NCBI RefSeq assembly: GCF_032854445.1 | Contig: NC_088301.1 | Coordinates: forward strand, 23,842,226-23,906,225 | Origin: Liolophura sinensis | Taxonomy: Eukaryota; Mollusca; Polyplacophora; Chitonida; Chitonidae | DNA length: 64,000 nucleotides | Reading direction: 5' to 3' | Shown here: in pieces, positions 1-64,000 of the stretch | How the letters are laid out: every line of letters starts with the position of its first letter | Numbering within the stretch: position 1 is the stretch's first letter | Notes under the pieces: generated by a model | The model's database searches: none | What the model saw: the letters and a program-made list of their open reading frames with translations, nothing else | Told to the model about the DNA's origin: nothing | Translations under genes and position numbers: made by a program

Positions 1-814
1 AAAAAAAAAATTCACAGGTTCCATTATCATGTGTCTTTGGATAATTTAATTCATTCGCCCAAAACAGTCCTTGTGTTTTCCGCTAATGAAACCTAAGGTT
101 GAAAGCCTCTATTGCGTGGGTCCATCTTGATTTCTTACTTTGTGTGCTTTCATAGTTCCTTGGTAGCCTGTGTTGATCATTGTTGAAGAAATTAGCCTTG
201 CGATTATTTGACCATTACCGTTCATTTTGGTCAACGGCTGGTATGCGAATGTGTGTTTCGACGCCTTGATTTTAAAAACAGTAATACGGCACAGACTAAT
301 ATATATATATATATATGTAGCATGATCCAGTGCAACACTACACACAAGCCGGGTTAATTAACTCATCAGAACCCAATGCCAATAAAAGCCAGGCTAAAAC
401 ATCTTTCAGGTGGATTCCACAAAGTCAGTTTTAACTCCAGTTAAAATTTGTAGCTTGACATGAATACTTATTTTTGGATCATGGTATGGTTAAACTTGGG
501 AAAACGTGGTAAGTGAAAATATGTCCCAAACTGATCTTTCTTAGTCTTACACTGTTCACCATATCGAAAATAGCTTTGTGGAATCAGATCCAGTAAGTGC
601 CAAAGGTAGGCTGCCTACCAAATAACTGTTTAAAGAATGTTGCAGTTGGCTTGATATTCATCCGTCCACACTCTGGTCTCAACAGGCCAAGTCTTCTGGT
701 AAACGGTAGTGTTGTCAACCACACGAGCCTACCGTAAGTGTGCCAGTGGTGAGCTGGTGAGTTAGAACATTCACCTGATCAGACTTGATTCGAGCTCTTT
801 CCGACTCAGATCTA

Positions 815-935
815 GTTTTGTTTGGTTTGTGTTTTACGCCGTAGATAGGAATATTTCACTTCTACGACAACGGCCAGAATTATGGTGGGAGGAAACCCAC
901 GACCCATGACAGACCTTCCCGCGTTCAACTGGAGC
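815..935 (-). repeat. SINE family A fragment
   Basis: Reverse-oriented tail and body: GTGTTTTACGCCGTAG, AGGAATATTTCACTTC, then GGCCAGAATTATGGTGGGAG. Same family as 21247-21478. Confidence 0.75.
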
Positions 936-1254
936 GGGATATAGTTTAAAATCTGGAGGTTTGTCCGATACATGGCGAAGGGAATACATGTAGTTACTCC
1001 GATTACTACAACCACAGGCTTGTCTGCAGTTGTATTAGTGATCAATCTGTATTGCGTCATTAAACACAAAATAAATCAATGTCATTTGTTGTGTTGCGTG
1101 TTTAAATTATGAATTAAGCCCAGATTTAATAACTAATATTCAATGTGCCATTCGTAAAAATTGTGATGATAAAGATATTCAAGCAGCATTTAAGGATTCG
1201 TTTTCGTCTGAATAATTGAGACAATTTTTTATAATGAACCTGCTGATGACCGCA

Positions 1255-1362
1255 GCTTTCCCATGAGTTGCCCAGTTTCCACCCATAATAATTCTAGCCG
1301 CCCTTGTATACACGAAATATTCTCAACGACGTGAAAAAACAATCAAATAAATGCATAAATAA
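1255..1362 (+). repeat. SINE family A fragment (3' half)
   Basis: Forward-oriented body and tail: CCACCCATAATAATTCTAGC to CAATCAAATAAATGC. Confidence 0.75.
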
Positions 1363-1551
1363 AATTTAAAAAGTCTTGCATTCAACATTTCCAGTTATCT
1401 TACGTTAATCAATGGGTGATTTTTTGATATTTTATAAAAGTTCATGGATGCATTCGATTTTGCTAGCACGAAAACTGCTAGTACACGCACTAATAAAATT
1501 GCTAACTCCACAAAAAAAGTGACAACAGTCTGAGCATAGAAGGCTACCAAA

Positions 1552-1557
1552 TTTATT
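1552..1557 (-). promoter_or_regulatory. NSMCE1: Candidate poly(A) signal of NSMCE1
   Basis: TTTATT on the plus strand reads AATAAA for the NSMCE1 transcript, about 200 nt after the stop codon. Position fits; nothing else was tested. Confidence 0.4.
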
Positions 1558-1753
1558 TTTGAGCTTGTGATTGTAAGAAAATACAATGATGTGACAGCAT
1601 ATAATGCATAAAGATTTGATGAACAAGAAAACAGTAACATTCCATGACACAGTGATTAAAAGACATGATGACCAAAATGATATCATTATGCTAGATATAT
1701 TTCTAAAGGAATCAGTCAATATTTAGAGACAAGCCTTGTAGCAAGATGATCTA

Positions 1754-1821
1754 TCATGTCTTAGCTTTCCTTTTGCGTGTCTCCCTTGTAGAGGAACTGG
1801 CTGGAGTAGACCCAGGTGAAT
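1754..1821 (-). CDS. NSMCE1: NSMCE1 terminal coding exon
   Basis: Sixty-eight bases after TTTTTCCAG, finishing the split codon and giving DSPGSTPASSSTRETRKRKA then KT and TGA. The basic, serine-rich end resembles the human tail only in character, but phase, acceptor and stop all fit. A possible poly(A) signal (AATAAA on the minus strand) lies at 1552-1557. Confidence 0.8.
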
Positions 1822-4800
1822 CTGGAAAAACATTTGAGAAACAAGCCACACGGTAACACAGTTATTCAGAACCTTTGCCAGATGATCACTGATGTAATGA
1901 TTTCTGTTACAATTCATTTAATTGTTGGATTACCTGTATGCAATACTGAACAATTTTTCCACAGTACTATTTGTTCCACTGTGCCCCACTCCTCAACTGA
2001 AAATATTGGTATCACATAATTATAAAGCTCAAGTCCATTTAAGAAAAAAGATTACAAAAAATATAACCATAGTTATTTAGGAAGAAGCACGGAAAAAGAT
2101 CTAAATGGCTGCACCCATTTCTTTTTGACGTGCTTTGCAACTCTTATAACTCATCTTTTAAACGGGAATTCTACTGAGACCATGGGATGCACCATGCTAT
2201 AACTGGAAACACAATGTTGCACACTTATACCCCCCAAGCACTGTCTAAAATGAAGTGCAGCGTTAGCTTGACATAAGCAGAAACATCTGCCGTTTCAGGT
2301 TACACAGACAATTCGCCCTTATTTGGTTAAAATTAGTTGCACTATTGATTATCTCCTTGTGCATGACTTTCCTTGCTTTGAATTACGATATAACTACGAA
2401 GCCATGTCAACCAGCCTTGTTTCCTTGTGCTGAGTGCCATTGGAATTCAGCAACAAGTATCATTTTTAAAGTCTTTGGTATGACCTGACTTCGAGGAAGG
2501 CGATGTAACTGTATTATGCCACTAAAGTGGTCTATCTTTAGTTGGGCCTTATTGTTCAGGGACTTCTTTTTACTGAAGTGTTTTTTTTTTCTTATAAAAG
2601 AAATCTGGTCGACACTGCAGCACAGACTGATTTTTTCCCCCCAGTATGAACAGTGGGTTATTGCTTGACTGGAATGTGGGCCATTCTGCTGAGCTTCAGT
2701 TAAAATAGTGTCAACACGATTTGACTTTGAGACTTATGACAGGCGCTTTCTCAATGTACAATTAACTAATCAGTACAATCTCCAATCTCACTAAAATCAG
2801 ATCTGCTAACCATTTCCCAAGCTGACTTGTGAATTGCTGATCTGGAAAGACACCTACTCTTAGCCTGTACACTGTTGGTTAAATCAAATAGTAGATCCCG
2901 AAGCCATTGTTCAAAACTGTCTTGAGGCTTAGTACTAAACTTAACTTAAAGCCAAGTTTTCAGATTTGTACTTTGCCATAAATTGTATATTAATTATGAA
3001 CTATGTCTTCTGCTGCTATACTTTGGCTCTGGGCAATTGCAATGGCTGCTATGTTCCACTAAAATTCTAAAAATATAATATGACTTCATACCAGTATTAG
3101 CTAATACACTTTTGAACAACTGGGCCCACCATTTTGGGAAATGAAATCGACTCTCTCAATCATTTGTGTATTGAGGCAATGAATGTGTTCAGGTGTGCCA
3201 TACAACAGGCTGGGAGCAACTTCATCTGAGAGATAACCATCCACATTTGTCCTCACTCTGAAGTTGATTTGGGCTTGACATGCTTCCCCCCACCCCAACT
3301 TCATTTCTTACCTTGATTATTATAGTCTTCCCATACTGCATTGCAGTTTATTCCAGGACATCTCACATCTTTCTTTTGATTGAAAAACCTGGCCGCACAT
3401 GCACGATGTAATTTCGTGTTGCACTGTTCACATGTCTGGCACTTTGAAATAAACAAGCATAAACAATAAGGTTTCCATGTAATTCACATGCACAGCGTGT
3501 TTCTCACACATCCGCCATTTTTGGATTTGTGGATTGTAGTCTTTTTATACCTCTTAACCATCTAATATATGCAGAGTACTGCTTAAAAATATAAGATAAC
3601 GACGTTTTCTTACAGGTAATTAGCATGTACAGTACATACTAGGAGAATTTATTTGATCAGAGAGTGTTTCATTCTATACTCAAGATAATCTTCACTGTCA
3701 GGATTACAAGATGATGAAACCACTACACCTCATGAGGTCAAGACAAACCTCCTAATGCAAGGCTACAGATGGCCATCTGTGGTAACAGCAATCCTATCCT
3801 ACAAGGCCTAGATGGCCTACAAACTGCAGTCACACACACTTACTTAGCCTTACATAAATGCAATTCAAGGCTTGCTTGAAGGTGTCTTATGGATAGCAAG
3901 TTTTGAACATTGAAGATAAACTTTTTGCAATGGTTATGTCAGAACACCGCATAAATTAAATACTTTATTTACTATAAAAATTTGAAAAAGAATAAAGCGT
4001 GCTTTTTTTTTAGAGGAAAATAAAGTTTACAACAGATTTCTTTTGGTAACAAAACTTAAATTTTTCCAGGAGGACATCATCCCACCTTCCCAGTCAACTT
4101 TAAGACACCTTTCTCAGGTAAATGGAACACTCAGAATCAGGGAAAATCAGAAACTTATTTATGGATGAAATTTTAAGTCTAATACAGTAGCTGAAGACAA
4201 TGTTTCATGTCTGAAAACTGTTGGACTCACCTGTAAACATAACTTCTTACAAAGGTTACAGAGTGTGGCCAAGTTAGGGTATTGCTCCCTGATGTACTGT
4301 TCCAACTCTAACAAAGCACGGGTGGCCATTCCGTACTGACCATCAACCTGGAGGAAGTATTATCAAAAGTACATAAATAGAGATGCTCTCTTTTTATGAT
4401 TCCCTATCCAGGTACTCTCACTCCACATTGATTGGTGCATACAATCACTGACATTTCTATTTACAAAGGACACTACATATTCTGGGAAAACTGACAGAGC
4501 TAGCTGACTGGGACTGTGACTAATTCCCGTAATTTCTCAGTATCGCCTTGTGTATTTTTAGTAACAACACCCCATTGACCTACATGTATCAGACCAGAAG
4601 CAGTACAGTCATGCTAACTGCCAGAGAATGCAGTGGCAAACTTCTTTCTTTTTATGTACTTCTGGTGTTGTACCTGAAGGCAGTCTGGGGTAAACTTGCA
4701 CAAAGGTCTTTGCAACTGAAATATTTTTGCCATTTACAAAAACGGAAGTTTGACTGACTGACTGACAGATCAAAGATTTGGCCAAAATTGGAAATCAGGC

Positions 4801-7800
4801 CGTCTCATTTCCAATTTTCTCTCATTTTCCCAATCTCTCTCATGTTAAATTTGTCATAATAGTGCATCTCAAAGGCCCGGAGACCCTCGCCTGGCTAAAC
4901 CTATGTGACAAATTGATTCACTGGTCATTCTAATGGCTACACTGAAGATTGCACACTGGAGGAACCTTTGACAAAGCTTCCTACCTTCACAATCAGCAAT
5001 TGTGAGATACATGTTACTGTATATGTACAACTTGTATCATCATTCCTGTTATCATGGTCCTGCTGAAGATGGCGGTCTTACTCTGGACAGAGTACATGTA
5101 AGGGCAAACTTATCCATGATGTGCAAGTTAAAGCATGTACCATTCATGATCACAAAAGAGTTACAATAACAGTAAAGGCTTGGTGTTCGGCAAGTCCTTG
5201 ACAAACTTTGCCGCTTGTAACATACAGAATTGCATTCCAAATTGGTGGACGACGAGTGGTCCTTAATAAACCTTAGATTTCACTAACAGCTCCACAAGAT
5301 TCCTCAACCGCTTATCAGCAACAACAAAGGTCATAACAACAAGGAGAATGGGAGAACCAAATTATATTATTTATCTAATTGGTGTTTTCTGTGGAACTCA
5401 AGAATATTTCACTTATATGACAGCTGCCAGCATTTTGGTGGGAGAAAACTGGGCTGTCCGGGGGGAAATCATATTGCTGGTTGACATTACCATGTATAAT
5501 GGAAGAATCATCAAATTCCTCATGAAAGACTTAGACTGAACTCTTACACTGTTTGCCTCGTGATTGATTTCACATTTATTTTGTCAAGGTACAGTCAAAA
5601 AATACCTGTCAGCCCTAGCCAGTGGAAAATCAGGAGAGTCCTTACCAGGGTCATCCAGTTGTCACGTATCATTCTCCGTAACATATCCTGGGCCGCCTCT
5701 TTGCTCATCTTCTTGCCAAGCTGATTGGTCAAGTTAAGAGCATCTGTGGAGCCAATAGTTCCAGTCTCTGATGCCACTATGCTACCAACCTTAAATGAAA
5801 AGAAAATCACCAGTACAATTATTTTATATAACTTCTTTTCTAGTTGCTTACCTTCTTTAATAAGTAAACTCGCACCTCGCCTTAATCCATATCATTCAAT
5901 TGATTCCAACTGCCATGAAAGTATATCAGCTTGAACTATTACAACTACATCTGTGTCAATAAATTTTGATGTTATTTAATGTCCTGAACAAATGCCTATC
6001 ACACATGGTAGGAACATATTCAAGTTTCAACAACATTTTGGTCTTATCACATCAACACATACTATTACTTAAGGGAAAGCTTTATCATCTGCTTTTGATA
6101 GCATTACTGATGACAAGAAACACAAAATCAACTGTTGCAACCCATAAAGTCAGCAAGTATAGGTCGAAACACATCTCACCAATACGTACTTAACCATCGA
6201 GAATTGGTGTTCAAAACAAGTAGGAGCCTGAAACCACACAAGTATTGGATAAACAAAGTGACAAAGTTGTGACTACATGGTTTCCCCCCAAAAATTCAGG
6301 GAACATAAAACCATTATTTGGGCTTTATTTAATGTAAGTCCTATGCAAAATCTTCATTGCACGCACTATTTTTTTGAAGAATTCTAGTTCATTTGGTGTA
6401 TAGTCAGAGGCCATCCTGGTAATTGGACTTTCTTGAATATTAATCTGAAAAACATTAAAAAAAAATTATTGACAGGGGACAGATAAACAAGATTTCATTC
6501 ATCATAAACGTTTGTGACTGAGCATTAACAGCTATCTTCCACTTTGAAAACAATTCCATAAAAGTGAAATACAGACATATGTGTAAATACATTTATGGAG
6601 TAATAAAAATAACAAAATTGAAAAAAAATTTTGGCACATGAACCAGAAAAACATCATTCATAGGAGAGCTGCTTGTTACAGTTAAAAAAGAAATCATGCT
6701 TATCAGACTACGACAACGACAGCAGTGGATTTAGTCAATGCTACCTTCCTTCATTATACCCAAAGATAGTACAGGGAAGCGGGGCAACAAATCATTCACA
6801 ATTACTGAAGACTGTATTTGAAAATATTTTTAAAAAAGTTATTTTTTAAAACATTTGACCAGCTGCATGCATTTAAATATTTGAATTCTAATGACAACTC
6901 AGCCAGCAAAGGTCCCAAGCTTGACAGTAATGACAGATGTTCTTGACTTTTCAAATTAGCAACCTTTCAACAATCAGAGACAATATAAAAGCTTCAACAC
7001 TGCATCAAGTCTTCAAGTTTGTGGAAAATTCTGAAGAATATTTCATTATACGACGGCTGCCAGCATTATGGTGGGAGGAAACCGAACAAAGCTAAGGGCA
7101 AACCCACGACCATCCGCTGGTAGCTGACAGACGTTCCCAATTTCAGTTGGAGAGGAAGCCATCATGAGCTGGACTTGAACTCACAGCAATTGCACTGGTG
7201 GATGGCTCCTACGTCACTGTGCCACTCTGGCGTACTAATCATCTTGGCCATAGCCAACCCCTGTCATAAAACAGCTGTAACACAGTTGCAACCCCAAAAT
7301 GTTCAACTTTGTGATGGTGTTAAGTTCTCACCAGGCAGTAGTAGTTAGCACCGTTGTCCTCACTGACCCCTTTCCTGATTTCCAGGCTGAACTGTTTGAT
7401 GGCTGTGTTAATGGTAATTACAAGTTCTGCCAGGCGGCGTTTTCTCTCGTCCGCTGACTCCGGGACAGGTTCTGATGAAGATCAATGAACAGAAATAACG
7501 TTAATGCTGTGTCATATCTATTGTAGTTTTGATAAGACTGGTAATGCCACCTCAGTGTTTCTGGTTACCATACTAGTAGTACTAAACCCATATCATGGCA
7601 ACTCACCACTTCAAAGATTTCCAGACTATAATTTTGAGTTAAACAATGTTTAGCAAACATTTTGTTCCAACTCACTAATAAAACAGAAGGTCTGCAATTT
7701 ATGTATGGAAACTGTCAAACAGAGGGGTGTTTACACACACATATAAGATTTATCAGGCATTTCTAATGTTCTATACAGTTCACGTTGTACAGAGTATGAG

Positions 7801-9205
7801 AATTGACACTAATTTGAATCCTGTAAAGTACTTATTATTCGCTGGAATTTATTTTAGCAGATTTTCTCCAAAAATATGTTCATGGGAATTAATTTTCGCA
7901 TATTTAATAGAAAACTCAAAACAGATCTTAAAATTTTCCAAGATATAATATGACCGTAATTATTCAAACACATAAAACAGGTATCATCATGGGTGGCTTT
8001 AATCCTCCTTTAATCCTCCTGTGGTGTCGCTAATCCCTGTGATCTGGATCAGAGATTAAAACAATGGGGGATGGATTATCACTACGTGAGAAGATTACTT
8101 TCGCACCTACGGTGAGCAGAACTCAAGCAGGTGTCACTTCTTTTCGAATCGTTTATGAACACTTTTAAACACATGGCAAAGTCACAGGTCACCTTTTGAG
8201 CAGTTCAATGCAAAACATATGAATTCACCATTATCAGAACCATTCATTCATTCTTTATCAAGCAACACTGTATGTTTTGCATTGTTTTTGGTTTTAATCG
8301 TCCTCTGTAGCAGGTCAGAAACCACAAACATTGCCGTAGCTGTCAAACGGCCAAAGTGTTGTTGTACACACATCACAGTTTGTTACAAGCTCACTCACTG
8401 GACCACAGGAGAGACACAACCAATGGGAAAGCGAGTATCAGAGCAACATTCATTAGAAGCCAGCACGTACATGTACTTTTACGGGCATAGCAAAGATTGA
8501 TCAAACTAAAGACGAAAAAACTCCCACTTTGTTTTATACTCACCAAGCCTTAGCACCAGTTTGTACATATTTAAACCATAATTTTCCTGCTGTTAAAAAA
8601 TTTAACTGGCCTGTCGCGTCACTCTGGCAAAGATTTCACTTACGACTACCTGTAGTATATGATTCAATACTGGATATTTTTTTTGCTGGAATTATTTTTC
8701 GCAGTAAATTGTACACCGCGAAATACGCGAAAATTAGTTCCACACAAAAATTAAGTACTTCACAGTATCAGCTTTGAATTTGAGATGAATTATGTGTATG
8801 ACTCCAGATAATTTAACTATTATTTTTAAGTATGTAAACAAAGATGATCAAGTTAGGTGGAGGCAGAAGCAAAGAAAATACTGTCACAATGTGCAGTTTC
8901 TTCAGCAGAAGCTATAATGACTCAGATGTTAAGGGTAGAAACTTTTTCTCTGAAGAAATTTGACTCCCTGGGGCATGAGAACGGGCCAATTTTGAACCAT
9001 GTGTATGTCACACACGTCGCAAACATGTGGTCTACAGAGAATTTCATGACAGACTACACATATTACTTACGACAATATAAATACTGTGTTAGGACATACC
9101 ATTACACCTGTCACAGACCAACTGGAATAACTTTATCACATCTTTTGCATCTAATATGCCTCTAGACATGAATGCCTGTAGGAACATTCGATGGCTGTTC
9201 TCCAT
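1754..9205 (-). CDS. NSMCE1: NSMCE1, SMC5/6 complex RING-like subunit (whole CDS, 7 coding exons)
   Basis: Nse1 is a core non-SMC subunit of the nuclear SMC5/6 complex, acting with Nse3 and Nse4 in DNA repair and chromosome maintenance; its variant RING gives weak ubiquitin-ligase activity. Coding exons, in transcript order: 9205-9100, 7471-7332, 6444-6367, 5789-5646, 4347-4231, 3441-3312, 1821-1754. They sum to 783 nt, 260 residues plus stop (human about 266), and every junction keeps phase with GT/AG. The N-terminal winged-helix part shows MENSHRMFLQAF, then IRKGVSEDNG, ASDYTPNELEFF and SETGTIGSTDALNLTNQLGK, all collinear with the human protein. The C-terminal zinc part begins LCNLC and continues TCEQC, KLHRAC and RCPGINC, a C4HC3-type pattern. 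The tail is basic (TRKRKAKT). It is divergent from DDX24. Family match is from memory of the human sequence; confidence is high because seven exons agree in order and phase. Confidence 0.94.
3312..3441 (-). CDS. NSMCE1: NSMCE1 coding exon 6 (RING-like core)
   Basis: Residues 196-238. The acceptor TTTCAAAG/TGC was chosen over the AG six bases further in because it restores the human spacing between the two zinc pairs. Contains TCEQC, KLHRACAARFF and RCPGINC. Ends in phase 1 at CAAG/GTAAGA. Confidence 0.93.
4231..4347 (-). CDS. NSMCE1: NSMCE1 coding exon 5
   Basis: Residues 157-195, including LELEQYIREQYP and the first zinc-binding pair CNLC; acceptor CTTCCTCCAG, donor CAG/GTGAGT. Confidence 0.95.
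5365..5462 (-). repeat. SINE family A fragment in NSMCE1 intron
   Basis: AATTGGTGTTTTCTG, AAGAATATTTCACTTATATG and GCCAGCATTTTGGTGGGAG match the family A tail in reverse. Confidence 0.72.
5646..5789 (-). CDS. NSMCE1: NSMCE1 coding exon 4
   Basis: Residues 109-156, from VGSIVASETG to IRDNWMTL; acceptor CATTTAAG, donor CTG/GTAAGG. Carries the conserved SSTNILNLVDQL-like block as STDALNLTNQL and the winged-helix NKWL-like end as DNWMTL. Confidence 0.94.
6367..6444 (-). CDS. NSMCE1: NSMCE1 coding exon 3
   Basis: Residues 83-108, INIQESPITRMASDY through FFKKI, phase 0 to 0. The donor ATA/GTGCGT is less typical; it was chosen because it gives the same spacing as human between the LFRK-like block and SETG. 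Confidence 0.88.
7030..7256 (-). repeat. SINE family A, nearly full copy in NSMCE1 intron
   Basis: Body GCCAGCATTATGGTGGGAGG, AACCCACGACCATCCGC, ATGAGCTGGACTTGAACTC (reverse of the pol III B box) and an A-box-like end near 7240. Lacks the ATCAAATAAATA tail. Confidence 0.82.
7332..7471 (-). CDS. NSMCE1: NSMCE1 coding exon 2
   Basis: Residues 36-82, EPVPESADERKRR through NYYCLV; acceptor TTCATCAG, donor CTG/GTGAGA. Aligns with the human segment ending RPIYALV. Confidence 0.93.
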
Positions 9206-9233
9206 TTTGATTCACCTACAACTGTTCACAATT
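9100..9233 (-). CDS. NSMCE1: NSMCE1 first coding exon (coding part 9100-9205)
   Basis: Contains the start codon at 9203-9205 in a good context (AAAATGG) and residues 1-35, ending in phase 1 at AATG/GTATGT. The 28 nt above the ATG are leader after the acceptor at 9234-9236. Confidence 0.88.
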
Positions 9234-9384
9234 CTGCAAAATATAAACACAGATGAACACTGACAGGACACATTCAATAAGTTGAAGCTTGTGAAGATGA
9301 TAGCAAAGGAAGTATTTCATAAGCACTTGTCCCTTTTCAACATACATGTACAGACAATGTTCTTTGTTGTGATTTATTTATGTG

Positions 9385-9605
9385 ACTGATGTTCTAAGTG
9401 AATATTTCACATATATCACGGTGGCCAGCATTATGGTGGGAGGAGGCTGATCAGGGCCTGGGGGAAACCCACGACCATCTGCAAGTTGCTGACAGTACGT
9501 CTCACGAGGAAGCCAGCATGAGCTGGACTTGAACTCACAGTGACTGCACTGGTGACAGGCTCCTGGGTTACTGCTCCGTGCTGGTGTGCTAACCAATTCG
9601 TTATC
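9385..9605 (-). repeat. SINE family A, nearly full copy at the NSMCE1 5' end
   Basis: GTGAATATTTCACATATATC, GCCAGCATTATGGTGGGAGG, ATGAGCTGGACTTGAACTC and GGTGTGCTAACCAATTCG, all in reverse orientation. Lies in the first intron of NSMCE1; a further 23-bp scrap (GCAGCATTATCGTGGGAGG) sits near 9888. Confidence 0.82.
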
Positions 9606-10267
9606 AGAGACCCATGTTTCATATTGAAAGTCTTGGTGCAAATAGCTTGTAAAGACCAGGTGGAAACCTATCTTAACATGCAAATTGCTTAACTGAAGCT
9701 CCCATCGGCTTAAAGAATACATGAAAAGGGAAAAAAATCCCATTAGAGGCATCTTTTGTATCACATAATTACTCTTAGCTATTTTATGCATATTTTTCAT
9801 CAATGGTCAGATTTTTTTCGGCAGCTTAGTGGGACCAGCTTTGTGCCCCCATGGAGACTCTTCTGAACACAGAGTTGTTTTGGCAGCATTATCGTGGGAG
9901 GAAACCTGGTCTTACATGGTGCTATAAAATATCTAACACTTACAGGACACACGAAAATGTGTGGTTTTCATTTCTTAAAGTATTAAATGTAGCTAAACAT
10001 ATAAAAGTACAAAATACCTTCTCTGACATAAAATGGTTTTAAACTACAGTTTTCCAAAAGCGCCTGTGTTAAAAATATGCACACTTTCTCACAAATGTCA
10101 CTTATGGATTTGCGTAATTCACTAAATAGTTATACAGCACATTCAAATAACCACACTTGATGCAAATAAAGTCTTAATCCTAGGCAACATTATCCAGGCT
10201 ACTTCAACTTCTCTCTTTATATCGGGCTGGCGGAGTATCATAGCCACAGGGGGACTCAATTGTGAAC

Positions 10268-10670
10268 CATTCACCTATGCACACCCTGTCCGATAAGTCC
10301 TTTCCAAACAATGGCTGCAGTTCAAACGTGGTGTCAACTTTAGCTCTTACCTCTCCAAGTGTGTCCACTTGATAAGGACACACGAGACCCAAATTCACCT
10401 CACAGCCATCGCTACAGCAGCAGCCATTTTGCCTTCGCCACGGTTTTGTGTCTTGAAAAAGCATGCGGGTCAAACCTGAAAAGACGAGCCTAATGGCCGC
10501 CTTGTACAGAAATGGTTTGCCGTGTCGCGCATACGGGGCTGGTGTGCCATTATTGAATGGAATATACCTGGGATGTTGCGTGTGTGGGCGAGCTGAGAGG
10601 TAAGAGCCAAAGTTATACTACTTTTGGACAACAGCCATTGTTTGGAAAGAAAGGACATTGCAGGGGCATA
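10268..10670. repeat. Inverted duplication around the NSMCE1 first exon and donor
   Basis: The minus-strand sequence 10353-10268 and the plus-strand sequence 10591-10670 share GAGAGGTAAGAGC, AAAGTT, CAGCCATTGTTTGGAAAG and GCATAGG in order with short divergent gaps. The arms are about 80 bp and about 240 bp apart. Each arm carries the same GAG/GTAAGA donor, one per strand. Confidence 0.75.
10351..10440 (-). other. NSMCE1: Probable 5' non-coding exon of NSMCE1 (5' end not defined)
   Basis: Reading the minus strand, GAG/GTAAGAGC at 10351/10350 is a consensus donor. Just upstream of the NSMCE1 start codon a good acceptor, TTTATATTTTGCAG, ends at 9234, leaving a 28-nt leader before the ATG. Joining them gives a spliced 5' UTR. 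The upstream exon holds short AUG-led frames, one starting MAAAVAMAVR and one starting MTRMLFQDTKP, that would end before the main start; they could act as upstream ORFs. The 89-codon open frame 10204-10473 runs through the donor and is not clearly a gene of its own. The exon's 5' limit is a guess. Confidence 0.5.
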
Positions 10671-10816
10671 GGAAGCATTTTTAAAGTTGTGTGTGAGTGG
10701 GGGGGGGGGGGGGGGCAAGAATCCCAGCAAAAAAGGTTAGGGTCCAGGGGCCGTCAAGGAGCTGGAAACTCTGAAAGAGCTATATCACCTTAGAGACGAT
10801 TTGCCGTATCTTAGAT

Positions 10817-10896
10817 ATATGTCAATTGAGGTGTTATTGGCCATTTAAGCCTGCAGATATGTCAATTGAAGTGTTATTGACTATTTAAGTCTGCCT
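10817..10896 (+). repeat. Two-copy 40-bp tandem repeat
   Basis: GTCAATTGAGGTGTTATTGG at 10821 and GTCAATTGAAGTGTTATTGA at 10861, each followed by CATTTAAGCCTGC or CTATTTAAGTCTGC. Confidence 0.8.
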
Positions 10897-11939
10897 GAAA
10901 AAATTGAAATATACGTTCAGCCCAACTGTTGAAGCTTTTGCCTGGAGAACCACTGGTTAACAAAGAGCATTGTAACAATTTATCCGGAATTCAACATTAA
11001 ATTTTTTCATTTCGGAGAAAGGCTGGTGTAGATTGACTAACACAAGCATTTAACTTGTATGGAATGGGTGGAAAGAAACATCCATGTTTTTACTGGGCCT
11101 TGGTGGTAAACTTGCCGGTCTATTCCTGCTGGCTTGCTTTCGATTCTCGGTCATCCCTTTCTCGTCAATAAATATAGGCGTATTATCAGAATAACTTTGT
11201 GGAACATAGGCATCTAGGCCCTATATCTTGAGACTGTATCTGTAGATGATGAATGTTTTTTTGTTTATTCTTTAACTGCAATTTGTATTTGATTCAAAAC
11301 AATAATCACAGTAAAAAACATGTTTAAAAAACGCCAATTGGGTTATAGGACAGATTGCACGCCCTATGTATAGGCCTATGCTTTTACCCATTATTAATTG
11401 TTATTATACACTAATTTTGTCAAATATTTAGGCCTAAATTTGACATATGATAACAATTTATAATCTAGTGTTAAGAAAAGTTGGGATTTTGTATATTAAA
11501 TAATTCAACACACACTTTTGACATTTTATCCCTAGGTTATCACTGTGGGTAGACCAATTTTCAAAAATACAAATTTAGATCCCATAAAATATTTTTTCTT
11601 AAATCATACCCAGGCATATGACAAAGTTGTCAGTAGTTCATAATGTTATTTATAAATGTATTACGCTATAGTAGTTGTTGTTGTTGTTTATTTTCTTATT
11701 GTTCACCTCTTGATTTGCTGTTGACGGCATAACTTCACTGCCTGACTTTGTTCGATCGACTGATGAGTCCCATCCAAGAGAGCTAACTCATAAATATGTA
11801 CGTCCAAGGACGTAAAAAACTGGGGAAAATGCAGTTTACCATGTTTAGTTTACCCAGAAAATATATTTGCAATAGTGTGATGTTTTATTTGGTGAAGGAG
11901 CACTTTTGTGTTACAAGTATATATAATTTCCCGAACCTG

Positions 11940-12080
11940 AAAAGTGTGGTTGTGTGTTTGTGGGTGGGGGAGATATGCTGCCCCCCCCTCCCCGCTCCGG
12001 CACTTTTGAAAAGGGGTGGGGTGGGGTGGGGGGACATGGCCCCCTTGGCCCCACCGCTTCCTACGTCCCTGCATTGCGTG
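11940..12080. repeat. G/C-run interspersed repeat (tentative)
   Basis: Runs GGGTGGGGGAG, GCCCCCCCCTCCCCGC, CACTTTTGAAAAGGGGTGGG, GGGGGGACATGGCCCCC followed by CCGCTTCCTACGTCCCTGC. I recall similar stretches as dispersed repeats in marine invertebrate genomes; not verified here. Confidence 0.4.
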
Positions 12081-12722
12081 AATCGGTGTATGGTTTATCT
12101 TTGGTTCCCCCTGTTTTATCCATTTATCCTATGATAATTTGACATTGCCATTTTAATTTTATTGGAAGTTTTTGTTTCTACCAGCTGTCTTTGTTCAATC
12201 AAATTAAACCTTGAGGTCTCTTTTCAATATTTCTGATATTCACCTAACTCAAGGCAGGTAAATGTCAGAAATTGTTGCGAAACAGACCTCAACGTTAAAA
12301 CTGTCTAAAGATGTATTATCTAACCTAGCCGACTTTAAGTTTTAGGGTGTCCAGTCACTGTTATTTAATTTTCTCACCATATATTATTCGCGAAGAGTTA
12401 GTGGGACCTATGCTGGGTAACAACTTTCATCAGTGCCGGTGTTGTTATGACTTTTTCGTGCCGGTTTTCTGTTTCACTTCCTGAAAATTCTACTTACAGA
12501 CACCTCCCGCCATTTGTAAATTTGACACTAAGCACGTACTACCCTCTACTACTCTTCAAAAGTGAGTTACAGCATTTAGGGAATAACGTTACCACAAATT
12601 ACAAATGATAACTTCGTATTTCTTTTTGTAAAAATTAGTGGACTTTAATTGAATGGAAAATGTACTTGCATAGTTTGCGGCGATAGAACAAATTAGAATG
12701 ATTTGTCTAAAGGCTATTTAAA

Positions 12723-12884
12723 ATGGCAGCTTCCATACACGTGAAGTCGAAAGGAAAGTGGAATCCCGTTAAACTTGACCCGAAACTGTTCACTGACAAG
12801 CATTTTGGTGGGCTTATTTGTGTAGAAGAACTGAAAGACTACGAAATTGTAAAAAAATATTCGAATCCGCAGGAAATTGAAAAG
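12723..12884 (+). CDS. DDX24: DDX24 exon 1 (coding)
   Basis: Residues 1-54, [15 protein letters not shown] to NPQEIEK; donor AAG/GTACAG, phase 0. The block [11 protein letters not shown] and [12 protein letters not shown] is the family's N-terminal signature. Confidence 0.94.
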
Positions 12885-15800
12885 GTACAGCAAATCAAAT
12901 GCGCTTGCGGTTGACGCGCTGTTGTTGTTGTTGCCCAATGCTAGCCTAAAGCTAAGCTGGACGTTCCTACTGTAACGCCCAGCTGCGGTCATATGATGGA
13001 GGTATATACAGTACGACAACTCAGGCTCTTCAATTCATTGAAGAAGCAGTTTTTCACAATGAACATACGAGGAGCTCATTGACTAACAATAGGGTCACCC
13101 TACATGTAATCTTTAAAACTGCCAAATACCGACACAGCAGATCTCAGGTTTTGTCTTAGCAGAGGATTTGCCTGTCTGCCAGGTCTTTGCACATGCGTTC
13201 TCAAGATTATAGCAGCTTTTGACACCTGGGGTAAAAGATACTCAGAATGCAACCAGTCGTATGTTGTTTGCTGACAACAGAGCCCCTTGTTCAGGCAGTG
13301 AATTGAAATGTGATGCATTTTTTACCATAACATGAAAATCACGTTCAAATTTTTGTCTCTTTCATCTTCATCTCCATAAGCAGTGGTTCACGGGTTATAT
13401 GGATTACATACATTAGCAGGACGCTAATAAACGTTCAGCAGAGGCGTGTAATCACAGCATGTGATCCTCTTCAGTGCGTTATATTTTTAAAATCAGTGGG
13501 GACTGCATGCTCACCTACGTCGACCAGCAGTGCTTTTCGAGAAATATTGGAATGTAGTGTTTAAAATATCAAACTTGCCAAGCGTAGGGCTTATGGGGCC
13601 TTAAATTGCCAAATTTGCACATTCAGTTAAGTATTTCCCTGATCTTATTTTTCTAAACTATAGATTGTTACTTGTGCAGAAATGTGAGTTTATGGAATTC
13701 AAACATGACCAATTTTGGATATTTTCGAAAAAGGCCTATGCGTTTCAAATGGGCAAGTTTTTCAATTTTCAATCATCATTTAAAAGAAAATTGAGCTGTG
13801 GGGCACACAGTGCGTCACCAGGTAAATGGCACAAACTAATTCTACCTGTAAAACATAATTTTATCGCACTATGTACACTAGCAAATAGTGAAACAAAAAA
13901 GTTCCTGATACTTCAGTAAATATCACTGTCCTTTACATACTATATAGTCCGATACAATAATCCTACAGATGTGATTAAAATGCCCACTTACATGCACAAA
14001 TATAACCTTACTACGTCGTTGTTGTGTGCAGAATTTGGAGTTGATGTATTTAACTTAAAGTAGGTGTGCATTTTGAGGCAGTTCACCCTAAGCCCCGCCT
14101 TCGGATGTCCTGTGAGGCGGGGTATCATACAATGGACATCAAAGGCTCCCTGGCCGTGGGAGGGCTCATTTAGAGTAGAAAGGCACAGTGGGCAGGTCTG
14201 GTCGGCCATTGGGCTGACTGGGCGAGTTGTTCCTCTTTCCATATATACCTTCATGGTCATAGAGACTTCCACTCGTACAATTTCACTAAAAAAACGGTCA
14301 CAAAAATTTTGTCCTACACAACATTCTCTTTAAGGCAGGCATGCCCTTAAAACAGAATGTTGGGTGAAATAAAATTCTTGCAAGCCGTCACCCTCCCCAA
14401 AGATGAAAGAAAAAAATTCCAAACATAGCAGATGTTGATTTGAGTTGTCAAATTTGAAAGTTTAAACAGCTGAATTACTGTTGAAAGATGGTTTACCAAT
14501 GCTAGCTTTGACATATTACATTTTGGGCGTTTTAGGGAATTGGTGGAGAGCAAAAATAAAGTGGGGTCCGAACAGATTTTTTTTAGTGAAATTGTCCGAG
14601 TGGAAGTCAATATGACCGAAGCTGGGCGTTGCGGTAGGTTTGGGCTAGATCTATGCGTGTACGCGACCTGGGAAGGGGATTTCATCTTTTTAGTATCATG
14701 ACAGGACCATGTTTATGCTCATTTATATGCCTGTCTGCAAGCAGTCGGTTTTTCTGCAATTGTTGTTTCTTTTAATGGTATTTACCTCCCTCTGTTATTC
14801 ACAGAGATGGGCTCATTCTAACTATAGACCGAGCCTTAAAAGGCTGTTGACCAATACATTATCTGGATACATAGCTTGTCAAATCAACTTCATAACATAT
14901 GAAATGAAACATATCAATTAAAAGACTGCATTGAAGTTTTTATTGATCTTTTTTTTCTTTTCAGTTGTCTGATGGTAAAAGTAAAGCAGCTTTAACAGAC
15001 AAATCTAAGCGGAAACGAAAAGCATCTAGTGTCCCCAGCAAATGTGATAAAAAGGTGAAAAGAGATGAGAAAGTAGTCAAACCCCAAATCAGTGAAACAG
15101 AACAATGTGATGAAAGTCAGAAAAAAGACCACAAGGTGTCAAGAAAGAAGAAAAAGTTGTTAAAATGGAAAGAAAAAGCCCGCTTACGGAAAGAGGCGAA
15201 AAATGCCCATATAGTAGAGGGACAAGTTTTGCCCATGCCATTAGATGAAGATGAAGAAAAAGAAATGGATATATCCACTGTCAGTGACAAGAGCAAGAAT
15301 AATGGCAGAAGTAAACAAAGAAATGCTCCTATCTCTAAATTAAAAACAGGTCTGTATATTTTGATTTCCTTTGTGTATCATATGTCTTCAAAGCTTATAT
15401 GCTTTGGGAGGCGGTAGATCCAGGGTCAATCCTGGGTCGGGTAACACCTAAGACTTTGAAAGAGGAAGTTGTAACTTCCTCGCTTGGCACTCCGCATTAA
15501 GTGGATAGTGCAACATAATGGCTTGGGCGGGGTGGCTTACTTGCCTTCGGAAAGTCATCTCAGTGAAGCAGCACTAGATAAAATAGGGGTGGAAATCCAT
15601 CCTGCAACAAGGAGGCACATTACACATATATATACTCTAATAACTCCATCGTCATCATATGACTAAAAAATTAAAAAGTATGACGTTAAACCCCAAGCAC
15701 TCACTCAAAGCTTATAGCTGAGATCACATATGTAACAATTGAATGGAAAAATGTCTCAAGTGTAAAATAGGGCAATGTTAATTTGCTTTTGTTGCTAAAG

Positions 15801-18800
15801 GTAACAGGTGATAAATCAATCATCCATTACTCTGTCACTGTGAATGAAAGCGTGTATGTACGAGATTGAATTCTGTGAAACGTAGTGGTAAACTTGGTAA
15901 ACATGTATCATGAGTATATTACCACTCTCAGCTCCAGTTTTTGGGGGGAAATTATAGGAAAAATCGCAACAGTTCAGTCAACATTATCTGAGGTGAAGAG
16001 TATCAGATAAAAGCAAATGTTCTGGATCATTAACATGTCCAATTCTTATGTTGATCCAGGCAAGCAGAAAAAGGCGTGGAAAAAAGTAGAAAACGCTGAC
16101 AAATCTGGAAATGTTACCTCTGAGAATATAATGACAAAATCAAATCATGGGAAGCAAACAGGTGAGTGTCTGAATTGGTGTATTTTATCTAAAGTTGGTA
16201 TGCAAAAATGCACTTTCAGAAGAACGTAAAGGTTTTAAAATGATACTTCCAATGCCAACACTTAAGTTTTTTTGGCTAAGAAATTAATCATACTTCAGAA
16301 AAAATATTATTTGATTTTTTAAACTGAATGAGTCAATCCAAATCAAGTAAAATCTGTCACTTGAAAAGGCTGAACTTTAGGTGAAATACAGTATATAGGG
16401 TTGCTGTGTAACGTGTTGTTCAGGTGTGTGTCAAGTTACAGGTAGTCAAAGTTAGAAAGTTGTTTTGAATGGTGATGTAATAATGTGTATCAAGTTACAG
16501 GTAGTCAAAGTGAGAAAGTTGTTTTGAATGGTGATGTAATAATGTGTGTCAAGTTACAGGTAGTCAAAGTGAGAAAGTTGTTTTGAATGGTGATGTAATA
16601 ATGTGTGTCAAGTTACAGGTAGTCAAAGTTAGAAAGATGTTTTGAATGGTGATGTAATATTAATGAAATTGTATTATGCTAAGAGACTGTCTAGCGTTGA
16701 AATGAAGTTCAAGAGCCGTCTCCTTTTTTTAAATACTAGAATTAAACATTTGAATTTTTCCAAGCTTAGGTTTTAACCATAAGCTCAGAAAGTTTATTTG
16801 CCATTTGTCATATATTCAAGACATTGGTGCCTTCCAAAATGATAAAATATGGATTGTGTTTTTTGTGCATGTTGTGCAAATGTCAAGATCTACACATCTC
16901 TCTTCCACCTTGTTTTGTTAGTTAGAGTAATCTCCCCTGGTGTCAGTATGTCCGCACATGTGAGTTATCAGATCTTTGCGTCCCTCTCCATCTTGTTTTG
17001 TCTGTCAGAGTGATCTTCTCTGATATCAGTATTATCACAAACCTATTTTGTAGACATGTCTGCGCATACTCCTTACAGGGCTCTAGCTCGTTGCTTTACA
17101 TCACTGCCACCACTTGTAGATTTTTGTACAGAAATCTTGAACAAGGCCAAGGTCACTGGGGTCTCAGTGATAAAGCAGAAATTGGTGTCAGAAAACACAA
17201 GCAATCTGTCTCAACCTTGGTCTCTAACAATACTTTTATGCACATGCATTCTCTTTATATAGCTTATATACAACATGACTCTAACCAAAGCTTAAACAAA
17301 TTTTATTGTTGAATGCTGATTAAATAGTTCTGCGGAGGGGACACATGTGATTAGGCTAAGCCTAAACAAACCTACATGCATCTCAGGGGCTCCAAAGGTC
17401 AAGCTTGTCTTCTAGTGGCAGTGATGTAAAGTGAAAGGTAGAGAGCGACGCATGCGTTGTGAGGAGTATGATGTCAGCCTGGTCTGATCTTTGCATCTCC
17501 GTTCGCTTTCTGTTTTGTCAATCATAGTGATCTCCCCTGATGTCATTATCATCAAGCATCTATTTTGTAGACATGTCAGCCTGGTCAGATCTGTATGTCC
17601 CTCCCCCAGTACTCAGAGCTTTGACAGACCAAGGCTTCACCTGTCCCATGCCTATCCAGAGCTTATCTTTACCATCAGCCATCAGGGATAGGATGGACAT
17701 CATGGGGGCAGCACAGACGGTACAGTGTAAAACTATTTGTTTGTTTACTAGCAATAAACATTCTACATTTCAGAGTAGTTAACTGATATATAATTGCAGT
17801 ATAGTCTATAATTGAGAAGAGATGGACAAGAAAAGGTTGAGCTTCATAGATAACCATTTTCCGGGCCGTAACTAGAGTCACTTTTGTTCTGGAAAACGTT
17901 TGGGCTCCCAAACTGTTGGCCACCCAAACTAAAAAAAGCTGTATTAAAACTAACAAGTTAATTAAACAAAAACATGATAGTTTACCAATAAAAAGTTAAG
18001 TTTTCATGTAAATTTCTTTCTTTAAAGCTCTTAGAAAGCAACATTTTGAGTTGCATTTTTAAAGTTTCTTTATGCACATTGACAGTGTCACCATTAAAGT
18101 TTGGGCTCAGAACCTTAAATGTTTTCTAGATATGACCCTGGTTTGTACTTCCTTTTGTGTGTCATTAAAGATTTATTTTTCAAATAATTTTTGGGAGTAA
18201 TTTGAGCGGTTTATAATAATTAGTATTTTCTTATTGACATTGTATGAGTAACGTTTTCAAGCTTAATCTGCAAAAATGAAAAATATAAGTAGATAGATTC
18301 AAATTGAAATATTACTCGTCAGGTTTTGATTTTATTATTGAGGAAGTGAATATGAGTATTAAAGACTATTTCCACAAACTTATGTGAAAGTTGTTATTGT
18401 ACATGTTGGACCAACAATCAAGAAACGCTACCTGTGAACTAGGACAGGCAATTGTTTTTCAGACATAACTTAAATTCATGGTTCATTTATGTCATAAGGT
18501 CATTGTTTAAGTTTTATTATCTTTTTCAGGGCAGTGGCAAGACGTTAGCATTTGCCATCCCAGTAATACATCATATTCTTGAATACAAGGAGAGGAAGGC
18601 ACAGAAGGCAGCAAGGGAGTTAACTCCATCAGAGTTAAGTGAAGAGGAAGGGGAGGAGGCGTGGCGCAGTGAGGAGATGGATGATACCAGTGAGATGATG
18701 TCAGAGGATGAAGACAGTGATAACAGTGGTAATGAAGTGGATGAGGAGAACAGTGATGATGATGAAGATGAAGTGCCTCCCTTCCCAGGTGAGGAGGAGG

Positions 18801-21800
18801 ATGATGAAGAAGGAGACTTTGACAATCCTCCTAATGAAGAAGATATTGGAGACTTTGAGGTAAACCTTTTTAGGCCAGTGACGCATGTTTCTGGTTCTCT
18901 GGAATGTTTTGGAAAGTAAGGTGAGGGCAGTGGAATAGTTAGCATTTTTAATTATTATTTTATGATAGTATCACCTTCTGTGATAATTTCTGACAGAAGA
19001 AGTAATGAGTTCTGACACGGGGGGTAAAAGGATATTTAGACAGATAATGGAAAACAAGGAATCAGGTATATCTATGGTTCATGTCAAAGACTGGTGTCTT
19101 TGACTAGGTTTGCACATTTTTAAACTCTATGATGATATGATTTGTTTAACTTTGCTATAGTGCTTCATTTTTGCTATACTGCTTATTCAGGATTACCTCT
19201 TTTCCATAAGCATTTCTAAACATAAAGGTGAAAATCAATTTAAATTTATGTAAATGTAATGTTCTTAAACTTTTTGGATAACAAATCACTTTTTTGCCCT
19301 TCTCAAAGGATCACGTCTTTGAAAGAAAAGTAGTAAGCTGCTTCTCAGTGCAATTTGTAAATCTATTTCTGGATGTTAATGGCTTTTCTGGGAACAAAAG
19401 TAAGAACAGCAAGCCTGAAAATTAATGATGGTTGATCATGATTTTCTGTTTCATATTTGCATCAGGAGAATGGCACTGGGTTGGTCAAGGTGTTAAATGA
19501 CGTTGAATTTGATTGGCCAGAAGTGACCAGTGAGAAAAAGCGTATGACAGGTGAACTATTATGTTTAGTGCTTACTCCAACAAGAGAGCTGGCAGTTCAA
19601 GTGAAGAACCACATAGAAGCTGTGGCCATATACACAGATATCAAGGTAATGATTGATTTTAATAAATTAATATTATTTTAATCTACGAGAGATTCCTCAG
19701 TTACTGGGTGCTTATCTTTCAGCTGTCTTTATTTCACTTAAAGTTGAGTTTTTTTTTTGCATTGATTTAAGCTTTTGCTTCGACTTTATTCCAGGATGAT
19801 GTGTTTCATTAAAGTTCAGATAATATGCATACAATTTCCCAAACATTTCTGTTGCCACCCCCCCCCCCCTTTTTTTTTTCAAAGCTAAAAGAAATTTAAA
19901 TCAGAATTGTCATTATTTTTAAAATGTTTGTGAAAGAAAAGAATTTGTTGTGTTTGTACCAAAATTTTGGTTAGTTTCATGTGATGAAACATATGCATGA
20001 AAACTCACAAGGAAACCTTGCAATTGTATGAAATGTCGTATGTGTAAAAATCATCACATATATATGAAACTTTGCATCTGGGAAGCTTAACATGTAGGAA
20101 ACATTACATATTTAGGAAACATTATACATTATGCTTTGTCTCTTTATGGAGTTTTGAACTTATTTATTCTGTAGTACAAACTGTTGAATTTAGTGTGCAT
20201 AGCTCATGTCTGATACCTGACCTTCAGGTTGGTTTGGTTGTGGAGGAATGGCTCCCCAGAAGCAGAAGCGACTGTTAAAAAGATGTCCGGAGATTGTGGT
20301 GGCCACACCGGGACGACTCTGGGAGCTAATCGAAGAGGTAGGACATGTTCACTCAGCTTTCCTCTGATATCTTAATTAAGAGCAGAGTGCAGCACCATAA
20401 TGGTTAAGATCATACTCTTTATATGCAGGAAAATTGGGTTCAGCCTGCATGGTGTAAATAGGCTTAAAAAATTAGATATGCATCTAAAATGAAAAAATAG
20501 CATACTGTATACGTCTGAAGATATTGTGTGCACGCTTGAGTTCGTGAAAGTGTACATGCGGGATTTAAAGCCGAAAGTCCTGAGACAGGTAAAAAAATTG
20601 TTATGTGTCTCGTTAAGCAGGTTACCATAGAAAAAATAATACTGCAACCTATTCTTCTGTCAAAGCATAACAAAACCATAACGTTATCAGTGAGCGAGCT
20701 ATTGAAATAAACCACACACTGGTTCATACAAAATAACTAAATAAATGTAATAACGTCATTCAGTATTCATTCCTCTTGAGGGAGAGCTGAAATAATCACT
20801 TAATTCTAGAATGTTACGACAAGTCGTAAATTCTGGACAATTTACGTGTACATCTACGAAGGAAAGAACATGTATACATGTAGGCCTATGTATACATGTG
20901 CTTCAAAAATTAGAAAGTCTGGAGTACCGTACTCCATCTGAAAAGAAATTATATGTAGCACTGTCTTCTGAAATGTGTCTTAAAACCTCAAAAGAAAGAA
21001 ATATACATGTGTTTATGTTAAAAAACCAAAAAAAAATGAAAGCAAGAGGCCTATGCTTAGGATTACAAAAGGGACAGAAATAGTGGTTAATCTGCTTGCC
21101 TTTCAATCACAAGGTCACATGAGGTGTGGGTTCAAATCTGGCCTTGGATAGGATATCATTTTTTGGGGCCTTGGTTACAATAATCTTCCGCTGAGAAGTC
21201 CAGTAGTCTGCTACCAATATCATATTTACATTTGTACGTCACGTTTGAAAGGGGCCTCCATGGCCTACTGGTTAGCATGCCAGTACAGAATATTGACAGT
21301 TACCAGTGCGATCATTGTGAGTTCAAATCCAGCTCATGTCGGCTTCCTCTTCAACCTTACATGGGCGGATGGTTGTGGGTTTCCAGAGCCCTGTTTCCTC
21401 CCACCATAATGCTCGCCACCATTGTATATTTGAAATATTCTTAAATACAGCATGAAACACCAATCAAATAAATAAATCAGATATGGCCATGTAGTTTCCT
21501 CCGTCCTTGAAACTTACAGCCGTTGAAAATTCTTGAGTATCGTGTTAAGAAAAAATCAGATGTAAAATAAATAGAGAATTCTACATAGTGGACAAAAATC
21601 TGTTGTTTTCTGTTACAGGGGGATTCCTACCTGACGGATGTAGAAGATATTAAGTTCCTGGTGATAGATGAAGCTGACAGAATGGTGGAGAAGGGACATT
21701 TTGAGGAGTTGTCCACATTGCTGGAGAGAATCAATGCGTAAGCGCTTCTTACATGTGGCATAATTCCTAAGTTTTAAGTTTTAGGTGTGATGTGTAGCTC

Positions 21801-24800
21801 TGTAGCTTGATGAGGTTTTAAAAGAAAAGACAACAAATAATATTACTGGAACCCCCCACAAATGAACAGTCCGCAAAAACAAAATCTTCCGCAGTGTCCG
21901 TGAAATATTCCTGATGTGACGTGATAATATTCCTTATGTGACAATGCAGAGGGTTGATATGACTTTGAGTAGCAGCAGTTATGCTGGATTGACGTCATGC
22001 GCGTTTCAGACTATGACTTCATTTGTTGCCCTAAGTCAGTGATGGGTGATGTCAAGTGTTCTTGCATGACATCACACCAGGCAAATTTGGAAATGATGGA
22101 AAGCTTTTGTTTCTGTATTATCTTTCCGAACTAACAACATGAATACAGCTTTAAATACAATGCATTTTTAGTAGTACATGAATGTGTCCAACCAAGACCA
22201 TGAAGTATTTTTTTTGGGGGGGGGGGGGGGGGTTACTGATTTTTGTGCTGCTGGTATTTTTTTACACGTGTTAAGTGTTTATCTGACAGCACTTTGTGTT
22301 TACCAGAGAGCATGTTGTGTTTACTTGGGAACACGTTGTGTTTACTTGGGAACACGTTGTGTTTACCTGGGAGCATGTGTTTACCCGAGAGCATGTTGTG
22401 TTTACCTGGGAGCACATTGTGTTTACCTGGGAGCACATGTTTACCTGGGAGCACGTGTTTACCTGAGAGCACGTTGTGTTTACCTGGCTTGTGAATATTG
22501 CAAGTGGGAAGATGTACACTGTATGTCACTTAATGTTTGGTGTGTAATGCACATTCACAAACATGTAAAGGCATTAAAGTGACACTTTTGATGCTAAGAC
22601 TTAAGTTTTTCTGAAAGGTGTTTATGAAACTTGACAAAAGAAAACTACTAAAGTTGCCCGACAAGGTTGATGGATCAATCAAAATCAAGGAAACTGTGTC
22701 AGTCAAAAAATGCTGAACTAGGTGAGTACAGTAGCTGGTAATATAACAGTGAAAGGACACTTTCTAGGCAACATGGTTGAAATACACGTATAATTATTTT
22801 TATGCAAAATTTGACTTTTGGTGTTTTATTATTATTTTTTTTTTTTTACATAGGAATGAAGAAAACAAGAAACATAGACAGACGTTTGTATTTTCTGCAA
22901 CATTAACTGTAGTACATTCAGGTCCACAGCGTTTTACTAAACAGAAAAAGATGCCCCTAACCACTGATTTGAAGCTGGGTAAGTTAAACTGCATCAGCTT
23001 GGAATGGAAGTCTTGTAACTGCCCTGCCCTAAATGACCATAAATTTCGTCCATGACTAACTTGCCTATTTTTCCTGATTCTGAGCTCTATTGATTTTAAA
23101 AAGGTGTTTTGAGGTTTGCTTGGAACATGGGATGATATTCTACTGGAAAGGTGTAAGTTCCAGCACTAAAAAAAATATACATTTTGTGACATTCATTTGC
23201 CTCTAAAAATGCACTTTTGCAGGCAAAATTTTAGGGTACAGGTCATTTAGGGTATATGGTTATTTATGTGATACTTTATAGCATACAGGAAAAAAGACTG
23301 TGGCCACATCAGTTATAAATTCTTGTATTATGGGCGGAGTGAATTTGTTTTCATTGTCGGAGGAGGGTTTTAAATTCTTGTGTCACAAACAGAATGAATT
23401 TGTTTTCATTGTCGGAGCAGGGTATAAAATAAAAATAAAACTACCCCCCCCCCCCAAAAAAAAAACCCCACCTAATTTGTGTTATACATGGACTGCCTCA
23501 GTAATTTTTCCTGCCGTAGACGTATTTATGTGATTGGAAAACCTGTAAAAAACAGGAAAATCATAAAAATCATCTTTTATATCTGACAGAATAAAAGGGT
23601 TTGTTTTGCACAGGCTAAAAGAAGGTGTATTTAGGGAACTAACTGGTTATACTGTTCACTTTCATAAACAGTGTTTGATGGATATGCAAGAAATTGGATA
23701 AACAAGCTTTGGATATGTTATTGTACAAAATTTAAGTATTTGTCTTTGTTGACAGAGAAGCTGATGGCAAAGGTTGGTATGAAGGATCGGCCAAAGGTGA
23801 TAGATCTTACTGGGAGGGTAGGGACGGCTGACACCCTGACAGAGGCCAAAATACACTGTGCTACAGGCGAAAAGGTCAGTAAATGTACAGAGATACACTG
23901 TAAAACAGGGGAAAATGTCAGTAACTGCACAAAGATACACTGTGCTACAGGGGAAAATGTCAGTAACTGTACAAAGATACACTGTACTACAGGGGAAAAT
24001 GTCAGTAACTGTACAAAGATACACTATGCTACAGGGGAAAATGTTAGTAAACCATACAAAGATTACACTATGCTACAGGGGAAAATGTCAGTAACTGTAC
24101 AAAGATACACTGTACTACAGGGGAAAATGTCAGTAACTGTACAAAGATACACTATGCTACAGGGGAAAATGTCAGTAACCGTACAAAGATACACTATGCT
24201 ACAGGGGAAAATGTCAGTAACCGTACAAAGATACACTATGCTACAGGGGAAAATGTCAGTAACTGTACAAAGAAGCACTGTGCTACGCGAAAAAAGAGTC
24301 AGTAGATCTGCAATGATACATAGTTGTAAAGTGAGGAAAGGTTAGTAGCTTGGCTGAGAGACAGTGCGCTGTGTAAAAGGAAAGATCATGACTTCAGCGG
24401 AGGTACACTGTGCTGTTTGAAGGAATTTAATATCACATCGGCTGAGATGCATGTATGCAGTGCGGTTAAGTAGCTCGAGCAGGACTTGGTGTGTGACATG
24501 CTATATGAGCCAGTGCCTGTTGCTGGGATACTGGGATACTTCAGTAGATACACTGTTGTATGTGTTTAAGTGTTTTAGGTTCAGTGGCTGGAGTTTGCTA
24601 CACTGTTCATTGACAAAGTAAATACAAAGGCTTTCACTCGCAGCGTTTTAATGCCTTTTATTTCAGCTCTGTATGATTATCTGCTGGCCCTGATTTTGCA
24701 GTTTCAAATATTTCATAATATCACTTGATGATAGTAACATTTTTACTAATATGCTTGTGTGTTTTTGTTTTAAATTTTAGGACAGTTACCTGTATTACTT

Positions 24801-27800
24801 AACGAGACAGTATCCAGGTAGGACCCTGGTGTTCGCTAATAGTAAGGACTGCATCCGAAGATTGTCTTCAGTATTCAGTTTACTGAAGAGAAATCCTCTA
24901 ACTCTCCATGCTGACATGCATCAAAAACAGAGGCTGAAGAATCTGGAGAGGTTTACAGGTAAAATGGCCAGATTTGTGCAAAACTATTTTCTTCACTTTT
25001 GTTGTCTTGAGGTAATATATTCATTATTAGATTATCAATTTATTGAAAAGGGAAGGTATTCTGTGATAGAATTAAAAGAGGTTTAAGAATTAAAAACTAA
25101 TTAATGAGGTACACCATATTCCAAGCAATTTGGTGTGAACTTACAATACTAGCGAGTCTTAATGGCTGTCATTACGGGGCTCAAAATCTTTGATATTTTG
25201 AGCTACATGTATTTAGAGTCATGACCTTGATATAAATTGAGGACGTCCAAAACAATTGACACATGAAATATATTACATGCTATTTACAGATATTGTAAAA
25301 CAGCAAGGACCCAGGTGCCTCCCATCAGTGCAGTCGTTGTGAGGTCAAATCCAGCTCTTGCTGGCTTCCCATCTGGCCGTATTTGGGAATGTCTGCCAGC
25401 AACCTGCAGATGCTCAGGGGTTTCCCATGTGCTCTGCTCGCTTTCCTCCCACCATAATGCTAGCCGCCATCATATAAGTGAAATATTCTTGAGTAGGCAT
25501 AAGACACAATCAAGTAAATAAATAAGTAGCACAGAAGTGGCTGAAATATGGCAAAAAATCCCAGCTAAGCACAAACACTTGTTTTGTAAAGTCTAGATTG
25601 AGTGGATGAGTGCTTAGGGTTTGACGTCGCACTTAACAATTTTCAATTCAGATGGCGATGAAGGAGTGCATATAGAGTGCCTCAGTAACACAAGACAGAT
25701 TTCCACCACTCTTTTGTCTGGTGCTGCTTCACTGAGACAACTTACTTATGGCAAGGAAGTTGCCCCACCTGAGCGATTATACTGATATGGGTCAACCAGT
25801 CATTGCACTATCCCCTTAATGCTGAGTGCAAAGCAGGGAAGCTACAACTTTCTCTTTTAAAGTAAAGAAAGCTAAAATATGAAGCAAGGTTCATCATACG
25901 GACAACTGAAAACTATGTGTAAAAATACTTTCATTTATTTTTCCTGATTTATTTTAACAGTGATGACAAGCATTCAAATATACCATCAGTATGGCTCATA
26001 AGGGCTTTATGAGCCATACTGATGGTATCTAGGAACTCTGATGTCACATCACCCTTTTTTCCTAATTTTAATCAGAAGAAAGGAATTTTTGAGAACATTA
26101 TTTCATCAATGTTTTATTCTTTGGTAAAAAGAGTTATTCCAACATTCAATGTCGTGATTAGAGTTCGAAAATCTTCCTGTGACGTCAGAACTCCTAAACT
26201 CTGATTGTATGGGCCGTAAAGCTCACCTTAGAATTCAAATGTTTGAACGCCCTTAACTCTTTTCACAAAAAAGCTAAAAAAAATAAGCAAAAATGTGTTT
26301 GTGCATAGCTTTAAGTGGTCTATTTAGTGATGCCTACTTCCATTTTTAGAGGTTTTTTCATTAAGATCTTAGGTGTGATCCAACCCAGGATTGACCATGG
26401 ATCTACTGCCCCCGAAGCCGACGCTCTACCAACTGAGAAATTGGGGCCGTTACGTGAGGACTAGAAAACTGAAACATATTTGGGGTGTGCAGACACATAG
26501 ACAAACAACAGGCAGACAGTCAACACACTTCCAGCACACCATCCATACACCACAGGCACATCATGGTCAGAATTAGTCCTCACTACCGAGTGGCCTTCAG
26601 AGGATTTTCAGATTACTGTATAATGAAATCCTCTTTATCAGTAGAGCTACTTTCAAGTCTAAAAAGTGATTCTTCCTCGTTTTTGTCCACAAGGTGATGA
26701 CAAAGGCCTGTTGCTGGCTACAGACGTTGCTGCTAGAGGCCTGGATATTCCTAATGTACAGCATGTGATCCATTACCAGGTGCCCAGAACCACAGAGGTG
26801 AGTTATCACACGTCTCCCAATGTACAGCATGTGATCCATTACCAGGTGCCCAGAACCACAGAGGTGAGTTATCACACTTCTCCCAGTGTACAACGTGACC
26901 CAATACCAGGTGTGCAGAACTACAGAGGTGAGTTATCACACTTCTCCAAGTGTACAACATGTGATCCATTACCAGGTGCCCAGAACCACAGATTTGAGTT
27001 ATCACACGTCTCCCAATGTACAGCATTTGATCCATTACCAGGCGCCCAGAACCACAGAGGTGAGTTATCACACTTCTCCCAGTGTACAACGGGATCCATT
27101 ACCAGGTGTGCAGAACTACAGAGGTGAGTTATCACACTTCTCCAAGTGTACAACATGTGATCCATTACCAGGTGCCCAGAACCACAGATTTGAGTTATCA
27201 CACTTCTCCCAGTGTACAACATGTGATCCATTACCAGGCGCCCAGAACCACAGAGGTGAGTTATCACACTTCTCCCAGTGTACAACATGTGATCCATTAC
27301 CAGGTGCGCAGGACCACAGAGGTGAGTTATCACACATCTCCCAGTGTACAACATGTGATCCATTACCAGGTGTGCAGAACCACAGAGGTGAGTTATCACA
27401 CTTCTCCCAGTGTACAACGTGATCCATTACCAGGTGTGCAGAACTACAGAGGTGAGTTATCACACTTCTCCCAGTGTACAACATGTGATCCATTACCAGG
27501 TGCCCAGAACCACAGATTTGAGTTATCACACATCTCCAGTGTACAGCATGTGATCCATTTTTCCTGATTCTAAGAGTTCTGTTGAGTTTAGAAAGGTGTT
27601 TTGAGGTTTGTTTGGAACATGGGGTGATATTCTACTGGAAATTTGTTAGTTTCAGCACCAAAAATAAGATTTTGTGACAGTTGTGTGCCTCTAAAAATGC
27701 ACTTTTGGGGGCGAAATTTAGGTCATTTAGGGTGATTACCATAAACAAAGGGCTGTTGGCTAGGTTAATCAGGTGTGTAGTAGATACTGATATCTGTGCC

Positions 27801-30800
27801 TGTTGTCTCCTAGAACTATGTGCACAGAAGTGGCCGGACAGCCAGGGCTTACAAAGAAGGGCTTAGTGTCATGCTTGTGGGACCAGAAGACTTGAAAAAT
27901 TACAAGAAGATTATTTACACTCTCAACAAAAGTAAGTTTGTTTAACTTTTTTTTCCCACATTTATTATGTATTTTTATGTACATAATCAAATTTTTTTTT
28001 TTTTAAATAATAAAAAAGACAAAAACAACCAAGGAAACCATACTTTTCTTTTCTGTGCCTTATATCAGATATAGATATTTCCTTTTGTCATAAAATTTTT
28101 ACCTCTTTTTGATTTTAAAAAAAAAAGGCTTTTATTTTGTAAGCTGTGTTGCTTCCCAAGTATTTTTATTTACAGAAAGGTATATGTTCTTGTTTGTCCT
28201 ACTTTGCTTATTGTTTCATGAAAGAGGATGGAGGAATGAATCTTGAGTGTTGTACATATACTCTCTGAACAAAATTAAAATAAATAGATTTTGGGAACCC
28301 ACAAATTTTCATTTGTTTCCCTTTGTTTCCCTGCAGATGAAGATTTGCCCCTGTTCCCTGTGGAATATCAGTATTTTAATGAATTACACCTCAGGGTTAG
28401 TCTGGCCCGACAAATTGACTCTCAGGAACACAGGTATGTGCCAAAGTTTAGGGTATCCTTTACTGCAACTTGGCTTAATTTGACCCAAAATTTGGTTCAT
28501 AACTTATTTCTCCTGATTATGAGATTTGTATTGTAAACGGTGTTTTTATGGTGTGAGGAAGATGGGATGATAACCAAAAGAAATATTTTATGAGCTTTAT
28601 TTGTGTTTAAAATGCAAGCTGCTCTTCCTGCGTGAGCTGGTTAACACTCTGGCTCAAATGACCAAAGAACTTTTGTATGCTAATTCATCTCTTGCTACTT
28701 CGGTTGTAAGACAGGGCACTCCAGTTTTCTCCAGCCATAGGCTTCAGCAAGATTATACATGCAAAAACTTCTTGAACACAGCATTAAAACATCATTCAAT
28801 CAATTAATCAATCATCAAACTAGTACGTGTAGTGATGAGTCATATGTGATGCTATAAGTAATGAGAAGTGAATGGCTTCGTGAGTTTTGTTGACAGATAT
28901 GTTCCTGTACCATGTGCTTTCCTATTGGTATTCAGGTTTACTAAGCTAAAACATCAGAACAACTGGTTCCAGAAAGCAGCACAGGAAGTGGATGTGGAAC
29001 TGGATGAAGAGTTGCTGTATCCTTTAAAGCGCTTTATTTGGCATTGTAGTGTTGGGTTGTTGAAGTAAGGCCACGCCAGTTTTAATTTTTGTTTTACAAG
29101 TAGCAGAAACCTTATTTACGGTGATTAAGGAGGGCATAAAAATAAAACTAAAAACTTGAAAATCATCTAATTTGTGGGAAATGCAGATTATTGTGGTAGT
29201 TTTTCCTGTTTAAGACATTTACTTGATTGGAAAGCGTAGAAAAACAGGAAAATCATATAAACATAGACATTGGAAAAAATAAAAAGGTGGATGTTCAGTT
29301 TTATTTTCATTCTTTTTTTTTATAATTTTCTTTTGAGAGTAGACAAGTCTTTAAAAATTAAAATAAGATTGATATTGCCTAAAGATTAATTTCTCTATAT
29401 ACAAGCGAACAACAACCACAAACCACAATTATGGACTACATCATGTGACCCATAAGCCATTTTACATAACATTATGCCTGACATGGATTTTGGAATCCTG
29501 GACAGACATGCATTTATTTATTTATTTATTTGATTGGTGTTTTACGCCGTTCTCAAGAATATTTCACTTATACGACGGCGGCCAACATTATCAGACATGC
29601 ATTTATTCTGTATTAGATGTGGATTGTATTTTAGAATTTTATTTTTGAAATCTGAAAATCTGGTGCTTTTGCTACTGGAAATATTGATGTGTTATCCTCA
29701 CGCTATGAGTGAGTGGGAGGAGTTCTTTCTACTAACTAATCACTCTTTCATTTTTTTATTTATTTGTTTATTTATTTTTTAATTTAATTGGTGTTTAATG
29801 CCGTACATGAGAATATTTCACATACATGTATACGGCGGTGGCCAGCATTATGGTGGGAGAAAATAAGACACAGCCCCTGGGGCAAACCCACCACTATCCG
29901 CAGTTTGCTGGCAAACCTTTCCACGTATGGCCGAAGAAGAAGCCAGCATGAGCTGGACTTGAATTCACTTGCGACCGGTGAGAGGCTTCTGGGTCATTGT
30001 GACACGCTGGCATGCTAACCACCATGGCCATGGAGGCCACGATCTCTCTTTTATAGTATTGGAGATAAAATTATTGTCCTGGTAATGAAACAATGAATGC
30101 TTCTTTATTGCACTTATCCAGCCTTGCAGTTTTTGCAGTTATAAGTCCTTCTGACTGATTGAAAAGTTGTTTTAACGATAAAAGATCGAACATCTAGATT
30201 ATTGACAATTATCTGCCAATTGACAAAAAGGTGATAAGCTGAACATGAACATTATATATCTTAACCATGACCCAGTTTGAACGACCTTGGTGATCAAAAA
30301 CAACAGATGGCTTTGAAAGGGAAGCTCAAAGCGATGAAGGAGGAGCTAAATTATTTACTGAAGCAGCCTGTGTCCTCATACAGCTTCTCTGGCAAATATC
30401 CCACGCGGACTGGAAAACTGGAACTTCCCAAAAGGCCAGGTAATTATTTTTCTTACCTGTGTACAGTTGAGGTTGGTGGTTTACTCCAGGCACTTCGGCT
30501 TCTTCCAATTATAAATCCGTTGTTTACTGTAAATTTTCAACCATTTCAACCACTTAAACTCTTTTTTTTTTTCCAGTGAAACTTATGCATACGATTATTA
30601 TAAAAATAACACCAAATATGATTTGTTTGTGTTACTAAAGATGAAAGCTTTATAAAGCTATGCAGATTTAATATTTCTGTACACCCCATGGCTCTCTCAG
30701 AACGTTTCAAAACATTGGTTACTGAGGTGGTTGAAAAGGTTGAAGAATTAGGGTAAGTGAGAAATACTTTTAAATCACTGTTGAAATAAGTTAATAAATA

Positions 30801-31696
30801 AAATTCGTCAACAGCTGTATATGTAAAGGTAAAAAAAAGTATTTCAGGATTAAAAATTTTAACATGACATTTTCGTTAAATTTTCTGTGATGACCTGGTT
30901 AGATACATACTATTCACATGAAATTGTCAGTGATCACTGAATAGAATATTGAAGTTGAGCAGGGAAGTTTGAAAGCTTTAGATGCTGGGAGCTCTGTTAT
31001 CTTTCCTCCAAGCAGTATTCAGGACACTGATTGGGCGTGACTTTTAGTACATTGACAGTGACGAAACTGTTGAGATACTTGTTGCCTGTTTGATGTGAAA
31101 TTCTTGGCCCCAGCTTGTTCATTTGGCTTAAGTGTTGTCTTTCTCTGACTGAAGACACTGCAGGTTCAAATCCAGATCGTGCAAATTTTATATGGTCATA
31201 TCGTGAACAATTCTTGATAATGACATTAAACATCAACCAAATAAATGATATCAAGCTTGACAGCACTTTTGTGACAGGCTCCCAGTGCATATGTGCTAGT
31301 ATATTATATTTATTATGGGATTCAGTTGTCATTCTAAGTCCAGTGTTGTTTGTTTAGATACTGCAGAAGATGCCATCTCCTGTGTGAAGACATGTGTTTG
31401 TATATTATGTTTATTATGGGCTTGAGTTGTCATTTTAAGTCCAGTGTTGTTTGTTTAGATACTGCAGAAGATGCCATCTCCTGTGTGAAGACATGTGCTT
31501 GTATATTATGTTTATTATGGGCTTGAGTTGTCATTTTAAGTCCAGTGTTGTTTGTTTAGATACTGCAGAAGATGCCATCTCCTGTGTGAAGAAAGACAGA
31601 GCTTTTCAAACCAAAATCCTGAGAAGTAACAAAGCCAAACCCCCCAAGCCAAAACAAAAGCAATTTTGGAAAAAGAAAAAACAGAACAAAAGTTGA
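12723..31696 (+). CDS. DDX24: DDX24, DEAD-box RNA helicase of the Mak5/DDX24 class (whole CDS, 17 exons)
   Basis: DDX24 is a nuclear, mainly nucleolar ATP-dependent RNA helicase linked to large-subunit ribosome assembly (yeast Mak5). Seventeen exons give about 886 residues (human 859). The N-terminal block [15 protein letters not shown] and [10 protein letters not shown] matches the DDX24 signature. A lysine-rich stretch follows (exons 2-3). Helicase motifs in order: Q motif with GFTCPMPIQ (exon 4), motif I AAQTGSGKT across exons 4-5, the long acidic insert typical of DDX24 (exon 5), Ia PTRELAVQV (exon 6), GG and Ib TPGRL (exon 7), II DEAD (exon 8), III SAT (exon 9), IV LVFANS (exon 11), [13 protein letters not shown] (exon 12), [10 protein letters not shown] (exon 13). 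The tail is lysine-rich. All phases agree except exon 7, which is one base short. Odd features: four splice-junction tandem arrays and a U12-type intron. Start chosen at the first ATG, context AAAATGG. Confidence 0.96.
14262..14608. repeat. Inverted-repeat element in DDX24 intron 1
   Basis: GACTTCCACTCGTACAATTT with CACTAAAAAAA (about 14266-14296) recurs inverted near 14577-14608 with one mismatch in the first 20 bases. Arms of about 31 bp, about 280 bp apart; could be a MITE or foldback element. No target-site duplication recognised. Confidence 0.6.
14965..15349 (+). CDS. DDX24: DDX24 exon 2
   Basis: Residues 55-182 plus one base, from LSDGKSKAA; acceptor CTTTTCAG, donor ACAG/GTCTGT. Highly charged, with basic runs such as [18 protein letters not shown], fitting a nucleolar targeting and disordered region. 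Confidence 0.9.
15400..15712 (+). repeat. SINE family B copy in DDX24 intron 2
   Basis: B-box-like GGTCAATCCTGGGTCGGG near the 5' end, body AGTTGTAACTTCCTCGCTTG and GTGAAGCAGCACTAGATAAA, tail GACGTTAAACCCCAAGCACT. The same order recurs inverted at 25597-25858. Confidence 0.8.
16060..16161 (+). CDS. DDX24: DDX24 exon 3
   Basis: Residues 183-216 plus one base, [16 protein letters not shown] onward; acceptor GATCCAG, donor ACAG/GTGAGT, phase 1 to 1. Lysine-rich linker ahead of the helicase core. Confidence 0.85.
16180..16400 (+). repeat. Short family C (MITE-like) copy
   Basis: Begins GTGTATTTTATCTAAAG and ends CTTTAGGTGAAATACAG, imperfect terminal inverted repeats of about 17 bp. Internal TGCAAAAATGCACTTTCAG and AGAAATTAATCATACTTCA recur at 50475-50690. 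Confidence 0.7.
16425..16662 (+). repeat. 59-bp minisatellite in DDX24 intron 3, four copies
   Basis: TCAAGTTACAGGTAGTCAAA starts at 16431, 16490, 16549 and 16608; copies nearly identical. Confidence 0.9.
16880..17600 (+). repeat. DDX24: Dispersed duplications of the exon 4 acceptor region in DDX24 intron 3
   Basis: The unit runs from GATCT near the exon start through a T/C-rich stretch, GTGATCTCCCCTGATGTCA and CCTATTTTGTAG/ACATGTC. It is seen around 16880-16960, 16962-17075 (with a full TATTTTGTAG/ACATGTCTGC acceptor copy at about 17046-17065), 17470-17500 (ATGTCAGCCTGGTCTGATC) and the true junction 17561-17600. Confidence 0.75.
17571..17719 (+). CDS. DDX24: DDX24 exon 4 (Q motif)
   Basis: Residues 217-266: [27 protein letters not shown] and [14 protein letters not shown], collinear with the human segment. 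Acceptor TATTTTGTAG is repeated upstream in intron 3. Motif I has Q where human has E (AAQT versus AAET). Donor ACG/GTACAG. Confidence 0.94.
18530..18859 (+). CDS. DDX24: DDX24 exon 5 (motif I and acidic insert)
   Basis: Residues 267-376. Starts [17 protein letters not shown], then a long Glu/Asp/Ser insert ([29 protein letters not shown]). An insert here is characteristic of DDX24/Mak5. Acceptor TCTTTTTCAG, donor GAG/GTAAAC. Confidence 0.94.
19466..19645 (+). CDS. DDX24: DDX24 exon 6 (motif Ia)
   Basis: Residues 377-436, ending the acidic insert and giving [20 protein letters not shown] and YTDIK; acceptor TTTGCATCAG, donor AAG/GTAATG, phase 0. Confidence 0.94.
19858..19880 (+). repeat. C/T homopolymer tract in DDX24 intron 6
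   Basis: A run of C followed by a run of T, with similar C or G tracts at 22215-22232, 23443-23455, 39696-39718 and 45661-45676. These are places where assemblies commonly err. Confidence 0.8.
20228..20337 (+). CDS. DDX24: DDX24 exon 7 (GG and Ib motifs), one base short of frame
   Basis: From [13 protein letters not shown] to [16 protein letters not shown] the frame is clear, but with the acceptor CCTTCAG/GTT the first bases read VGLVVEEW instead of the expected VGLVVGGM. Exons 6 and 7 are therefore out of phase by one base, with the missing base around 20239-20243. A possible rescue is an in-frame acceptor CTCCCCAG/AAG that starts the exon at 20260; it would drop the conserved GG doublet. 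Donor GAG/GTAGGA. Confidence 0.85.
21068..21195 (+). repeat. tRNA-like SINE head (tentative third family)
   Basis: AATAGTGGTTAATCTGCTTG resembles a pol III A box and GTGGGTTCAAATCTGG a B box at suitable spacing. It lies just before the full family A copy. Confidence 0.45.
21247..21478 (+). repeat. SINE family A, best full-length copy
   Basis: tRNA-like head with A box (TGGCCTACTGGTTAGCATGC) and B box (GTGAGTTCAAATCC), then TTTCCTCCCACCATAATGC, GAAATATTCTTAAATACAGC and the tail AATCAAATAAATAAAT. Inserted in DDX24 intron 7. Used as the reference for the other copies. Confidence 0.9.
21619..21737 (+). CDS. DDX24: DDX24 exon 8 (DEAD box)
   Basis: Contains [17 protein letters not shown], motif II; acceptor TCTGTTACAG, donor GC/GTAAGC in phase 2. 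Confidence 0.96.
22283..22487 (+). repeat. 20-24-bp minisatellite in DDX24 intron 8
   Basis: About nine units of GTGTTTACCTGGGAGCAC(GTT) with small length changes. The open frames over it on both strands are repeat artefacts. A G tract lies just upstream at 22215-22232. Confidence 0.9.
22854..22978 (+). CDS. DDX24: DDX24 exon 9 (motif III)
   Basis: Reads [20 protein letters not shown] then a lysine-rich stretch; acceptor after a long T tract (TTTACATAG), donor CTGG/GTAAGT-like, phase 1. Confidence 0.94.
23070..23265 (+). repeat. Family D interspersed repeat
   Basis: GTGTTTTGAGGTTTGCTTGG, GATGATATTCTACTGGAAAG and GCCTCTAAAAATGCACTTTT. Recurs at 27555-27745, 28505-28600, 34580-34790 (minus), 58880-58975 and 59275-59372. 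Confidence 0.75.
23420..23585 (+). repeat. Family G interspersed repeat
   Basis: TTTTTCCTGCCGTAG and GATTGGAAAACC followed by AACAGGAAAATCATA. The same order is found at 29130-29265. Confidence 0.6.
23756..23874 (+). CDS. DDX24: DDX24 exon 10
   Basis: Reads [14 protein letters not shown] and [12 protein letters not shown] to CATGEK; acceptor GTTGACAG, donor AAG/GTCAGT. The last 24 bases and the donor are the first copy of the 42-bp array at 23851-24300. By homology the following residue is the D of DSYLYYL in exon 11, so the first copy's donor gives the ancestral protein. Confidence 0.93.
23851..24300 (+). repeat. DDX24: 42-bp tandem array spanning the exon 10 donor of DDX24
   Basis: About 11 copies, units starting at 23851, 23893, 23935, 23977, 24019 and on. 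Copy 1 contains the last 24 coding bases of exon 10 and its donor AAG/GTCAGT. Later copies read AAT/GTCAGT, a weaker donor. The unit is 14 codons, so a long open frame runs through it. Degenerate traces continue to about 24430. Confidence 0.95.
24781..24958 (+). CDS. DDX24: DDX24 exon 11 (motif IV)
   Basis: [20 protein letters not shown] and [19 protein letters not shown]; acceptor AAATTTTAG, donor ACAG/GTAAAA, phase 1. Confidence 0.95.
25305..25527 (+). repeat. SINE family A copy in DDX24 intron 11
   Basis: B-box-like GTGAGGTCAAATCCAGC, TTTCCTCCCACCATAATGC, GTGAAATATTCTTGAGTAGG and the tail AATCAAGTAAATAAATAAG. Confidence 0.85.
25597..25858 (-). repeat. SINE family B copy in DDX24 intron 11
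   Basis: Reverse orientation; reads AGTTGTAGCTTCCCTGC, GGGGATAGTGCAATG, GTGAAGCAGCACCAGAC on the minus strand, parallel to 15400-15712. Confidence 0.82.
25980..26028. repeat. Perfect 22-bp palindrome with 5-nt loop
   Basis: Left arm ATACCATCAGTATGGCTCAT plus AA, loop GGGCT, right arm its exact complement. It abuts a second inverted repeat, TAGGAACTCTGATGTCACA near 26028-26047, matched by TGTGACGTCAGAACTCCTA near 26177-26196. Confidence 0.92.
26028..26200. repeat. MITE-like inverted-repeat element
   Basis: About 19-bp imperfect terminal inverted repeats (TAGGAACTCTGATGTCACA and its inverted partner) enclose about 170 bp of AT-rich sequence in DDX24 intron 11. Confidence 0.55.
26366..26450 (-). 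repeat. SINE family B tRNA-like head only
   Basis: On the minus strand it reads CTCAGTTGGTAGAGCGTCGG (A box) and GGTCAATCCTGGGTTGG (B box), then stops. It could be taken for a tRNA, but no cloverleaf or 3' half follows. Confidence 0.7.
26694..26797 (+). CDS. DDX24: DDX24 exon 12 (motif V)
   Basis: [20 protein letters not shown] to [11 protein letters not shown]; acceptor TCCACAAG, donor GAG/GTGAGT. The last 42 bases plus the donor are copy 1 of a 66-bp array running to about 27557. The next exon starts [11 protein letters not shown], matching human [11 protein letters not shown], so the first donor is taken as the reference one. Confidence 0.95.
26756..27557 (+). repeat. DDX24: 66-bp tandem array spanning the exon 12 donor of DDX24
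   Basis: Twelve copies and a partial thirteenth, starting at 26756, 26822, 26888, 26952 and on. The unit holds the last 42 coding bases of exon 12 plus 24 intron bases. The donor is GAG/GTGAGT in nine copies and GATTTGAGT (destroyed) in copies 4, 7 and 12. The donors of copies 1 and 2 are exactly 66 bp apart, so use of the second adds 22 residues in frame; copy 3 is 64 bp on and shifts frame. Confidence 0.96.
27555..27745 (+). repeat. Family D interspersed repeat
   Basis: GTGTTTTGAGGTTTGTTTGG, GTGATATTCTACTGGAAATT and GCCTCTAAAAATGCACTTTT; begins directly where the 66-bp array ends. Confidence 0.75.
27814..27931 (+). CDS. DDX24: DDX24 exon 13 (motif VI)
   Basis: [20 protein letters not shown] and [11 protein letters not shown]; acceptor GTCTCCTAG, donor AAAA/GTAAGT, phase 1. 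Confidence 0.96.
28337..28433 (+). CDS. DDX24: DDX24 exon 14
   Basis: [19 protein letters not shown] and [11 protein letters not shown], collinear with human DEDIPLFPV and RLARQIE; acceptor TTTCCCTGCAG, donor AG/GTATGT. Confidence 0.95.
28505..28600 (+). repeat. Family D fragment
   Basis: CTCCTGATTATGAGATTTG, ACGGTGTTTTTATGG and GATGGGATGATAACC; degenerate match to 23070. Confidence 0.5.
28936..29016 (+). CDS. DDX24: DDX24 exon 15
   Basis: [20 protein letters not shown] to DEELL; acceptor TATTCAG. It ends at TTGCT before the U12-type donor GTATCCTTT; no standard U2 donor fits the frame here. Confidence 0.92.
29130..29265 (+). repeat. Family G interspersed repeat
   Basis: AGTTTTTCCTGTTTAAG and GATTGGAAAGCG followed by AACAGGAAAATCATATA, parallel to 23420-23585. 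Confidence 0.6.
29503..29607 (-). mobile_element. 5'-truncated SINE family A insertion with target-site duplication
   Basis: CAGACATGCATTTATT stands at 29503-29518 and again at 29592-29607, flanking a reverse-oriented SINE 3' end (ATTTGATTGGTGTTTTACGC to GGCGGCCAACATTAT). A perfect 16-bp duplication suggests a recent LINE-driven insertion, inside the U12 intron. Confidence 0.88.
29757..30040 (-). mobile_element. SINE family A, full copy
   Basis: Reverse orientation: tail ATTTATTTTTTAATTTAATT, then GCCAGCATTATGGTGGGAG, ATGAGCTGGACTTGAATTC (B box) and ATGCTAACCACCATGGCCAT (A box). Second SINE in intron 15. Confidence 0.87.
30276..30439 (+). CDS. DDX24: DDX24 exon 16
   Basis: [20 protein letters not shown] and [11 protein letters not shown], aligning with human KQMKVLKKELRHLLSQP; donor CCAG/GTAATT, phase 1. 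Confidence 0.92.
30583..30752 (+). repeat. Family E interspersed repeat
   Basis: ATTTGTTTGTGTTACTAAAG, ATGAAAGCTTTATAAAGC, CTCTCTCAGAACGTTT and ACATTGGTTACTGAGGTGG; recurs at 47120-47278. Confidence 0.7.
31090..31250 (+). repeat. Degenerate SINE copy
   Basis: TTTGGCTTAAGTGTTG, then a B-box-like CAGGTTCAAATCCAG and a tail ATCAACCAAATAAATG. Confidence 0.55.
31289..31590 (+). repeat. DDX24: 101-bp tandem array spanning the exon 17 acceptor of DDX24
   Basis: TGTTTAGATACTGCAGAAGA occurs at 31351, 31452 and 31553; units include AGTTGTCATTTTAAGTCCAG and the polypyrimidine-poor acceptor GTTTGTTTAG. Use of the first or second copy would give a tail that runs into a stop after SCVKTC and about nine more residues, since 101 is not a multiple of three. 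Confidence 0.95.
31560..31696 (+). CDS. DDX24: DDX24 exon 17 (terminal coding)
   Basis: [19 protein letters not shown] then a lysine-rich end ([19 protein letters not shown]) and TGA. The acceptor GTTTGTTTAG/ATACTGCAG is the last of three copies in a 101-bp tandem array. Confidence 0.92.
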
Positions 31697-31728
31697 AGAA
31701 GCTTGACATTACCTGTATGAAATTGATA

Positions 31729-31734
31729 AATAAA
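31729..31734 (+). promoter_or_regulatory. DDX24: Poly(A) signal of DDX24
   Basis: AATAAA 33 nt after the DDX24 stop codon, with a T-rich stretch shortly downstream (31754-31772). Implies a very short 3' UTR. Confidence 0.7.
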
Positions 31735-34579
31735 TGAAATTTTATTGAATCAGTTTTTTTTTCTTTTCTTTTTATGTCTTAGTATGAAATAACTTATCCT
31801 CAAGGTTCTTCATACATACTGATGGTCAGTTTTAGTTGACCAGGGTCAGGATTGAACCAGGAAACTTAAGACTATAAAATCAACTACATTGTACGTGTGT
31901 TTTGGCACTCGTCATTAGTGAGACAGAGCAGGTCATGGTCTACCAGGTGTCAGTATACTGTAACTGTATGGGGTGCCAAGTCTGTGGCGTGGCATTTAGT
32001 GGAGCATCACTTTAAATATGTCTGTCACTAGTTTACAACACCAACACCCAAAGAAAAAAAAAACAAGTCTGGTGTATTTGATATGGCGTTCCAGTGAGTC
32101 TGCACTGTTGATTATCTATACTAAATAGAAGACATAGTCGTGATATAACTTGTTGAAAGCAAGGATGAAGTTCAGGCAAAGCAAATCATTATGGTGATTA
32201 GCTATAAATATGACGAAGAAAAACTCAAGAATGTTTTTTTTTCTTTTCTACAAAGATTTTATTATTTGCTTTGAGTTTGTGGAGGTGGTTTTCCTCCACA
32301 GTGCATGAGTGGCTGATCCTATATAGGTTGGAGATTTTACGAGTACGCAGGTCAGCAGCCTGTTTGTCTGTCTGCTTGTTCCACTGTCAGCTAGGCCAGA
32401 AACAGCCAATCTGTTAACAGGGACACATATGAATATAATAGAGAGATATTAAATAAGTGACACATGTAAATCAGTTCTGCAACAGCCCCACACCTCTATC
32501 CATCGTCTGTCCTGACTGTACAAACTGAGCAGTTATCAATTACAGAAGAAAGGGTACCTTAATCTTAATTTATTACAAAATCAATATTACTTCTCTAAAT
32601 CCGTGTCAAACTGTACACATAGCACAGACTGAGTCTTCACGCAGCTGAGACAGAAAACAGCTGCTTCAGTGACAATATATGCGCCGAAAAAAACACATTA
32701 CATGTAGCTCTCCAGCATGAGAGATGAAAGCGGTACAGAAGTTAAAATGAGAATGACTTTTCTAAATATCAGTCAAACTCTATATGTAGCACAGATGAGT
32801 CTTTAAACACTGAAGTGAAAAAAAAAAACATTTCCACAAGCTCTCAAAGGACAAAGCTGTGTTTAGACTTATTAAATCTAACCCAACGAAGTCCTCCACA
32901 AACTACACCAAGATAGCTCACCTCAAACTTTTCGCATACATGGCATACAGTAAATGTCACATTTCTTCTTCTTTCAGATATCTCCATTTTGATTTTGATT
33001 CACCCAATTAAAACTACTGTTCTTTTCCTTTGAAGGAACTTCATGAAATTCTTTGATTTTTTTGCATTTCTGAATCTCTCGTAAACTTCAGAACAGCTTT
33101 ATAAATACAGTTCAGGTAACTGAAGTGGTCTTGAAATATCCTCAGGACAAGCTCATGTTCTAAGGGTAATATTCATAAATCTGATTGCCAAAGTGACAAG
33201 TCTTTTTTTTTTTTCCTTTGAACCTCAATGAAGGACGATGTACCCTTTAAAGAATAGTAATTGTCCAAGGGAATACTTTGATTTTAAAAGTTTAAAGTTT
33301 TTCTGATCAAGTTAAAAGCTCTTAAAATGTTAGGTCCTACAGTGGCCTGGCAAGACCATCCAAGAAGTGCCACAGTCTGCTATTATCCTTGCTTGTCTTC
33401 CTAATTTTCCTAATGAAAAAACTTTCAACTTGGGTACCGCCCCCGTCCCTCAAATTAAACAAACAAATCTATTTTCTTTTGACACATACTTCATTTAACT
33501 TTTACAGGAAGGATCTTAAATGTTATCTTTCTATCTTAAATTTTGTAACACTTTAACTGAGGTGTTCCAGCAACTTAGTCTTTCTGTCCTTTGTACATAA
33601 CCACAACACTTAAGGCCATTCATTGAATCACAACCGATAAAAATTTGTGAGCATCTCGGATATCAATATACAGAAGAGCATATTAGTGACGGAAAGGGTA
33701 CAGGTAAACAATAAAATCCCCTGTGAGTTTTCAAATCCAGACAGACGTTTTCTACAGCAATGCTAAAACAAGACCAGCTTTTGTAATACAGTTTTCCAAC
33801 AGATTCCCTTGCAACTTGAACATGGGACATTCATCGTTACTTACATCAATGCATCAGTATAAAAGCACTTGATTCACCTCAATTTCAGGCTAAAGACTAA
33901 CAGCATGGCTTACAATTTCCAAAAAGATGTCATTTGACCAATCCTGGAAAACACTGTGTATCTGGGAAGAACACATGTTTACCTGTACAGTAGAGATTCA
34001 TAAAGCTTCTATGGAGTTAAGTCCCTTGAGTATTTTATGCTTACATACAAATTTTCCCGTCGAAAACCTGGGTGTTGATTCATTTGAGCAATAACTACCA
34101 AATAACCTCTTAACCACAATACGAATTTTACAGCAGAAGTCTAAGAAAAGGAAAGTGGAACAAAGGAATGCTGTTTGTTCAGTAGTTTCTAAACTTTTAT
34201 GAAGATGAGCCCAGATGTCTTAACAATGTTTCTACGGCAGAAAACACTGACTGTATATTCCAACGGTGTTACAATACACATGAATTAATAGGCCAGTAAA
34301 GAACAGTTTAGCACATTTACATAAGCCTTTTAACATCCTGTTATAACCTTAATGTACGTGCATAAATAATTTTAAAGCTTTCCCATGATGCCTCTGCATC
34401 AGTGCCACTATCTTTACCCTAAAATCCAGAAGATCCATTGATAGGTTTCACTTACCGCAAGTAGAGTAACTCTTAAAAATGAAATCTTCATTTTGACTCA
34501 ATATTTCATTTTGCTTTCATAATGAGTAATGATGGCAAAATCAAATGCTGGAATATTAAGTCAAGATGATTCTTGCATT

Positions 34580-34790
34580 TTTCTGTTAAAACTATTTGTG
34601 TGTATTTCTAAAATTTTGCCTGAGGTGCATTTTTGGAGGTAAATAAATCTCATAAAGTATAACTTTTGGTGGTGAAACTCACATTTCCTTAGTAATATAG
34701 TAGGATTTTGGTAGGATATCACCCTACCAAAAAAACCCTCAAAAGCCTTTCTCAGATCTATAGACTTTCAGAATCTGTAAACTTACTTAG
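34580..34790 (-). repeat. Family D interspersed repeat
   Basis: Reverse match: GGTGCATTTTTGGAGG, GATTTTGGTAGGATATCACC and CCCTCAAAAGCCTTTCTC mirror the 23070 copy. Confidence 0.6.
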
Positions 34791-36736
34791 TGATGAAGTC
34801 AAATGCATCAGTTTTGCACTTGACATATTCATTTAATTTTGATCTTAAAGCAAAATCAAGATACAGTAGATGGAATGGTAAAGAAGTGTAGATTCTGCCA
34901 AGCTTAGAGTGTGCAAATATCGACAACAATACAACTCACAATCAAAAACAATGATGCGATAACACAACAACAAAGCCACCTGTCTCTTGTAAGACATACT
35001 TACAGGAGTCATTTTTATCAACTTGTACTGTTTGTACGCCTTTTAAAACAAATTTATGAACATGTTTGCAATACCATATAAAGTGCTAATAAAAGATAAC
35101 AAGCATAATCTCATGAAGTTTTCCATGTTGTGGTCTACAAAATATTAATTAATATGGTCATTAATGTACCATGCTTACTTACTTTTCTGCCTTTCAACTT
35201 TCTGAAAATATCATCACGGTTCGAAGTAAACATTCACCTTATCCGGCTGTGGGAAGGAGAAATTCACTTGAAATGGAGGCCAAGGAACATGTATGCTTGA
35301 TGCCAATGATGCAATATGACAGGCGGAGTGATACAAATCGTTTTGTCCAGACCACCATGATCATATTCCCCTTAATAGCTCAGGAGATTTGTTAGGTTCA
35401 TGTTACGTTGGAGTGGTCTCCCATTGGGGGCTTTGCCAATATGCTTTACCGATAAACCAGACACCTTTTCACATTTCAGTAAAAAGCTTGGAAATTTTCT
35501 GAAAATAGTATATCCCTAATTCCCTAGAAGCTCTTTTGTACTTTTACATGTTAGGGCACATCTAAGCCCACATGCTAAGAATCAAAATGTTTCACAAACA
35601 AATGTTTCCTGCTCCAGCATTACAAAACATTGTGTATTTGCTAAATCTTCCTCAAGCTGGCAAAAATATACTTGTTTGATTTCGGTGCTCAACAAGAAGC
35701 ATAACAATTCAAAACTACACAACAGTGCAATGAAATTTCATGCCAATATCAATAACAACAACAACAAACATAATACTGAGTCATGACAAAAATACAACAC
35801 CAAGAGCACCCTGCCAAGTAAAAGATGACTGCAGACACACAATACTACAATCAGCAGGTGTATATTAGAGAAAAAATCTGGCAAAAAATATTGAAAAACT
35901 TTCTGTCAACATACCTACAGCATATGAGGTAAAATACATCAGATCTAATAGATAAATTATATGTGATAAACGAAGAAATGGTACTGATACTGTACATTCC
36001 AGATGGTTTTAAAAACTACATGGCAATTGTAGCTGTATAAAACTCTCCAAGATAAAACATAGAATGCAGAACTGCAATAAAAAATATTTTTCAAGTAAAG
36101 GGAACTCTGTATTACCTTATTCCAGCCTACTCTGACTTATACTGGCAGTATTTCAAGGCCATGGGAAGAGATTTGTTGGCTCATTAATTTTTCAAGGAAT
36201 TATGCCAGATAAGAAACTGCAACAGTAGTTCAAAAGCCTCACCTTGAAAGCAATTCACTCCAATTCGCTCCTTAAAGCTTTATATTCATCAGTCAATAAT
36301 GAACCAGCCACATGTATATAATTGCCAAAATATGCCATGCCTCTAAATTTGGCAACACTCTGAACTAAAAAGCCTCCAGCGGGATAAACTTCAAGGGGAG
36401 ATAACCTAATAACTCTATAAGGTGTAATTAATGTGAACTCGGCACAGCCGCACAGTTACATTATATTGTATATTCTAATAGACTAGGAGCGCTTACTGTC
36501 AGTACATCTACCTGCAAGTGGATGTTTCACACAATAGGCCAGCCTATTTTAAAAAAATGAGTCTGTGTAAACTTGTTAAATACACAAACATCAAACAATC
36601 ATTTGCTTCAGTTTTCATCAAGTCCCACTGAGTTATTAGTTTATACACACAAAACAGGTCTCCAGCCAGTATTTGGTTCTCGTTTTGAGAAATATGTTAA
36701 TAATATTACTATATTACAGAAGCTATACCGGTACAT

Positions 36737-36759
36737 ATATATATATATATATATATATG
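36737..36759. repeat. (TA)n microsatellite
   Basis: Pure TA run; another at 37215-37233 with a following ACCGGTTC. Confidence 0.95.
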
Positions 36760-37350
36760 TACAAATGCTATATCAGCTGGAATATATATTGTGGATTTGC
36801 ACTAAATGCACAGGCATGTACTACAAAACTTTTGCTGTGTAGCTAAGCTAATCTCAACCTGATCACACATCTGCTGTTTTCGCTGCTACTGTTCAACGCT
36901 TGCTAATAATTGCTACTTCTCGTAATATATAAAGGATTCGTTTCCTCCGGGTTTTTTTTGTTTTTTTTTAAGCCCTAGAGCAGCGTAAAATTGCCAACAC
37001 TAACTTGTATACTATTTACAAGCACACGGCATATAAACCATCTTCATTGCATTTGCCTGACTAGATTGTATAAGTTACCTGGTAAAGTTCAAAGAGCACT
37101 CAACTTTCTCTTCTCGTTTTACTTTCTTGTGCTCAGAAAAAAGAGTCTTGGTCCTTGGCTATATTTAATATACAATATATACATAATTAATGACACGCCA
37201 TTATACAGACTTGTGTATATATATATATATATACCGGTTCAACTCTAGTTAATTTCCAGTTCAATTTCACCTATTAGAGAAATGACACATTTCTACACTA
37301 CTGACATCTGAGTGATCTCCAACAGTGCTGATATTGGACACATTCCTCTG

Positions 37351-37545
37351 TTACAGACGTTCTCCAAACAGGGTCTGTATTGGCACCATATTATCTCCAC
37401 TGCCATACTCCATTTCACCTATTGATCCAGCGTTCATAGACTCCTCCCAGTCAGTATTGCCTCCCTCTTCGTCGTCAGTACGTATCACAGATTCCTCGTC
37501 AGTTCTGTAACTTTCGTCATCAGTTGTGTATCGACCAGCCAGTTC
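37351..37545 (-). CDS. DTN: Dystrobrevin terminal coding exon: acidic RTD repeat tail, part 2
   Basis: [20 protein letters not shown] then [15 protein letters not shown] and finally [11 protein letters not shown] and TAA at 37351-37353. Acceptor TTCTTCTGCAG. The end does not resemble the human DTNA C-terminus that I can recall. Confidence 0.85.
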   Translation of the reverse strand, partial: ELAGRYTTDDESYRTDEESVIRTDDEEGGNTDWEESMNAGSIGEMEYGSGDNMVPIQTLFGERL

Positions 37546-40500
37546 CTGCAGAAGAATTTACAAGTAGAAATTCAGATTATTACATATTTGAATATACCTC
37601 TCCACAAAACATAACTCTAAGAAAAAATTTGTGCGCTTCAAACAGAATGGACATGATTTGTCTTGTATTACACAATGAGAGACCAGTGCATTTACTCAAA
37701 AAGACTAAGCTACTTAATCTAAAGCTATAAAACCAATGTGATTTCAAATTCATAAATTATAAAGAATCAATATGATCTAATCACCAGAAATTAACATACT
37801 CTGCCAAATTTTGGAAAAAACTGTTGATTTTTACACACATAATTTATCTGCATGAGCTCAAGCAATTAGATGTTTACACGAAGTTTATTGATGAGGTTGG
37901 TTTTTGAAAGCACTTAACACTTAAGGAAGCCTAAAGCTTTCAAACCAAACCTTTATTTGCATCAAATCAAAAAAAAAAAACAGAATTAAATACGTAGCCG
38001 ATGGTTTTATTTAAACAGAGTTTGACACAGCATCTTCTGCAACATAGCTTGTACTAATATCATAATGGGCATTTTCGAAGCGAACAAGTCGGCTTTCGAA
38101 GAAGAACTAGATTCTCAAAATGCAACAAGATGAGGACACCAGAAATACTTTTAACAACAATCACAGCGATTCAAGAATTCTAGAGAAAAATCTACAAAAA
38201 TTATTTCTCGAAGAAAGTGTGAGAAATGTCAATATTACTGGTTTTCTGTACAACCCATAATATCCACCCAAACTCAACACACTCAATACATCTATTTTAG
38301 AGTTTATATGGCCAGTTATCTCCCCTTAGTCCACCTCTCCTATGAATAGTTTTATACTATGCATACAACATTTTTTTGTCCACCAACATCATTGTAATTG
38401 TACCAAAGTCACCTCACTGTTTCCTGTATTACGATTTTGGGACACGAGGAATGTTCACAGCTTTTACGTCTTAAAATTACTTTCTTACCTCAGCTCTCCA
38501 AAAAAACATTTCAGTGATAATGTCAATATTGGTACTACTACAGTGGCTACTAGTCTCATGATATTATATTGTAAAAGTTATGAAGATTAGGGCAATACAA
38601 TCTACTTGCCACTCTGTGCTCATAGAAATAACAATGTCAGATACAGCAAATCTGATGATGAAAGGGAGATAACCGAGGACAGACATATAACAACCATAGA
38701 CACATTCAAAACCAGAAGCAATCTAGAAATTAACACTAAAATAAATCATCATTCACAAGTTTCAATACGGCAACGTGCTGGCAAACATCACACGAGTCTT
38801 GATGATGTAAAGACAAATGAAACTACATGTATTAGCATCCATGTGCAAGCTACTTAACATCACACTACTTTGCCTTCTGATATAATAAAAGCCTGACACA
38901 TATAAGCCAGACACCAGAAACCTATAAGCCAGACACCAGTCTCAGTCAGTGTAATCTGCTCTCTTGTGTGAAAGTTACAAATGTGACACCAAAAAGTTAA
39001 AACAGTGATCTCCACTACTTCCCCTGGAGATGCAGCTTTCTTTAATAAGTTCATAGGCTTTTTTTCTGATAAAGAGGCTAAATATTTACACCTCTGTCAG
39101 TTCAAAATTAGTTTTCTGAATGTTTTTATAATAATGGTAAATCAGAATGAATTAAAACTGGGTACATGTACTGAGGCAAGTTCTGGACCAAGTTTGACTT
39201 TCTGACTTTCGCTTATTTTCAACAAAATTATGGTCAGTTTTGTTCTGCGGGGAAACACCAGCTATTATTTTAATTAATATTAATTATCTATTATTCTGGA
39301 TGGAACATGTGTTGCAAAATTTGCAGTACTACATGAATGCTTGTCGGTCAAACTTACTTTTTACCTATCCTACCTTTATGAGGGTGTGTGGTTAACGAAA
39401 AGTCATTTTAGACCGAGACTTCAATCTGGCTCATGAAGTGCAAATTGTACCACAGAGTATGCAGTATGCAGCACTGTTAATACGTAACTAAGTTAGCATG
39501 CAATTTTAGTAGCAAACTGAACATAGTCACTCACAAAGACAACATCAACGCTAAATTGTCCCAAATCAGAATTCCACAGGGGGATGTGAATCTAAGGATA
39601 AAAAAGTTTTATATCAAACAAACTGAAAAAGAGATTTTTCTTTCAACGAAAAGCATTTCCATCTGGCTTTAATGTTATTTACTTAAAAATCTGCACCCCC
39701 CCCCCCCCGTCCCCCCCAACCAACAAAAAAAACAACAACACAAAATTCATGTTTTAAACTGGCTCACTCTACTTCTTTATTTCATTTATTGGTTTCTTGT
39801 TTATAGTAATTTTTTTACCTAATCAATCCCCAACATAAAACTATTAAGTGCGAAACACACAACCAAATTACTGTAAAAAGCCCAAAAACACACAGAAGAA
39901 CAATGCTGAAAAAAAAAATGATTTGTTAAGCATTAAAAACACATAGATAATAAGTAACAAAAAAAGATTAATCACAAAATCTGCATCACACAAAACAGCC
40001 CATGCAAAATAAAAAAAACTTATAAGAAAGAAAACGATTAACGACCTTAAGGAGCAGATGTGTTGGCCTTACTTTGGGATGATTATCATAGAGCTCTGCA
40101 TCCTCCTCGTCCGTTCTGATGACACTCTCGTCATCTGTTCTCACATAGGAATCACAGTCATCATTGGTCAGCCGGTCATCATCCGTCCTCGTGTACATAT
40201 CACCGTCGTACCTGCGAGCAAGGTATTCTTGTTAAATGTATAATCAACTGAAATTAAATATTTTGTGCTTTTGCCAATTATGTTTACAAAGTACCGCCCA
40301 TATAAACAGTCTATGTATGTTTATGATGTATTACAACCTATCGTCATACATTCAATCAAAATATCTTGAAACATTCTGAGAGAACTATGGTCTGCAGAGA
40401 AATAATCTTGAGTACAGCGTAAAACACCAATCAAATAAATAAATAAAATAAATTAAAGTCTTGATCTAGAATAGATTTTATTCTCAAGATTTGTAAATCA

Positions 40501-43500
40501 ACATTTTCTGGAATGTATTTAAATCAGCATTAAAGACAATAGAATTATCGGCTGCACTACTCACTGCTCTTGTTCATTATCACTGGTGTTGCGACTGCTG
40601 TGAGCGCTACGGTCTCGCCTGGCTCGCAACTCTGCTATGAACTGCTGCTCCTGCGCTAGTCTCGCTCTCATCTCCTCTCGCCAACCTGACACGTCGTCCG
40701 ATTCCTGGGTGTGGAACAACTCCCCTGAATCCAGCCCGCCATTGGCTGAAAACACAGCCATGAACCAATGAAAACTTCTTAAAAGAACTGAACTAACCTT
40801 AAACTAAAACACATATCATCTGAAATGCTCTTTTGTGTGGATTCAAAATATGGTTTTCATGATTTGTATTTTCCACTTTTCTTTTACAGTGAACAAAATG
40901 CAAATAAAGATTGAAATTTTTATGGCTGGCTTTGAAACCATATTGAACAACTTAAAGCACAAGACTGACTGTGTTTTAGCTGTGAAACACAACATGATTA
41001 TACATGTGGTACTATATCTGTATCTGTTTTGAACATGAAAATACAACAGTTTGAGTGCGTTCAGCAGCTTACAAGTATCTGTGACGTCACTGTCTTTCAG
41101 TCTTTAATTTTGACCCAAAAGTCTACTGCAGAGAAGAAATGCTTCTGGCATTTCATTCATTGTTTAAAAAAAAAGAAAAAATAAACTATCATGACAATAT
41201 TTGGCATCTACATGATGCATAGTTTATTTAAAGGTATTCCCCTCTTCTAAGATGACAACAAAGAGAAGAAATTGAATGGCTATTTGCTGAAACCAATATC
41301 ATGTCTAAACAGATGGCAAGGTGACCTTAACCCAACACCCTATTTACGGTGAACTGATCTTAAATTTTGCCCCCAAAAGTGATTTGTTTGGACCCAATCA
41401 GTGTCATAAAATATTACTTCTGAGAGCCATTTTGAAAAGAAATTATCCTCCTTTGAAAAGAAGCCATCCCAAGGAAAGTAAAAACCACCATAGGACTGAA
41501 CAATTAGCTGTGACAGAATGTGTTAATACATGTATTAAGTTATAGACAAAGCATCTGGAAGGAAGGAGGGGGGGTGGCGGGGCGGTGGGAGGTAATTTGT
41601 TACCTGTTTTTGTAATTTCTCCTTCTCCATCACTTCCACTGGCCTCTGGCAAAAAAGGAATCCAATACACAATATGTCAAAACCGAATAACTATCTAATT
41701 TGTCACTGATTACAACTATAGTTAATGTTGTATGAAAACCAATAAATTCAAAGAGTGTAGCGTGGTACATATGAATAAATATCAGTTTAAATATCAGTTA
41801 AATATCAGAAACTCATGACAAAAATTCCACTTTGCAGAAAAAAATCAACAATATTTCATGAGCTGTATTTTACCTAAAGCTTAGCATTTTTCCAGTGACA
41901 CATTTTGCTGGATTATAGTCGACTGATCCACCATACAGAGTCAATCAGGAGTTTTTTAGGTACCATGATTAATTTCTTATAAGAAAAACTTAAGTGTTAG
42001 CATAACAAAAATGCATTTAGAGTGCATTTTTACACACCAAACCTTAGGTGAAATACAGTATGTCTATTAAAATGTCCATCACCTCTGTATCTAATTCACC
42101 ATTACCTTAATTACATAATTCCTCTACCTTTAAGGCATGTGAAAGAGCAACTTTCAGTGCAATATATGCATATTTATAATTTGATTCTGGAGACAGAACT
42201 ACATGTACATTGATTTGAATGGTCAATTTCAGGGCTACACAGAAAGAATAATTTTATCAGTCTACAGAGAATACTGCTTTCAGAATACAACTGAATAAAC
42301 ACCTTGTAAACATGGGAAAAGATTCAAGAATTACAGTAACACCTTTTTACCACATCTAAAAATTTGAGACAAATTTGAGGAAGTAAACATTATTGCCCCT
42401 TAAGATCAAAGCAGTCAGTCCCTGCAGATGGTGCTCACTGCTGACATTTAAGTGGAATATTCTTGAGTGTGGTGTAAAACACCAAATAAATAAATAAACA
42501 AATAAATGAGCAGTAAAACAATCAGCTTTCAGATTACCAAGCGATACAGAAAGGCAGAAAAAGAAAGCCAGAAGATGTCAAAAGCTTCCAAATATATCAA
42601 CCACCTACTTTTATAAGTATTTTTAAAATGAGTGTAATGTCATTTTTTTAACTGCAACAGCACAGAGCCTTCTCAAAGGTCACAAATCCTGTTTCACTCA
42701 CCAGAATTTAACTCCTTAACAAGAGAAGACATAGCATTTGTCACCGAATCTGCCGCTACCAACAAATCATTCCTGAGGTTTCGGGCGTTTGCCGCTGAAC
42801 CAGGCATCTGTTGGAATGCCTGTCTCACATCTCCTCCCAGGCCAGACAGGGAGTCCATGGGAGTACTCGGGGTACTGCCCCTCCCACCTCCCGGCAGCAT
42901 GCCTGTCGTTGGTGACTGACCACTTCTAGAGCGAGGGCTGCTGTTAGGAGTGGACCGTGGGGAACCATGATTCTGAAAACAAAAACAGATGCAATCCTAT
43001 TAGCAGACTGTGAACTTACACAACAGAAAACAGCGAGTTACATTCCCAGCTAACAAGAAGCCCCACCCCACCCCCACCTCCCTAACACTCCCCACCCCCA
43101 AAACCCACTGAGCCAAGTGTGTCAGAAAATTACAATTATTGAAACCTTAACTGTGACGCGTGTGGAAGTGTGGCTGAAAATTGCAGTTGTTGGTACCTAA
43201 ACTGTGAGAAGTGAGGAGGTGTGGCTAAATATTGCAATTGTTGAAACCTAACCTGTGAGGAGTATGGTGGTGTGGCTGAAAATTGCAACTGATGAAACCT
43301 TAACAATGAAGAGTGTGGAAGTGTGGCTAAATATTGCAATTGTTGAAACCTAAACTGTGAGGAGTGTGGTGGTTTGGCTGAAAATTGCAACTGATGAAAC
43401 CTTAACAATGAGGAGTGAGGACGTGTGGCTGAATATTGCAATTGTTGAAACCTAAGTTCTAAGTAGTGTAGAACTTTGACCAAAAACTACAATTGTTTAA

Positions 43501-46500
43501 ACCTGTTCCGTGAGGAGTGTGAAAGTGTGTCAGAAAATTGTAGAAGTCGAAATGTAACCTATGAAAAGTCTGCAAGTCTGGCTGAAAATTACAGTCGTTG
43601 AAGCCTGCACAAACAAAGAAACAAATAAACTATTAAAAAAAAAAACCCAAAAAACACACCACACCCAAGACAGAATTGTGGAATTTCTTTCTGATCATAA
43701 ATTTTTTATCAGTTTTTATCATCACAAAACCAACATTAACTTCCTTTTCTAACTCTGATATTGAAAGCCAATTGAAACACTGGCTCCAGTGAAACTAAAC
43801 ATTCTGACTGCGCTTGACTTCTGTGTTAGAACCATTGCCAGATTTGATGCATTCACTGTCAATAATTGCAGATTTATGGTTCTAATTGTTTAATTTTCTC
43901 TCTCAAGAACAACTGCATAAATCAATGTCAACAAAGGAAAAATAAAAAACACTGGAAACTCAAGAGCACCCAGCTCCTATAAGATTAGCTTCAGCTTGTG
44001 TCACTGCTGTAGCATCATAATACAAATTATACTCATAAATCAAACAATTTGTAACAATTCAATGTTCAAATCTGATAAACCAGACTCTCATTGATCATCC
44101 ACTCTCTATTCGATGTTTATCACAGCTTCTGTTACAATTTTCTGAGAACAAAAAAAACATGTTCTTTATTTGAACTGCTGAGCCTGTGTCCTGCTGGTTT
44201 CGTATGGATACATACGACTGCATGTAAGCGACCTGATCAAACATCATAGCCATGTACATGTGTGTGCTGTACACATCTGGAGACAAATATTATCACTTCT
44301 ATTGACAGAATAGAAAATAATTACACCAAGTTTCTCAAAACTATTTTTTATCATCTCAGTGTGATTTATGACAAAGAAACTGACACGTACAAACACGGCA
44401 AGGATCCTTTGACAAAAGACATGCACATATACTGAATCTATTCACTTTTTTTTTTTTACAAACAACATTTCAAATTTTTTAATAAGTGAATTTTTTTTTT
44501 TAAGACAAATAGCACGAAAACTTTATATAACTTTCCTACAGGCAAAAAGGCTGTAACATCGTTATTTATGAAGACCATGCAAGTACATGTATATGATAAG
44601 AGTTTAAAAATGAAAATGTTCTGCTTAAGCGTTTTTCTCATCCCAGCCAATCAGTTCCAGACCAATGAGGTAGGTTCAAATCAGCGTATGATTTCGTTGC
44701 AGCTTCAAGTCAGAAATAGTTGACAATTACCTGGCAAAGAGGGATGGTTTACTTTGGACAACATGCTTGCCTCGACCCATAAATGTGACAGCGATCACAT
44801 AAGTGAAATATTCTTCACTAAATAAAGTAAATAAGTAAATTAAACAATGAAGGAACGACTACTGCTACCGAATGATGAAAAGAGGGTGTCTTACAGATGA
44901 AGATACCTTTAGCAGCTTCATCAGACTCTCTAGCTGTAACATGAGCTCTTTGCGACTCTCCTGCAGTGCCTGCATGCGCGACTCCAGTTCATCTTTGCGT
45001 TGTCGTAGTAGCCTCAGTTCGGCAAGCAGTGTTGGGTTGTACTCTGCAGCGCTGCTCCGCTTGGCATGAGCCTCTTGCTCCACTCTTAGTCTCTGGATTT
45101 CTTTCATGATTTCCCTAAAGTAACAGACAGAGAGAAATACAAGAACATGGAAAATGGTAATGTAGGAATCGTTGGAATTCTTCAAATGTTTTCTGTACAT
45201 TCAATATAAACACAACAAATTTTAGACTTGTTCAGAGCATAACTGGCTAACATTACCTGTGTAGATTGACTTTTGGTGCAATGGTTGCCTTTTGAAAACA
45301 AAACAATGGAAGTAGAAGTGATGCTATTATTTTGCAGAAGATTACATGAACAATGAGTGTCGCACTATTGCACATGTGTGAAAGATGCCTAGTCATACAG
45401 TGAAAATTATTGAGGCATCTGGTGTGAAAGTTATCTTTTCATGAGTCTTTTTTTATTATATGAAAAGGTTGAAAAAACAGTATTGCACTTTAGATGAAAA
45501 AAGTGTTCGTGAGACACTTTGAATAAAAGTTGCCATAATTTTGATACTGACAAAATGTAGTGCTTTGTATGAATACTGTTGATGTAGATGCCAAAAAAGA
45601 TGGAAATGCAGTATAATGTCATTCATTTTACATCAAAGCACAAGTCGCATACCAAAAGACCCCCCCCCCCCCCCCCGGACAAAAAAGAGGAAAAGTGTCT
45701 AAATGTTTATCAGAATGAAAGGAATTGAAACCGAATGAGTCCATCATGTTTCACACAAAAGGATGTTTTTTTTTACACAGAAACACCGAAATCCAACGAC
45801 GCACACATGCAAAGGGCGGACATTCAAGATATAACACATTGTACAGATCAACAAGTTACAACTGTACAAACTGGCTGCAGCATTCCCACCTGTGTTGATG
45901 ATCCACCCATCTAGTAGGGCGCAAACAAATATCTAGGCCAAACTGGAAGCTATTTGAAAGAAGAAATTCTTTGTTTTTCCTCGTAGAAGGATGGAGATAA
46001 GGGTGAGGAGGGGAGGATTAGAGAACTAATTTACTTTGATTTAGCCAAATTAAGGAAAAAATTGATTTACTGTTCTCTGTGTCATGTTGCATGAAGTATG
46101 ACAACGCAACCTCACAGATCACCATGGAACTTAGTGTGGGGTGACATCAAAAGCTACAGTGTAATTATGTAACAAGAAAGTATGTAATTACAAGAAATTA
46201 TGTAATTACAAGAAATTATTGTTGCCATAATATCACTGACACGATGTTGAGAATGGAAGTTTCCACCCAAGTAAACTGAATAAACCAAATCAGAATATTC
46301 TGAAATATTAATTGTTACCTCTGTCAAGGAGGATCTGTTTTTGCCACTGGTAATTTTTCTGTCTGTCGGGAACTTTATGGAAAAAGTTTTGGGTGGATCT
46401 GAATGAAACTTTGTTTAAAGCCTGTCCTTGGGCCAGGCGCTAATCTCTAACATTTTGGTAGTGATTTGGTGAGGGATCTGGAAGAGAACCTGAAAGTTTG

Positions 46501-47448
46501 GTTCACAATGGCAATTTACAATGTCCAAGCACTTCTGAACACTTGAATTTGGGATCAGCAACTTCATCATCATGTCACAAATGTATACATACATTTGCTC
46601 AGTTTGGGGATTTAACCTGCAGCTTCATAGGACTTAGGATTAATGTTACGCACTACTCAAGAATTTCTCAAACTTTTCGCATATAAAACAGCAGCTTTCA
46701 GTACAGTTTATGCATATTTAGAATTTGATTTTGGAGACAAAACAACTCTGGTTGGACCAATTTCTGGGCTATCCAAAAAGTATAACTTTATCAGTCTATG
46801 TAGAATAATACCTTTAGAATATGCTTAAATAAACACCTTGTACGTATACAAAAAAGGCTGAGGAATTACAGTATGTCATATGGGTTTAGAGGCTAGGGTC
46901 CCCCAAATATATTGTTATCGTTCACCATGGTAACTGACAAACCTCTCTATTAAAAGCCTCTGCCATCATTAGTTAAATGTTTGTCAATGAACCAGCAAGG
47001 GCTCCTTACCACCCAATCTCTACACAGAAAGCAAATATCTTACCACTACCACTGCAGTAATACCACATACATATATAAATGTCCAACTTTTTCGTCCTCG
47101 AATGCGGTTTTATTTAGTGTAATTTATGCACACAATTTTTACTAAAACCATACCAAAAATAATTTGTTTGTGTCACTTTAGATGAAAGCTTCCTAAAAAT
47201 GTGCAAATTATTTCTCTACACCCAATAGTTCTCTCAGCATGTTTAAAAATATTGGTTGCAAAGGAGGTTGAAAAATAATTAAGGCACATGGTTACCTTAA
47301 TACAACTACTGTATACAAGTTTATGAAATTCCATATTTTATTATTTATTATTATGTATTTACCTGTTTTTGGCTTCCAGTTGAGCGATAAGCTCTCTTTG
47401 AGCCTTGTTAGAGTCCAAACAGAAGTTGAGTTCAGTGGGACTTCTTGC
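37351..47448 (-). CDS. DTN: Dystrobrevin, C-terminal part (last 7 coding exons; 5' exons outside or not found)
   Basis: Dystrobrevin is a cytoplasmic member of the dystrophin-associated complex; its paired coiled coils bind dystrophin and it scaffolds syntrophins at the membrane. Exons in transcript order: 47448-47363, 45114-44907, 42972-42702, 41645-41604, 40745-40565, 40211-40073, 37545-37351. They total 373 residues plus stop, all phases agreeing. Coiled-coil signatures: [71 protein letters not shown], and further on [18 protein letters not shown] with [10 protein letters not shown]. After this comes an acidic tail with a second helical stretch ([20 protein letters not shown]) and repeated RTDDE-like motifs. 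The N-terminal EF-hand and ZZ exons are not seen. It converges on DDX24. Whether it is closer to DTNA or DTNB cannot be said; invertebrates usually have one gene. Confidence 0.95.
37546..40072. other. DTN: Last intron of dystrobrevin
   Basis: No further exon recognised. Contains a short direct repeat (ATAAGCCAGACACCAG, near 38905 and 38925) and a C tract at 39696-39718. Confidence 0.6.
40073..40211 (-). CDS. DTN: Dystrobrevin exon: acidic RTD repeat tail, part 1
   Basis: [18 protein letters not shown] then [17 protein letters not shown]; acceptor GCTCGCAG, donor AAA/GTAAGG, phase 0. Shares the motif S-Y-x-R-T-D-D/E-E-S-V-I-R-T-D with the next exon. Confidence 0.85.
40404..40452 (+). repeat. 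SINE family A tail fragment
   Basis: AATCTTGAGTACAGCGTAAA then CACCAATCAAATAAATAAAT. Confidence 0.8.
40565..40745 (-). CDS. DTN: Dystrobrevin exon: second helical stretch
   Basis: [20 protein letters not shown] then [20 protein letters not shown] and a polar end ([10 protein letters not shown]); acceptor GTGTTTTCAG, donor CA/GTGAGT in phase 2. Confidence 0.87.
41604..41645 (-). CDS. DTN: Dystrobrevin 42-nt micro-exon
   Basis: Fourteen codons, [14 protein letters not shown] and a split G; acceptor TTTTTTGCCAG, donor ACAG/GTAACA, phase 1 to 1, so it can be skipped without frame change. Likely alternatively spliced, as dystrobrevin tails are in vertebrates. Confidence 0.8.
41866..42063. mobile_element. 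Family C MITE-like element with terminal inverted repeats
   Basis: Starts CTGTATTTTACCTAAAGC and ends CCTTAGGTGAAATACAG; the ends are inverted matches of about 17 bp. Interior GATTAATTTCTTATAAG and AAAATGCATTTAGAGTGC resemble the other copies in reverse. No transposase frame. Confidence 0.72.
42145..42340 (+). repeat. Family F interspersed repeat
   Basis: TATGCATATTTATAATTTGA, TTCTGGAGACA, TTTTATCAGTCTACAGAG and AATAAACACCTTGTAAAC; recurs at 46685-46875. Confidence 0.72.
42418..42510 (+). repeat. SINE family A 3' fragment
   Basis: GTGGAATATTCTTGAGTGTG then AAAACACCAAATAAATAAAT. Confidence 0.75.
42702..42972 (-). CDS. DTN: Dystrobrevin exon: Ser/Pro/Gly linker and NLRNDLL helix
   Basis: [33 protein letters not shown] and [18 protein letters not shown] to KELNSG; acceptor TTGTTTTCAG, donor CTG/GTGAGT in phase 1. 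Matches vertebrate DSLSGVGGDV and [19 protein letters not shown]. Confidence 0.96.
43130..43600 (-). repeat. 51-bp minisatellite in a dystrobrevin intron
   Basis: About nine copies of a unit with GTGTGGCTGAAAATTGCAA and TGTTGAAACCTAAACTGTG. Being 17 codons long it yields a long open minus-strand frame ([16 protein letters not shown] repeated) that is an artefact: it lies between coding exons already joined in phase. Confidence 0.9.
44752..44840 (+). repeat. SINE family A 3' fragment
   Basis: CATGCTTGCCTCGACCC, GTGAAATATTCTTCAC and AAATAAAGTAAATAAGTAAA. Confidence 0.6.
44907..45114 (-). CDS. DTN: Dystrobrevin exon: paired coiled coils
   Basis: [15 protein letters not shown] through [19 protein letters not shown] to LESLMKLLK; acceptor TTACTTTAG, donor AAG/GTATCT. 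The most conserved part of the protein in this window. Confidence 0.97.
46685..46875 (+). repeat. Family F interspersed repeat
   Basis: TATGCATATTTAGAATTTGA, TTTTGGAGACA, TTTATCAGTCTATGTAG and AAATAAACACCTTGTACG, parallel to 42145-42340. Confidence 0.72.
47120..47278 (+). repeat. Family E interspersed repeat
   Basis: ATTTGTTTGTGTCACTTTAG, ATGAAAGCTTCC, CTCTCAGCATGTTT and ATTGGTTGCAAAGGAGGTTG, parallel to 30583-30752. Confidence 0.7.
47363..47448 (-). CDS. DTN: Dystrobrevin exon: start of first coiled coil
   Basis: [20 protein letters not shown] then IAQLEAKN; acceptor TTCCGACAG, donor AACAG/GTAAAT in phase 2. Matches vertebrate DANKQQRQLIAELENKNR. Confidence 0.93.
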
Positions 47449-48114
47449 CTGTCGGAAGACAAAATAGGAAAACTCGAGTTATGAACAGAAATAATGCATT
47501 AGGAGGAAATTGACAAAATATGTTCCCATGGAGATGGCCGTCTCATCGCTGGTCACTTCAACGGAAATCCTCGACTGAAGGCTACGAAAGGGATTACAGA
47601 CACACAAATATTATAATTATAATGGACAACTTAATAAAAAATCCCAGTCAATAAAAAAAAGAAACGATTTTAGGAGACCGTCTGTGTCACTTTAGAAATT
47701 GGTTTGGTCTCAGATCTGAAAGATGAAGTAGACACGTGTTAACTCCACCGTCATGACACATTAAGGTCTAATCGCCGCAGAATTAACCATGAAACTCTGT
47801 GATCAGCTGTAACATTATCAAACATTGAGCCATATGCCAAGTATCCCTGAGCCTCTAGTAAGTGGGGAAATGTCTGCTTCAAGTCTTGATGAAGGAAGGA
47901 AAAGTAAACCAGGTTAGTGACTCAGCTGCAAGAAAATGTACCACCCCAAATGTCATTTGGTGACCAGAGTCAAAGCAGTACACACACACAACAAGAGGGG
48001 TATAATGGTAAAAATAGTAATGAGATGGAGGTTTGCATGCTTGGCCATGATTAATGGCATGTGTACTACGTCAATCTGAATAGAAAATTCCCCCGCAAAC
48101 AGGAAGTATGGTGT

Positions 48115-48360
48115 ATAGTATATTTCACCTGAAGTTTAATAGGTAAAAATCCACTTCAAGAAGCACATATGTGTAAACACCTTACAAAGATACTTCTGAT
48201 ATGAACAATTATGTTTTTCTGATAGGGATTACTCAAACTTCAAAAAAAAAAACAAAAACAAAACAAAACACAAAATCTTAAGTGGCCCTTTATCGTGGAC
48301 GAATCACTCACTATCAAGCAAAATGTGTCACTTGCAAATTGCTAATTTTTAGGTGTCTAT
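48115..48360. repeat. Degenerate family C copy
   Basis: TATTTCACCTGAAGTTTAAT at the left, GCAAAATGTGTCACTTGCAA and TTTTTAGGTGTC at the right, with a run of A and CA-rich sequence between. Confidence 0.45.
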
Positions 48361-48879
48361 TAATCTAAAACTTTTCATCTGGTGATGATTTTTCTCCATG
48401 CACAATCAATTAAAAGAAACAACCACAGACATACATCAAAGTATACTGACAGTTACAGAATTATTAGCCAATGCCATACATATTTTTGGGGTAGTTTTTT
48501 AATTAAAGAGAAGCACAATTTTGACAGGTAATTCCAGAAAAAATTTTCCTAAACAGCTACCAACATGAATTTCACAGCTATTCATGGCATCTACTCCATT
48601 ATTCTTTAGAAATGTAAGAAGAAAAAAATTGACTATATACAACCAAACTGAGTAATAAATATTTCAAACAATGAAAATTCACACAATATCTTATTCAGAA
48701 GCCATATATTCTCTTTTGAGATATCACATATTTATGTAGTCATGTTGGATCTCTAAGAACAGAAATTCGTAGTCACAGTAAAAGGCCCACTCCAAAACTT
48801 TTGTTAGAGATCTATCTGCTATTTCCATTTCCATTGATAACCTCCACTGTGTCAATGCTGCAGCAACTCGCGCAAAAAA

Positions 48880-49430
48880 TGCCTTGCGTCATTTGTTGGA
48901 GTTGCCACGGTGCTCTACTTGGATCTATTCTTGCCTTGCATGATCTGTTGGAGTTGCCACAGTATTTTGCTTGGATCTATTCTTGCCTTGCATGATCTGC
49001 TGGAGTTGCCACAGTACTCTACTTGGATCTATTCTTGTCTTGCATGATCTGTTGGAGTTGCCACAGTACTCTACTTGGATCTATTCTTGCCTTGCATGAT
49101 CTATTGGAGTTGCCACAGTACTCTACTTGGATCTATTCTTGCCTTACAAGATCTGTTCTTGTAAGCCACAGTACTCTACTTAGATCTATTCTTGCCTTGC
49201 ATGATCTGTTGGAGTTGCCACAGTACCTTATTTAGATCTATTCTCGCCTTGCATCATTTGTCGAAGTAGCCACAGCACTCTACTTAGATCTATTCTTGCG
49301 TGATTTGTTGGAGTTGCCACAGTACTCTACTTAGATCTATTCTTGCGTGATTTGTTGGAGTTGCCACAGTACTCTACTTGGATCTATTCTCGCCCTGCAT
49401 CAGCATTTGTTGGAGTTGCCACAGGACAAT
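48880..49430 (+). repeat. 52-bp minisatellite
   Basis: About ten copies of GTTGGAGTTGCCACAGTACT then CTACTTGGATCTATTCTTGC and CTTGCATGATCT, with some shortened units near the right end. Open frames here are repeat artefacts. Confidence 0.92.
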
Positions 49431-50004
49431 TTGACTGTGAGTGCAAGTTACCTATAGAAATAAGTAGGGCTGATGAACAATGTTTTTTGTTTTTTGGCCT
49501 GTCTGTTTGCCTGACTCAATTTATGAAGAGCAGTCTTCAACATGAGCCAGTGCACTACTGACCAGAGCACAATTATAAACATACATGCACAGCTGCCTAA
49601 CAAATTTTCTTTGAATAAGCTTAAGGCATCTGCTCATCTTTAATTAAACATACCAGGAATGATCAATATGACGCAGGTGGATAATAATCAAGAGCTGACA
49701 TGGATAGCTTTCATCATAACAATACCTCTGATCGTCAGAGGACAAAACTGTACAGGAAAAACGAACTATTGATTAAGGCCCTCAGAACTTAACAATTCAA
49801 TGGGCTCAAAATCCCTGCACTGAACTAATAAACAGAAAACAATCAAATGTACTGGGGCAAAAATAAGTAGTTAAAAAAAAAAGCATTCTCAAGACAATTG
49901 TACAATAAACCCATGACTGACATAATCAGAAACTAGAGTTATTACATGTATAACTTTTCAATATATTATTCAAAAAAACAAGAAGATCGGATATTCTATA
50001 TAAA

Positions 50005-50315
50005 TGAGGCACAGCTATTGCCGTTCCATATCTTTACTTTGATGAACAATTTATCAATAACACTGATGAAGTCATCTGATGAAGAAAAAACAATATACAG
50101 ACAAGTTTTAGGCACAGCTATAGTCATTCCATATCCTTACTTTGATGAACAATTTATCAATAACACTGATGAAGTCATCTGATGAAGAAAAAACAATATA
50201 CAGACAAGTTTTAGGCATAGCTATACTCATTCTATATCCTTACTTTTGATGAACAATTTACCAATAACACTGATGAAGTCATCCGATGAAGAAAACAATA
50301 CACAAACAATTTCTG
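50005..50315 (+). repeat. 103-bp tandem repeat, three copies
   Basis: GGCACAGCTAT starts at 50008 and 50111, GGCATAGCTAT at 50214; each continues TACTTTGATGAACAATTTAT and CACTGATGAAGTCATCTGAT. Confidence 0.92.
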
Positions 50316-50474
50316 GTTGTGATTTAATTAGTCAGAAGTACATGTGTGGAAAATGACTGACAAATTCGAATATAAAAAGCATCTCTACCAAATTCATGAG
50401 CATGTCATGCAAAATGCTGACATGGTTTCTAGGTGTGTTTTGTCAATTATCATAAGTTGTGATCAAATACCGGA

Positions 50475-50690
50475 AGTCCTGTAAAGTTTTGGTATGTAAA
50501 AATGCACTTTCAGAAGCACACAAAGGCCTTAAAATGACACTTATGCCACCAACACTGAAGTTTTGCCGTTAAGAAATTAATCATACTTCACAAAAAAAAG
50601 CCTTAAGTATCCCAAATATTAAAAGTAGATGAATCAAGCAAAATATGTGTCACTTGATAAATGTTAAAACTTTAGGTGAAATACACCCGT
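50475..50690 (+). repeat. Family C copy
   Basis: ATGTAAAAATGCACTTTCAG, TTAAGAAATTAATCATACTT and CTTTAGGTGAAATACAC, parallel to 16180-16400. Confidence 0.68.
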
Positions 50691-51924
50691 CATTTGTATT
50701 TCTTATTCATTCAGATTTATATACCACTGTATTGTGCAGAAATAATAATAGTAATAAAAAAAGGAATTTACATGTATCCTAATTATTTGAAAAGTAAATA
50801 CGCATGTATACATTAGGAAAATGTAGAAAAAATGAGCGAAGAAATATCAAAGCAAAACCATATGTTGGAATTTCGCGTAAATGTGGATTTATGCGTAAAA
50901 ATACCATTTCCATAGCATTAAACCCAAGATATAAGGTTATATGCGAGATCAGAATCTCTCTTGCTCAAGCTATATGCTTTCCCTTTCTAGACAAGACATA
51001 TTAATCCTGCTCAAAGGCAAAAATGGTCTTAACTTGGAGTTCTAATTGGGAACAACCTCGATAAATATCAGGGGGTAATGAGAGAGGAAAGCAGCTGTCA
51101 GAGCTAAAAAAAAAAAATAAAGAAAAAAAAGGTTCTGATATTAATACTGGAAATAATCAGGGATATACCAAACCTAGCTAATATATGGGCAGTTCTGATT
51201 GGCTGATATTCATGCAGTTAAGCCTGTTCCTCTGAGATGCGATATGTGGCACAGTTTGGGAATAGACAGTATAAACATTGGGCTAAAAGCCCAGTTTTCA
51301 GGTTAGGCAATTCTGTCTTGCAATAAATAATTGAAGCTCTATCTGTTTTTTAGTTCTTTATTTTATTTAAATATCCCCAAAACGGGACATCACACAAGGT
51401 ATCTTAAGCTGAAACCTACTTAGGCTAATGTCTCACAAGGAAAACAGGCTCTGTTAGAAAGGCTTTACTGTAGGCTGGTATTTGTTGAAAAGGTTATACA
51501 GACTTTAATATACCAATCTTGAAAAGCAGATTATAATTACGTCCTGAAGTTTGCACAAGGGAATAATTGCTGGACAGGGGTATAATAACACACATACACA
51601 TGGACACTTCTGAAATGTTCCTGCGCATAAGCCAACAAATGGACAACTAAAATAATTCCAGTTTAGACATAAATATGTAATCCCTGTCTGAAATGGTTAA
51701 AGTACTGGCTCACTGTGACTGTCAGACCCTTGACCAATAAGGTTGCAAATTTAGACGGTTGCAAAGTTTGAACCCATCTTTCGCTGATTCAGTGTTAACT
51801 TCAAGTCAGGACTTTCTGTCAGGCACTTCGAAAAGGACAATTGTTTATACACTGCACTCCAGTTTCCCTCACCAATATACCTAACTGCATGCTGTCAAGT
51901 GAAACATTCTTGAGTATGAATTTC

Positions 51925-52160
51925 TATTTGTGTGATTGGTGTCTAATAAACTGTACTCAAAAATACTTCAATTATGCAAGGGAAAACAAGCATTATGGTG
52001 AGAGGAAACCAGACAGAGCCAAAGAGAAACCTTCTACCATCCACAGGTTCAGCAAATCAAATAAACAAATACATGTATTCCTTCAATGGAGTGGGTGAGT
52101 GAGTTAGTGAGTGAGTGAGTGCTTGGGGTTAAAGGTCCTGCTCCTTCATTGGATAATTTC
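51925..52160 (-). repeat. Composite of SINE family A and family B fragments
   Basis: Reverse family A piece (GTGATTGGTGTCTAATAAAC, AGCATTATGGTGAGAGG) to about 52080, then GAGTGAGTGCTTGGGGTTAA near 52110, the reverse of the family B tail. Confidence 0.6.
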
Positions 52161-54099
52161 CCCATCTACATATGTGGGTGCAAATGGCCATAGTACAAAA
52201 GTACTGATACAAAATTTGCCTAATTTTTAACAGACGTGAGGAATAATGAATTAACCTTAGAACCAGCACGGACTAAACAAAACATAATTACACTGAAACA
52301 GATGTTGATTTGGCCACATTAAAATATAAAACTAAATTTTGCCTCAGATAAGACGCTTTTTAATGCATAAACATATATAAACCATTGGAAACATCTAAGA
52401 ACAATACACTGCATTAGTACTACATATATTATATCTTACCAAAGATGTTAAATACAAAAGTTTATTGAAGATATATAAACATCATTGACATCATTGAAAA
52501 CATCGTTTTCTTCTCTGTATAGTAGAACAACAGCCCATCCACCCACCTATTTCCATTTCTTTCTTCTTTTGACAAGCAATATTTTTTAAATTCTATCCTT
52601 TAATAGGGCAGCCATCTGTTTTCAGCCATCTATTTCGGCTCATCACACAGGCTGAGGTGACGAAAACGTGATCATGTCAGAAACTTTCACTGTGCAAATG
52701 GATAGGGTTTTAATCGCCTCTAACATGTTTAGCTTGTGCCTCAGCTGTGTCCTGGGTAGCTTGTTGTACAGTAACAGATTTAAGCAGCAAGTCAGGCCTC
52801 TAAGGGCGGTCTCCACCCTGGTTTATTGTCAGAGACACGACCTGAAGGCAGAACGAGAGGATCTTTGTCTACAGTCACTCCTCAGTGATAAGATCCCCTA
52901 ACGTTTGTAAACAGTCCAATTGTCTTTGGCTAGAAGGAAAATCAATGGCTTTTCCCCCAGGCCACAAATACAGTTGTGTATATCAAGGCCACTAAAGCTA
53001 AGCGGACAGGGGTCAAATATTAGTAAGGTGGGACTGACAAGAGCTGAACCAGGTGAGGGTGGGTGACTTGAAGTTGTGGGAGGGTGGGTGGGCACGGGCT
53101 CTTGGTTAAGCATTGTGAGGTGTGGAGTCGATGTTTGATTATGTTTAATAGTCTGATTCTTTTATGAGAGGGTTTTTATTTAAAATTACAACGGGTGGTC
53201 AAAACTAAAAAGTGAGAGGTTAAACTGAATGTATTGCGTGAACTATGGCATTACACTGCAGCAGTACCCAAAGTAGGCAGCTGTCCCATGTAACCAAGCC
53301 AATACTATAAAGTTGTGTACAAACAGCTTTCTGTGCTATTGCCCTGCCGAGCTGGTGATGTAACTCTCTGCTCTACAAGCACAACCATATGAGACACAGA
53401 TGTATTTAGACAAAATAAGAAAAACAGTGTATACTGCTTGGACTGTATTAATTGATTAAAGCCAGCAATGTTCCCCGTTGGGATATCCTATGTCTGCAGT
53501 CAGCCAATTATAAACCACATGTGATCTGTCCAAAATAGATCACACTCATCTCTGTCTGTTTGATGTTTAATGTTCATGCAGTGTGTGCTATTTTACTTCA
53601 GTCATATCATGACAATGTCATCTTGTCTCAAAACTAACACATATTTAAGGTGCTGCATCACTAGAAAGCCACATGAAAGACACCAACCATGACACCCAAT
53701 GGAGTCAATCTGTATTTACTCCAAAAATAACACAACATTTTATCTGACTTCTGTTTCTTAAACTGTATTATTGAAATCTAGAAATGAGTCCATATTGGCA
53801 GGGTGATTGTCAAACTTCAGGGATTGAACACTAAACTCACAAAACAATTTTTTTGTAATTTTATGAGTCTCATAATGTAATTAAGCCTATACACAAATGA
53901 CTGCGTATATGTGTCCTTACTGAAACAAAATGTTTAGTTTGTAGGTGGATAACAAACAAGTGTTAACCAGTGCTCAGAAATATATCTCTTGAGCACAAAA
54001 CACTACAATTAAGCGCCTATATACAAGCCACAATGAGTATACTGTGTAATGGACACTTCCACATTCCCACACTGTCACACGATTATACCTGACACTGAC

Positions 54100-54240
54100 A
54101 CAATGTCACATGAATAACTGGACATACTTTCTCACATATATAACTGATGGATATTGACACTTTCTCACATATCTAACTGATGGACACTGATGCTTTCTCA
54201 CATATCTAACTGATGGACATTGATACTTTCTCACATCCTC
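54100..54240 (+). repeat. Short tandem repeat, about 36 bp per unit
   Basis: Four imperfect units of CTTTCTCACATATCTAACTG followed by ATGGACATTGATA. Confidence 0.85.
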
Positions 54241-55002
54241 TAAATACCTGGGCAAACTAAAAATACAGTGTCAGTATGTACATTCAATTTAGATTGCAAC
54301 TAATACTTAAAAATGCAAAATTCTTCAAACTGTACATTCAGATTTTGCATAATGTTGGCAAGAGAGCGTTTAATATGCGTGAAGAAAAAGCCAAGAAGAT
54401 AACAGACAGGAAGTGGAAATCAGTGCAAAATCAACGGCATTCAAACCTTCAAACAATACAACTGCAAAACCTAAACAGTGAGGAAGTCCTGCTAGTTTAC
54501 ACTGAACTAGGACATAGAATTAATGGTGTCTCATCCTCACCTGGAAGGCTGTGAACGACGCCATATGTATCTGAGTGAATCATGAGAGAGAATTGGCATG
54601 TCGGTCAGGATGAGCATTGACAGCTGAGGCATGTGCAGCTGAAGAAAGCAAGAGTGGATTGAGGGGGTGGTGGTCATGGTGGTGAATGGGGAGAGTAGGG
54701 TGGCCTTGTAACTGTTAGGGGGATTGCATTTAGCATAAGGGGAGGAGTGGGGGAGATAACAGAGGGATGAGTGAGCTGTTGGAGCTTGGAGGATTGAGTC
54801 AGAGATGCATAAGTCCCCCTTCCCCCCACCCCATCTCTTTATAGCTGAGTATGCAACACTGGATGAACCTGCCACCCCCACCCCCACCCCATATCAGTGA
54901 CAACCACAGATCAATAGCCTGCTATAGCTCCTACAGGTCTTTGATGGTGGGGAATTACCGATGTCCTAAGTGATGGATGGTGGCTCCACTGGGGTTACTC
55001 AC

Positions 55003-55057
55003 TCTCCCTGAGACTGTACTGTTATCACCATCTTCACTATCTGACATTCCTTGGCTA
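55003..55057 (-). CDS. DTN: Candidate upstream dystrobrevin exon (tentative)
   Basis: On the minus strand a 55-nt stretch reads SQGMSDSEDGDNSTVSGR and ends in phase 0 at AGA/GTGAGT, which fits the phase-0 start (ARSPTELNF) of the next exon at 47448. Vertebrate dystrobrevins have a serine-rich linker in the same place, before the coiled coil. The acceptor TACTTCTAG is weak, and the exon could start up to about 25 nt earlier. It could be a chance open stretch. Confidence 0.4.
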
Positions 55058-56494
55058 CTAGAAGTATCCAATATTACCTCAGCACTCAGCTAACATAATC
55101 TGGTCTTATTCTCTAACAGTTTTTTCACAGATATAGACCTATGTTTTTCGGAGGTACTATATATTAACCTAAACACTTTGGTTTTCAGTTTATCAATGAA
55201 AAACAGAATAAAAAAATTTTGAGCTAAAAATAAAATAAACTTCCCTAGCTTTAACAAATACTAGTAAAGCTCTCACCAATAAACATTAACTTATACAAAC
55301 AATTACAGGTATAACACAAAGTTAATTGCATGCACTCATACACTCTCAATTACAGTAGTCTAGTTGTTAGGGCATTCTCCTTGTAGACTGGAGACCATGC
55401 AAGGTACAATCCACACCTCAAAAACTTTAAAACTAGAAATAGTGGTACTTTCTGTCTTGGATCTTAGTATATAAAGTTGACATATACTGGTTCACCCTTT
55501 GTCAGTGCTCAGCTGTAACTGGGTAATGTATTTGGTGTCTGTGGCATGTGCTTTCAAACACCTAGGCTGCATATAATAACCATGGCAAAACTGGAATCAT
55601 AGCAGCTTCAAGGAATGAATGTTAATTGTGAAAATTAACCCATAGATTACTATACAGCATATTTCTTTTCCCACGCCATGTAATAATATTTGTAAAATTT
55701 CTTGTATGACAATGGCAGGGATTGAACTCCTTCTCAAGGGAACACTGTATGATCTGCCTGCTGTGTCATAGCAATGCTTTATAAGTATGCCCAAGGTCAA
55801 AGGGTCATTCATATTATTTTGGTGAGCAAGAGGCCTTTAAGGGGGTCTAAAGATGAGTCAGAGCATTTATCGTCCCCAACTGCCTCTTGCCTTTAACACT
55901 TGGCTATTGCATTACTGAATACACGTCAGATTGCTTAAATAAGGATCTAACATCGTCTAACACCATTATGCATTGAATTATGCTAATACTTCAAACAGTG
56001 ATACAATTAAGTCCAACAGCCTTTACTTCAATGGACAAAATCACAAAGAGCGTGGAATCTAATTTGAGTTAATACTTGGAGAATTGGATAACTATGCGGT
56101 ACTAATTCACTTATGTGGTTAACCCAATCTGCAGTAATGGACACCTTCCACCTTGAATAATCAGCCTGAAGACCTTCAATCTTAAGAGACAATGGTTAAC
56201 TTACTATAATTCTCCACTGCTTCTAACACTGGATTCGTTTACGCCCACTGACTTGTATGTTTTTAAAATTTCCTTTGGGTAAAAAATTTTCCTAAATCTT
56301 AAAAACACACGCACGTATATCTATGGATACCGGCCAAAATGTCTGCAATGAGAGATACATGCATAAATACTTGTGACCTGTACATGTTTATTCATCTGCC
56401 TGTGTGTAGTATAACACATACATATACATACAGCCCAGCTGGTATATTTAACCATACAAGAGAAATTCCTTTTACACAGATTAATTTTTCCATC

Positions 56495-56560
56495 AGCATC
56501 AGGTGGACTTAAACTCAAAGCAACAGCATTGATGAGCGGCTTCTGGGTCATTGCTATCTT
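56495..56560 (-). repeat. SINE family A head fragment
   Basis: AGGTGGACTTAAACTCAAAG and GGCTTCTGGGTCATTGCT, the reverse of the tRNA-like half. Confidence 0.55.
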
Positions 56561-56799
56561 TTAATTCATGGGTCACTCAGTTGACGTTGGGTCTGAGTGC
56601 AAGATAAGACAAAAACATATAGGGGGGATTTCGCAGTTACTGCAAATTTGTGCTCTTTGTTATAAACACGGAGGGCATTGTACTACGGTGAGGGATGGCA
56701 CTTTCATTTAGCTGTCACAATCAGCTTTATAAGATGCTCTGTTTACCTGTCGGTCACGCAGTCAAATTTCAGACACCTTCTCTATTAACTTGAGGTTGG

Positions 56800-57290
56800 T
56801 TGCAGCATTAAAAGATGCTCTGCTTGCTTGTCGGTCAAAATTTGGACACCTTGTCTACAGGCTTGGGAGGTCAGTCCATTTTTGTACATCATATCTACTG
56901 ACTATTTATGAGGGGGGTAGGGGGCGGTCAAATTTTGGACATCCTATCCACTTACTTATGGGGGGGGGGGGAGGTAAATCTTGGACACCCTATGTATTAA
57001 CTTGGGGAGTCAGTAAAATTTTGGACACCCTACTCTACTCTACGGTCAAATTTTGGACATCCCACTTACTTGGGGTGGGGCTGGGGGTAAATCTTGGACA
57101 CCCTATGTATTAACTTGAGGAGTCAGTAACATTTTGGACACCCTACTCTATTTTACGGTCAAATTTTGGACATCCCACTTACTTGGGGTGGCGGTGGGGG
57201 TAAATCTTGGACACCCTATGTATTGACTTGGGGAGTCAATAACACTTTGGACACTCTACTCTACTCTATTGTCTAATTTTGGACATCAAC
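56800..57290 (+). repeat. Complex minisatellite, higher-order unit of about 120 bp
   Basis: TTTTGGACA motifs recur every 30-60 bp, with a larger unit GACACCCTATGTATTAACTT, GGTCAAATTTTGGACATCCC and ACTTACTTGGGGTGG seen about four times. Confidence 0.85.
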
Positions 57291-57954
57291 TTTTTGCAGA
57301 ATGTTGCAGGTATTGCGCATTTGCATTATGACATTATCACCACTCAGGTCTGCAAAAGAAACATATTATGGCGATGTAGAAAACTATACATGTTGGAAAA
57401 TATCTGAGAACCTGAATGACAAAGCAAGCACTTTGAAAGATCGATCTTCATTTACTCTTTGCTGATTAAATGAGATGAGATGAGACAACATGTATCCATA
57501 ACTATAACTAAAATGAATATATTATGGGCACACACTGAATCTGGAGGTCTGTAGATTTAATCCCATTATACAGGGACATAATTGTGGAAGATGGATATGA
57601 GTAAATAATAATTTCCACGGAGGACTTAGGTTCTGCCAGCTTCACTTTTCAACTATACAACTAGCTGTTGCTTGTATATAAAGGTGAGCGAAGTTCTTTG
57701 TTCTCTTTTGTCTACATCTACAGGTTCCAGCAGCAAAATAATTTTTTTTTCATGTCTTTTTATGTACATGTATGTATCGCTTAATTCTGATTGGTATTAT
57801 TCAAAAGTAATAAGCCACCAGTGATAAAAGCCCTTTTATGTCAACAGCCGTTGCTATCGTATATCAGTAAAAGCCACTGGTACACTATCTCATCAATCCT
57901 ACAAGGTAAAAATCTGCATGAACATGTTTAGTTCTGCCTAGGGCTAATGATGAG

Positions 57955-58012
57955 GGTTTATATATATGTGTGTATATATATATATACATATATATATACA
58001 CACACACACACA
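57955..58012. repeat. TA/TG/CA compound microsatellite
   Basis: TATATATATGTGTG then TATATATA and a (CA)n end; partly self-complementary. Confidence 0.95.
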
Positions 58013-58879
58013 ATATGTTTATCTCTCTTAGTGAAACACGACATAAAGAGCCCTTTCATCATAAGTATTGCATGAAGAGAGAAGTAATCTAGCTGCCACC
58101 TGAGCTAAATCTCCTAGATTTCACATCACCCAAATGAAAGGCTGGAATGATCCCTTATCTATCTGTATAGATCTGCCTATGTACATGTTTATAGTACTGA
58201 TCTATCATATAAAAGGAAATGAGAAGCTTGCAAATGCATTGATCTTCAGTTTTAATGTGTATGTGAGTAGGCATCACTACTTTAAAAAGTGTATATATCT
58301 GGTTAATAGCTTCTTCAAGTTAGCATTAGCTTCACAGTATTTTGCCAAAAATCTAGCCATTTAATCAAGAAACAAGAGTGCCAGTGAGCTCAACATCCAA
58401 ATTTACTTATATGATAAATTTGTAGATAAAGGTAAATTGGCAATTTTGTTACCATGGCGACAGAGTTAAGGCATAGCAGATTCCTAACTCTGTATCTATC
58501 CAAATCCAAAACCGCAGATGCAAAACAATCAGAGTTGTGGCCTGGACACAAATCTAAACACACAGACAGATGGACAGACAAAACCATAAAATGACCTACC
58601 CAAAGATCATATTAGCAATTGATTAAAATTCTATGTATGGTGTATAGAATAAAATACCAAATGAAGAAATACATGAATAAATACACAAAATCATCGATCT
58701 TATTAAAGGCAGAGATCACCCTAAACTGTAGGAAAATAGTTGGATTTATTTCTTTAAAATTTGCTTAACCTGGTAAAATGCATTTGAATATTTTCTTCTA
58801 TGGTGGCCTTATCTGACCACAATGGGACCAGTGACATCACTTCAGATTTTTACTACTTAAAAAGGAATGTACTGCTACA

Positions 58880-58975
58880 TTTAATCATCTACTGACTTTT
58901 AAAATGTCATCGGAGGTCTTTTTGGAAGGTAGATTGATATCCTACAGGTAATGTAAGTTTCATTAAAAATGCATA
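58880..58975 (+). repeat. Family D fragment, near-identical to 59275-59372
   Basis: ACTGACTTTTAAAATGTCAT then CGGAGGTCTTTTTGGAAGGT is exact in both copies 0.4 kb apart, suggesting a local duplication of this family. Confidence 0.85.
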
Positions 58976-59274
58976 CAAATATAGATCTATGAATGAATTC
59001 GCTGATTTGACCTTGAAATAAATTATTTCAGGTAAAACGTATACGTGTTGTAATTGATATCTTCTGGGTCACAACAGACCATCATAGAATCTGATTTTTT
59101 AAACACAATTTTTCTTGATAAGAAAAATTCTAAAAAAAAAAAAAAATAAATCCAACCATTATCCTGGGCAGTTTTTAATGGTCTTTCATGTGATATATAC
59201 TTCATTTCAGCATGGTCTTTGCCTTAAAAGATCCCAGTATTGATCACTACTGAAAGTAAATGTATTACACCAAA

Positions 59275-59372
59275 AAATTTGTTTTTAAGAACTCTACTGA
59301 CTTTTAAAATGTCATCGGAGGTCTTTTTGGAAGGTAGGATGATATCCTACTGGTAACGTAAGTTTCAGAACC
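59275..59372 (+). repeat. Family D fragment, second copy
   Basis: Shares the 40-bp identical block with 58880-58975 and continues GATGATATCCTACTGGTAAC. Confidence 0.85.
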
Positions 59373-60825
59373 AAACGTAATTAAAATTTTATGATCTTCC
59401 TTTTAACATTAACTTTTTTGGACGAATTTTCACGGCGAATACAGAAATCTAGCCCTGGATGTGGGCAGTACATGAATATGGCTAACAGATGTTCACAGGG
59501 TACAAGCAGTCCATTCCTTGTCCTTGAGCATTCAGTAAATAAATTTATTACAAATGTATGTGCCAGAACACTCAACAAATGTATAATTTATACTGTTAAA
59601 CACCTAATTTATCTGTAAACAATATGTTATGGGCCACTTGTTGTCTGTGAATACAAGCATTGAACCAGACATGTGACCTACAAGTCAAACAAGTACAAGT
59701 GTTAATTACAAATAAAATCTAGTAGGGTTGTTAAATTTTAGGACACCAGGACAATCCGTCAAAGAATATACACATGCAGTGCCAGTTTATTGCATCAACA
59801 GATTTTACCCTTAAGAGCAGTCGTTTGCACCTGTCAATATTTGGACAAATATCATTACAGGTGTATGTGGTTGAACACCTGTACACATAGTGATACATAC
59901 ACACATAATGACAGGTGCATTCACTACATGTAGGCACACATACACGTACAGCACATTTGTACAGTTTCATAAAAAAAGCATTTAGTCAACTCACTTTTCC
60001 CTTATAAAATATGGTATAAATCTTATTTCCACCTAAATCTTACATAGAAACAATTAATCATTCCGAGTGAGTGTGTGTCAAACAATTTGATGTTATATTG
60101 TTTTTGTAATTCAGATATAACGTTTAAGTTATGATCACTTCATTTTCTCACAGTTTCATTGTTTCTTAATGGTTATGCATAGCATACCCTGTGAAATATT
60201 ACCACTGATAAAAAGTTTTTTCTTCTGTGTGAGTGGCTGAAATTTGGGCTTTCAGGAAGAACAATTTCATTGCAAATTTTCCTTAGAAAAATAAAGAATG
60301 ATACTATTATTGTTATTAGCTATAATAACTGTAGTTATTATCAAAGGTGCTAAGATAAGACAAATGCCCACTATGACTGCAGGTTAAAGGATGCTATGGC
60401 TGGTGTTAACACACATCACATAATAATACAGACAGCATTTATTCAACTGAATAAAAGCAAGTCTTATCCTTCACGGCCTTAATTGATGAACTGCTTAAAC
60501 AGCTGTTTCTAGCTGTTCAAAAAACAATTGCTGTTTTTAGCCACAAAAAACAAAACAAAATAAAAAAAATCAACACAACAACATCTATCCCAAAGAACAT
60601 CAATGCAACAAAATCCCTGCCATCAGCCCTAATACAACAACATAATGCTATATTGCAGTGCTCCATCTGCATGAACCAGATCACCAAGCATGGAATATTA
60701 TTGTATTCCATAATCAAATACAAACCCAATTCTACTGCATTCTATGATCAAGTAACCAAATATGTCATTATGAGTGGTATATGGGAATATCAATACAATA
60801 TAACAGCAACCTACATGTATATGTG

Positions 60826-60868
<43 letters not shown>
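60826..60868. repeat. (CA)n microsatellite with TA end
   Basis: About 14 CA units followed by TATATATATAG. Confidence 0.95.
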
Positions 60869-61049
60869 TGCACTTTTCCCATACTATGTACTACTGTATA
60901 TATAGTCGATGTTGGCATAACCAGAAATATGTAATGTGATACACCTACATACAAATAAGGTGCAGCACTTCATACTAAACTTTAAAGTAAGTCACTGTCA
61001 AGGATCAGTTGTTATCCCCATGTTTATGTGACAGGTACATGGACATAAC

Positions 61050-62510
61050 ATTCCAGCTGGGAGTCACTCACCATTTTGTCAGTCCTTCTTTCCTGCCCTT
61101 ATTCCGTTAGTGCCCTGACTAAGCTATCAGCTTAATGTCATAACCACTGACCAGGTGTATCCTTGTAAGCCGATTACAACCTTAGTTCCTGCCGTACTGG
61201 TCAGCGCCTGAGGATGCGTCAAGACTCCATCCCAGTGGTCAGTCCAAGGCATAGTACGCCGACGGACTGGTCAATCACTGATCGATCTAATTCCGCAGCG
61301 GCCGGTCAGGTCTGAGCCTACGTAAAGCTTGTGTACTGGTCATCGGCTTACATACAGGCTTTGGGTACCTTCCGTAGAGTGCAGCCTGGAACTGACCGTG
61401 ATAGTAGTCCAGGTATGTATCTTCTGGATAAGCGGGCTGGTCAAGAGTGAAGATGTGGTCAATGATAAGAACTGACCGTAAGCTCAACTCAGCGGGCCAA
61501 AGCTCTGATACAGCACCTTATCTCTTGGAGCAGATTCAGCATTTATCTGGAAACATTAACACCAACTGAACTGGACGTGGTAGTATAGTTACTACCCCAT
61601 TACTACAGATGGATGGCCCCATACAGAATCAAGGAAAATGAGTGTGTAGGTATCCCTAGATGATGCAAGTAGCTAGTACCATCCAGATCATATACAACAT
61701 TATAGCTGACTAATAATCCAGCCCTAGCACAGAACACCAACCCCACCCTGCTCCCAGGTGACTCTGTGGAGGTACAATAGTTAATTAGTCACAGAGAGAG
61801 AGACATGTAGTATTTCCGTGGTAACCACGCAGCCGTGATAGTAGCAGTAGCAGCAACAGCATCAGCATCCAGAGATGGCATTGTAAATTTTCGAAGGTGC
61901 CATCTGCAGCTCAAGTGAAAGTGCTGTCCACGGGCGGATCAATACTGTTTGTAACGCAGACTGCAGTTTTCATTAATAGCGCTGCGCCACCTTACTCCGT
62001 TCTCCACTCAGCCATTGATCCCGTGTACCCTTCCACGATCTTCGTCCCTGGCACCAGCTTTATCACCCCTGAGGACATGGACCAATCAGCTGTCAGCATA
62101 AATAGCTCTGGCCCCTGGGGTCAGATCGGAACATCCGCCACAGCCAGCAGTTCGTCTGTCTGTCCGTGCAAAATGTGTGTGACCTCATCACCTTACTACC
62201 GTCATCACAAGTCATGTGACCCAGTGACGACATGCTCATTCACTCAGCTCTTCCTTACCACAGTTCGACCTTCACCCCTCCACCTACACCATCACCATGG
62301 GGACACGGGCCCAAGGCGAGCAACAAATTGTCGGACGTCAACATTCATCTCCGTCTCAGGTATTGATCAGTAAAGCTGTCCTGGCCACGCGTCACAGTCA
62401 TTACATCTCACTTGGCGCTGACCTAAAGATCCCTCCTGTCACTAACTCACTGAATCACCCCTATCACCCGCCTGTACTCTGTCTAACGGCAAGAAAAACA
62501 AATTAACACT
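61050..62510. other. GC-richer patch, unassigned; possible promoter or first exon
   Basis: Clearly richer in G, C and CpG than its surroundings. CCAATCAG (62083) and CATAAATAG (62097) lie close together on the plus strand. A 158-codon plus frame (61897-62373) and a 66-codon minus frame (61287-61487) exist, but neither resembles a family I know. On the minus strand an ATG near 61876 opens MPSLDADAVAATATITAAW. It might be an internal dystrobrevin promoter. Confidence 0.35.
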
Positions 62511-63875
62511 ACCCTCTTAGATACAGCAGCCAGCTATAAATAATAAGTGTTGAATATTTACCAGCACATTATGACATTTTCACATTCTGTGTCTATCAAA
62601 TTTTTATGCAGGCTGTGTTATCCACAAAAACTAACCTACAGATTAGTAGAAAAAAATTAGAAAAAATGTACCCACATTCATATCTGGCCTCAACCACCAG
62701 TATTTAAACACCAAAGACTAAGAGTAATCAAGCCAGTCAAGCTTTTCACAAATCTATGTAAATATTAAAATTTTTAACCTGCATTAATATATGGTATTTT
62801 CAAGAAGTATCTATGAAATTAATACCTATGCTTTATCACTACATGCATGTAAGTCCATACAAACGCAACCCACTGACAATATCCATGCAAATGAACATAG
62901 GCTTAGCCACCTGTCTTTGCAAAGTACACCCTTTTCTGACAAAATTAACATGAGAGAGAAAGGGGGGAAAATGGGAAAAATTTGGAAATGAGACACCCCC
63001 TGATTTCAAATTCTGGTTTAATTTACATGTATAGCGTACAAAAATCAATACATTCAAAAACTATTTTAGTCCAACTCTGACTTGCTGTGGTCTTGACGGC
63101 GAATTGATTACGTCTGATACTTTCAAAAATACTTGTAGAAGTTTATTGTTTACAACATCATTGTGTTGTACATTACATTGGTACTGTATAATTCAGGATC
63201 AACTCATAGAACATCGAACACCATTAGAAATAATCCAAAACAAAAAAAAAAAAATAATAAAAAAATTATAATAATAATACAGAACTAATACAAACATTTT
63301 TACTTCCTGCAGGACATAAAGGTTATCATTTATCATAACGAACTTAAGAAGTCTATCGGTATGGCTTGACAACTATGTTATTATGCCACACCTGCTGGTC
63401 TTTTGTGTCAAGAAGCAATCGTTAATTTAAATCCGTGACACGGTTAGGTAATAATTGTTTGCATGGAGGGAGCAGTCTGGCAGTGTAGGCACGTCTCATA
63501 TGTGCTCTCGACGCTCATTACACTGAAATCTTCTACTCCTAGAAATTCAAAGCAGGTTCTTTGCGGTGAGGCAGACTATGACTGAGAACTTAATTGAGCA
63601 CCATAACTCTCTTACAGCTTGCTTTCTGACTACTTTGGTTGACATACAGTCAAGCCTCCATGACAAAACATCAGTCAGGCAGATGTTTGTCTCAAAAAGT
63701 GCAAATTTGCCTAAACAGCACTATACCAGCTGGAAAAATGTCAATGTTGTCTTGCACTCAGACCTCTGGTTAATGGCTCGAGGTAATTAAAACAGAGGAT
63801 TTCAAAAATTACATTGCCCAGCCAGTGTTAAAAGATATTAAGATTAAAAATATTAGAACAACTAACCTATGAAAT

Positions 63876-64000
63876 GATGGGGTTGTAAAACATCTGACCG
63901 AAGAGCCCACGTTATGAGATGGTTGTAAAACATCTGACCGAAGAGCCCACGTTATGATATGGTTGGAAAACATCTGAACGACAAACCCACGTGATGATAT
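63876..64000 (+). repeat. 40-bp tandem repeat cut by the window end
   Basis: CATCTGACCG starts at 63891 and 63931, CATCTGAACG at 63971; each unit has AAGAGCCCACGTTATGA or a variant. It continues past 64000. Confidence 0.93.

Follow-up and report, generated by a model that had tools for sequence, protein, structure and literature searches.

Minisatellites that span exon-intron junctions have been described in amphioxus as 'mirages' (PMC3087553, PMC3902484). They occur in Adh3, TnC, the globin genes Gb6 and Gb9 and PGBD5, and their repeat units range from 10 to about 160 bp. PGBD5 alone has two arrays, of 60 and 108 bp, and the authors concluded that the arrays leave regular splicing undisturbed. 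No report of mirages in molluscs was found in the part of the open-access literature covered, as judged by titles, the beginnings of abstracts and term counts. By their sequence, four arrays in a DDX24-like gene of a chiton belong to this known kind, and the undisturbed splicing and the length instability that form part of the mirage description are predicted for them.

Four arrays over splice junctions of a DDX24-like gene

The window, that is, the whole stretch of 64,000 nucleotides that was analysed (contig C7, 23842226-23906225; the assembly has 632 contigs and a size of 609 Mb), contains on its forward strand a 17-exon gene for a DDX24-like DEAD-box RNA helicase (12723..31696). All 16 introns of the gene model are GT-AG, and the open frame comprises 886 residues once a single N in exon 7 is accepted as an unknown base. 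This exon (20228..20337) is out of frame by one base in the assembly, a shift that reflects a sequencing error or else a variant. The protein matched both PF00270 and PF00271, and its top matches were DDX24 or ATP-dependent RNA helicase proteins of 61-63% identity, the best of them from bivalves, a nemertean and a gastropod. In a tree of DDX24 proteins, the bivalve and gastropod rows were nearest to the window protein by path, and no well-supported clade was recovered for it; a lancelet origin of the window was rejected.

Three of the arrays, all on the forward strand like the exons of the gene, were called by TRF. The donor of exon 10 (23756..23874; AAG/GTCAGT) is covered by a 42-bp array (23847..24320), which was reported as 10.5 copies with 91% match at 23847-24286 and, in a second row of 212-bp period, at 23852-24320. 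The donor of exon 12 (26694..26797; GAG/GTGAGT) lies in a 66-bp array of 12.3 copies with 90% match (26755..27559), for which extra rows with periods of 196 and 262 bp suggest turnover, as seen in one assembled haplotype. The acceptor of exon 17 (31560..31696, to the end of the coding sequence) lies in a 101-bp array of 3.0 copies with 96% match (31291..31592), the third copy being the real one. Two further TRF arrays, a 59-bp array within intron 3 (16425..16659) and a 21-bp array within intron 8 (22275..22487), lie entirely in intron sequence and provide comparison cases.

At the exon 4 acceptor, TRF called no array at 16880-17600, and direct sequence comparison, self-similarity and BLAST were used instead. 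They revealed a decayed junction-spanning repeat (16880..17606, forward strand) of four copies, namely the real one at 17571 and, upstream of it, three at about 16880, 16963 and 17471, with a start-to-start spacing of about 83-102 bp. The copies were 81% alike over 70 nt and 72-80% alike over 46 nt, with a BLAST E value of 8e-15. The genuine acceptor of exon 4 (17571..17719), TTTTGTAG/ACATGTCAGCC at 17570/17571, yields 18 residues similar to those found at this place in the orthologues. Inside the repeat lies an insertion of ~416 bases (about 17055..17475) that carries inverted repeats, among them a perfect 17-nt pair at 17094-17110 and 17415-17431. No further copy of the insertion was found within the window or in a sample of 19 ten-kb stretches (L009-L027), 4 of them flanking the window and 15 placed at round-number positions on other contigs.

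The arrays overlap their exons by 36 (exon 4), 28 (exon 10), 43 (exon 12) and 33 (exon 17) bases, and at all four junctions the conserved protein is continued from the exon-side copy. When 70-mers centred on the junctions were compared with their own flanks, the scores were 28 for exon 4 and 48, 64 and 68 for the others; none of 400 shuffled 70-mers reached 25, and their 99th percentile was 16. The four arrays showed no cross-similarity. The initial annotation had described four arrays of separate origin, each built on its own splice junction, and both points are borne out, the former by the lack of shared sequence and the latter by TRF at three junctions, direct comparison at exon 4 and the gene model. 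Its coordinates agreed with the TRF arrays within a few bases, except at the outer end of the exon 10 array.

An origin of the units from a transposon or dispersed repeat was not supported. The exon 12 unit had at least 12 genome matches, in a search that skips very common words and gives lower bounds, and all those listed lay within the exon 12 array itself; the units of exons 4, 10 and 17 matched only themselves when compared with the window and L009-L027.

As in the amphioxus mirages, the unit in each of the four DDX24 arrays combines exon and intron sequence over the splice site, which may be a donor or an acceptor; several tandem copies of minisatellite length are present (42, 66 and 101 bp by TRF, with exon 4 represented by decayed copies only); AG or GT is kept in many, but not all, copies; and one gene carries more than one array. 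The DDX24 case differs in that it comes from a mollusc rather than a cephalochordate and comprises four arrays in one gene, and it is known from genome sequence alone, whereas amphioxus globin and Adh3 transcripts have been examined. The initial annotation had considered junction-spanning arrays unexpected, a view overtaken by the amphioxus reports (PMC3087553, PMC3902484), and an EEF2KMT-like and a FES-like gene of the same genome were found to be alike in this respect (see below). Two other systems are related. The variable internal tandem repeats of human segmentally duplicated genes share minisatellite growth at an exon edge, but they changed gene structure or produced novel introns (PMC2812944), whereas the DDX24 coding frame looks unchanged. 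In intron gain by tandem duplication (the Rogers 1989 model; potato RdRp, PMC4974935), duplication likewise sets new splice sites beside an exon, but the extra copies in DDX24 lie within an existing intron.

Minisatellite density and junctions in arrays

With a TRF period of at least 15 and a score of at least 100 as cut-off, 48 minisatellites made up 11.7% of the 190-kb sample (L009-L027), and arrays occupied about 12.5% of the DDX24 intron length. The genome paper (PMC11068029) gives 0.08% for a class that combines simple repeats, microsatellites and RNA and 14% for unclassified repeats, and the sampled minisatellites may sit in the latter.

Tandem duplication was found at 4 of the 32 DDX24 junctions (12.5%). 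The comparison values were 12.3% for random intron positions (n = 600) and 4.7% for positions inside exons (n = 170). For the gene within the window that the initial annotation had named NSMCE1, a name we adopt as an assumption, the figures were 0 of 12 junctions against 0.0% of random positions; the stretch of dystrobrevin in the window had 0 of 14, with 8.5% for random positions. Dystrobrevin was followed beyond the window with homologues, its identity being supported by search, and 16 further junctions were sought by motif. The N1, N2 and N4 donors could not be located and were dropped; one of the remaining 13 junctions was duplicated, compared with 19.5% of 800 positions drawn at random from introns. 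Over the window and its flanks, 4 of 71 junctions lay in TRF arrays that cover 11.1% of the bases. Placement or rotation of whole arrays gave an expectation of 2.26-3.06 junction arrays, where 3 or 4 were observed (P 0.31-0.54); exon edges are not enriched under this null.

A second, stricter null placed a single unit of each array anywhere but in exon interiors, and it was chosen because an array survives only with the junction in its terminal unit. Under this null, 3 of 5 DDX24 arrays lay on a junction with 0.52 expected (P 0.0095), or 4 of 6 with 0.69 expected when the decayed exon 4 array was included (P 0.0014). For the whole window, 3 of 12 arrays lay on a junction with 0.64 expected (P 0.022), and for the gene spans of the window and flanks 4 of 18 with 0.85 expected (P 0.0068). 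We think that the single-unit null is the better model of the two. The modest junction excess in DDX24 stands as a number, in a gene that was chosen for its arrays, and is nominal.

The same structure was found in three other genes. The acceptor of the dystrobrevin ZZ-domain exon lies inside a 46-bp array (L012, 7063-7751, minus strand), about 27 kb to the right of the window. The initial annotation had set DDX24 apart from dystrobrevin and NSMCE1, a contrast that holds for their 26 junctions in the window, which are free of arrays, and fails at this acceptor beyond it. Inspection of 37 arrays in the 15 stretches on other contigs for coding edges (87 ORFs) identified an exon donor, CAGCTG/GTAA, inside a 37-bp array (L013, 2649-3814, minus strand, contig C1) that contains eight such donors, the genuine one included. 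The gene is presumably EEF2KMT-like, judging from tblastn, and its exon edges are mostly the ends of tblastn matches. In a third gene, on contig C2, the upstream intron of a kinase catalytic-loop exon (RDLAARNCLIAAQNVVKISDFG; L019, 8338-8900, minus strand) holds decayed tandem copies of the acceptor and coding edge, which are 62-86% alike, in pieces. We take this gene to be FES-like, and two other genes in the sample to be DRC3-like and aminopeptidase N-like, judging from their peptides; the exon edges of all three were set with our own small splice and codon matrices. Random positions were duplicated at 0.0% in the DRC3-like stretch, 29.0% in the aminopeptidase-like stretch and 4.0% in the FES-like stretch, and at 12.4% of 900 positions over the 15 stretches.

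Among junctions outside DDX24 that were not picked by their arrays, 2 of 62 were duplicated: none of 12 in NSMCE1, one of 27 in dystrobrevin, none of 14 in the DRC3-like gene, none of 7 in the aminopeptidase-like gene and one of 2 in the FES-like gene. The EEF2KMT-like gene was excluded from this count, having been found through its array and having nine mostly approximate positions. The expectation, calculated as array density times mean period and corrected for coverage (48 arrays per 190 kb times 37 bp; 18 arrays per 88 kb times 62 bp), is about 0.7-0.9, and the probability of two or more among 62 is about 0.14-0.22, which is not significant.

These counts bear on a mechanism favouring exon edges, which the initial annotation had raised. 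A local process, such as transcription- or splicing-linked DNA breaks or a feature of exon-edge sequence, would seed tandem duplications preferentially at junctions, and the single-unit results (P 0.0014-0.022 and 0.0068) and the presence of four arrays in DDX24 alone argue for it. We nevertheless consider it unlikely: the signal comes mainly from DDX24, the very gene that prompted the finding, the 62 junctions elsewhere include 2 duplicated ones against about 0.7-0.9 expected, which is not significant, and base coverage shows no enrichment, in DDX24 (4 of 32), in the dystrobrevin extension (1 of 13) or over the window and flanks (4 of 71). The suggestion found little support, as DDX24 junctions were duplicated as often as intron positions; the single-unit null does give an excess, which is nominal and not significant outside DDX24.

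Splice sites and reading frame in the copies

That the arrays multiply splice sites, as had been suggested, proved correct in that each duplicates one. In the exon 12 array, GAG/GTGAGT, with a score of 11.6 bits, was kept in 9 of the 12 full copies, the genuine donor and eight spare donors of equal, full strength. The remaining three full copies read GATTTGAGT, each directly after a 64-bp copy, suggesting that the defect was multiplied together with the neighbour copy. In the exon 10 array, GT was retained in 10 of the 11 aligned copies, and nine internal copies read AAT/GT rather than AAG/GT (G to T at position -1). The genuine exon 10 donor scored 9.6, eight internal copies 5.5, one internal copy 2.0 and the last, degenerate copy 4.5. 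The exon 17 array contains three identical acceptors, all with the splice signal (3/3) at 1.8 bits, a weak site on the small matrix used.

The 42- and 66-bp units consist of whole codons. Read-through past exon 10 is open until a stop at 24343 (about 156 codons) and past exon 12 until a stop at 27125 (about 109 codons). In the exon 12 array the frame is broken by the 64-bp units after the second copy, and use of either spare exon 17 acceptor leads to a premature stop. The 14 DDX24 orthologues contain no inserted units at the exon 12 boundary or, as read by eye, at the exon 10 boundary. Since the orthologues are uninterrupted across both boundaries, the exon-side copy is the ancestral junction. 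This copy would be the one that is spliced in DDX24, which fits the orthologue proteins, and in-frame isoforms from the spare exon 12 donors are possible.

The strength of the exon 12 donors, the whole-codon units and the long open read-through would all suit arrays that multiply splice sites to a purpose, for example regulated isoforms in which the helicase gains 22 or 14 residues. This explanation is very unlikely in light of the frame break in the exon 12 array, the premature stops from exon 17, the internal exon 10 donors weakened to 5.5 or less, the dead exon 12 donors that were multiplied along with the array and the absence of the inserts from the 14 orthologues compared.

Origin of the arrays

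The DDX24 arrays are probably minisatellites of the mirage kind, which started from chance duplications spanning a junction, grew into the intron and were tolerated, and which are common through a high minisatellite rate. We infer both the growth mechanism and the neutrality of the arrays. A short tandem duplication would happen to cover an exon-intron junction, and the array would then expand into the intron via slippage or unequal exchange. It would be tolerated because the exon-side copy still provides the coding edge and the splice site, and the remaining copies would turn into intron sequence and drift. The frequency of such arrays would follow from the high rate at which this chiton genome appears to generate minisatellites. 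This reading draws on the exon-side copies that continue the conserved protein, on the splice sites lost or weakened in internal copies, on equivalent arrays in three further genes, on the minisatellite density of the sample and on the amphioxus precedent. So far nothing points to a function of the DDX24 arrays. The eight spare exon 12 donors at full strength argue against this reading, and neutral placement alone may be insufficient for DDX24, because the junction arrays exceed the single-unit expectation.

A broader proposal, which we regard as rather improbable, is that tandem duplication in this chiton lineage is seeded preferentially at junctions, several-fold above chance. The arrays would then keep a reserve of spare in-frame splice sites, such as those of DDX24 exon 12, from which protein length variants and new introns would arise. 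An assembly expansion artefact is extremely improbable: the one-base frameshift in exon 7 indicates that small errors may exist, but the arrays are shorter than 1 kb, their copies differ by substitutions and indels, and PMC11068029 describes PacBio HiFi reads (mean 8,347 bp, 14x) for Liolophura japonica, the source of this assembly if the species match is right.

Mirages have been described in lancelets, and the pooled count of 7 junctions spanned by arrays among 103 in 7 genes, four of the seven in DDX24, the gene that prompted the finding, suggests that a chiton may also have them frequently. According to PMC11068029, the HiFi assembly, gene models and RNA-seq are public, which makes it testable how the spliceosome ignores near-exact duplicates of splice sites and whether junction-spanning arrays feed intron gain.

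Directly after the exon 12 array lies a dispersed repeat (27560-27700), which occurs again, 84% alike, in intron 9 (23070-23212) and has weaker matches in L024 and L019. Intron 15 (29017-30275) starts with GTATCCTTT and contains TCTTAAC shortly upstream of its end; with this start and branch-like motif, the signature of such introns, it looks like a U12-type intron.
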